Program-made: the position numbers and the translations under genes | NCBI GenBank assembly: GCA_023144005.1 | Contig: JAGLGN010000002.1 | Coordinates: 1-40,276, forward strand | Direction of reading: 5' to 3' | DNA length: 40,276 nucleotides | Origin: a bacterium | GTDB taxonomy: Bacteria > AUK180 | In this document: piece after piece, positions 1 to 40,276 of the stretch | Position numbering within the stretch: the stretch's first letter is position 1 | How the letters are laid out: every line of letters begins with the position of its first letter | Notes under the pieces: generated by a model | Databases searched by the model: none | Told to the model about the DNA's origin: nothing | The model's input: only the letters and a program-made list of their open reading frames with translations

Positions 1-30
1 CTCGAACATTCGTTCCTGCCTCTAACCTCA

Positions 31-50
31 CTTATGGATCAGAGCACTTA
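31..50. repeat. End of a MITE-like element (partial, runs off the window)
   Basis: Read on the minus strand, positions 50-31 give TAAGTGCTCTGATCCATAAG. This closely resembles the end of the element at 26740 (TAAGTGCTCTGATTCTTAAA). The TA at 49-50 is also the first two bases of the TAA stop codon of waaA, so the element would start inside the stop codon and extend towards position 1. Only one end is visible, so its length and partner repeat are unknown. The call rests on similarity to the better-supported copies at 1212-1385, 21559-21829 and 26742-26955. Confidence 0.5.
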
Positions 51-1199
51 CACAGAAAATAGCTTCGAAAGGCCTGTTTCAGACGGGGAAAGTTCCTCCA
101 GGGCTTTTGAATAATTGTCGCGGGAGATCGGCGCATCAGAGAAGTTCACTTCTGTAAAATCCCTCACAATATTCAAGATTCCGTGTTTCTTCAATATTGA
201 GACCTCAGATCTGAAATTACCATAATCCGGTCCCATTAGGACCTTTGACCCGAAACTTGCGGGCTCCACGGGGTTATGCCCGCCCACCTCTTGCTTAAAG
301 CTACCGCCTATGAAAGTGATATAAGACCTTGGATAAAGATCATTGAGACGGCCCATTGTGGTAACTATATACAATGTGGATGATCTTAATTTTTCCGGAT
401 CCTTGAATATCTCCGGAGAAAAAGAAGCGAATCTCTTAAAAACTTCCGGACAGCGGCCTATATGACGGGGGGCGATAATTACGATCTTCCCCGCAAGAAA
501 TTCTTTGGAAAGAAACCGCGATATCATTTCCTCGTCTGATAAATGTGTCGAGGCAAACAATAAGACATCCCGTCGAAGATCTTTTTTACTCAAACACAGG
601 CCGGTGTATTTCGTATTTCCTATCACGGAAGACCGGATCCGCAATCGCTCCGCCTTTGCTTGCTCATATACATCTTTTGTAAAGGAAGCGTTAAGGAAGT
701 TGAAAAGACGACGGTAGAAAAAGGAGGCCATCTGATAATATTTCATCTTCTTCTCTGAAAAACGAAGATTTAAGATACACTGTTTCTTTCCCAGTAAATA
801 AGCGAGGAAAATGAGATTGGGGTTTAATTCGCTTTCGGTATAAAATAATTGCCTGAATCTTGACGCAAGGATCAATGAAAGTGGAAGCAGGTCCCAAGGC
901 ATAAATATGGCCTGAACTCCATTGCCTCTCAATTTCTTCAAGCCCGTGGATGTATTCACGCTGAATACCGGCTCATTGAAGCGATCTTTTAATGGCAATG
1001 TTCCCGAGTGCTCACCGACCGAAGCGCCGTGCACCAGCGTACTGCCGGTCAAACGAGGCATGGAAAATCTATTAAAATAGTCCCGGGTGCGGGAATTGAA
1101 AAGAAAGATACAGCAGAGGGGAAAAGAAATTAGAAAAAATACAAATAGTGCAAAATTATACAGGATCAGCGTGATCGCAAAAAATAAAATATTGATCAA
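48..1199 (-). CDS. waaA: 3-deoxy-D-manno-octulosonic acid (Kdo) transferase
   Basis: The 383-residue protein matches the WaaA/KdtA family, which adds Kdo from CMP-Kdo to lipid A precursors at the inner face of the cytoplasmic membrane. The N-terminus is a hydrophobic anchor (about residues 3-34). The family motif HGASVGE follows at residues 57-63, and Glu63 aligns with the family's catalytic glutamate. An ESELNPNLI segment corresponds to the usual ETELWPN motif, and the C-terminal half has GGSFKQEVGGHNPVEPA, the donor-site signature of this GT-B enzyme. The start is TTG. No in-frame ATG lies before residue 47 and no Shine-Dalgarno is seen. A promoter-like pair at 1211-1239, inside a repeat element, ends 11 nt before the TTG, giving an almost leaderless mRNA. 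The gene shows that the organism makes Kdo-type lipopolysaccharide. It is separated from lemA by a MITE-like element. Confidence 0.93.
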   Translation of the reverse strand: MINILFFAITLILYNFALFVFFLISFPLCCIFLFNSRTRDYFNRFSMPRLTGSTLVHGASVGEHSGTLPLKDRFNEPVFSVNTSTGLKKLRGNGVQAIFMPWDLLPLSLILASRFRQLFYTESELNPNLIFLAYLLGKKQCILNLRFSEKKMKYYQMASFFYRRLFNFLNASFTKDVYEQAKAERLRIRSSVIGNTKYTGLCLSKKDLRRDVLLFASTHLSDEEMISRFLSKEFLAGKIVIIAPRHIGRCPEVFKRFASFSPEIFKDPEKLRSSTLYIVTTMGRLNDLYPRSYITFIGGSFKQEVGGHNPVEPASFGSKVLMGPDYGNFRSEVSILKKHGILNIVRDFTEVNFSDAPISRDNYSKALEELSPSETGLSKLFSV

Positions 1200-1210
1200 A
1201 ACTTGACTCT

Positions 1211-1239
1211 AGTGTACTGTTTCATAAATAACTTGACAA
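1211..1239 (-). promoter_or_regulatory. Promoter-like pair in the end of a MITE, reading into waaA
   Basis: On the minus strand TTGTCA (1239-1234), a 17-nt spacer and TACACT (1216-1211) lie just upstream of the waaA TTG start at 1199. Both hexamers are inside the terminal inverted repeat and subterminal part of the element at 1212-1385. The hexamers are 5/6 and 4/6 matches to the sigma-70 consensus. Activity is inferred. Confidence 0.45.
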
Positions 1240-1385
1240 TAGGTGATAGGAGCACAAGTGACAAGAACACAAGTTGAGAATAATTATCCGAAATAAAATA
1301 CTTTTTGTGCTCTATCTTATAATTGTCAATTGTCAATTGTCCATTGTCCATTTCTCTATAGGCCTCTATTTATCAAACAGTACAC
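1212..1385. mobile_element. MITE-like element, about 174 bp, with 19-bp terminal inverted repeats
   Basis: The left end (1212-1230) reads GTGTACTGTTTCATAAATA. The right end read on the minus strand (1385-1367) is GTGTACTGTTTGATAAATA, 18 of 19 identical. A TA dinucleotide precedes the left end (1210-1211); the right flank is GG, so a TA target duplication is not preserved there. The interior holds no gene. It contains a run of heptamers (1319-1353) and a segment around 1250-1275 (agcacaagtgacaa) shared with the element at 26742. The right end overlaps the last five codons and the stop of lemA. TA flanks and this repeat type suggest mobilisation by an IS630/Tc1-mariner transposase, none of which is in the window. 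Confidence 0.72.
1319..1353. repeat. Tandem heptamer repeat (TCAATTG / TCCATTG)
   Basis: Five consecutive 7-bp units of the form TNNATTG: ATAATTG, TCAATTG, TCAATTG, TCCATTG, TCCATTT. The same unit recurs at 35482-35519. The array lies inside the MITE-like element, between waaA and lemA. Confidence 0.7.
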
Positions 1386-1950
1386 GGGGTACCTCTTTGG
1401 CCGCTTCGGGAGCTTTGAAATAATCCTCCTTGATCTGAAAATTGAAGAATCGTGCGATCATAACACCGGGAAAGGTGCGTACTGAAATATTATACTTTTC
1501 GAGCGAGCCATTGTATCTTTTTCTTGCCACCGCAATACGGTTCTCCGTACCCGAAAGCTCATCCATCAAATTCAAAAAGGTTTCATTGGCCTTAAGATCG
1601 GGATAGTTCTCCGCGATCGCAAAAAGCCGGCCTAAGGCGCTTTGCAATTGTCCGTTGGCCTGAATTTTCTCCCCCATGGACTTTGCGCTGATCATCATCT
1701 GTCTGGCATCCGCGATGCTGATGAAGATATCCTTCTCATGCTCCATATACCCCTTGACCGTGCTAATGAGATTAGGGATCAGATCGGCGCGGCGCTGAAG
1801 TTGATTATCGATCTCTGAAACTGTTTTATTCACTGATTCGTCAAGGGAAACTATTTTATTGTAAATGCCTGCTACCCAAAGAACTCCCAGAAGCACAATA
1901 ACGATCAATACGATGATCACCCAAAGAGCATTACCTTTTCTTATTTTCAT
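1366..1950 (-). CDS. lemA: LemA family membrane protein
   Basis: The 194-residue protein has one N-terminal membrane helix (about residues 9-28, a run of V/I/L) followed by the LemA helical domain. Visible signatures are LDESVNKTVSEIDNQLQRR, then LIPNLISTVKGYMEHE, and near the end FPGVMIARFFNF and YFKAPEAAKEVPRV, which match the usual family C-terminus. The ATG has a strong Shine-Dalgarno (AAGGAG) 7 nt upstream and overlaps the preceding gene's stop as ATGA. Molecular function is not established for the family. LemA and TPM-domain proteins commonly occur together, as here, and are thought to act at the membrane. Its last codons (VLFDK and stop) lie inside the terminal repeat of the MITE-like element 1212-1385. 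Confidence 0.92.
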   Translation of the reverse strand: MKIRKGNALWVIIVLIVIVLLGVLWVAGIYNKIVSLDESVNKTVSEIDNQLQRRADLIPNLISTVKGYMEHEKDIFISIADARQMMISAKSMGEKIQANGQLQSALGRLFAIAENYPDLKANETFLNLMDELSGTENRIAVARKRYNGSLEKYNISVRTFPGVMIARFFNFQIKEDYFKAPEAAKEVPRVLFDK

Positions 1951-2717
1951 ATTTTCTCCTTATCAATAAATTCTACCAGCCGCGCCCATTCATCTATCAC
2001 CTCAATAAATGACTTGTCGTCGATCTCTATTTTTTTGTTATTGTATTTCAAGTCATAGAACGATGATAGTTTTACAAGATCGAGACCATTGTTCAATTTC
2101 AAAAATTCATACATCTTTTTTCCCGAAAATTCCCGGATAACAGTTTGCGGGTCCTTTCCGGACAGCAAGCCGTTAAAGGCCTTCGGGTCCTTATTGAGTT
2201 GTATGTAAACCATCGCTTTTAATAGTATATTCAAGGAGGAGAGCGCTTTAGAAAGGACTCTTTTCAAAAGTGTTTTGCTGTGGGGGGAAAGAAAAATCTC
2301 TCTCATTCTGACATACTTGGCGCGAAGCTCCTCTTCAAGCCGAAGCCGGATATTGGACAGGTCAAGCTCCAGATCTCCAAGAACGTCCTTGCCGTATAAT
2401 TTGAAATGTCTTAACTTCATATCCAGATATTCGATCGGGAACACGTCTGAAGAACCGAGAAATTCCGAAACAGGCATCAGCAGGGGCATTGTCTTGCCCC
2501 TTTTCACCATATACCTTATTGTCTTCTGCCATTTCTTCAGATCGGCACCGGAAAGGTGAGTAACGATTATTCCGACATTGATATTGGGGACATACTCCAC
2601 TCCCGATGTGGTGGAGCCGTAGGTGAAGATGAATTCCACTTCTTCCAAAAGGCCGTCTTTTTCTATCCTTTCAATAAAATTCTGCAGGTAAATATTTACT
2701 TTCTGTTTTGAGATCAT
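1947..2717 (-). CDS. Nucleotidyltransferase-fold protein, probably catalytically dead
   Basis: The 256-residue protein begins like an MNT-type nucleotidyltransferase, with FTYGSTTSGVEYVPNINVGIIV at about residues 31-52. The Gly-Ser of the GSxxxG...DxD motif is present (34-35), but both positions of the metal-binding DxD pair are Asn (about 45 and 47). Catalysis by the usual mechanism is therefore unlikely. A second recognisable block, VFPIEYLDMKLRHFKLYGKDVLG (about 92-114), resembles the helical part that follows the NTase core in related bacterial proteins. No membrane segment or signal peptide is seen. The gene lies between the TPM-domain gene (9 nt gap) and lemA (4-nt ATGA overlap), so the three are almost certainly co-expressed. 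The role is unknown; a regulatory or scaffold function for the TPM/LemA pair is inference. Confidence 0.72.
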   Translation of the reverse strand: MISKQKVNIYLQNFIERIEKDGLLEEVEFIFTYGSTTSGVEYVPNINVGIIVTHLSGADLKKWQKTIRYMVKRGKTMPLLMPVSEFLGSSDVFPIEYLDMKLRHFKLYGKDVLGDLELDLSNIRLRLEEELRAKYVRMREIFLSPHSKTLLKRVLSKALSSLNILLKAMVYIQLNKDPKAFNGLLSGKDPQTVIREFSGKKMYEFLKLNNGLDLVKLSSFYDLKYNNKKIEIDDKSFIEVIDEWARLVEFIDKEKI

Positions 2718-2726
2718 TGTATGCTC

Positions 2727-3578
2727 CTACCAACTGCCCGAGGCACCGCCGCCACCGCTGGATCCGCCGCCGAAACCGCCGAAACCACCACTGGACCCGC
2801 CAAAACCGCTATCGTAATTTGAATAAAAATGACCCCTTCTTCCAGTATTATTGCCGCCTTCCGCTAATGCCGCCAAAGCGATCACCGCGCTGATGATCAG
2901 CCGTATAAAGATGGGTCCACCGATGAAAAATGAAAAAAAGAATATAACAACGAAATTAATGAGAAATCTTATCCCGGGTTTAAATTTTGCGAAGATGCCG
3001 TTCAATACCATGAGAATAAAGATAAAGATAAAGATCGCAAAACTGGAGAATCTGAGGGGTTTGCTTTCTTTCCCGTCGGCAACCTGGATATTCTCATCGT
3101 ATGGCTCTCCTTTTATCCGATCATATATTGTGTTGATCAGGGCGTAAACGCCTTCGTAATAATTCCCCGAACGGAAATTCTCAGAAAATAATTCCCTCAT
3201 AATGCGGCCGGAGTAGGAATCGTTTATCTGGCCTTCAAGGCCGTATCCTATTTCCATCCCGTATTTTCTATCCTGCTCTGAGATGACCAGAAGCAGGCCG
3301 TTGTCAGTGCCTTTTTTGCCTATTCCCCAACTGTTAAAAACATCGTGACGGAAGGTATCTATATCTTCTTCGTTAAGAGATTCAACGGTTAGAACAGCGA
3401 ACTCAATACCCGTTTCCGATTCCAGCTCAACCAACGCCTTTGCCAGACTTGAGATCTCGCGAGGCGTGAAAAGCGAGGCGTTGTCTGTGACAAAACCTAT
3501 GTATTGCGGGATATCTCCGGCGAAGATACCTATTGTCAAAATCATTGAAACAAGTAAGAATATCGCTTTCTTCTTCAC
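2727..3578 (-). CDS. TPM-domain (YgcG/DUF477) membrane protein
   Basis: The 283-residue protein has a signal peptide (about 1-20) and an extracytoplasmic TPM domain (about 25-165). Visible motifs are VTDNASLFTPREISSL, TGIEFAVLTVES, WGIGKKGTDNGLLLVIS and the final GNYYEGVYALI. Two to three hydrophobic stretches (about 180-245) follow. The C-terminus is a low-complexity Gly/Ser tail (FGGSSGGFGGFGGGSSGGG), the hallmark of YgcG-like proteins. The start is GTG with AAAGG upstream at a rather long 11-nt spacing. It begins 3 nt after the stop of the upstream glycosyltransferase and precedes the NTase-like gene and lemA. Biochemical function is unclear; TPM domains have been linked to membrane protein quality control and phosphatase activity in other systems. 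Confidence 0.88.
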   Translation of the reverse strand: MKKKAIFLLVSMILTIGIFAGDIPQYIGFVTDNASLFTPREISSLAKALVELESETGIEFAVLTVESLNEEDIDTFRHDVFNSWGIGKKGTDNGLLLVISEQDRKYGMEIGYGLEGQINDSYSGRIMRELFSENFRSGNYYEGVYALINTIYDRIKGEPYDENIQVADGKESKPLRFSSFAIFIFIFILMVLNGIFAKFKPGIRFLINFVVIFFFSFFIGGPIFIRLIISAVIALAALAEGGNNTGRRGHFYSNYDSGFGGSSGGFGGFGGGSSGGGGASGSW

Positions 3579-3581
3579 GGT

Positions 3582-4724
3582 TTATTTTACCTTTTTGCTT
3601 TGAGAAAGTAAAGACAGATAGATCGTTTCAAGCTCATCTGAGTACCTCTGCGGAGAAAGGCGGGAATAATCCAGTTTAAGTTCTTTCGCGGCCTTCTGAA
3701 AACTGATATTCTCTTCAAAGAGCCTTTTCAATGCCGCGGCAGCGGCATCAACATCCGGATCGCCGCCAGGTACAACCCTAGAGTTTATGACATTCCAGAA
3801 TCTGAATGAGCTCTCAGTGGTTTTCGCGTAAAGGATGCCATTGGACCCATCCCTTACCAGCTCTATATAATTGTCGCATCGGGGCGCGGCAATAGGAAGT
3901 CCGAGCGCAAGCATCTCCGCTGCACCATTGCCGAAGCTTTCCGTAAGATTCAGAAATATTCCCGCATGAGCTTCAGAATAATACTCCCATGGTTCATCTA
4001 CATTGCCCAGGAAGTTCACATAAGAAGCAACTTCAGCGGCTTTTATCTCACTCTCTATCGTACATCTTAATGATCCGTCCCCTAATACGATCAATTTGTA
4101 ATCACCAAGAAGCTCCTTCAGACAGGCGGCAAGTGCGGGAAGAAGATGCGCTCCTCTTTTCCACTCCAATCGTCCTGTCCATACAAATGTAGGAATTCTC
4201 GCTTTCAGTTCTGAAATATCGGTTCTCGGAATATCAATAAAATTTCTGATGACCTTTGTATTATTTATCTTTACACGCTCATGTGTCAATATCTCAGATG
4301 TCTCGGAATTGCAGAGACGGATTTTTTCCCTGAAAGATAAAAGGCGGTCAAGGGCGTTTAAAAGTTTTCCATGCACCGCGGCAGTTCCCCTTTCATATGT
4401 AATTAACGGATAATTATTGAAAAGATTACCGATACGCGCCCACATATTACCGACCAGCGCATAGCCCTGTATGATATCCGGCTTAAACAATGTGCACTTA
4501 CGGGCGATCTTGGCAGGTAGAAAGAGATCGAACTTACCCCTGCGGAAAACATCTTGCATCCAGATATCCAGGGAAGCGAGATCGTCCCAGTGGCGGCCTT
4601 TTTTATTGATGATGAGAATGCCGTGATCGAATCGCCCGCGTGAATTTACAATAAGGCGCTTGAGCATCGTTTCAACGCCGCCGCCGTCCAAGGAGGAAAG
4701 TATGTGTAGAACTCTTAATTTCAT
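3582..4724 (-). CDS. GT4-family glycosyltransferase
   Basis: This 380-residue GT-B fold enzyme starts LRVLHILSSLDGGGVETML, the N-terminal acceptor-domain loop typical of family GT4. The donor-binding domain contains FVWTGRLEWKRGAHLL, IVLGDGSLR and the E-x7-E block ESFGNGAAE at about residues 260-268. It should transfer a sugar from a nucleotide-sugar donor to a lipid-linked or surface glycan on the cytoplasmic side of the membrane; donor and acceptor cannot be told from sequence. Its ATG overlaps the stop of the upstream GT4 gene as ATGA, so the two are translationally coupled. It is probably part of the lipopolysaccharide or capsule assembly set that continues on the other strand from 5956. 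Confidence 0.87.
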   Translation of the reverse strand: MKLRVLHILSSLDGGGVETMLKRLIVNSRGRFDHGILIINKKGRHWDDLASLDIWMQDVFRRGKFDLFLPAKIARKCTLFKPDIIQGYALVGNMWARIGNLFNNYPLITYERGTAAVHGKLLNALDRLLSFREKIRLCNSETSEILTHERVKINNTKVIRNFIDIPRTDISELKARIPTFVWTGRLEWKRGAHLLPALAACLKELLGDYKLIVLGDGSLRCTIESEIKAAEVASYVNFLGNVDEPWEYYSEAHAGIFLNLTESFGNGAAEMLALGLPIAAPRCDNYIELVRDGSNGILYAKTTESSFRFWNVINSRVVPGGDPDVDAAAAALKRLFEENISFQKAAKELKLDYSRLSPQRYSDELETIYLSLLSQSKKVK

Positions 4725-5851
4725 TTGAGAGCCCGGTCCAAGATCTCGGCATATTCACCGGCGATCTTTCCCGCGTCAAAATCACGGGCACGCTGCATTG
4801 CCTGTTTGGAAAGCTTTTGTCTCAATTGAACATCGTCATAAAGAGCAGAGATCGCTTCGGAAAAAGCGTTAAGAGAACTTTCACAGACCAATCCGGAACC
4901 GCAGATCTTATAGTCACTATTTGAAGCACGCGCGCATTCACCGCCCAGCAGCTCTTGTGCGGCGCCGCTCAGAGGCGTTGAGATAACCGGCACGCCCAGT
5001 GCCATTGATTCGAGCATCACATTGGGACACCCTTCATAATCGCTCGTAAGTAAGGTAAAGAGACTTCCTCTGATCAGAGAAAACGGGTCTTTTGCCCACC
5101 CGGGGAATTCAACTCTATCGGCGATACCCAAGGTTTTCGCAAGAGTTTTCAATCGTTTTTCCAGAGGGCCCTTTCCGGCAATAATAAGTTTAAGTCCTGA
5201 TTTATTTATCCGGGCAAATGATCGTAATAAGAGTTCGTGATTCTTCTGCCCGGTCAAACTACCAAGTGTCATTATATATCTTTTCTCATCCGTAGGGGCA
5301 GGAGTTTTTCTCATTTGCTCAAGGTCGATCGGATTATGGATCACGGAGATCAGATCTCCTTGAATCGAGTATTTATTGATCAGGTCCTCTTTCATCGAGC
5401 GTGAAAGGCAGATTATCTGCTTTGCCATCGGATAACTTTTTCGGATAATATAATTTTTCAGAAGGCCTGTTATGCCCATACTACGGTTCTTTACGCTCAT
5501 ATGATTTCTTACACTGAGGACTGTCGGAAGGCCGCTTAATGCTGCCACGGTATTCGCCGGTTCGCCGAATGAGAGAATGATATCGCAGGAATTCTTTTTG
5601 AACAATTCGCGCAGTTCCTTGATACGCCGCTCTCTGACGAACGGTTTCATCAGCGGATTTCTTGTATATCCGCCGATCACCGAAGGCGAAAGCTCATTGA
5701 AAACGCCGTAATCATCATCGTGTGAAAATACCGCCACAGAAACATCCATTCCGAGTTTGCTGAACTCTCGCGACAATCTTATCAATACCCTTTCCGTGCC
5801 GCCTCCGCCTAAGGAAAATGTCAACAGCATCACGCTGAAACCTTTGCTCAT
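4721..5851 (-). CDS. GT4-family glycosyltransferase, predicted leaderless mRNA
   Basis: The 376-residue GT-B enzyme opens with FSVMLLTFSLGGGGTERVL, the GT4 N-terminal glycine-rich loop. IMTLGSLTGQKNHELLLRSF and EGCPNVMLE (the E-x7-E motif, about residue 270) lie in the donor domain, with GVPVISTPLSGAAQELL after it. It is the first gene of the minus-strand operon that runs through lemA. The ATG has no Shine-Dalgarno. Instead a TTGACT/TATAAT promoter with a 16-nt spacer ends 5 nt before the ATG, so transcription probably starts at the start codon. The intergenic space to murJ (5852-5955) therefore holds two divergent promoters of the same design. Confidence 0.87.
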   Translation of the reverse strand: MSKGFSVMLLTFSLGGGGTERVLIRLSREFSKLGMDVSVAVFSHDDDYGVFNELSPSVIGGYTRNPLMKPFVRERRIKELRELFKKNSCDIILSFGEPANTVAALSGLPTVLSVRNHMSVKNRSMGITGLLKNYIIRKSYPMAKQIICLSRSMKEDLINKYSIQGDLISVIHNPIDLEQMRKTPAPTDEKRYIMTLGSLTGQKNHELLLRSFARINKSGLKLIIAGKGPLEKRLKTLAKTLGIADRVEFPGWAKDPFSLIRGSLFTLLTSDYEGCPNVMLESMALGVPVISTPLSGAAQELLGGECARASNSDYKICGSGLVCESSLNAFSEAISALYDDVQLRQKLSKQAMQRARDFDAGKIAGEYAEILDRALK

Positions 5852-5856
5852 ACGAA

Positions 5857-5884
5857 ATTATAACATATGTGCTTGAAGAGTCAA
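5857..5884 (-). promoter_or_regulatory. Leaderless promoter of the minus-strand GT4 operon
   Basis: On the minus strand TTGACT (5884-5879), a 16-nt spacer and TATAAT (5862-5857) are followed by ttcgt and the ATG at 5851. The -10 hexamer ends 5 nt before the start codon, placing +1 at or next to the A of ATG. Confidence 0.75.
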
Positions 5885-5921
5885 AATATTGACGAGTGCA
5901 CAAGAGCACTTGCGCCATTCT

Positions 5922-5950
5922 TTGCATTTTTGCGGCAAATATATTAAAAT
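5922..5950 (+). promoter_or_regulatory. Leaderless promoter of the murJ operon
   Basis: TTGCAT (5922-5927), a 17-nt spacer and TAAAAT (5945-5950) are followed by aatcc and the GTG start at 5956. The 5-nt distance from -10 to start codon is the same as at 5857 and 30883. No Shine-Dalgarno precedes the GTG. Confidence 0.65.
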
Positions 5951-5955
5951 AATCC

Positions 5956-7467
5956 GTGAATACACAATCTATCAACAGAAAGATATTTAGCGCGTTTTCC
6001 GCGGTCGGGGCAATGGCTCTGATAGTAAAACTTATCTCTTTGGCAAAGGAGATGGTGTTGGCCAGGGTTTTCGGCGCGGGAGAACTCATTGACGCCTTCT
6101 TGATCGCCATGATCATACCGTCGCTTTTCGTAAATGTTATAGGCGGTTCATTCGGGGCCGCGCTTATCCCCACTTATATCAGGGTTCGGGAAAAAGAAGG
6201 CGATGAAAGCGCTGATATCCTTTTTTCTTCTGTGATCCGGGCTTCATTAGTGCTGATGCTTATCATTTCACTTATTCTATATGCCTTCTCACCGCTTTTC
6301 CTGCGGCTTGCCGCATGGGGATTCGAGGCAGAGCAATTCGAGCTGACCCTCGGACTTATGAGAATACTGATCCCGCTCATTGTCCTGTCCGGCCTGATCA
6401 ATATTTTCTCATCCGTATTGAATTCTCACGGCAAATTCGCTTTTGCCGCATTGGTGCCTGGTACCGTCCCTGTTTTTGCGCTGGCGGTCTTATTTCTTTT
6501 CCATGAAAAAGCCGGGATCGCGGCTTTGGCGTGGGGTACACTTGCGGGTACATTGATGAATTTTATTCTGCTTTTGATCGCGCTGAAAAAGAGAAATATC
6601 TCACTGCGTCTTCTGCCGGTCAAAAAAGGCAATGGAGAGTTCAACACTGTTATCAGGCAATTCTGGCCCATGGTAGGAGCGGGAATACTCACAAGCGGTG
6701 CATTGGTCATCGACAATTCCATGGCTTCAACACTTCATACCGGTGCGGTTTCCGCCCTTGGATTCGGCGGAAGGCCGGTATTCTTTTTAATATCTTTTGT
6801 CGCCGGAGCATTGGGTACTGCTGTGATACCGTTCTTTGCCCAGATGATGGCAAGGGATGAAAGTAAAGAATTAAAGGGTTCTTTTACGAGGTTCTTTGCT
6901 TTCGCTTTCTCGATCTCCATGATCTTTTTACTGCTCTTTTATCTTTTTCCTAATCTTATAATCAGGATACTGTATCAGGGCGGACAATTCAGCATCTCCG
7001 ACACATTGACCGTTTCCAGAGTGCTTCGTTTCTATTCTCTGATGATTCCGGGATATATTGTAGGGATGTTTTGCGTCAGAATCGTCTCCTCCTTACGCAA
7101 GAACTTATACATTTTTCTCATCTCTTTGTTCAATCTGAGCTTCAATGTCGTTCTGAACCTGATCTTCATGAAAAGAATGGGGGTATCGGGCATCGCGCTT
7201 TCTACCGCATTCGTCTATTTCTTTTCCACACTGCTTCTGCTCTGGGTACTCAACAGCAAAGGGCAGCTGCTCTCATGGAGGGTGGCGGCATCAATACTGG
7301 TCTGGCTGCCGGGAGTATTACTTCTTTTCGCTCTGAGGCCGTCGGGTATCCTTTGGAGCGGGATCGGCTTGATCATTGTCTCAATAGGAAGTTCTTACGC
7401 ATCATTGCGTGTTGGCGGATCCGATCCGGTATTATTTATCAAAGGGGGCCCAAATGGATCAGAATAA
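5956..7467 (+). CDS. murJ: MurJ/MviN-family lipid-linked glycan flippase
   Basis: The 503-residue polytopic protein has about 13-14 hydrophobic segments along its whole length, the usual size and layout of MurJ in the MOP superfamily. The N-terminal signature LISLAKEMVLARVFGAGELIDAFLIAMIIPSLF and the following GGSFGAALIPTYIRVREKEG loop are family hallmarks. MurJ flips lipid II across the cytoplasmic membrane. In this context, leading an operon of glycosyltransferase, methyltransferase and asnB genes, it could instead or also serve a surface polysaccharide. The start is GTG with a promoter ending 5 nt upstream and no Shine-Dalgarno. The next gene starts inside its last codons (14-nt overlap). 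Confidence 0.88.
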   Translation: MNTQSINRKIFSAFSAVGAMALIVKLISLAKEMVLARVFGAGELIDAFLIAMIIPSLFVNVIGGSFGAALIPTYIRVREKEGDESADILFSSVIRASLVLMLIISLILYAFSPLFLRLAAWGFEAEQFELTLGLMRILIPLIVLSGLINIFSSVLNSHGKFAFAALVPGTVPVFALAVLFLFHEKAGIAALAWGTLAGTLMNFILLLIALKKRNISLRLLPVKKGNGEFNTVIRQFWPMVGAGILTSGALVIDNSMASTLHTGAVSALGFGGRPVFFLISFVAGALGTAVIPFFAQMMARDESKELKGSFTRFFAFAFSISMIFLLLFYLFPNLIIRILYQGGQFSISDTLTVSRVLRFYSLMIPGYIVGMFCVRIVSSLRKNLYIFLISLFNLSFNVVLNLIFMKRMGVSGIALSTAFVYFFSTLLLLWVLNSKGQLLSWRVAASILVWLPGVLLLFALRPSGILWSGIGLIIVSIGSSYASLRVGGSDPVLFIKGGPNGSE

Positions 7468-8137
7468 GATCTGGGAATATTATCAGGGAAACGATGATAT
7501 TTTTTTTTCAAGAAATTATAAACGAATAAATTGGCTGGTAAAACGATCTCTGCAAATAACCTCGAGCAATGACAGCATACTCAATATAGGCACCGGAAAC
7601 GGTTTATTTGAACTCTCGATCCAAAGTCATAGAAATAATATATATTCCCTGGACCCGGACATAAACACGCTTGAGCGGCTAAAAGAAAAAGCGCCGATAC
7701 ATACGATATCAGGGAAGATCGAAGAAGCGCAGATCACTGACGACGGCTTTGACCTGATCGTCGCATCCGAAATATTTGAACATCTGGATCTTAAGACCCT
7801 TAATATTGCGCTGGAAAAGATACACAAGGCATTAAAAAAAGGCGGGACACTTTTAGGGACCGTTCCTTTTGCTGAGCAATTGGCCGAGAATATGGTGATA
7901 TGTCCCAAGTGTTCCGAGACATTTCACCGCTGGGGGCATAATACTACCTTTACCAAAGAAGGTTTGGCTCAGTTGATCAAAGCTTATTTTCCCACTGTAA
8001 ACATCAAGCTTAAAATATTCACTCCATGGAAAAAGTTGAATTGGAGAGGAAAAACAGCGTCATTTTTCAGAAATATTCTGTTTTCGCTCGGATTAACCGT
8101 TACGGGAATAAAATTGGTTTTCAGAGCAGAAAAATGA
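7454..8137 (+). CDS. SAM-dependent class I methyltransferase of the glycan cluster
   Basis: The predicted 227-residue protein starts at the ATG at 7454 (MDQNKIW), preceded by AGGGGG. An upstream in-frame Met at 7409 lies within murJ and is not favoured. Motif I is ILNIGTGNGLFELSI, the acidic end of strand 2 is SLDPD, and motif III/IV is FDLIVASEIFEHL, all typical of Methyltransf_11/23 enzymes. A cysteine-containing segment, VICPKCSETFHRWGHN (about residues 150-165), could bind a metal and is seen in methyltransferases of polysaccharide loci. The likely substrate is a sugar or lipid-linked glycan. It overlaps murJ by 14 nt and the next GT4 gene by ATGA. Confidence 0.82.
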   Translation: MDQNKIWEYYQGNDDIFFSRNYKRINWLVKRSLQITSSNDSILNIGTGNGLFELSIQSHRNNIYSLDPDINTLERLKEKAPIHTISGKIEEAQITDDGFDLIVASEIFEHLDLKTLNIALEKIHKALKKGGTLLGTVPFAEQLAENMVICPKCSETFHRWGHNTTFTKEGLAQLIKAYFPTVNIKLKIFTPWKKLNWRGKTASFFRNILFSLGLTVTGIKLVFRAEK

Positions 8138-9219
8138 AAATACTCTTTGTGATACATTCTCTTAATGCCGGCGGTGCTCAAAGGGTGATGACAATATTGG
8201 CAAATTCACTCCTGTACCGCGGACACAATGTACATATTGTGACCATATCCGCTGATATGAACCGGGCATTTACTTTGAAAGACGGTATCGGAGTTCTCGC
8301 TCTACCTGAGACATCAGGATCGCAGCTGCGCAAGACAAGCAAGCGGATCAAAGCACTTAATCGTATATTCCGGTCAGAAAGCCCCGATGTTATAATCAGT
8401 TTTGTCGATAAGACGAATATACTCACCCTGATGGCATCAAAGAAGATCAAAGCAAAGATGATCATATCGGAAAGGGTCGATCCCGCATTATATTCCATCG
8501 CCCGGATATGGAGGATATTGAGGCGGCTTTATTACCCGAAAGCGGATAAATTGATAATACAGACCAAGCGGGCAAGGGACAGTTTTAAATACATGGCTGA
8601 AGATAAGATATCAATTATCCCGAACCCCGTGATCATGGAAGACACCTCGGGCACGGATAATTTTATTCCTCCGGCTGGGCCTTATATATGTGCCGCGGGG
8701 CGATTGACCAAGCAGAAGGGTTTTGACCTTCTGATAAAGGCGTTCTCGCAGCTCTCCTCTGACTTTTCTCATTGGAATTGTGTTATAATGGGAGAGGGTG
8801 AAGAAAGAAAACGATTAGAAGGCCTTGCAAAAGAGCTTAAGGTGACTAAAAAAGTATTTCTTCCAGGGAATGTTTCGACGCCCCAGGCGATCATGGGAAG
8901 CTGCCGGATATTTATCCTGTCCTCCAGATTTGAAGGATTTCCGAATGTCCTTCTTGAGGCCATGGCAGCGGGAGCTCCGGTCATAGCATTTGACTGCCCC
9001 TCTGGGCCGAGGGAGATCATAGAAGACGGGCACAACGGAATGCTTGTTCCACAAGAAGATGTTGGACGATTGACCAGAGCAATGAACAGCCTTGCGGGGA
9101 ACGAGGGAAGAAGCAGAGCATTGGGAGAAGAAGCGAAAAAAAGCATTCTCAATAGGTACGATCTTGAAAAGGTCACCAATATATGGGAGAAGATGCTATG
9201 CAGCATCATCGGAGGATAG
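8134..9219 (+). CDS. GT4-family glycosyltransferase
   Basis: The 361-residue protein begins MKILFVIHSLNAGGAQRVM, a standard GT4 start, so the ATG at 8134, which overlaps the previous stop as ATGA, is chosen over in-frame codons further upstream. The donor domain carries CAAGRLTKQKGFDLLIKAF, GEGEERKRLE and FEGFPNVLLEAMAAGAPVIA with the E-x7-E motif. Overall it resembles N-acetylgalactosamine or glucose transferases of capsule and O-antigen clusters, but the sugar cannot be assigned. It sits between two methyltransferase genes in the murJ operon. Confidence 0.88.
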   Translation: MKILFVIHSLNAGGAQRVMTILANSLLYRGHNVHIVTISADMNRAFTLKDGIGVLALPETSGSQLRKTSKRIKALNRIFRSESPDVIISFVDKTNILTLMASKKIKAKMIISERVDPALYSIARIWRILRRLYYPKADKLIIQTKRARDSFKYMAEDKISIIPNPVIMEDTSGTDNFIPPAGPYICAAGRLTKQKGFDLLIKAFSQLSSDFSHWNCVIMGEGEERKRLEGLAKELKVTKKVFLPGNVSTPQAIMGSCRIFILSSRFEGFPNVLLEAMAAGAPVIAFDCPSGPREIIEDGHNGMLVPQEDVGRLTRAMNSLAGNEGRSRALGEEAKKSILNRYDLEKVTNIWEKMLCSIIGG

Positions 9220-9220
9220 A

Positions 9221-10066
9221 TTGAGCTACCGAAAAGATATTGAAGAAGGCAGGAGATTTACTTTTGGAAAGAATTGGACCAGATTCCTGAAGGATCTCGA
9301 CGAAGAAAGGATAATGCAGGCGGAGATCTCATTGAAGCAGATGCTGGGCATAGAAACTCTGGATGGAAAGACATTTCTGGACTGCGGTTCGGGAAGCGGA
9401 ATTTTTTCCCTTGCCGCGAAAAGACTGGGCGCGAAAGAGGTACACTCCTTTGACTTTGATCCATACAGTGTGGCATGTACCGGAGAATTAAAAAACAGAT
9501 TTTATTCCAATGATACATCCTGGACGGTGGAAGAGGCCAGTGTATTGGATGCGGGATACATGAAAGACCTTGAGAAATGGGATATCGTTTATTCCTGGGG
9601 AGTCCTTCATCACACAGGCGACATGAAAAAGGCGTTGCAAAATGTCGTTTTCCCGGTTAGGAAAAACGGAATGCTCTTTATTGCCATATATAATGACCAG
9701 GGTGGAAAAAGCAGACGGTGGACTTTTGTGAAAAAATTGTACAATAGATGTCCGGGATTTCTACGCTTTTTGATCTGGCTTCCGCTGATCTTCTTCATGG
9801 AGACAAAGGCATTGTTAATTCGGCTGGTGAAGCTGCAAAACCCTCTGCCATTCAAATACTGGAAAAAATACAAAGAGAGCAGGGGTATGAGCAAATTCAC
9901 AGATTACATTGATTGGATCGGAGGGTATCCTTTTGAAGTCGCTCGACCGGAAGAGATATTTGAATTTTACAGAATACTTGGATTCAAATTGGAAAAGCTT
10001 ATCACCGCCGGCGGCGGCCACGGAAATAATCAATTTGTTTTTCTTAATACCGGAGATGGCAGCTGA
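9221..10066 (+). CDS. SAM-dependent class I methyltransferase (second of the cluster)
   Basis: A 281-residue product is predicted from a TTG at 9221 with GGAGG 5 nt upstream, one base after the preceding gene's stop. The extension further upstream in this frame overlaps the GT4 gene and has no family resemblance. The protein starts SYRKDIEEGRRFTFGKNWTR, and its core has FLDCGSGSGIFSLAAKRLGA (SAM-binding motif I), SFDFDPYSV and IVYSWGVLHHTGDM, a set that recurs in methyltransferases of surface-glycan loci. A hydrophobic stretch follows (about 190-210: FLRFLIWLPLIFF), which could associate with the membrane. Its stop overlaps the asnB start by one base (TGATG). Confidence 0.82.
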   Translation: MSYRKDIEEGRRFTFGKNWTRFLKDLDEERIMQAEISLKQMLGIETLDGKTFLDCGSGSGIFSLAAKRLGAKEVHSFDFDPYSVACTGELKNRFYSNDTSWTVEEASVLDAGYMKDLEKWDIVYSWGVLHHTGDMKKALQNVVFPVRKNGMLFIAIYNDQGGKSRRWTFVKKLYNRCPGFLRFLIWLPLIFFMETKALLIRLVKLQNPLPFKYWKKYKESRGMSKFTDYIDWIGGYPFEVARPEEIFEFYRILGFKLEKLITAGGGHGNNQFVFLNTGDGS

Positions 10067-11964
10067 TGTGCGGCATCACAGGGTTCTTTACCAGGAATTA
10101 CAAAGAGGATCAAAGCGCGAATTTGAGGCAGATGACGCGGGCGATCGCGCATAGAGGGCCGGATGCCGAGGGTAGCTTCACGAACAAAGACACCGGGATC
10201 TATCTCGGGCACAGGCGGCTTTCGATCCTTGATATCTCTATAAAAGGCGCACAGCCCATGTCATCCGAAAGTGAAAGATACACCATTTCCTTCAACGGAG
10301 AAATCTACAATTATATCGATTTGCGAGAGGAATTGATACGGGAATTTTCTTTGACATTCAAGTCAGATTCAGATACTGAAGTTCTGATCAACGGTATCGA
10401 AAAATGGGGAATTGAAAAGACTTTGAAAAAACTGAACGGTATGTTCGCATTTGCTCTCTGGGACGCAGAGAAGTGTAAATTAACCCTGGCAAGGGACAGG
10501 ATCGGCATAAAGCCTCTTTACTACTCCATACAGAACAATTCACTGATATTCGGGTCTCAATTACGACCCATGACGCTCTTTCGTGGATTTGAAAAGCGTA
10601 TTTCAAAGGAGGCCTTGGGGCTTTTTTTCAGACATAATTATATACCCGCTCCCCATTCTATATATGAGAATACGAAAAAATTAATGCCGGGCACCTTTTT
10701 GACCTTTAACAAGGACCTGTCCTTTGAACAGATCGTTTATTGGTCCCCGCGGAAAGCCTGTTATGACATCGGTGAATTCCCGGGCTCTTACGACCAGGCG
10801 AAGGAACATCTTTCCGGCCTCTTGAAAGACAGCGTTGCGAAAAGAATGATCTCCCATGTTCCATTAGGTGCCTTCTTGTCGGGAGGTATCGATTCGTCTC
10901 TTATAACCGCAATGATGAAAGAGGCCACGGCAAAAAGCGTTAAAACATTTACTATTGGCTTCAAAGAAGACAGCCACAATGAAGCCGAGTACGCAAAAAG
11001 GATCGCGGAATATCTAGATACCGATCATACTGAACTCTACATCACACCAAAAGAGGCATTCGATGTGATCTATGAATTGCCGAAAATTTACGATGAGCCT
11101 TTTTCCGATTCATCCCAGATCCCTACATTCCTCGTATCCAGATTAACACGGCAAAAGGTCACCGTATCCCTATCAGGAGACGGCGGTGATGAGCTCTTCA
11201 TGGGATATCACCGGTACAGGATCGCGGCAAAGGCCAGAAGGCAATTATCCGTCATACCGGGATTTCTGCGGGAGCACACCGCATCCATTCTAAACGGTAT
11301 CAGCGGGACAAAGGGAGATCATATTCCGGGTAATCGCGTATCCACTGCGGCACGGCTGCTGTCAAACTGGAATGAGGCTGAGTTCTACGAACATTTTATA
11401 TCGCACAATAAAGACCCTTATAAAATGATCCACGGGCTGGACCGCGATTCTGACAGGACATTCAAGACAAGATTTCCATGCCTTTTGAAAAATAATTTCA
11501 TTAGGAATGCATCCTTTATGGATCTGAATACATATCTCCCCGATGATGTATTGGTCAAAGTCGACAGAGCTTCAATGGCGGTCGGACTGGAAGCCCGCGT
11601 ACCCATTCTGGACCATCGAATTGTTGAATTTGCCTATTCCCTGCCGACTGAGATGAAGTACCGTAGAGGTCAGCAAAAATATATCCTAAAAGACATCCTC
11701 TTTGATATGATCCCTTCAAAACTATTGAAACGAAAGAAAATGGGATTCGGTGTACCCGTCATACAATGGATGAAGGGTCCGATGAAGGATTGGGCACAAG
11801 AATTGATCTACTCTAATACCTTGAAAGACGATGAGCTCCTAAATGATGTTAAAGTGAAGAAGATCTGGAAAGGATTCATTGAAAAAGATATCGCTTGGGG
11901 ATATCTGATCTGGGATATCGTATCGTATCTGGCATGGAAACGAGCAGCGGACACGGGGCAGTAG
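10066..11964 (+). CDS. asnB: Asparagine synthase (glutamine-hydrolysing)
   Basis: The 632-residue protein begins MCGITGFF; Cys2 is the N-terminal nucleophile of the class II glutamine amidotransferase domain, which also shows AHRGPDAEG and LGHRRLSILD. The C-terminal synthetase domain has the ATP-pyrophosphatase loop LSGGIDSSLITAMM at about residue 270 and LSGDGGDELFMGY. Length and order fit AsnB. The reaction is Asp + Gln + ATP to Asn + Glu + AMP + PPi. As the last gene of a glycan operon it may amidate a uronic acid or amino sugar rather than free aspartate, as often proposed for AsnB paralogues in O-antigen clusters; this is inference. GGAG in the preceding gene's 3' end serves as ribosome binding site. 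Confidence 0.93.
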   Translation: MCGITGFFTRNYKEDQSANLRQMTRAIAHRGPDAEGSFTNKDTGIYLGHRRLSILDISIKGAQPMSSESERYTISFNGEIYNYIDLREELIREFSLTFKSDSDTEVLINGIEKWGIEKTLKKLNGMFAFALWDAEKCKLTLARDRIGIKPLYYSIQNNSLIFGSQLRPMTLFRGFEKRISKEALGLFFRHNYIPAPHSIYENTKKLMPGTFLTFNKDLSFEQIVYWSPRKACYDIGEFPGSYDQAKEHLSGLLKDSVAKRMISHVPLGAFLSGGIDSSLITAMMKEATAKSVKTFTIGFKEDSHNEAEYAKRIAEYLDTDHTELYITPKEAFDVIYELPKIYDEPFSDSSQIPTFLVSRLTRQKVTVSLSGDGGDELFMGYHRYRIAAKARRQLSVIPGFLREHTASILNGISGTKGDHIPGNRVSTAARLLSNWNEAEFYEHFISHNKDPYKMIHGLDRDSDRTFKTRFPCLLKNNFIRNASFMDLNTYLPDDVLVKVDRASMAVGLEARVPILDHRIVEFAYSLPTEMKYRRGQQKYILKDILFDMIPSKLLKRKKMGFGVPVIQWMKGPMKDWAQELIYSNTLKDDELLNDVKVKKIWKGFIEKDIAWGYLIWDIVSYLAWKRAADTGQ

Positions 11965-12006
11965 CACATAAGGGAGACGCTGCGCAGTGCATTGCGAAGC
12001 ACCGTA

Positions 12007-12858
12007 TTATAATCGGCGCAGAGCATCTTTGAGCAGATTGAAATCCTTCAGAAAGACGCCGCCGTCGCCCAGAGATACATCTGGTTTAATTGATCTGCCG
12101 TGAAAATCCGAACCACCGAACATTAGAAGACCATGTTTTGAGCATATCTCCTCTAAATACCTTATTTGCTGTTCAGTATGGCCTGAGTAATGCACCTCGA
12201 TACCATCAATACCGAGTTCGACACATTTATTGATCAATTCTTTTATCCTGGCGGGATCGCCGTCAATCAGGTATGGATGCGCAAGGCCGATGATTATATT
12301 AAATTCATTTTTTGCCAAGTCGATGATCCGGGCAAACGGGTATCTTTTCTTTCTCACATAAAGCGGGCGGTTTTTGCCAAGATACCGCACAAAGGCATCG
12401 GGAACCGTTTCTGCATGGCCTTTATCCACAAGGTATTTAGCAATATGGGGCCTGCCAACAGGAGAATCCTTCGCATAATCCTTTACAAGCACATCCCAAT
12501 CGAGCGCAATGCCGAGGCTCAGAGCCCTTTTCAATGTTTCCTCAGCGGCAGCAGTACGGGCGGCTCTCTGCTCTTTTAGAAAACCCATAAGGGAAGAATT
12601 ATTCCAATCCTTCATATACGCGACAAGGTGCATATTGGCTATATCCGTGGCAAATTCGATACCGGGAATGATGTCCAAAGGAGAATTATTAACGACTTCC
12701 ATCTGCTCTCTACTGCCTACTGCATCATGATCGGTGATCGCAATCCCCTTCAAACCGCAGTCAATTGCATGTTCAGTGAGCGCTTCAAGCGAAAGCTCGC
12801 CATCAGAATTGGTCGTATGTATATGAAGGTCATATTCAAATATAGGGTTCTGATTCAT
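12007..12858 (-). CDS. PHP-domain phosphoesterase (YciV/RNase AM-like)
   Basis: The 283-residue protein starts at ATG 12858 (MNQNPIFEYDLHIHT); a longer reading from a GTG at 12891 adds 11 residues without support. The PHP metal-site motifs are visible in order: DLHIHTTNSDG (about 10-20), GIAITDHDAVG (about 40-50), IIPGIEFATD and, at the C-terminal end, GLLMFGGSDFHG. This is the arrangement of single-domain PHP phosphatases that hydrolyse 3',5'-nucleoside bisphosphates or trim short RNAs 5'-3'. The gene is convergent with asnB (42 nt apart) and stands alone. No clear promoter or Shine-Dalgarno was found upstream. Confidence 0.87.
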   Translation of the reverse strand: MNQNPIFEYDLHIHTTNSDGELSLEALTEHAIDCGLKGIAITDHDAVGSREQMEVVNNSPLDIIPGIEFATDIANMHLVAYMKDWNNSSLMGFLKEQRAARTAAAEETLKRALSLGIALDWDVLVKDYAKDSPVGRPHIAKYLVDKGHAETVPDAFVRYLGKNRPLYVRKKRYPFARIIDLAKNEFNIIIGLAHPYLIDGDPARIKELINKCVELGIDGIEVHYSGHTEQQIRYLEEICSKHGLLMFGGSDFHGRSIKPDVSLGDGGVFLKDFNLLKDALRRL

Positions 12859-13039
12859 ACAATACCATGACAATGACGCTTCGCAGAGCACAAGTGCACA
12901 ATGGACAAGTGGAACAGGATGAAAAATTGTTTAAAAGTTGAAGAGAGAGGAAGAAGTTTACCGCCGGACCATTGTACCATAAGAAGATACGAGCCCTTCA
13001 GTCCTCTGTCGAACGTTCTGCGGATATTTGATATTGCCA
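12859..13039. other. Gene-free spacer between the PHP gene and rpoBC
   Basis: No supported ORF or RNA gene is seen. The part nearest the PHP gene (12876-12925) has gcttcgcagagcac and gcacaatggacaagtgg, phrases that recur loosely near 11978-12002 and 33080-33115. The remainder shows no repeat or palindrome that I can support. Confidence 0.5.
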
Positions 13040-13072
13040 TAAAAAAGAGTTCGGGGGGCAAAATGCCCCCCG
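13040..13072 (-). terminator. Rho-independent terminator of rpoBC
   Basis: Downstream of the rpoBC stop (13081), the minus strand reads a hairpin with a 9-bp GC-rich stem (CGGGGGGCA / TGCCCCCCG, 13072-13052) and a 3-nt loop, then aactc and six T residues (13046-13041). This is the end of the whole ribosomal/polymerase transcription unit. Confidence 0.9.
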
Positions 13073-13080
13073 TAGATGTC

Positions 13081-16000
13081 TTAGTATTTGTTCTCTTCTT
13101 TGGAATCTTTCCAGGCAAAGTGACTGAGAAGATGACGCATTTCTTCCAGATTCCTATTAGTCGGTGAATCCATTACTTCCGATCTGAAGCCGGTTCCGGC
13201 AGGAATAAGATTTCCGATAATAATGTTTTCCTTCAATCCGCGGATATGATCTACACGCCCTTCCAGCGCGGCAAGGGAAAGCACTTTGATAGTCTCTTGG
13301 AATGATGCGGCGGAAAGCCACGAGTCGGTTTGAATGGCAACCTTGGATATACCCAGAAGCGTTTGCTCTGATTCCGGTTTTCTTCCACCCGACTTCTCTA
13401 ATCTCACCATCTCTTTCTGGAATAGTGTTTTGTCAACGATTTGCTCCGGCAGGAATTTCGAGTCGCCGATCTTAGTGATGCTGACCTTTGAAAGCATCTT
13501 GTTCACGATGATCTCAATATGTTTGTCATGAATAGTAATGCCCTGCAATTTGTAGATGGATTTTACCTCATCGACAATATAGCGGCGTACAAAATCTGCA
13601 CCTTTGATCCTGAGAAGGTCAAAGAGGTTAATAACACCTGTAGTTAAAGGTTCTCCCTGCTCAACACGGTCACCGTCTTTCACGATGATCTGCTGATTGA
13701 AGTTTATCTTGTACTTCTTTTCTCCGCCGGTAGGTTCAGTGATCTTGATATATACAGGATATGCGCCTCTGATCTTTTTGGTCTTGTCCTGATATATCTC
13801 AACTGTACCGGTGATCTCGGACAGGATCGCGTTCTCCGCAGATTTTCTGTGGCGTGCTTCAAAAAGTTCTTCGACTTTCATAAGACCGCCGGTAATATCT
13901 GTTTTTTCACTCTTCTTGATAACGACCTTTCCGAGGAAATCTCCGCGCTTCACTTCGTTACCCTTGGCAACGGTAATGTGCGTGGTATGTATCTCTTTTT
14001 CACCTTTTCCTACACCCTTCACGATCCTGGAAACCTCGATCTGATGCTCTTTCCCATTAATAATAATTCTGGGCTGAAGCCTGCTCGAAGTGACCATGGC
14101 GGGCTGAATAACGATCTTATCCGACTTCGTTTTTGTATCAGGAGAGAAGTCGATATTATGATACTCCACCTTTCCGGATTCCTCCGCAATAATGGGTTCA
14201 AAGTACATCGGCTTGACAGCAATAGGTGTTTTCTTCTTCAGCATCATTCCGTTCTTAATGAGCAATTCCGAACCGAACGGCACAGCATATCTTTCCAGCT
14301 CACGATACAATTTGACATTGTCAAGGTCGCTCATAAGGATCTTCGAAGTCCTGTTACCATCGATAATATGGCCCTCCGGGCAAATAATTTCTTTGGTCTT
14401 GGGATTCTTAATATCCTCGGCAGCGGTTTTGAAGATAATATTTGTGCCATGTTCATCCTTCACGATGCGAACCTCTTCCTTGATATCTGAAAGAATAACC
14501 AATTCACCGTCACGAGAAAGATTCAGATGCTTACCCTCAGAGTTCTTTTCCTTATTGTATTTCAGGCGGTACTTCATCTTCCCCTGAATGATTGAGATCT
14601 CATCGTATTTTTTGCCTTTATTGTCTTTGATATCGACGATCGTGCCTTGTTCGCTGAAAGTGATCGTAAATTTCTTGCCTGGGTAATTTGGAGAATTAAT
14701 GATCAGATTGAAGCGGTCAATGGTATATTGTTTTGTTTTTTCAACCTTTTTCACATTCTTGAAATCAGCATCGAGAAGTTTCTTCTCTATCTCGAACTGT
14801 TTGTAGCTCTCACCCTTTTCAAGAAGAAGAAGTTCGGCATGAATGATCTCCTCTTCACTCTTTCTGGAGGTAACACCGCCAATATGGAAGGTTCTCATCG
14901 TAAGCTGAGTGCCTGGTTCGCCAATGGACTGCGCGGCTATGATACCGACAGGAGAACCCATTTCCACGATCTTTTTCTTGGAAAGGTCCATTCCGTAGCA
15001 AAGCTGACAAATACCTCTTTCGGTCTGACATGTAAGCGGTGATCTCACTCTGATGCTCTCAATACCCGCATTCTCGATCTTAAAGGCTGCTTCTTTTGAT
15101 ATTATCTCATTCTGGCCTACGATCTTTTCACCGGTCTTTGAATTGATGACATCCTCGAATGCAACTCGGCCGTAGATCCTATGCGCTAATTGTTCTTTGA
15201 CGAACGGCGGACGGTTAAGAGGCATCACCTCGATCCCCAATGTGGTTCCACAATCATGTTCTTTAACGATAATATCATGTGATACATCCACCAAACGGCG
15301 GGTGAGGTAGCCCGATTCAGATGTCTTCAAAGCCGTATCGGCAAGACCCTTGCGGGCACCGTGAGCGGATATGAAGAATTCAAGAACATTAAGACCCTCC
15401 ATAAAGTTGGATTTGATCGGGATCTCAATGATCTCGCCGGACGGGTTTTCCATAAGTCCGCGAAGAGAGGCCAACTGTTTGATCTGCGTCTGCGAACCTC
15501 TGGCGCCGGAGTCCAGCATAATGAAAATGGGATTGAAGTGGGTTTTCTTATCTTTCGGATTACCCTTTTCCATCTTTTTGATCATCATTTCTTTCAATCT
15601 TTCATCCACCGAGGTCCATATATTGATTATGTTCTTTGATCTTTCAACATCCGTGATCTCATGTCTGGCAAAACTGTCATTTAGAGCGTTAACACCATCT
15701 TGGGCCTTCGCGAGAATGTCATTCTTCTGATCGGGAATAATGATATCCCACAATCCGAATGTTATCCCGCCTCTTGTAGAATAGAAGAAGCCGGTCTCCT
15801 TAAGATAATCAAGGAATTGTATAACATCATCTCTTTCAAGAATATCCCATGCATTGTTGATGAACTCTCTGATGTTCTTCTTGTTAATGGTCTTATTGAA
15901 GTATGGGAGCTCCTCATGCAGTCCGTAGTTGAACACTGCCCTACCGACAGTCGTACTGTGCCATTTCCCCTTGTAGAACAGCTCCACAGGCGTGTGCAGG

Positions 16001-19000
16001 CTCATTCGCTTGCTTACCTTGTCATTGTTGATCATGTCATATTCATATTGATAGAAAAGATCTTCAATGGAGTAGAATTTTCTTATGGCAACACCGGAGA
16101 ATTTTTTTTCTGCGGTCAGATAATACAGCCCAAGGATCATATCCTGTGAAGGAACGACTACCGGCTCTCCGTTCGAGGGAGAAAGAATGTTATTTATTGA
16201 CCATATCAGCATTCTGGATTCAAGCTGAGCGATTGGGGTCAAAGGAAGATGAACACCCATCTGATCACCGTCGAAATCAGCATTAAAAGCCGAACATACC
16301 AAAGGATGCAGCTGAATGGCAGAACCCTGTATCAATCTGGGCTTGAAGGCCTGAATACTCATGCGGTGAAGCGTGGGTGCTCGGTTAAGGAGTATGAGGT
16401 TCTTATCGTATTCATTCTCCAGCATTTTCTCGATCTCAACCGGATCGATATCCTTCGCTACGACACCCTCTGCCGCGACAAGCTGCTTGCTTCTTTTATT
16501 CTTCTCTCTTTCAATAAAGGTTTTGAAGAGTTCTCTCCCTATCTTGACGGGAAGCCCGCATTCGGAAAGTTTCAATTTCGGGTTGATGACAATAACTGCC
16601 CGGCCCGAGAAATCAACTCTCTTTCCCAGAAGGTTCTGACGGAATCGGCCTTGCTTGCTTCGGAGAAGCTCTGCGAGCGATTTCAACGGACTGCCGTTGG
16701 AACCCACTATGGCATTGCCTCTACGGCCGTTGTCTATCAGGACATCTACTGATTCCTGAAGCATTCTTTTCTCGTTTTTGAGAATGATCTCGGGGACATC
16801 GTCTTCCAGGAACTTCTTCAATCTGTTATTGCGATTCAACACTTTCCTGTAAAGATCATTGAGGTCTGCCGATGCGAATTTAGATCCTTCCAACGGTACC
16901 AACGGACGAAGGTCCGGAGGCAGTACCGGTACGGAATGCCAGATAACCCATTCAGGGAGATTTCCCGATTTTTTGATCTTCTCAAGAAGCAGAAGACTTT
17001 TCAACTGCTTAAGGTCATTTCCCTTAATCTTCTTGGAATCCCTGAATTTGCCTACACTGACCTGAAGTTCCTTGATCTTGTTTTCAATGTCAAGGCTCTT
17101 CAATTTTAAATAAATGGCCTCTGCGCCGGAAACCGCTTTGAAGCTGTCCCAGCCGCATTCCCTCATCAGATTTCTATATTCGATCTCATTAATAACATCC
17201 CATTGTCTGATCTTCGTGAGTTTTTCATCCATGACCTCGGTGACCACATAGGACTCATAGTAAATGATATTTTCGATCTGTTTGGTCTTGAGATCAAGTA
17301 TTGTAGCAAGCAGGGAAGCCAAAGATCCCTGGAAGTACAGAATGTTCGCGATCGGGGCAACCAATTTGATAATGCCCATATATCTTCTTCTCACATTCTT
17401 CTCAGTGATCTCGACACCGCATCGCTCACAGACCTGGCCTGCGTATTTTCTTCCCTTGTACTTTCCGCAAGAACATTTCCAGTCCCGTGTTGGGCCAAAG
17501 ATTTTTTCACAGAAAAGACCTTCTTTTTCCGGTTTGAAGCTCTTGTAATTAATGGTATCCGCTTTCTTCACCTCACCCACATAGCTGTTCTTTCTTGTAG
17601 CCCATTCCAGCATCTTTTCATTTGGGGCAAGACGAAGCTGTATATTGGCAATCTTCTTTGTTTTCGGATCTATTTCCCTGATAACATCAAAGCCCATGGC
17701 CTGCATTTCTTTTACAAGCACATTAAAGGCCTCTGGAACATTTGGAGTCATTGGGAATTTGTCCTTGATGATCGCTTCGTGGACCTTATTTCTACCGATA
17801 ACATCATCGGATTTGAAGGTGAACATCTCCTGAAGGGTATAGGCGGCGCCGTAGGCCTCCAATGCCCAAACTTCCATTTCACCGAGTCTCTGACCGCCCT
17901 TCTGAGCTTTTCCGCCCAATGGCTGCTGAGTTACCAGTGAATATGGGCCGGTTGCCCTTGCATGGAGTTTATCTTTTCCAAGGTGATTCAATTTCAATAT
18001 GTACATCACACCGACGGTAACTGGCTGATCGAAGAACTCGCCCGACACACCGTCCTTCAAGAACATTTTACCCAGACCGTCATCGCCGATCTTTTTCAGA
18101 TATTCGGAAATATCCTTTTCCGTGGCACCGTCAAATACAGGAGTAGTGAATTTCACACCCAACTGTTCCCCGACAAGACCAAGAAGTGTTTCATAGATCT
18201 GGCCTATATTCATACGTGAAGGCACACCAAGAGGGTTCAGGATGATATCTACCGGAGTGCCGTCGGCCATGAAGGGCATATCCTCGGCGGGGGCGATCTT
18301 TGAGATCACGCCTTTATTACCGTGGCGGCCTGCCAACTTATCTCCGATATCGATCTTTCTGATCTGGGCAATATAAACTACAACACTCTTTATTACACCG
18401 GAAGGCAGATCGTCACTTTTTATAATGGAACTTCTTTCCTTATCATAGGAATCCAACGACCGTTCCTTTGCAAATTCAAATTTTTCCTTCAGAATGGAAA
18501 GGTCCTGTGTCAAGACAAAATCTTCAAGGAAAATATCAAAGAGAGAGATCTTATTGTTCAGAAGTTTTGCGTAAACCTTCTTGTTGATCTTTGTCCCCTT
18601 TTCAATATTTCCGCCATTGAGATTCTTAATGGTCTTTGAGATCTCTTTTCCTTTGACCTTTTCATAAACGGTTTCCTTATAATTTTCTTCCATTTTATGA
18701 AGTTCAAGGTTGACCGCTCTTTCCAGTCGGGAAAGCTTCCAGTCCGTCTCTTTCTTGGTGATATCATCTTCCTCGATCTTCTTTCTTGAGAAGACCCTGA
18801 CACCAATAACTGTTCCGTATGTCTTTTCGTCGGCATAGAGGGAGGTGTTCTTAACATTACTTGCTTTCTTTCCGAAGATGATCGAAAGAAGCCTGTCTTC
18901 ACCTGAAAGTTCGGTTTCACCCTGTGGTGTGATCTTACCGACCAGAATATCCCCTGGTTTGATCTTTGTCCCGATCCGGATAATACCTCTTTCATCTAGA

Positions 19001-21480
19001 TGAGCGATCTTTCTAAGATCGATATTAGGGATATCCCCTGTTATTTCTTCACGGCCCAGCTTCGTAATGATCGCGTCCACCTTCGATTCGGAAACATGTA
19101 CCGAGGTCAGAACATCTTCTTTAACTAAACGGTCTGAAACGATGATCGCATCTTCGTAATTATAACCCTGCCAGGGCATGAATGCAACTTTAAGATTCTT
19201 GCCCAATGCAAGTGATCCGTGAGAAATAGACATTCCATCGGTAAGGAATTCGCCGACTTTGACGGCCTGTCCGACCTTGACGATCGGAACCTGATTCTTT
19301 GTCGTATCCTGATTTGATCTTCTGAATTTCTGTATCCTGAATTCTATATGTGAAATACCGTCGGAAATATCGGATTTTTTCAAAACGATACGTTCAGCGT
19401 CCACATATTCTATGACGCCGTCATGAGCGGCTATGAGCGCCGAATGTGAATCCTTTGCGACCTGTATTTCCATTCCGGAATTAACGATCGGGGGCTCCGG
19501 ATATAATAGAGGGACCGATTGTCTCTGCATGTTCGAACCCATGAGAGCACGATTTGCGTCATCATGCTCAAGGAAAGGTATCAGGCTTGAAGATAGTGAG
19601 ACCATCTGCATTGGTGATACATCGATAAATTCAACCTCTTCGGCTTTTCTGTAACCCACATCATATTTCAAGTGACAATAAACATATTTGTCCTGGATCA
19701 CCTGTTTATCATTCAATGTAACATCCGCGGAAGCGATGATCGAAGATTCTGACTCATCGGCGGTCTGATAAACTATCTCATCCGTGATCCTTCTATTTAC
19801 CACCTTTGCCACCGGCGTTTCGATGAAACCCTTATTGTTAAATCTGGCATAAGTGGAAAGATGTGTAATAAGGCCGATATTCGGGCCTTCCGGCGTTTCG
19901 ATAGGACAGATCCTTCCGAAATGTGTCGGGTGAATATCCCTGACCTTGAAACCTGCGCGCTTACGATTCAGACCACCCGGCCCCAATGCGGAAAGACGCC
20001 TGAGATGCGTCATCGTCGCCAGAGGATTTATCTCATCCATGAATTGGCTCAACTGACTTCTGGCAAAGAAATCATTTATACTGGCCTCAATATGTCTGGT
20101 ATGAAAAATATCAAGCACCGAATTTCCTTCGATGTCGTTACTCCCCAATTTCTCGACAACATTTCTCTTCTGCTTGAGCATTGAAGAACGGATAACTACA
20201 TCAAGCTGTTCATGCACCATCCTGACCCTTCTATTGGCCAGATTATCAATATCATCCGTAATGTCAAGACTCTCTCTGATATCAAGAAGCTCATTGATCG
20301 TGTTGATAACATCACTTTCGGTAAGAGTTAAGATGTCTTCGGAGACCTGCTCCTGCTGTTTCAATCTCTTATTGATCTGATATCTTCCCACATATGAGAA
20401 TGAATACTTCTCGGCGTTGAAGTAGAGGGCTTCAAAATAATTATCCGCCATCTGCTTGGAATATGAATAGCCCGGGCGCAATTTATTATATATGACCTTT
20501 CTGGCTTCATCTGTGTTTTTTGTAACATCCTTCTTCAGTGTATCTATGATGGTCGTCTGTGTGATCTTATCGGGATCTACGATCTCGATCTTCTTAACAT
20601 CTTCGGGGAATGATATCTCGAAATCATTCAAGTCATCGCCCGCATTAAGGATCACATCTCCTTTGGAGGTGATAACATCATCCACGACGATCATCGGGAC
20701 ACCTACTTTTCTCTTGAAGGTCTTGGCATTCACCTTCTTCGTTGCGTAGAACTTTCTCAAAATATCCGCGGTGGACATTCCGAATGCTCTAAGAAGAATT
20801 GTCCCGGGGGCTTTTTTCTTTCTGTCCAGAAGAACATAAAGAACCCTGAGGGTATCCATTGTGAATTCAAGCCATGAACCGTAATAAGGGATTATTGTGG
20901 TAGTAAAGAGCTTCTGGCCATTTATATCCAGTATGCCTTCCTGCTCGGTAAATGTAACGCCGGGGCTACGGTGAAGCTGACTGACCACGATCCTTTCGGC
21001 ACCATTAATAATGAATGTTCCCCTCTGAGTGATCATAGGGAAATTCATCAAGAAGATCTCATCTTCTTTCGACTGATAAGGTTTCATTTCACCGGAAACA
21101 TCGTCCTTATCGAGGAATGTTAATCTGAATTTCAACCTCAACGGACGGGAGTAGGTGAGTTTTTTATCCCTGCACTCCTCCTCCGTATAAATGGGACGTC
21201 CTAAAGAAAATCCCGCATATTCCAAGTGAACATTTCCCTTTACCGAAGTGAAAGGAAATAGCTCCTTCAATGTCTTATGCAGGGATATTTCAAATATATC
21301 TCTGGTTTGATAATCAGCATCTATATCTACTTTGAACATATGATCATTGTCGACAATGCTCATATATCTGTTGAAATACTTAAACTGGTTCTCGAGAAGA
21401 TTGCTTAAGGGAAGCTTTTCCCTGAACTTGCCAAAGCTGAATTCCTTAAATTCTTCAACTTTTAATCTGGTTTTTATCAT
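13081..21480 (-). CDS. rpoBC: Fused RNA polymerase beta / beta-prime subunit
   Basis: One uninterrupted 2799-residue chain contains complete RpoB and then complete RpoC. RpoB landmarks include the rifampicin region [13 protein letters not shown] (about residue 475), [17 protein letters not shown], the GYNYEDAI block and the C-terminal [18 protein letters not shown] followed by [15 protein letters not shown] (about 1250-1265). A linker of some 15-20 residues leads straight into the RpoC start ([23 protein letters not shown]), the first zinc site CSCG...CERC (about 1335), catalytic NADFDGDQM (about 1735), the second zinc site (Cys near 2077 and [11 protein letters not shown] near 2155), and trigger-loop segment [24 protein letters not shown]. 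No stop, start or ribosome binding site separates the halves. The ATG at 21480 (MIKTRLK) has AGGAAGG 5 nt upstream; the GTG at 21486 overlaps that site. It lies downstream of rplL, separated by a MITE-like element and a hairpin. Confidence 0.97.
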   Translation of the reverse strand: [2799 protein letters not shown]

Positions 21481-21500
21481 CTGCACCTTCCTAAATTACT

Positions 21501-21548
21501 AACGAAAAAGACAAAAACCTGCCTGTGCCTATAAGGTCAGGCAGGTTT
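21501..21548 (-). terminator. Terminator-like attenuator in the rpoBC leader
   Basis: The minus strand has an 11-bp stem (AAACCTGCCTG at 21548-21538 pairing with CAGGCAGGTTT at 21525-21515), and the loop can pair further (CCT/AGG). A T-rich tract, TTTTTGTCTTTTT, follows. It lies about 20 nt before the rpoBC start, so it would reduce read-through from rplL, as the attenuator at this position does in Escherichia coli. On the plus strand no T run follows. Confidence 0.75.
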
Positions 21549-21557
21549 AGCGATTAT

Positions 21558-21586
21558 AGCGTACTGTCTCATAAATACCATAACAA
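21558..21586 (-). promoter_or_regulatory. Promoter-like pair in the MITE end, reading towards rpoBC
   Basis: On the minus strand TTGTTA (21586-21581), a 17-nt spacer and TACGCT (21563-21558) occupy the same place in the terminal repeat as the pair in front of waaA. A TATAAT (21558-21553) overlaps the element boundary but has no well-placed -35. It could supply rpoBC with its own promoter; this is inferred. Confidence 0.35.
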
Positions 21587-21829
21587 TGGCTGATGCTATT
21601 TTCAATCCGTATTCAAGACGCGAGGAGCGCCGCATACCCACTGCGGTATGTAAGCAACAAGCAACGCAGAAGACGGAAAAAGAGCTTCAGCCCGAAGGGA
21701 ATCTCATCTTTGGTCAATTTCTTCATCTCTCTTCGCTTACGGACCACAAAGGGTACGCCGCGCTCATCGTTCGTTGAAATTGACTTAAATCCAAGCATTC
21801 CATTGTCGTGGTATTTATGGACAGTACAC
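21559..21829. mobile_element. MITE-like element, 271 bp, between rplL and rpoBC
   Basis: The left end (21559 on) reads GCGTACTGTCTCATAAATAC and continues CATAACAATGG. The right end on the minus strand (from 21829) reads GTGTACTGTCCATAAATACC and continues ACGACAATGG: about 30-bp inverted repeats with few mismatches and one gap. TA dinucleotides flank both ends (21557-21558 and 21830-21831), as expected for a TA target duplication. A 61-codon reading frame on the minus strand (21798-21613) is present, but it runs into the repeat and has no recognisable domain. I treat the element as non-coding and non-autonomous. Confidence 0.8.
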
Positions 21830-21852
21830 TAGAAAACAAACCCTTAAGAAAC

Positions 21853-22236
21853 TTACTGAATCTCAACTAATGCGCCGGCTTCTTCCAATTTCGCGGCGAT
21901 CTCAGAAGCCTCTGACTTGGAGATCTTTTCTTTTACGGGTTTTGGTGATTCGTCGACCAATGCTTTCGCACTCTTAAGATCCAAACCTGTAATGTCCTTT
22001 ACGATCTTGATCACGGGGATCTTCTTGTCGCCCGGCTCTTTAAGGATAACATCGAATTCTGTCTGCTCAGCTTCTTCTGCTTCCGGTGCAGCACCTGCGG
22101 GTGCCGCTGCTACGGCCATTGAGGCCATTGCGGTAACATCGAATTTTTCTTCGAGTTCCTTTACTAGATCGTTCAATTCCATAACCGTCATTTTCTCGAT
22201 AAATTCAATGACCTGTTCTTTTGTGATAGTTGCCAT
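21853..22236 (-). CDS. rplL: 50S ribosomal protein L7/L12
   Basis: The 127-residue protein has the N-terminal dimerisation/L10-binding helices ([29 protein letters not shown]), an Ala-rich hinge ([18 protein letters not shown], about 42-60) and the C-terminal factor-binding domain with [25 protein letters not shown]. It forms the stalk that recruits elongation factors. GGAGG precedes the ATG, and the gene starts 13 nt after rplJ. Its stop is 22 nt from the MITE-like element that separates it from rpoBC. Confidence 0.97.
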
Positions 22237-22249
22237 TTTATCCTCCTAA

Positions 22250-22768
22250 TTATTTCTTTTTTTCCGAAACTTGCTTCAATACTGCAACGAGATCTCTCTG
22301 ATTTGCCTTCAACACACCAATAAATCTTGTTAGAGGTGAGTTAAGAACATACAGGAGTCTGCCCAGTAATTCGTCTTTGCTCGGTATTTTTGAAAGTTCT
22401 GCAATTTCTTCTTCGCCAAGGATGCGGTCAATATAGAATCCGCCCTTGATCTTGAAGGTTTCATTTTCCTTTTCCCATTTCTTCAAAGCCTTTGCAACAC
22501 CGGTGGGATCTTCGCCGATAAAAACGAATCCGGTGGTGAGTCTGGTAAATTCCTCGATCTCGGTAGGCATATTATTATCTTTTGCGGCGATCTTGAAAAG
22601 ACGGTTCTTGAAAACCTTGTAAATTCCGCCCTTTTCTCTGATCTCTCTTCTGAACAGGATGGTCTTGTTCGCATCCAATCCCGTAAAATCAACAAAAAAG
22701 ACGTTCCCTTTTTCGCCGAGGATCTCACTGATGAGTTTTACATCTTCTATTTTCTTTGCATTTGCCAT
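22250..22768 (-). CDS. rplJ: 50S ribosomal protein L10
   Basis: The 172-residue protein follows rplA and precedes rplL, the invariant order. It has the L10 core FFVDFTGLDANKTILFRREIREKGGIYKVFKNRL and a C-terminal L7/L12-binding helix (LLYVLNSPLTRFIGVLKANQRDLVAVLKQV). The ATG at 22768 is preferred to the GTG one codon earlier because AGGGGG is 5 nt upstream of the ATG. The ribosome binding site overlaps the rplA stop. Confidence 0.95.
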   Translation of the reverse strand: MANAKKIEDVKLISEILGEKGNVFFVDFTGLDANKTILFRREIREKGGIYKVFKNRLFKIAAKDNNMPTEIEEFTRLTTGFVFIGEDPTGVAKALKKWEKENETFKIKGGFYIDRILGEEEIAELSKIPSKDELLGRLLYVLNSPLTRFIGVLKANQRDLVAVLKQVSEKKK

Positions 22769-22777
22769 CACTGCCCC

Positions 22778-23476
22778 CTAAAGAATAACATTACTGGGGT
22801 CCACCTTGATGCCGGGGCCCATAGTAGAACTAAGATAAAGGGATCTCAAATACACTCCCTTCAATGTAGCAGGCTTTGCCTTAACGATCTCCTTGTGAGC
22901 AGCGATAAAGTTTTCTTTGATCTTATCATTGTCGAAAGAGATCTTTCCGAGGGGTAGATGCATATTGCCCAATTTGTCGACCTTATACTCGATCTTCCCG
23001 GCTTTGAACTCTGTGACTGCTTTGGAGATATCCTTGGTCACCGTTCCCAATTTGGGATTAGGCATCAGGCCTCTGGGGCCCAGGATCCTGGCTACTTTAC
23101 TGATATTGCGCATCATATCCGGCGAAGCGACAACAATATCAAATTCCAGAAAGTTCTCCTTCTGGATCTTCTCGATGATATCATCTCCACCTACAATATC
23201 AGCACCTGCGTCTTCTGCTATTTTTACATTTTCACCGGATGTGATAACACAGACCTTAACGACCTTTCCGGTACCGGCGGGTAAACTCAGGGTTCCCCTC
23301 ACCATTTGCTCCGCGTATTTAGGGTCTACGCCCAGATTCGCGTGGTATTCCACGGTTTCATCGAATTTTACCTGGTGGAATTTCTTCAAAAGCTCAATTG
23401 CCTCATCAAGCGGGTATGCCTTCTCACTGTCGATCTCGCTTTTGTAGGTCTTTACTCTTTTTGACATTCTCTTCAT
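22778..23476 (-). CDS. rplA: 50S ribosomal protein L1
   Basis: The 232-residue protein has the L1 features KFDETVEYHANLGVDPKYAEQMVRGTLSLPAGTGK at the N-terminus, GADIVGGDDIIEKIQKENFLEFDIVVASPDMM in domain II, and ILGPRGLMPNPKLGTVT, the most conserved motif. The ATG at 23476 (MKRMSKR) has GGAG 6 nt upstream. It starts 9 nt after rplK and is followed by rplJ. In many bacteria L1 represses translation of this mRNA; no binding structure was identified here. Confidence 0.97.
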   Translation of the reverse strand: MKRMSKRVKTYKSEIDSEKAYPLDEAIELLKKFHQVKFDETVEYHANLGVDPKYAEQMVRGTLSLPAGTGKVVKVCVITSGENVKIAEDAGADIVGGDDIIEKIQKENFLEFDIVVASPDMMRNISKVARILGPRGLMPNPKLGTVTKDISKAVTEFKAGKIEYKVDKLGNMHLPLGKISFDNDKIKENFIAAHKEIVKAKPATLKGVYLRSLYLSSTMGPGIKVDPSNVIL

Positions 23477-23485
23477 AAGATACTC

Positions 23486-23920
23486 CTACACCTTCTCCAC
23501 AATTTCGATACCCATGCTTCTTGCCGTTCCCATGATGATCTTCATCGCAGCGTCAATGTCATTGGCATTAAGGTCTACCATCTTTCTCTCTGCGATCTGT
23601 CTAACATCATCCAAAGTAACCTGGCCTATCTTGACGAGATTGGGCTCACCGGATGCTTTTACGATACCGGCGGCTTTCTTCAACAATACTGATGCGGGCG
23701 GCGTCTTCAAAATAAAATCAAACGAGCGGTCTCTGTAAACACTGATAACCGCTGGAATGATCAAGCCTGCCTGGTCCTTCGTTCTTTCGTTGAAGGCATT
23801 ACAGAATTGCGGAAGAGGTACCCCGTGAGGACTCAATGAAGGTCCGATAGGCGGTGCCGGCGTAGCTTTTCCGGCGGGAATGTGCAATTTAATTACTGCT
23901 ACTACCTCTTTTCTTGCCAT
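23486..23920 (-). CDS. rplK: 50S ribosomal protein L11
   Basis: The 144-residue protein shows the N-terminal proline-rich [20 protein letters not shown] and C-terminal rRNA-binding features ([44 protein letters not shown]). The segment that is GPALGQHGVNIMEFCKAFN in most bacteria reads [19 protein letters not shown] here, an uncommon version of the hinge/factor-binding loop. It lies between nusG (10 nt) and rplA (9 nt), the usual order, and helps form the GTPase-associated centre of the ribosome. Confidence 0.96.
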
Positions 23921-23930
23921 CTAATACTCC

Positions 23931-24599
23931 TTAGATCTTTTCTACTTCTTCAAAGGCGATCGTAACGGGGGTCAATCTACCGAAGATGGAGATCATTATC
24001 TTCAATTGAAGCTTCTCTTCATATACATCCGAGATCTCTCCAATAAAATCGGTAAAAGGCCCTTTAACAACCTTTACTTTATCGCCAAGAGAAAAGGAGA
24101 AACTCCTCTTCTCTTTGCTTCTCTTCTTCACTTTGAAAATCCTCAAAAGTTCAGAAGGTAAAACTGGGATTGGAATATGTCCCTGCTTCGTCCCTACAAA
24201 GTCGATCACACCGTTTACCTGCCGCATCTGATACCAAAGAGAGAGATTTGTCTCTTCTCCGTCCTCAGAGGACATGATGGTCTTGATCTTTATAAGGAGA
24301 TAGCCGGGATAGAGCTTGCGGCTCTTTTCTTCCTTAATCCCTTTATTAATCTCATAATAATTTACTTCCGGCAGAAGGATATGATAAATTTCATTTTCCA
24401 GGTGATTATCTTCTACGTATTGCACGATACGGTCTCTCACCTTCTCTTCCTGAGTGGTAAGTACATTAAGAAAATACCAGGAGAAGCCCTCGTCTTCCTT
24501 CAGGAAGATCTGACGAAGCGCTTCTAATTCTTCAAGTTCCCGCTTTTCGGCTTCTTCGGGTGTAACTTCAATGTTGTTGTTCTTTACTTCTTCGTTCAT
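23931..24599 (-). CDS. nusG: Transcription termination/antitermination protein NusG
   Basis: The 222-residue protein has an acidic N-terminal extension (about 1-38), the NGN domain starting WYFLNVLTTQEEKVRDRI and including KLYPGYLLIKIK, and a C-terminal KOW domain (LGDKVKVVKGPFTDFIGEISDVYEEKLQLKIMISIFGR). The NGN core carries an internal stretch around EDGEETNLSLWYQMR, where relatives have a short loop before VNGVIDFVG. It binds RNA polymerase and links it to Rho or to ribosomes. It starts 1 nt after secE's stop with no obvious Shine-Dalgarno, so translation probably depends on coupling. Confidence 0.94.
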   Translation of the reverse strand: MNEEVKNNNIEVTPEEAEKRELEELEALRQIFLKEDEGFSWYFLNVLTTQEEKVRDRIVQYVEDNHLENEIYHILLPEVNYYEINKGIKEEKSRKLYPGYLLIKIKTIMSSEDGEETNLSLWYQMRQVNGVIDFVGTKQGHIPIPVLPSELLRIFKVKKRSKEKRSFSFSLGDKVKVVKGPFTDFIGEISDVYEEKLQLKIMISIFGRLTPVTIAFEEVEKI

Positions 24600-24600
24600 A

Positions 24601-24798
24601 CTACAATGTTTTTATCAGCCATGTTACAAGAATCTGGAAGCCCTGATCGACTACGGCGAATATTATCGCTAATATCAAACTCACCACAAGGATCAAAATA
24701 CTGTGACTTCCCAGCTCTTTGCGCGAAGGCCAGGTAATCCTCTTTGCTTCTGCCTTTTCAATTTTGTAAAAATTCTTTATCTTTTCAATCATTCCCAT
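24601..24798 (-). CDS. secE: Preprotein translocase subunit SecE
   Basis: A 65-residue single-spanning protein: a short cytoplasmic amphipathic part with EKAEAKRITWPSRKEL (the conserved WPSR motif), then one membrane helix (HSILILVVSLILAIIFAVVDQGF). AAGGAA precedes the ATG. Position between tRNA-Trp and nusG is the common arrangement. SecE clamps the SecY channel. Confidence 0.95.
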   Translation of the reverse strand: MGMIEKIKNFYKIEKAEAKRITWPSRKELGSHSILILVVSLILAIIFAVVDQGFQILVTWLIKTL

Positions 24799-24815
24799 AA
24801 ACTATTCCTTCATAC

Positions 24816-24891
24816 TGGCAGGGGCGGAGGGAATCGAACCCCCAACCTGCGGTTTTGGAGACCGCTGCTCTACCAATTGAGCCACACCCCT
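24816..24891 (-). tRNA. trnW: tRNA-Trp (CCA)
   Basis: The minus strand folds into a full cloverleaf: acceptor AGGGGTG/CGCCCCT, D arm GCTC/GAGC, anticodon stem GCGGT/ACCGC with loop CTCCAAA (anticodon CCA), and T arm GGGGG-TTCGATT-CCCTC. Discriminator G and CCA are encoded. It sits between rpmG and secE. Confidence 0.95.
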
Positions 24892-24896
24892 AACCT

Positions 24897-25046
24897 CTAC
24901 TTTATCTCTTTGTGCTTGGTGTGCTTACGCTCAACCGGACAATACTTATTCAGTACCAGCTTGTCCTTGTTGATCTTTTTATTCTTGATCACCGTGTAAT
25001 TTCTGGACTTACAACTGGTACATTCCAATGTTATATAATGTTGCAT
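24897..25046 (-). CDS. rpmG: 50S ribosomal protein L33
   Basis: A 49-residue product (starting MQHYITLEC) was read directly from the sequence between tuf and tRNA-Trp. It has the L33 pattern: [33 protein letters not shown]. The first CxxC pair is intact (Cys9, Cys12), but the second pair is CPVE, with Cys36 present and the fourth cysteine replaced by Glu39. A normal four-cysteine zinc site is therefore not possible. GAGGG lies upstream of the ATG, which begins 14 nt after the tuf stop. Confidence 0.93.
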
Positions 25047-25060
25047 AACTGAGACCCTCT

Positions 25061-26254
25061 TTACTCGTGGATCTTGCCAACAACGCCGGCACCAACGGTC
25101 CTGCCGCCTTCACGAACGGCGAATCGCTGACCTATCTCCATTCCGATAGGCTTGATCAACTCGACCATAATGGTGAGGTTGTCGCCGGGCTTGACGATCT
25201 GAACATTCTCAGGAAGCGTGATCGATCCCGTAACATCTGTAGTTCTGAAAAAGAACTGAGGACGATATCCCGTAACAAACGGTTTATGTCGTCCGCCTTC
25301 CTTTGCGGTCAGAACATAGATATTCGCGTCGAACTTCGTGTGAGGTGTGATGCTCTTGGGCTTGGCCAAAACCTGGCCGCGCTCTACATCAACCTTGTTT
25401 ACGCCTCTTAACAATACTCCGACATTCTCGCCGGCACGGCCTTCGTCAAGAAGCTTTCTGAACATCTCAACACCGGTCGCCACAGTCTTCCTCGTCTCGC
25501 GGAGGCCAACTATCTCAACATCCTCTCCGACCTTGATAACGCCTCTCTCAACACGGCCGGTTACAACCGTACCTCTTCCCGTGATCGAGAAAACATCTTC
25601 GATCGGCATCAGGAAAGGTTTATCCAATGGCCTCTCGGGATCAGGTATGGAGTTATCCATAGCATCCAGAAGTTCCTGTATGCATTTATAAGCGTCTGAA
25701 TCAGCATCGTCGGATTCGCCGGCCTTCAAAGCGCTGCCCTGTATAACAGGAACATCGTCGCCGGGAAACTCATACTGGTTCAGAAGATCTCTTACATCCA
25801 TCTCCGACAGCTCGATCATCTCAGGATCATCGACCATGTCGACCTTGTTCAGGAAAACGACAATGTAGGGTACGTTGACCTGGCGGGCCAGCAAAATGTG
25901 CTCTCTCGTCTGGGGCATGGGGCCGTCAGCTGCTGAAACAACAACGACAGCACCGTCCATCTGAGCGGCACCGGTGATCATATTCTTGATATAATCAGCA
26001 TGTCCGGGACAGTCAACATGAGCATAATGACGCTTCTCTGTCGAATACTCAACATGAGCTGTATTGATCGTAATTCCCCTTGCTTTCTCTTCCGGGGCCT
26101 TATCGATCGCATCAAACGGCGTAAAATCCGCCATCCCTTTGAGATGCAGATATTTAGTGATCGCCGCAGTTAACGTGGTCTTTCCATGATCAACGTGGCC
26201 TATTGTGCCGACATTGACATGTGGCTTAGTTCGTTCAAATTTCTCCTTTGCCAT
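25061..26254 (-). CDS. tuf: Elongation factor Tu
   Basis: The 397-residue GTPase has all the G motifs: GHVDHGKT (G1), RGITI (G2), DCPGH (G3), NKVD (G4) and GSALK (G5), followed by domains 2 and 3 ending [15 protein letters not shown]. It delivers aminoacyl-tRNA to the ribosome. GGAGG is 5 nt before the ATG. It lies directly downstream of four tRNA genes and upstream of rpmG, the layout of the tufB locus in Escherichia coli. A TATAAT at about 26269-26274 could be an internal promoter, but no good -35 was found. Confidence 0.98.
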
Positions 26255-26285
26255 ATGTTCCTCCGTATATTATATTTCGAGTAAA

Positions 26286-26358
<73 letters not shown>

Positions 26359-26362
26359 GGTA

Positions 26363-26437
26363 TGGAGCGGGAAACGGGACTCGAACCCGCAACAACCACC
26401 TTGGAAGGGTGGAGCTCTTCCATTGAGCTATTCCCGC
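26363..26437 (-). tRNA. trnG: tRNA-Gly (UCC)
   Basis: Minus strand: acceptor GCGGGAA/TTCCCGC, D arm GCTC/GAGC, anticodon stem CCACC/GGTGG with loop CTTCCAA (anticodon TCC), T arm GCGGG-TTCGAGT-CCCGT. Discriminator T and CCA are encoded. Confidence 0.94.
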
Positions 26438-26447
26438 TAAAATACAA

Positions 26448-26532
26448 TGGTGGGAGATGGATTCGAACCACCGCAGGCGCTACCGCCGCCAGATTTACAG
26501 TCTGGTGCCATTAACCACTCGGCCATCCCACC
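26448..26532 (-). tRNA. trnY: tRNA-Tyr (GUA)
   Basis: An 85-nt class II tRNA on the minus strand: acceptor GGTGGGA/TCCCACC, anticodon stem CCAGA/TCTGG with loop CTGTAAA (anticodon GTA), a long variable arm (ggcggtagcgcc) and T arm GGTGG-TTCGAAT-CCATC. CCA is not encoded. Confidence 0.94.
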
Positions 26533-26590
26533 ACATTGACTTATTAGATTTATCTGATAAGTCCTTCAATATAGGTAATTAAGTTAAGTA

Positions 26591-26663
26591 AGCTGGAGGA
26601 GGGAATTGAACCCACGACCTGCTGATTACAAATCAGCTGCTCTGCCATCTGAGCTACTCCAGC
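26591..26663 (-). tRNA. trnT: tRNA-Thr (UGU)
   Basis: Minus strand: acceptor GCTGGAG/CTCCAGC, D arm GCTC/GAGC, anticodon stem CTGAT/ATCAG with loop TTGTA (anticodon TGT), T arm GTGGG-TTCAATT-CCCTC. No encoded CCA. It is the first RNA of the tRNA-tuf-ribosomal transcription unit. Confidence 0.94.
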
Positions 26664-26707
26664 GAAAACAGCACACTACCCTTAAAAAAAATGGGCAGTA
26701 AATAACA

Positions 26708-26735
26708 ATTATACGCGATTTTTGAAAAATGTCAA
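26708..26735 (-). promoter_or_regulatory. Main promoter of the tRNA-tuf-ribosomal-rpoBC unit
   Basis: On the minus strand TTGACA (26735-26730), a 16-nt spacer and TATAAT (26713-26708), both perfect consensus hexamers, lie about 45 nt upstream of tRNA-Thr(UGU). A MITE-like element begins about 7 nt beyond the -35. Confidence 0.88.
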
Positions 26736-26741
26736 GGGGTA

Positions 26742-26955
26742 AGTGCTCTGATTCTTAAATAAGTTGACAATGGATGATTGGGGCACAAGTGACAAAAGCA
26801 CAAGTTACAAGTTGAAAAAGAGGGATTTTGTTTCTAATAACCAGCGATGGCGAACACTCAGGTTCGCCTCTACCACCACTTCGTACTTAGAACCTCGCGC
26901 GTCATCCTGTTTTTATAACCTCGAATCTCTATCCTCTATTTATGAATCATAACAC
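26742..26955. mobile_element. MITE-like element, about 214 bp, beside the ribosomal promoter
   Basis: The left end reads GTGCTCTGATTCTTAAATA (from 26743). The right end on the minus strand (from 26955) reads GTGTTATGATTCATAAATA. Both contain TGATTC, so they form a subtype of the repeat seen at 1212 and 21559. TA occurs at 26740-26741 and 26956-26957. The interior shares gcacaagtgacaa with the copy at 1212 and contains a 7-bp hairpin (GGCGAAC/GTTCGCC, 26849-26868). It separates the 3' end of the kinase-like gene (stop at 26970) from the ribosomal promoter. No coding sequence is supported. Confidence 0.68.
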
Positions 26956-26969
26956 TAGAGTGTTTTATT

Positions 26970-28688
26970 TTATTTTGTCTTTTTCAGTTCTACAGAAACA
27001 TTCAAACCCTTGGTGTTGAGTATCTCCCCGATAAGGATGCTGTCAACATCATTACGATCAATTACATCAGCGAGATCATTCACTGTATCATTGATTATCC
27101 TGATCAGGGTAATATGGTTCTCCCCATGGAGTTCAATCCCCTTGATCTTTCCTCCATGTCCAAGTATATACGCCTCGATATTCAAAATAACAAAGCGTAA
27201 TTTGTCCACATCGCCAAAGAAGTTATGTGCTCCTGTCACCTTGATCTGATCTCCATCCAAGTCAATTTCTTTCAGGACCTCTGTGTAGTCAAATGAAGAG
27301 AAGTTCAATTTAATATGGTCATCGGTGATAAAATCCCTCAGTATTCCTACGCGGAGCAAAATATTTCCTACCTTATCCTCCATATTGGAAAGCACTTTCT
27401 TCTGTTTAGCCGTGACCGGTCCCAATTTGCCGGTCGAAAAAAGTGTGGCATAGCCAAATATTGAGGTGAGTGAGTTTCTGATCTTGTCATCGATGAGTAC
27501 AGCATTTCTTTCATTCAGTTTCTTCTGATTAACAACCTTGGCATTCATTTCCTTTAATTGACCATTATACTCATCCAGCTCCTGGATCATCTTATTTCTT
27601 TCGAACATCAGGACAATAGTCTCCGCGACGGAATTGAAGTAAGCATGTCCCGAAATATGGTCATTCCCTCCAAGGATCAAAAAATAAAAATGGTTCTTTG
27701 TACTAACGCTTTTTAATGTATATTTAGGAAATTTATAATTCAGGAAAATATTTTCAGGCAGCAAATCCTTTTTAAATGCTCCCATCTCAGGGTTCAATTC
27801 AAAACCGGAGGGATTAAATACGAATTTGAACCGCACACTGCCCTTCTCCAGAATGGTCAGATCATCGCACTTTCCCCGCGAGGATAATTCCTGCTGAATT
27901 TTTTGGAGCATCGTGATCGTGTCCTTGTTCTTCAATCCGATCTCATTGATCCGGTTCAATACTTCTATTCGTTCCTTCGCCCAATTGAGCTTATCTCTCT
28001 TGTCAGAAAGTAAAAAAAGCGAGTAATTTGCCACGATTACCAGAATGAACATGATAATGACAGGAAATAAAAGCGAAAGGGACATGAAGTATGCTGCAAG
28101 GTAGCCGGACAATGTCATAAGCATCCAGAAAAGTGCGGACAACGGCAGGAGGCTGATAACCTTTGAAAATTTCAGGCGGACGATCACAACAGATAGGAGA
28201 TTGGACGCACTGGCAAGGAATGCGGCACCTGCAACAAAGAGCAATTCCATGAGAGAAAAATCCAATGCCAGTCCATTTTTAGACCAGAGAGCGAATAAAA
28301 TTCCAAGAACAGAGATGTCGATCGTGCGGAAAATAACGCTCACCAGGATCTGATTCGCCCGATCGGTGGAATTCTTGATTTCATTTTTTCCTATGTGATA
28401 AAGATGCAGCCATTTATACAAGGCAGAGAAGGGTATCGCAAAGATAAGGGTATTATACGGGCCGTACATTATTACAGAAAATGCCATAAAAAAATGCACC
28501 AGGGAGTAGTTGACCTTTTTTGCGATGGAAAACTGCATGCCGCCGACCAGAGCATAACAGCAAAAGGTAAAAAAAAGCACTCCGTAGGACCCCAAAGGAA
28601 GAGATAGCACGGAAGAACCATCGCAAAAAAGAAAAAGCCCTAGAAGCAGCACGACCATATAAAGAATTAATATTAAATGTTTTCTCAT
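26970..28688 (-). CDS. Membrane-bound degenerate histidine kinase-like protein
   Basis: The 572-residue protein starts at ATG 28688 (MRKHLILILY) with GAGGAAGG upstream; an earlier Met extends into the preceding gene. About the first 225 residues form seven or eight hydrophobic segments. A coiled stretch and a GAF-like globular part (about 230-370) follow, then a region aligning with the HisKA dimerisation helix, LIDDKIRNSLTSIFGYATLF (about 395-415). In active kinases this reads SHELRTPLTSI; here the phospho-accepting His is Asp. The remainder has the size of an ATPase domain with a weak N-box (VILNIEAYIL), but no G-x-G boxes can be seen. It is therefore probably a pseudokinase or a sensor without phosphotransfer. 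No response regulator is nearby. It follows two DUF21-type genes and has its own promoter. Confidence 0.68.
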   Translation of the reverse strand: MRKHLILILYMVVLLLGLFLFCDGSSVLSLPLGSYGVLFFTFCCYALVGGMQFSIAKKVNYSLVHFFMAFSVIMYGPYNTLIFAIPFSALYKWLHLYHIGKNEIKNSTDRANQILVSVIFRTIDISVLGILFALWSKNGLALDFSLMELLFVAGAAFLASASNLLSVVIVRLKFSKVISLLPLSALFWMLMTLSGYLAAYFMSLSLLFPVIIMFILVIVANYSLFLLSDKRDKLNWAKERIEVLNRINEIGLKNKDTITMLQKIQQELSSRGKCDDLTILEKGSVRFKFVFNPSGFELNPEMGAFKKDLLPENIFLNYKFPKYTLKSVSTKNHFYFLILGGNDHISGHAYFNSVAETIVLMFERNKMIQELDEYNGQLKEMNAKVVNQKKLNERNAVLIDDKIRNSLTSIFGYATLFSTGKLGPVTAKQKKVLSNMEDKVGNILLRVGILRDFITDDHIKLNFSSFDYTEVLKEIDLDGDQIKVTGAHNFFGDVDKLRFVILNIEAYILGHGGKIKGIELHGENHITLIRIINDTVNDLADVIDRNDVDSILIGEILNTKGLNVSVELKKTK

Positions 28689-28703
28689 ACCTTCCTCTGG
28701 TTT

Positions 28704-28732
28704 ATTATAATATTTTTTCTTCTCTTTTTCAA
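28704..28732 (-). promoter_or_regulatory. Promoter of the kinase-like gene
   Basis: On the minus strand TTGAAA (28732-28727), a 17-nt spacer and TATAAT (28709-28704) lie across the stop of the upstream DUF21 gene and end 15 nt before the ATG at 28688. A Shine-Dalgarno is present here, unlike the leaderless promoters. Confidence 0.65.
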
Positions 28733-29670
28733 ATAGTAGGTGAGAATGCCCTGGAAAAGACACGCTCGAAAAAGTCGTTTCGCGTGAAGATATTTATCAC
28801 TTTACCACTTTCATCGGTGAAGCCGACCATCGAATTATCTCTCTTTGATACTTCCAATAAAGCCTTGCCCAGTGGCTCTTTCCCGCTGAGCAAAAGCGGT
28901 TTTTCCAGAGCTGCTTTGATATTGTCGCAAAAAAGCAGTGATCTCAAAGAGGCGCTGTAAAATTCATTTTTAATATTAAGGTATCCGCATTCCGAACCGG
29001 CATTTGTGATGATCTTCGCCGCTTCGCGGGTCGAAAGCCTCAGCGAAAGCAGCGGAGGGGCACAACGGGCAAAGAACTCAACGGATGGGATCTCGATCAT
29101 ATTAGTCAATCCCTCATTGAATCTGATCATCTTATCCCCGCCGTAGGTCTTGATCAATTCGAATGTAGCGACGCGGAGCTCCTCATTGTCTATATCTTTT
29201 CCTCCGGCCGACATACCGAATATCCTTTGCAGAAATTTGACAGAATAGCTGAAGACCTGCACAAGAGGGTAAAGGATAATGTAAGAGAACTGAAGCAGAT
29301 AACTGAAGAAAAATGTAAGGCGGTAATTATACTTCTTGAAGGTCAGTTTCGGAAGGGATTCACCAAAAATGGTCAGTATCGGCAAAAGGATAATGGGGGT
29401 CCAGAGTTCGAAATTCTCAATTCCCATGCGATGCAGATATCCGCCGAAAAGAGTCGCCATAGCAACCGAAACAAGGTTTACTCCCACAAGGATCGTGGAG
29501 AAAAATGTATGGGGATTGGAATTGAAACGATTCAATATCTTTGCGGCGCGATCTCCGTTCACAAGGCGGTAAAGCAATTTTGATCTGAAAAGTGAAACAA
29601 ATCCGATCTCAATTCCCGAGAAGAACGCCTGCGTCAGAATAAGAAAGATCATCACTCCCAGCTCAAGCAT
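28729..29670 (-). CDS. DUF21/CNNM-type membrane protein with degraded C-terminal domains
   Basis: The 313-residue protein has the DUF21 membrane domain: an N-terminal helix leading to FFSGIEIGFVSLFRSKL, then NPHTFFSTILVGVNLVSVAMATLFGGYL and IFGESLPKLTFKKY, four hydrophobic segments in all (about 1-150). The usual tandem CBS pair is only partly recognisable; the C-terminus ends SMVGFTDESGKVINIFTRNDF, like one CBS half. The CorC/HlyC transporter-associated domain is missing. It overlaps the larger DUF21 gene upstream by 8 nt, so the two are co-translated and may form a heteromer. Family members are implicated in magnesium or cobalt transport; the function here is unproven. Confidence 0.8.
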   Translation of the reverse strand: MLELGVMIFLILTQAFFSGIEIGFVSLFRSKLLYRLVNGDRAAKILNRFNSNPHTFFSTILVGVNLVSVAMATLFGGYLHRMGIENFELWTPIILLPILTIFGESLPKLTFKKYNYRLTFFFSYLLQFSYIILYPLVQVFSYSVKFLQRIFGMSAGGKDIDNEELRVATFELIKTYGGDKMIRFNEGLTNMIEIPSVEFFARCAPPLLSLRLSTREAAKIITNAGSECGYLNIKNEFYSASLRSLLFCDNIKAALEKPLLLSGKEPLGKALLEVSKRDNSMVGFTDESGKVINIFTRNDFFERVFSRAFSPTI

Positions 29671-30877
29671 TCTTCACCTTCACTTTAAATGACCTCACCG
29701 CGAAATTCTCAACCCTATCCACCAGAACGGTTATCTTTCCAAAATCCACGGCATCGTTCTTCTTCGGCATTCGGCGCAAACGGTCCAGAAATAATTCCAG
29801 AATAGTACACGAACCATCCTCTTTGAATATGTCCATCTCAAAAAATATCTCCATTTCAAAAACGGAAGTCTGTGGATTTATTCTAAATGTATTATGCGTC
29901 AATTCCCTAATATAGGTCTCGTCAGAAAGTGAGACCATGTCCATTATATGTTCCGCGGTCAGCATTCCCTCGATACCCCCGTACTCGTCCACCAGAAAAA
30001 TGGGCTTTCCATAAGAACTCAAGTGCCTTAAAAGTTTTTCAACATTGGAGTACAGCGGGATATATTCGCCCGGTATGAGATTCTTCTTAATATGGGAAAG
30101 CAGGTCATCGCCTGCCTTATCAAAGAGAGAGTAAAGGTCGAAAAGTCCAACAATATTATCCATATTCCCTTCATAGACGGGGATATAATGTTGATCGGAA
30201 GCCCTCAGCGCCAATTTGATATCCTCGGGGTCATCCTCAAGGTCAATGCCGTGCATATCGCTTCGGTGGATCACAATGGAATCAGCATCTTTTTCCAGAA
30301 GGCGGAGGAAATTTCGATTTATGGTCCTTTCTTCTCTGCTCAGTCCACCTTCCAGCTTCGAAAGTACAGAAAATAACTCGCCCTTTTCCAGATCGGGCTC
30401 AACCGGGCCCATGAAGAGGGAAAAGATCTTCAGGAAAAAACCATTTATGAGGTTTATTATAAAAATGAACGGATAAAATAATCTGGATAAAATAAAAAGC
30501 ATATGGCGGACCCAGGAAATGAATTTGATATTATTTTCCAGGGCAATGGTCTTTGGCAATACCTCACCAAAGATTATTACCAGAAAAGACATGATCAGAA
30601 AGTTGTACATCTCATAATTAGCCAATCCCGAATCGAGAAAGAGTTTCAGAGAAATGGATGCTGCGGTAACATTTACCAATGTATTTCCGATCAATATCGT
30701 TGAGAGATAATCCGCGCCCTTTTTCTGCATGTATACAATATTATCATGCAGTTTTTTGTCGGTCGAGCTTAGATCTCTTAATTGGGCTTTTCTTATGGAA
30801 AACAATGCGGTCTCACTGCCTGAAAAGGAAAAGGAGAATATAAGAAGCACTACTAAGAATACGATTTCTAGGATCAT
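29663..30877 (-). CDS. DUF21-CBS-CorC (CNNM/hemolysin C) family membrane protein
   Basis: The 404-residue protein has a DUF21 membrane domain with SFSGSETALFSIRKAQL near the N-terminus and FGEVLPKTIALEN, a CBS pair (about 195-320, with YIPVYEGNMDNIVGLFDLYSLF and PIFLVDEYGGIEGMLTAEHI) and a C-terminal CorC/HlyC domain ending in the GKITVLVDRVENFAVRSFKVKVK pattern. This is the full architecture of CNNM-like divalent cation transport proteins. The ATG has no Shine-Dalgarno. A TTGACA/TACAAT promoter ends 5 nt before it, so a leaderless mRNA is predicted. It is divergent from the arsR-thioredoxin operon. Confidence 0.87.
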   Translation of the reverse strand: MILEIVFLVVLLIFSFSFSGSETALFSIRKAQLRDLSSTDKKLHDNIVYMQKKGADYLSTILIGNTLVNVTAASISLKLFLDSGLANYEMYNFLIMSFLVIIFGEVLPKTIALENNIKFISWVRHMLFILSRLFYPFIFIINLINGFFLKIFSLFMGPVEPDLEKGELFSVLSKLEGGLSREERTINRNFLRLLEKDADSIVIHRSDMHGIDLEDDPEDIKLALRASDQHYIPVYEGNMDNIVGLFDLYSLFDKAGDDLLSHIKKNLIPGEYIPLYSNVEKLLRHLSSYGKPIFLVDEYGGIEGMLTAEHIMDMVSLSDETYIRELTHNTFRINPQTSVFEMEIFFEMDIFKEDGSCTILELFLDRLRRMPKKNDAVDFGKITVLVDRVENFAVRSFKVKVKNA

Positions 30878-30882
30878 GGGAT

Positions 30883-30911
30883 ATTGTACCTGTATCCGAT
30901 GATTTTGTCAA
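30883..30911 (-). promoter_or_regulatory. Leaderless promoter of the DUF21 operon
   Basis: On the minus strand TTGACA (30911-30906), a 17-nt spacer and TACAAT (30888-30883) are followed by atccc and the ATG at 30877. The 5-nt gap from -10 to start codon matches the promoters at 5857 and 5922. Confidence 0.78.
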
Positions 30912-30948
30912 CAGGACGCGGCGCGGCGCACGTTTTTTGCCCATGCTA

Positions 30949-30983
30949 TTGACATTCGTATATTATTATATTATAATATTATA
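30949..30983 (+). promoter_or_regulatory. Promoter and likely operator of the arsR-thioredoxin operon
   Basis: TTGACA (30949-30954), a 17-nt spacer and TATAAT (30972-30977) precede arsR. A perfect 12-bp palindrome, TATAATATTATA (30972-30983), covers the -10 and the expected start of transcription. It is the best candidate for autoregulation by the ArsR-type protein; binding is inferred. Confidence 0.7.
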
Positions 30984-30996
30984 AAACGAGGTGGCA

Positions 30997-31287
30997 ATGA
31001 AAATAAAAGAAGAGACCTTCGCGCGGCTGGAAGAGATCATGAAGGCAATGTCCAATGCAAGCAGGTTGAAAATACTTTTTACTATCTTTAAGAACGAAAG
31101 GTGCGTGAACGATATCGTTAAGCTCAGCGGTATTTCACAGTCGATCGTATCTCAGAGCCTGTGCAAATTCCAGATATTGGGATTGGTCGAATTGAAAAAA
31201 AGGGGCAATCGTCATATATATTGCATCAAAGATGAAAAACTTTTTGAGATCCTTAAGCAGTTGAAGGAGTATGCGAATGGGAAGTAG
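30997..31287 (+). CDS. ArsR/SmtB-type winged-helix repressor
   Basis: The 96-residue protein begins at ATG 30997 with GAGGTGG upstream; a GTG two codons earlier overlaps that site. It has the ArsR fold: MSNASRLKILFTIFKNERCVNDIVKLSGISQSIVSQSLCKFQILGLVELKKRGNRHIY (recognition helix SQSIVSQSLCKF). The metal-binding ELCVCDL motif of arsenic sensors reads ERCVNDI, with only one cysteine. The protein has three cysteines in all, at 36, 56 and 76. With a thioredoxin system downstream, a thiol-redox or persulfide-sensing role is more likely than metal sensing. That is inference. It overlaps the TlpA-like gene by 11 nt. Confidence 0.85.
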   Translation: MKIKEETFARLEEIMKAMSNASRLKILFTIFKNERCVNDIVKLSGISQSIVSQSLCKFQILGLVELKKRGNRHIYCIKDEKLFEILKQLKEYANGK

Positions 31288-31792
31288 GGTCTTTATAATT
31301 ATCTCATTGTTAGCTATTTCCTTCTTCGGAATTAATTCCGCGGCGCCTCAGACACCGGTTCAAATAAATCCAGGATCTGATATGAAGATCAGAGATGTTT
31401 CAGGAGAAAAATTCAGCATAGAACCCATCGAGGGAAAATTGCTGATCATTGATTTCTGGGCAACATGGTGCGGGCCCTGCAGAAAAGCCATCCCTAAATT
31501 AGTTGAGATCCAGAAGACTTTCCCTGAAGAAGTACAGGTCGTCGGTATCTCGGTTGACAGAGAAATTTCATTTGAAGAGCTTCAGGATTTTTATCAGACA
31601 TACCGTATAAATTATCCGGTAGGATTCGCCACTGAGAAAATAATGAAAATGTTTCCGAGGATAAGAGCTATACCCACGATCAAAATATTGGACTCCAACG
31701 GAACGGAGATCGATGAGATCATAGGGAATGACCCGAATATGAAAGCCAGAGTGAAGGGTCTGCTGATCAAACACGGTCTCTTGGAGAAGTGA
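31277..31792 (+). CDS. TlpA/ResA-like membrane-anchored thioredoxin
   Basis: The 171-residue protein has an N-terminal signal/anchor (VFIIISLLAISFFGINS, about 5-21) followed by an AhpC/TSA-Redoxin-type thioredoxin domain. The active site is FWATWCGPC with Cys65 and Cys68, and the cis-Pro loop is RAIPTI. It should act outside the cytoplasmic membrane as a thiol-disulfide reductase, for example in cytochrome c maturation. The ATG at 31277 is chosen because GGAG lies 7 nt upstream; the ATG at 31271 is too close. It starts inside arsR and ends 1 nt before trxB. Confidence 0.88.
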   Translation: MGSRVFIIISLLAISFFGINSAAPQTPVQINPGSDMKIRDVSGEKFSIEPIEGKLLIIDFWATWCGPCRKAIPKLVEIQKTFPEEVQVVGISVDREISFEELQDFYQTYRINYPVGFATEKIMKMFPRIRAIPTIKILDSNGTEIDEIIGNDPNMKARVKGLLIKHGLLEK

Positions 31793-31793
31793 C

Positions 31794-32729
31794 ATGCTAA
31801 ATAAAGATGTAGTTATCATCGGGGGAGGCCCCGCAGGATTGACCGCCGGCATTTATCTCAGCCGTGCAATGTTCGATGTCATCTTGATCGAAAAAATGGC
31901 TCATGGCGGGCAAATCGTTTTAACCGATGAAATCGAGAATTACCCTGGATTTCCCGATGGGATCAAGGGACAGGAGCTGGCTGAAAAAATGGTCAAGCAG
32001 GCGAAAAGGTTCGGAACACAATTATTATTTGACGAGGTGACTCAAATAGAAAAACACAAAGAAGGATACCTGATAAGAACATGGGGAGAGGAGATACTTG
32101 CCAAGGGCATCATTTTGGCTTCTGGGGCAGTCCCCAGAAAGATCGGAGTGGAAGGAGAGGAGAAATTCACCGGACGGGGAGTATCCTACTGCGCAACTTG
32201 TGACGGACCGTTTTTCAAGGACAAGGTCGTCACTGTGATCGGTGGCGGTGATGCCGCCGTTGAAGAGGGTATTTACCTGACAAAACATGCGTCCAGGGTG
32301 TTCATTATGCACAGAAGAGATCAGTTGAGGGCTTCCAAACTCATACAGGAACGGGCCTTCAGCAATGAGAAAATCGAGATCATTTGGAACGCATTGCCTG
32401 AAGAGATCATGGGTGAGAAGAAGGTGTCCGCAATTAAATACAAAGATAAATTATCAGGCGAAGTGAAGATACACGATACTGAAGGTGTTTTTATATTCGT
32501 CGGATATACTCCGGCTTCATCATTCATCGATGGAGAAGCATTGGGAATAAATATGACCGAGAATGGATATATTACTACCGAGAAAAACGGACAGACCACC
32601 GCAGAAGGTATATTTGCGGCAGGTGATGTTGTTGAAAAGAATCTTTATCAAGTGGCCACCGCCGTTGGTGACGGCGCCATGGCCGCATTTAATATTCAAA
32701 AATATTTAGAGGAGAAGAACAATGAGTGA
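31794..32729 (+). CDS. trxB: Thioredoxin reductase
   Basis: The 311-residue flavoprotein has an FAD-binding GGGPAGLTAGIYLSRA near the N-terminus, the redox-active CATC in GVSYCATCDGPFF (about 132-137), the NADPH-binding GGGDAAVEEGIYL and the C-terminal FAD motif GIFAAGDV. It is the standard low-molecular-weight TrxB type that reduces thioredoxin with NADPH in the cytoplasm. GGAG lies upstream within the tlpA-like gene. It overlaps trxA by 8 nt, so reductase and substrate are co-translated. Confidence 0.95.
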   Translation: MLNKDVVIIGGGPAGLTAGIYLSRAMFDVILIEKMAHGGQIVLTDEIENYPGFPDGIKGQELAEKMVKQAKRFGTQLLFDEVTQIEKHKEGYLIRTWGEEILAKGIILASGAVPRKIGVEGEEKFTGRGVSYCATCDGPFFKDKVVTVIGGGDAAVEEGIYLTKHASRVFIMHRRDQLRASKLIQERAFSNEKIEIIWNALPEEIMGEKKVSAIKYKDKLSGEVKIHDTEGVFIFVGYTPASSFIDGEALGINMTENGYITTEKNGQTTAEGIFAAGDVVEKNLYQVATAVGDGAMAAFNIQKYLEEKNNE

Positions 32730-33042
32730 GATCGTATTGAACGACAATAACTTTGGAGAAGAGATCGAAAGCCACAGCGGCGTTGCTTTAGTTGATTTTT
32801 GGGCTGTATGGTGTATGCCCTGTAAAATGGTCGCGCCGACAGTTGAGCAGATCGCAGAAGAGTATGCGGGCCGTGTAAAGGTCGGAAAGGTCAATGTTGA
32901 CGAGAACCGTGCGGTCGCGGGAAAATACGGCATCATGTCCATTCCCACTCTCTTGGTATTCAAAGACGGAGAGGTAGTGGACCAGATCGTAGGCGCAGTT
33001 CCCAAATCCGTCATCGAATCAAAATTAAAAGCACATCTGTGA
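32722..33042 (+). CDS. trxA: Thioredoxin
   Basis: The 106-residue protein has the complete thioredoxin fold signature: VDFWAVWCMPCKMVAP with Cys31 and Cys34, KVNVDENRAVAGKYGIMSIPTLLVFKDGE with the cis-Pro, and a C-terminal helix. The dipeptide between the cysteines is Met-Pro rather than the usual Gly-Pro, which should shift the redox potential somewhat. GGAG precedes the ATG. It is the last gene of the operon; a 7-bp hairpin without a T run (33048-33076) follows. Confidence 0.94.
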   Translation: MSEIVLNDNNFGEEIESHSGVALVDFWAVWCMPCKMVAPTVEQIAEEYAGRVKVGKVNVDENRAVAGKYGIMSIPTLLVFKDGEVVDQIVGAVPKSVIESKLKAHL

Positions 33043-33276
33043 GTAATGCGGAGCGCGCGGAGCCAGCATGCTCCGCAGTGGCTCCAGTGGACCCAGTGTC
33101 CCAGGGACAAGTGGATAAGGGATGAGAATTAAAAACAGTCGGAAATATCGTAGGAACAGGGCTTGACTTGGCTTACGTCATTCTCGCGAAAGCAGGAATC
33201 CATCTTTCTCCACCTATAGAACCATCCAATATTTCTCTTAATCTACAACTTTTTAAGAGTACGATATGCAGTTTTT
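33043..33276. other. Repeat-bearing spacer between trxA and the AbiE-like pair
   Basis: No gene is supported. The spacer holds a 7-bp inverted repeat (GCGGAGC 33048-33054, GCTCCGC 33070-33076), a segment (33080-33115) with cagtggacccagtg that recurs inverted near 35455-35475, and the ATTC...GAAT inverted repeat at 33180-33199. The T-rich tract at 33267-33290 lies at the 3' end of the AbiEii-like gene. Confidence 0.55.
33180..33199. repeat. Short inverted repeat of the ATTCYCGC-N4-GCRGGAAT type
   Basis: ATTCTCGCGAAAGCAGGAAT, preceded by CGTC and followed by CCATC. It closely resembles the CGTCATTCCCGCGAAAGCGGGAATCC repeat that is dispersed in many proteobacterial genomes. Only one copy was noticed in this window. 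Confidence 0.55.
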
Positions 33277-34074
33277 TCAGTTTTTATTCTTTTCCAAACA
33301 CTTTATTAATTTTTCAATGAACATGCCGGTCTGCATTTTGATCTGATCAAAAGTCAGATCCGGTAGAAATTTTTCTGATATCCGTATTCCATCATACTGA
33401 TCTCTTTCAATAAATAACTCTTTAAAATTACTCATTGCGCTTATGATCCAAGAAGCGGGCACTCCTTTGGAAACATTTAAAATCTCTCCGATAAGGTCGT
33501 CAGTTTCTATAAAGTAGAGATTTAGTACATCAACAATATAAGCGATATCCTTATGGAGCTCCTCCCTACTATCCCTCTTTTTGTATGAAAGCGTTTTTTG
33601 AAGAATATATCTTCCCGGATGAGGAATCATTATCTTGGGGCCATTTCGCAGCTTAAATCTCTTTGGATTCTTTAAAAGAATATCTGTATAGCGAAGTGGC
33701 TGACCAACTACATTTTTAGCCGCATATACCTTCCTACCTGAAGTCTCTTTCCCTTTCAACGGAACAAGTATCTCTATCTCAAAATATACATCAGTTGATT
33801 TTCTCCATTCAATATTCCTAAATTTCACTTCCTGATTCTTTCCTATTACCGTAGAAAAACCCAAAGGTTCTAGTTTCTCATCCAGGTTGAACGTCCTCTT
33901 TCTATTCACTTCAGTAAGCAAATCTATATCAAATGTTGTAAGGGAAGAATCACTGCCTTTTACCAAATGGTAAATATAATTTGCCATTCCTCCGATTACA
34001 ACAAAATCCTTCATATTTTCACCAAGAGCATTTGAAACGGCGGTAAGGTATTTTAGTATGATGTTCTCACTCAT
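33277..34074 (-). CDS. AbiEii-like nucleotidyltransferase (putative type IV toxin)
   Basis: The 265-residue protein has an NTase core: VVIGGMANYIYHLVKGSDSSLTTFDIDLLTEV, with Gly28-Gly29 and the DxD pair Asp49/Asp51. This is the arrangement of AbiEii/COG2253-type and related minimal nucleotidyltransferases. A further acidic strand (VYFEIEIL) may supply the third carboxylate. Toxins of the family inactivate tRNAs or other targets by nucleotide addition and are paired with AbiEi antitoxins. It overlaps the upstream AbiEi-like gene by 8 nt (ATG inside the 3' end), which supports a two-gene module. The toxin role is inferred from pairing and fold only. Confidence 0.68.
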   Translation of the reverse strand: MSENIILKYLTAVSNALGENMKDFVVIGGMANYIYHLVKGSDSSLTTFDIDLLTEVNRKRTFNLDEKLEPLGFSTVIGKNQEVKFRNIEWRKSTDVYFEIEILVPLKGKETSGRKVYAAKNVVGQPLRYTDILLKNPKRFKLRNGPKIMIPHPGRYILQKTLSYKKRDSREELHKDIAYIVDVLNLYFIETDDLIGEILNVSKGVPASWIISAMSNFKELFIERDQYDGIRISEKFLPDLTFDQIKMQTGMFIEKLIKCLEKNKN

Positions 34075-35185
34075 TATTAAATATCAGCTCCTCCTTAATG
34101 ATACCTGCTTGTTCGTATCCCCTTTCCCGAAGATGATAGCAATCCAGACAAAGCTGCAAAGGATCTACAACTGTTTTTTCTACGGAATATTTCAGACCTC
34201 TCCAAATACTTTCGGGATATTTAGATAGCACAATGCGAATATCGGTAACGGAATTTGAAGGGATTAGATTAAGGTCCCGGGCAATTTCACCCAAATCAGA
34301 GGTATTTGAATATATATGAATTTGTTTCGCATTACTGTATTTGATCTTGTAGAAATCAGTTGCCGAATGACCGGTAATGATATATTTACTCTCTCTTTGT
34401 GAAATACGGGAGAGCTCTCCTAAAATAATCTCTTTATTTATATTTGTGGAAATCGGCTTAAAGTGCATTATTTCATTATCCCCCATGCGGTATTTCCCGA
34501 TCCACAGATTCAGATAAAAATCTACCCAGAGATCAAGTCCTTTGATCCGATCTTTGGAAATCAGCTCCTCGGATAGCATTGCGCTCACCCAATTATTCGC
34601 CGTTCGTCTTGAGACGCCTGCCTCTTTGCTTAATTGAAAGGCGTTCATTATTTTATTACCCAAATCCTTTTTATTGTGAAAGAAAAGTACCTTGAACATC
34701 CAGAGTTCGAGGTCGCTGAAAGACAGTTTATGGTTATCCTTTTCGGATTCTTGCGGTACCGAATTGTTCCAGAACAATAGATTTGTACTTTCATCTCCTT
34801 TTAACTTATATGCAAAGCAGTTCTCATTTCTGATGACCAGCCAGGAAAGTCCCGGAGAGTAAAGTAGAAATCTGTCTTCCAGTCTCTGAATATCCTTTTC
34901 ATCGGCGGTTTGGACAATGAATACAGCGAGACCTTCCATATGATACTGGCCAATCATTGCATTCAATACAGTGGAACTGCGATAAAAGAGAGTTGAGAGT
35001 ACGGTATTCATTCTGTTTGCAGTTCTGATATCCACAGCATAGTTTCGGCCGCTCATATCGACAAGAAAATCCGGAGTAAGCGTTTTACCGGATTTGAATA
35101 AAGATTTAATGTTGCCGGTATCAAAGCCAGCCTTCGCTAAAACCTTTTTTGTAAGAATAAGTTTTTCTGTATTCACTCTTGCCAT
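34067..35185 (-). CDS. AbiEi-like winged-helix protein with N-terminal nuclease-like domain
   Basis: The 372-residue protein appears to have three parts. Residues about 1-130 contain TPDFLVDMSGRNYAVDIRT, which looks like a PD-(D/E)xK core strand pair, with Pro38-Asp39 and Asp52-x-Arg54 in place of (E)xK, so activity is doubtful. Residues about 165-215 form a winged helix-turn-helix (FQLSKEAGVSRRTANNWVSAMLSEELI). The C-terminus has KTVVDPLQLCLDCYHLRERGYEQA, resembling AbiEi antitoxin C-termini. AbiEi proteins repress their own operon and neutralise the AbiEii toxin. A palindrome next to the -35 (35235-35249) fits autorepression. A Shine-Dalgarno (AGGAAG) lies about 12 nt upstream of the ATG. 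Confidence 0.6.
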   Translation of the reverse strand: MARVNTEKLILTKKVLAKAGFDTGNIKSLFKSGKTLTPDFLVDMSGRNYAVDIRTANRMNTVLSTLFYRSSTVLNAMIGQYHMEGLAVFIVQTADEKDIQRLEDRFLLYSPGLSWLVIRNENCFAYKLKGDESTNLLFWNNSVPQESEKDNHKLSFSDLELWMFKVLFFHNKKDLGNKIMNAFQLSKEAGVSRRTANNWVSAMLSEELISKDRIKGLDLWVDFYLNLWIGKYRMGDNEIMHFKPISTNINKEIILGELSRISQRESKYIITGHSATDFYKIKYSNAKQIHIYSNTSDLGEIARDLNLIPSNSVTDIRIVLSKYPESIWRGLKYSVEKTVVDPLQLCLDCYHLRERGYEQAGIIKEELIFNNE

Positions 35186-35207
35186 AATAGTTCGTCTTCC
35201 TAAAATA

Positions 35208-35249
35208 ATTATAACATATATTATTATAATGTCAAGTATAATTTATACT
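35208..35249 (-). promoter_or_regulatory. Promoter and operator of the AbiE-like pair
   Basis: On the minus strand TTGACA (35235-35230), a 16-nt spacer and TATAAT (35213-35208). A 15-nt inverted repeat, AGTATAATTTATACT (plus strand, 35235-35249), abuts the -35. The placement suits a repressor site; binding by the AbiEi-like protein is inferred. Confidence 0.7.
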
Positions 35250-35529
35250 ATCAAATATAAATCCTCGAAGGTGATGGAGGAAATAAAATAAATATGTCGG
35301 ACGGATCTTCGCACTTCCGTATTTAACCAAATACGAAACAACAGTACTCCCACTATCTCATTCTCAATCTTTAATTATTGTTTCTTGAATTCTTCACGTC
35401 ACACGCTACTGCTCTTCTGCCTAATCTCTTAATTCTTCATTCTTTCTTGTCTATTGTTCCACTGGGTCCACTGGTGCACTTACTATTCATTGTTCATTGT
35501 CAATTGTACATTGTTCATTGTATTTAGCG
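35250..35529. other. AT-rich repeat spacer between the AbiE-like pair and the tRNA cluster
   Basis: No gene is supported. It holds a 7-bp hairpin (CGTATTT-AACC-AAATACG, 35318-35335), a stretch (35455-35475) with cactgggtccactgg that matches 33085-33100 in inverse orientation, and the heptamer array at 35482-35519. No clear intrinsic terminator for the tRNA cluster was found. Confidence 0.55.
35482..35519. repeat. Tandem heptamer repeat (TTCATTG type)
   Basis: Five consecutive 7-bp units: TTCATTG, TTCATTG, TCAATTG, TACATTG, TTCATTG. Same unit family as the array at 1319-1353. It ends about 10 nt from the 3' end of tRNA-Leu. Confidence 0.7.
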
Positions 35530-35618
35530 TGGTGCCGGGAGTCGGACTTGAACCGACACGGGACATAAGTCCCGAGGGATTTTAAGTCCCTTGCGTCTGC
35601 CAATTTCGCCATCCCGGC
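35530..35618 (-). tRNA. trnL: tRNA-Leu (UAA)
   Basis: An 89-nt class II tRNA on the minus strand: acceptor GCCGGGA/TCCCGGC, anticodon stem GGGAC/ATCCC around TTAAA (anticodon TAA), long variable arm (cgggacttatgtcccg) and T arm GTCGG-TTCAAGT-CCGAC. CCA is encoded. Last RNA of the cluster. Confidence 0.95.
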
Positions 35619-35630
35619 TAGATGTAAGAA

Positions 35631-35705
35631 TGGAGGCGGCAACCCGATTTGAACGGGTGAATAGCGATTTTGCAGACCGCCGCCTTACCACTTGGCTATG
35701 CCGCC
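35631..35705 (-). tRNA. trnC: tRNA-Cys (GCA)
   Basis: Minus strand: acceptor GGCGGCA/TGCCGCC, D arm GCC/GGC, anticodon stem GCGGT/ATCGC with loop CTGCAAA (anticodon GCA), T arm ACCCG-TTCAAAT-CGGGT. Discriminator T and CCA are encoded. Confidence 0.94.
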
Positions 35706-35717
35706 TCTAAATAAAAA

Positions 35718-35794
35718 TGGTGGGCGATACTGGACTCGAACCAGTGACCCCTACGATGTCAACGTAGTACTCTAACCAGCTGAGCTAATCGCCC
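35718..35794 (-). tRNA. trnV: tRNA-Val (GAC)
   Basis: Minus strand: acceptor GGGCGAT/ATCGCCC, D arm GCTC/GAGT, anticodon stem TACGT/ATGTA-type around TTGACAT (anticodon GAC), T arm ACTGG-TTCGAGT-CCAGT. Discriminator A and CCA are encoded. Confidence 0.94.
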
Positions 35795-35808
35795 ATTGAA
35801 AGGAAAAG

Positions 35809-35881
<73 letters not shown>

Positions 35882-35888
35882 ATATTAC

Positions 35889-35963
35889 TGGAGCGGGTGA
35901 CCGGACTTGAACCGGCGACAGTCTGCTTGGCAAGCAGATACTCTACCACTGAGTTACACCCGC
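35889..35963 (-). tRNA. trnG: tRNA-Gly (GCC)
   Basis: Minus strand: acceptor GCGGGTG/CACCCGC, anticodon stem CTGCT/AGCAG with loop TGCCA (anticodon GCC), T arm GCCGG-TTCAAGT-CCGGT. Discriminator T and CCA are encoded. First RNA of this cluster, about 6 nt after the predicted transcription start. Confidence 0.95.
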
Positions 35964-35975
35964 GAGTAAAAGTGA

Positions 35976-36004
35976 ATTATAACAAAGGAACTAAGATTTG
36001 TCAA
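35976..36004 (-). promoter_or_regulatory. Promoter of the Gly-Phe-Val-Cys-Leu tRNA cluster
   Basis: On the minus strand TTGACA (36004-35999), a 17-nt spacer and TATAAT (35981-35976), both perfect hexamers. The -35 lies within the last codons of the DUF502 gene. Transcription would start a few bases before tRNA-Gly. Confidence 0.85.
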
Positions 36005-36602
36005 GATGTTTTTTGGGTTTTTCCACCGCTCCCGCGGAGATGATCAACTTCAAAGCCTCATCGACTTTCAAGTCCATTTCTTTCACATCTTCTTTACGGT
36101 ACATCAGGAAAAATCCGGAGGTAGGGTTCGGGGTAGTGGGGATAAAAACTGAGACATAATCATTGTCCTTTTCATCCAGCATAGTGGTCTCATTTGTCAT
36201 GAATCCAATAGATTTAATTCCTTTAGAGGGATAGTCTATCAAGACCACTTTTTTGAAGAGTTTCATCTCACTTGTCCCGAGAAAAGCATTTGAAATATCC
36301 TTTATCGATTGATATATCTTATTAACAATGGGAACCCTGTCAATTATCCATTCCATAAGCAGGAAAAGCTTCTTGCCAAGGAAATTTTTAGCGATGACAC
36401 CGATGATAAAGATGAGAAGTATTATCACCACTAGGCCGACGCCCGGAATTATTGGCCATCCGTATTGCCTGTTCAATAAATTCATTATCGGCCGGATCAG
36501 TTTATCTCCGAGGCTGACGATCTGAAAAAATACCCACAGAGTAATCGAAATAGGGACCACTACAAAGAGGCCCGCCAAAAATATACTATTCAGTTTTTTC
36601 AT
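35991..36602 (-). CDS. DUF502 family membrane protein
   Basis: The 203-residue protein has two membrane helices (about 8-30 and 54-76) and the DUF502 signatures FLAGLFVVVPISITLWV, the Pro-Gly loop PIIPGVGL, PIVNKIYQSIKDISNAFL, VVLIDYPSKGIKSIGFMT and VFIPTTPNPTSGFF. The family is widespread and of unknown function; it often accompanies membrane transport genes. AAAGG precedes the ATG, which lies 17 nt inside the end of the CorC-like gene. Its 3' end doubles as the -35 of the tRNA promoter. Confidence 0.88.
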   Translation of the reverse strand: MKKLNSIFLAGLFVVVPISITLWVFFQIVSLGDKLIRPIMNLLNRQYGWPIIPGVGLVVIILLIFIIGVIAKNFLGKKLFLLMEWIIDRVPIVNKIYQSIKDISNAFLGTSEMKLFKKVVLIDYPSKGIKSIGFMTNETTMLDEKDNDYVSVFIPTTPNPTSGFFLMYRKEDVKEMDLKVDEALKLIISAGAVEKPKKHLDKS

Positions 36603-37785
36603 TTTTCACCTTTTGACGTACATTTATCAAGAGCCAGTTGATCTTTCTCTCATCAGAATCCAATATCCTGAAGTGAAGGTTCTTGTATTCAAATGTCTCA
36701 CCCTTCTTGGGTATCCTTTCCAATAAAGTCAGAACAAATCCGCCTACAGTTTCCACATCTTCCTTGGGGAGTTCGATATTCAATTTCTCTTCTATTACTT
36801 CGATCTCCACGGATGCTTTGATCTTGTAGGTATTCTTCTCGATCTTCTCGATATCTTTATGATGCTTGTCATACTCATCCTCGATCTCGCCTATGATCTC
36901 TTCGATGATATCCTCCATAGCCACCATGCCGGCAGTGCCGCCCCATTCATCAAGAATTATCATCATCTGCATCTTTTTCTCTATCATCAATTTCAGCAAT
37001 TCATCCAATTTAACCGTTTCCGGCATAAAGATGGGTTTGCGCATAAGCTCTTCAAGATTAAATTTCTCAGGGGTCAGCCCTATCAGATCCTTGATATAAA
37101 GGATACCGACAATATTATCGGGATTTTCCCTATAAACAGGTAATCTCGAAAAACCCTTGTTCTTGAATGTTTTGAGCACTTCCGCCATGGTGGTATCATG
37201 TTCGACCGCTTCTAAAGCGGTTCTGGGGATCATGATCTCACTTGCTTTGATATTTGAAAATCCGATTATAGAGGTGAGCATATCCTTCTCTTCCTCCTCC
37301 AACTCCGAATCCTTTTCAATAATATTTTTAAGCTGGTTCTCCGTCAGGTATATCGGATAATCCCTAGAGACGATCTTACTTTTACTGCTCTTCAGAATGA
37401 CGGAAATAGCTATGCTGAGCGGGAAGAAGGGAAAGTAATACATGAGATTTCCGAAATTGAGCAAGGTCTTCACATTCTTGCCGGTTAGATTATGTGAAAA
37501 TTTATTAAGAAATACCGATATCAGCGCCGCGTAAAGAAGGAAAAAGCCCATGAGGATAAATTCCCAGAAAATCGGGTTCAATACTTGAGGCAATGAGTAA
37601 ATATATACAAGAACCCCCAATGATGTGATATTCAAAAGCATCAAACCGATGATAGCGCGGAATTTCTTATCGGCAGATATTTCCTCACCCGGGGAAAGAT
37701 AGACCATCACCTTTGAAAGAAAGGAGATGACCAGCACAATATTAAGCCAAACAAAAAATATCAGATTGAGTACTAGGGGGTGCAT
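36586..37785 (-). CDS. CorC/HlyC-type CBS-domain membrane protein
   Basis: The 399-residue protein has an N-terminal membrane region (about 1-130, four to five helices) that lacks clear DUF21 signatures, then YLTENQLKNIIEKDSELEEEEKDMLTSIIGFSNIKASEIMIPRT, the standard lead-in to the tandem CBS domains (GFSRLPVYRENPDNIVGILYIKDL; MMIILDEWGGTAGMVAMEDIIEEIIGEIEDEYD), and a C-terminal CorC/HlyC domain (about 310-395). It probably takes part in divalent cation export or regulation. AGGTGA lies upstream of the ATG, one base after the FecR-domain gene's stop. Confidence 0.85.
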   Translation of the reverse strand: MHPLVLNLIFFVWLNIVLVISFLSKVMVYLSPGEEISADKKFRAIIGLMLLNITSLGVLVYIYSLPQVLNPIFWEFILMGFFLLYAALISVFLNKFSHNLTGKNVKTLLNFGNLMYYFPFFPLSIAISVILKSSKSKIVSRDYPIYLTENQLKNIIEKDSELEEEEKDMLTSIIGFSNIKASEIMIPRTALEAVEHDTTMAEVLKTFKNKGFSRLPVYRENPDNIVGILYIKDLIGLTPEKFNLEELMRKPIFMPETVKLDELLKLMIEKKMQMMIILDEWGGTAGMVAMEDIIEEIIGEIEDEYDKHHKDIEKIEKNTYKIKASVEIEVIEEKLNIELPKEDVETVGGFVLTLLERIPKKGETFEYKNLHFRILDSDERKINWLLINVRQKVKNEKTE

Positions 37786-37786
37786 G

Positions 37787-38560
37787 TCAGCGTTTCACCT
37801 CTTCGTCCATTTTTTTATTCCACTCGATCCAGGAATTATCAATGTCTTCTTCGGTCAAGTCGCGGACCGTGGTCGTACCGTCCTTTGAAATGGTTATCCG
37901 CTGCATATTCTTAATGATCTCAAGCCATTCTTCCTTGCTAACTCTCTTAAAGGGCTTATCGATACGCCTGAAAGGTCTTTTCATCTTGTTCGGGTTTCCC
38001 TGGTTCTGCAAATAGAATTCCCGGGGATCTTCGATATTATTGGAATAGACCCACACCTCGCCTTTGATAACATCAAGCTGAACAACATCCTTCTGATTAC
38101 AATCGATCTGAAAGATAGTGCCGCGGATGGTTGCGGATGCCAATGGGGTCTCTATTTCCAGAGATTCCATTTCTCCAAGAGCGTCTATCTTGGAATAGAT
38201 CTGACCCTCTTTGATCTTTATCTTTATATCACTTTTCTTTTTGCCCTTCTCATCAACCTCTTTGTAGAGCTTCAGCACATCTACCTCAGTGAGTGGCGCC
38301 ATGCGGATGATCTTACCCAGATCGAGCTCCAATTCGGCTCGGGATTCATTAAGGGTCTTCACCTTTTCACCACCGATCACTTCTTCCTTCTCTTGCATGA
38401 AACTCCACTTTTCGGCATCAAGTTGAGCCTTTTGGGCATTGCCTTCAAGATAGGAAACTACTCCCGAAACATCGGTTCCCTTCTTCTTTTCATTGTCCCC
38501 TGCGGAGATAAGCAGGAATGCCACCAGTAGCAAGCAAGTAATTACGATTATGCGCTTCAT
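37787..38560 (-). CDS. FecR-domain exported protein
   Basis: The 257-residue protein has a signal peptide or anchor (IIVITCLLLVAFLLISAG, about 4-21) followed by a FecR domain: VSGVVSYLEGNAQ, VIGGEKVKTLNESRAELELDLGKIIRMAPLTEVDVL and ETPLASATIRGTIFQIDC. A charged C-terminus (about 190-257) follows. FecR domains here are probably structural or sensory in the periplasm rather than linked to a sigma factor, since no sigma or anti-sigma gene is nearby. It overlaps the lipoprotein gene by 4 nt (ATGA). Confidence 0.84.
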   Translation of the reverse strand: MKRIIVITCLLLVAFLLISAGDNEKKKGTDVSGVVSYLEGNAQKAQLDAEKWSFMQEKEEVIGGEKVKTLNESRAELELDLGKIIRMAPLTEVDVLKLYKEVDEKGKKKSDIKIKIKEGQIYSKIDALGEMESLEIETPLASATIRGTIFQIDCNQKDVVQLDVIKGEVWVYSNNIEDPREFYLQNQGNPNKMKRPFRRIDKPFKRVSKEEWLEIIKNMQRITISKDGTTTVRDLTEEDIDNSWIEWNKKMDEEVKR

Positions 38561-39018
38561 TTTTCTACCTCTTTTTTAAATCTGTATATAACATAGACTG
38601 TATTATTGCTTTGATCAAAATACTCACCCTCAAAGGTCAGAAAATCAACATACTCACCCCGTAGATCGAGATCCTCGTCGCCCTTCAGGAGGAACTTCAT
38701 AAATATGGCTCCCCAGCGTTTTGCATCCGTTTTCGCGGCCAGTTTTTTCATCGGTAATTTTCCGGGAGCGTCAGAAATTCCGATCACCTGATAATAATCT
38801 CCATTTACAAATTCTTCGATAACATCACGAATACTTTTCTCGCCTGATAGGATGCTTCTTTCCAGAGAAGCCAGATTTCTGATCTCCACCGGCGTCAGTT
38901 TCCTGGTCAGCTCCAATACGGGTTTAGACACCGGCTCTTTCGGAGGAGGTGTTTTTGTACAGCCCGCGAATCCCGCCAATACTATAATGATCAAAAAAAG
39001 ACGGAGTAACTTATTCAT
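38557..39018 (-). CDS. Predicted lipoprotein of the CsgG operon
   Basis: The 153-residue protein starts at ATG 39018 (AAGG upstream); a TTG one codon earlier is less likely. It has a lipoprotein signal with lipobox LAGFAGC, so Cys20 would be lipidated. The mature part has a Pro-rich start (KTPPPKEPVSKP) and an alpha/beta domain of no family I recognise. It overlaps the CsgG-family gene by 8 nt and the FecR-domain gene by 4 nt, suggesting a joint envelope role. Confidence 0.78.
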   Translation of the reverse strand: MNKLLRLFLIIIVLAGFAGCTKTPPPKEPVSKPVLELTRKLTPVEIRNLASLERSILSGEKSIRDVIEEFVNGDYYQVIGISDAPGKLPMKKLAAKTDAKRWGAIFMKFLLKGDEDLDLRGEYVDFLTFEGEYFDQSNNTVYVIYRFKKEVEK

Positions 39019-39910
39019 CAACTGCCTTAACTATTTGACCTTTGTCAAATCCGCTTCCCGTAAGTACCTCGCAAATGGCATATTTTTCTTTCACGTCAAC
39101 TACCCGGATAGTGCCTTTGAATTCATTCTCGGAACCCAGGGAAAGACCTGTGTCGGGATCGATCAGCTCCTCGCCTATCGCCTCCACTTGAAACACAGTG
39201 TCCATTTCAATACCGTAATTGCTGCCGCCGTTGATATAGACCATTCCATCGGAAGAGACCTTCATCGTCTTGCCTTCCCATGCTTTATTGGCAACCTTTT
39301 GTGTAATGAAATATACGGCCTGCTGTATGGCCTGCCTGACCGCCTTGCCGAGAGGGGATTTCTGCATCTTCGAAGTACGGAAATCAATTCCTCTACTGCT
39401 GGCACCAAGATCAAACCCCATGCCTTTGCTCTCGCCGACGGCATGCTGTGCGGCGATGATCTCGCCGGTATTTACATCGTATACCCTTATATCGATCCCT
39501 ACTTTGGCGTAAAATGCTTTTCCGCCGATGCGGATACCTTTAACCCTGACGCCACTGCCGCCTGAAGATGATCTATTAATAAATTCCGTGACGGAGCCCG
39601 TTATCAGATATTGAACTCCGAGCAATTTACCGGCCTGTGCCGAGGTCTGCCCCGTGATTGCTCCGCTCAGGGACAATTTCTGTTCTTCAAGAATTTTATT
39701 AAGCTGTGATCGTTCCATTACCGAATATTTTTCCGTTTGCACAAGTTCTGTTATCAGCATATCGCTTATTCCACTGCCGATCTCCCAATGCCCGTAGGAA
39801 TTTGTCTTGTCCTCAAAACTCGATACGGCGACACGCATTTTAGGACCTGCCGCGAAGACCGTACCTGAGATCAGGATAACGATAGCAAGGGATAATAATA
39901 TCTTTTTCAT
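39011..39910 (-). CDS. CsgG-family outer-membrane/periplasmic protein
   Basis: The 299-residue protein starts at ATG 39910 with AGAGGTGAG upstream; a GTG two codons earlier is inside that site. A signal peptide (about 1-20, cleaved after VFA) precedes a CsgG domain: MRVAVSSFEDKTNSYGHWEIGSGISDMLITELVQTEKYSVMERSQLNKILEEQKLSLSG, TSAQAGKLLGVQYLITGSVTEF and VGIDIRVYDVNTGEIIAA. The C-terminus adds a domain (about 225-299) with SDGMVYINGGSNYGIEMDTVFQV and RVVDVKEKYAICEVL, as in many CsgG homologues outside curli systems. There is no lipobox, unlike curli CsgG. No curli genes are present, so a general envelope function is likelier. Confidence 0.86.
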   Translation of the reverse strand: MKKILLSLAIVILISGTVFAAGPKMRVAVSSFEDKTNSYGHWEIGSGISDMLITELVQTEKYSVMERSQLNKILEEQKLSLSGAITGQTSAQAGKLLGVQYLITGSVTEFINRSSSGGSGVRVKGIRIGGKAFYAKVGIDIRVYDVNTGEIIAAQHAVGESKGMGFDLGASSRGIDFRTSKMQKSPLGKAVRQAIQQAVYFITQKVANKAWEGKTMKVSSDGMVYINGGSNYGIEMDTVFQVEAIGEELIDPDTGLSLGSENEFKGTIRVVDVKEKYAICEVLTGSGFDKGQIVKAVDE

Positions 39911-39928
39911 ACTCACCTCTTGAGAATT

Positions 39929-40165
39929 CTAATATTTTTTATATGCTTTGTCAAATATAGGGCTCTCCCAATGCAGATACCCGTATTCGCTTTGCAGTAG
40001 ATAAGTGTATTCATGATACAGTACGCTAGTAAACTGTCCTCTATGTTCCACTCCTGCTACCTTTGAAGACAATTCGTTTTTACCGGGAACAACGCCTTCA
40101 ACGCTGGATGCAGTTCTTAAAGGGACCGGAGCTACAGTAAGATCGAACAATTTTCCTTCTCTCAT
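39929..40165 (-). CDS. Small hypothetical protein upstream of the CsgG-family gene
   Basis: A 78-residue ORF (start MREGKLFDL) that I do not recognise. It has no signal peptide or membrane segment and is rich in aromatic residues near its end (YHEYTYLLQSEYGYLHWES). It ends 18 nt before the CsgG-family start and would be the first gene of that operon. No Shine-Dalgarno is seen. A TATATA lies 5 nt before the ATG (40171-40176) with a weak TTCAAT 17 nt further up, so it might also be leaderless. It may not be a real gene. Confidence 0.45.
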   Translation of the reverse strand: MREGKLFDLTVAPVPLRTASSVEGVVPGKNELSSKVAGVEHRGQFTSVLYHEYTYLLQSEYGYLHWESPIFDKAYKKY

Positions 40166-40276
40166 GCCGTTATATAAACAATAATCATACCATATTGAAT
40201 TGGCAATGTGAAATTGACAATTGAATAAAGATTATTTGATGGAGCTTTGACCCATCTTTTCATTATTAACATATGC
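40166..40276. other. Spacer at the window end
   Basis: AT-rich, with a possible weak promoter for the CsgG operon (TTCAAT at 40199-40194 and TATATA at 40176-40171 on the minus strand). Nothing else can be supported. Confidence 0.35.

What the first reader, a model, noticed from the sequence alone, without database searches (positions are those of the whole stretch)
13081..21480. RNA polymerase beta and beta-prime are a single fused 2799-residue protein
Seen: a continuous frame carries every RpoB landmark and then every RpoC landmark with only a short linker (around DNA 17640-17690) and no internal stop, start or ribosome binding site. Known: natural rpoB-rpoC fusions are established in Helicobacter/Wolinella relatives and Wolbachia. 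Inference: the ribosomal gene order and neighbours here do not look like those groups, so this could be an independent fusion and a useful lineage marker.
Basis: partly seen in the sequence, partly recalled or inferred. Interest (0 to 1): 0.78.

Follow-up and report, generated by a model that had tools for sequence, protein, structure and literature searches.

The report
Fused RNA polymerase beta–beta-prime gene
In this little-known bacterial phylum the two largest parts of RNA polymerase are made as one long protein, as in Helicobacter, but from a separate fusion event, and genome searches show at least six other candidate phyla where nearly all sampled members do the same.

Summary
The fusion is real. 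One open frame on the MINUS strand (13081-21480, 2799 aa from ATG; 2801 from an upstream GTG) holds complete RpoB then complete RpoC, with about six residues between them (DPKTKK, 17653-17670). The same fused frame, with in-frame length changes and mostly third-position differences, is in all five genomes of this phylum where the locus is assembled (two families), so it is not an assembly error. It is the only RpoC locus in the genome. It does not descend from either known fusion: grouping with fused Campylobacterota is rejected (AU p=2e-8), as is grouping with Alphaproteobacteria (p=2e-4; Wolbachia itself not sampled). A scan of 386 genomes, one to three per phylum, found the fusion in at least six further candidate phyla, in all or nearly all members whose assembly spans the junction. 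Parsimony needs about 5 changes; a single origin is rejected (p=2e-4). Whether this phylum shares its fusion with the G130 or G044 phylum is unresolved (long branches). Likely mechanism: loss of one stop codon in an operon where rpoC is often already in frame, joining two strands that a moderate-confidence model folds as a hairpin. A known kind of feature; a new, phylum-wide instance.

The parts
13081..21480 (-). rpoBC: fused RNA polymerase beta-beta' gene, 2799 aa (ATG start; GTG two codons upstream at 21486)
17671..21480 (-). RpoB (beta) part, to strand FDVIREI
   Evidence: TIGR02013 residues 15-1268; strand in AF2 models
17653..17670 (-). junction turn DPKTKK (residues 1273-1278 of the 2801 numbering)
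13084..17652 (-). RpoC (beta') part, from strand IANIQLRL; contains NADFDGD active-site motif
   Evidence: TIGR02386 residues 1282-2769; PF04997 16630-17658
13052..13072 (-). strong intrinsic-terminator-like hairpin just after the stop of rpoBC
   Evidence: 9 pairs, 8 GC, T-rich tail
21487..21852 (-). 366-bp rplL-rpoBC intergenic region with a hairpin plus T-run (AACCTGCC...GGCAGGTTTTTGT), possible attenuator, and SD before rpoBC
   Evidence: sequence; function inferred
21853..24599 (-). rplL, rplJ, rplA, rplK, nusG directly upstream
24601..24798 (-). secE
   Evidence: translation, by eye

Best explanation
The gene encodes a single-chain beta-beta' large subunit of RNA polymerase that replaces separate RpoB and RpoC. 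It is translated once from the rplL-proximal start and should assemble with alpha2 and omega (and sigma) like an ordinary polymerase, with beta and beta' always 1:1. It arose by loss of the stop codon between adjacent, in-frame rpoB and rpoC; the leftover beta tail and beta' leader were then trimmed to a six-residue turn. The last strand of beta and the first of beta' now form one hairpin instead of a contact between two chains. Fusion, conservation and separation from the known Campylobacterota fusion are shown; the stop-loss route, the hairpin and ordinary polymerase function are inferred.
For: Single open frame with complete RpoB and RpoC. One RpoC locus in the genome. Same fusion in G002, G003, G004 (2794-2804 aa) and G005 of the other family (fused frame runs to the contig end). 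Around the junction, differences fall on codon positions 1/2/3 as 16/8/65 (G004) and 16/10/63 (G002), and length changes are in frame, so the linker is translated in this frame. No start codon near the beta' N-terminus in G005. Both AF2 models give strands FDVIREI and IANIQLRL around DPKTKK; block-mean pLDDT about 60-76 and 79-81 there. In the listed matches, 112 of 345 unfused genomes have rpoC in frame with rpoB, 57 with a single stop in the matched stretch (my count). AU test rejects grouping with fused Campylobacterota and Alphaproteobacteria.
Against: No protein, transcript or read data; proteolytic processing cannot be excluded. AF2 models are weak overall (mean pLDDT 54-55) and the fold search gave nothing significant. 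An earlier test with only one Campylobacterota row did not reject grouping (p=0.12). The position of this phylum in the tree is unstable, so the origin of its fusion relative to other candidate phyla is open.
Confidence: 0.87

Rival explanations
1. The fusion is shared by descent with another fused candidate phylum (G130 phylum, to which the NCBI-named 'Omnitrophota' contig L072 belongs by tree, or G044 phylum), so it is not independent of those.
For: AU tests do not reject it: p=0.42 with G130 phylum, p=0.23 with G044 phylum. Two models join own with G130/G267 (SH-aLRT 99 and 90); G005 alone goes to G044/G189 (90).
Against: Without own, G130/G267/L072 move to the G119+G223 clade (92), which is how long-branch attraction behaves. 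The full tree puts own beside unfused G023 (0.96). One clade of all fused candidate phyla is rejected (p=2e-4).
Confidence: 0.4
2. It is the Helicobacteraceae (or Wolbachia) fusion, by descent or horizontal transfer of rpoBC.
For: Same architecture; NCBIfam fused-protein models hit. A sparse test did not reject Campylobacterota (p=0.12).
Against: With unfused Campylobacterota included: p=1.8e-8 and 2.9e-6; fused Campylobacterota nest in that phylum. With two Alphaproteobacteria p=1.9e-4. Scores are far below the fused-family cut-offs (2241 vs 5372; 2050 vs 4632). Junction sequences differ.
Confidence: 0.02
3. Assembly or sequencing error erased a stop between two ordinary genes.
For: Draft genome in 38 contigs; no reads to map.
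Against: Same open frame in four other genomes of two families, with in-frame length changes and codon-position bias; no room for an intergenic region or SD at the six-residue junction.
Confidence: 0.01
4. Beta' is also (or mainly) made separately, from an internal start or by proteolysis.
For: In-frame ATG/GTG codons lie near the junction in G000.
Against: Only weak SD-like matches near them in G000, not conserved; G005 has no ATG/GTG/TTG in the 75 codons before TINY. Cleavage is not testable here.
Confidence: 0.08

Closest known systems
Fused rpoBC of Helicobacter and Wolinella (Zakharova 1998, 1999; described in PMC1557499, PMC9696931)
   Same: Head-to-tail beta then beta' in one open frame; single chain.
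   Different: Not the same clade (AU p<1e-5). Junction 13 residues by BLAST ends here versus about 27 in G047. There it is confined to one family of its phylum; here it is in every sampled member with the locus.
Fused rpoBC of Wolbachia (cited in PMC7483510; NCBIfam PRK14844)
   Same: Same architecture.
   Different: Alphaproteobacterial; own phylum does not group with Alphaproteobacteria. Wolbachia sequences themselves not compared.
Fused rpoBC in other candidate phyla found here (G130 phylum with L072 'Omnitrophota'; G119, G223, G212, G044, G100 phyla)
   Same: Phylum-wide fusion, same architecture.
   Different: 2465-2691 aa in complete frames; several form one neighbourhood of the tree with junctions of about 14-36 residues; no report found in the papers searched.
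Engineered beta-beta' fusions (B. subtilis expression construct, PMC8266666)
   Same: One chain with a short linker (nine residues) used as a polymerase subunit.
   Different: Made by hand to avoid subunit mixing.

Membership tests
Natural rpoB-rpoC fusion (architecture class) | Complete RpoB and RpoC in one uninterrupted frame | tested here: met
Natural rpoB-rpoC fusion (architecture class) | Only copy of these subunits in the genome | tested here: met
   One PF04997 locus in G000; genome about 96% complete; RpoB not searched separately genome-wide
Natural rpoB-rpoC fusion (architecture class) | Fusion conserved in relatives under coding constraint | tested here: met
   5 of 5 assembled loci; codon-position bias
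Natural rpoB-rpoC fusion (architecture class) | Made and used as one polypeptide | not testable with these tools
   needs proteomics or western blot
Helicobacteraceae RpoBC (NCBIfam PRK09603) | Score over the equivalog cut-off | tested here: not met
   2241 vs 5372 bits
Helicobacteraceae RpoBC (NCBIfam PRK09603) | Groups with fused Campylobacterota in RpoB+RpoC tree | tested here: not met
   AU p=1.8e-8, 2.9e-6
Wolbachia RpoBC (NCBIfam PRK14844) | Score over the equivalog cut-off | tested here: not met
   2050 vs 4632 bits
Wolbachia RpoBC (NCBIfam PRK14844) | Groups with Alphaproteobacteria | tested here: not met
   AU p=1.9e-4 with two non-Wolbachia Alphaproteobacteria
G130-phylum ('Omnitrophota'-like) RpoBC | Forms one clade with it | tested here: inconclusive
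   AU p=0.42; behaves as long-branch attraction
G044-phylum RpoBC | Forms one clade with it | tested here: inconclusive
   AU p=0.23; G005 alone joins it at 90

The most novel reading that the evidence does not exclude
Single-gene RNA polymerase large subunits are a recurrent, phylum-level trait of bacteria: about five changes of state on the tree, seven candidate phyla (this one included) with no clearly unfused member seen, this phylum having trimmed the joint to a six-residue hairpin turn. Fusion is then a normal evolutionary state and not a curiosity of Helicobacter and Wolbachia.
Probability: 0.6. Interest if true: 0.62.

Novelty: new member of a known kind. Interest (0 to 1): 0.5.

Why it matters
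rpoB-rpoC fusion has been used as a rare genomic change and clade marker. Finding it as a near-universal trait of several candidate phyla, with a single origin rejected, shows the event is repeatable and must not be read alone as kinship. It gives several natural experiments on whether tethering beta and beta' affects assembly, stoichiometry or growth, and a practical warning: gene callers and marker sets that expect separate RpoB and RpoC may misjudge these genomes.

Tried and rejected
Assembly artefact: rejected by five genomes. Kinship to Helicobacteraceae: an early sparse test gave p=0.12; adding unfused and fused Campylobacterota gave strong rejection. Frame counts in named loci (79 of 79 in frame) were discarded because the search that fetched them seems to favour same-frame loci; the count is used instead. 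G094, which the junction search seemed to show as an open 2656-aa frame, is not fused (two ORFs, 1249 and 1405 aa). G124 (2028 aa) is a long unfused rpoC. Structure: models only moderate at the junction; fold search gave no significant hit. No fused chain was found among solved structures; the 60 best matches are all single subunits. Literature: searches of the held open-access library gave only Helicobacter/Wolinella and Wolbachia; Zakharova 1999 and Lane & Darst 2010 were not held.

Full report
What is there. The frame is on the minus strand, 13081-21486 (2801 aa from GTG) or 13081-21480 (2799 aa from the ATG that has AGGAAG upstream). NCBIfam rpoB covers residues 15-1268 and rpoC residues 1282-2769, both far over their cut-offs. 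PF04997 finds one RpoC locus in the whole genome. Upstream on the same strand lie tuf, tRNA-Trp, secE, nusG, rplK, rplA, rplJ and rplL; a strong terminator-like hairpin follows the stop. This is the usual bacterial order, so neighbours do not argue for or against independence (general knowledge).

Is it real. The phylum has seven genomes in the held collection. In the five with an assembled locus the frame is fused: 2804, 2804, 2799 and 2794 aa (stop to stop) in one family, and in G005 of a second family a fused frame running to the contig end. Between G000 and G004, differences near the junction fall 16/8/65 on codon positions 1/2/3, and length differences are whole codons. The junction is FDVIREI-DPKTKK-IANIQLRL, which leaves no room for an intergenic ribosome-binding site. 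In-frame start codons exist near it in G000 with only weak SD-like matches; G005 has no ATG, GTG or TTG in the 75 codons before the TINY motif.

How widespread. A profile of the junction was run on 386 genomes, which the sampling order suggests are one to three per phylum over about 150 phyla (inferred). Fused frames, checked by ORF extraction, occur in the own phylum and in those of G071/G212/G342, G081/G223/G352, G119/G256/G383, G044/G189, G130/G267, G100 and G047. Phylum-level searches show the fusion in all or nearly all members whose contig spans the junction: G212 phylum, G223, G044 2 of 2, G130, 35 genomes held, G100 3 of 3, G119 7 of 7 by frame length, one of them (G528, 1636 aa) taken as a contig end. 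Frames well below 2400 aa in these lists were mostly taken as contig ends without inspection; those of G391, G081 and G492 were inspected, and G492 does not reach the junction. The named contig L072 ('Candidatus Omnitrophota bacterium') is fused and groups with G130. In the phylum of G047 the fusion is in family f43 (about 2890 aa) and not in the other families sampled, which matches the published Helicobacter/Wolinella pattern; I take this phylum to be Campylobacterota (inference) and it serves as a positive control.

Origins. RpoB+RpoC trees of 130-144 rows need 5-6 changes of state. One clade of all fused rows is rejected (p=2e-4), as is one clade without Campylobacterota (p=2e-4). Own with fused Campylobacterota is rejected (p=1.8e-8 and 2.9e-6) and own with Alphaproteobacteria (p=1.9e-4). 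Own with the G212 phylum is rejected (p=9e-4), with G100 marginally (0.039); own with G119+G223 (0.064), G044 (0.23) and G130 (0.42) is not rejected. Own has a very long branch and moves with sampling and model: beside unfused G023 in the full tree (0.96), beside G130 in reduced sets, beside G044 when only G005 stands for it, beside G120 in another set. So independence from the known cases is supported, and independence from G130 and G044 is open. The AU tests used LG+G4 and share any long-branch bias of that model; several were chosen after trees had been seen.

How it works. The two AF2 models (mean pLDDT 54-55; junction blocks about 60-76 and 79-81) both give strands at 1266-1272 and 1279-1286 with a turn at 1273-1278. 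I infer that the last strand of beta and the first of beta' lie side by side in the ordinary enzyme, so joining them costs little; an engineered fusion with a nine-residue linker has been used (PMC8266666), and the H. pylori fusion is reported as not necessary for viability (PMC12718164). In the listed matches, 112 of 345 unfused genomes have rpoC in the same frame as rpoB, near the one in three expected by chance, and 57 show one stop in the matched stretch (my count), so one mutation could fuse them. This explains recurrence without a selective advantage; whether tethering gives one is untested.

Verdict. A real polymerase gene with a known but rare architecture, in a lineage where I found no report of it, and part of a wider pattern that weakens its use as a marker by itself.

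Noticed in passing
window 26708-26735 (-): Perfect 12/12 sigma70-type promoter match (TTGACA-16-TATAAT) upstream of the tRNA-Thr/Tyr/Gly/Thr-tuf cluster; may drive the operon that leads to rpoBC.
   Followed up: no
window 21487-21852 (-): 366-bp gap between rplL and rpoBC with a hairpin and T-run, resembling the rplL-rpoB attenuator of other bacteria.
   Followed up: no
window 17560-17610 (-), beta' N-terminus: Family f1 has a six-residue insert in the beta' N-terminus (WATRKNSYVGEVKK) absent in G005 and in the other phyla aligned.
   Followed up: partly
G130, G119, G223, G212, G044 and G100 phyla (L162, L157, L118, L117, L160, L158): rpoB-rpoC fused in all or nearly all sampled members whose contig spans the junction; L072 is a named 'Omnitrophota' example.
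   Followed up: yes
window 35530-35963 (-): Second tRNA cluster: Leu, Cys, Val, Phe, Gly.
   Followed up: no
window 1366-3578 (-): LemA-like protein near a protein with a glycine/serine-rich tail (TPM/YgcG-like), with a nucleotidyltransferase-like ORF between; identified by eye only.
   Followed up: no
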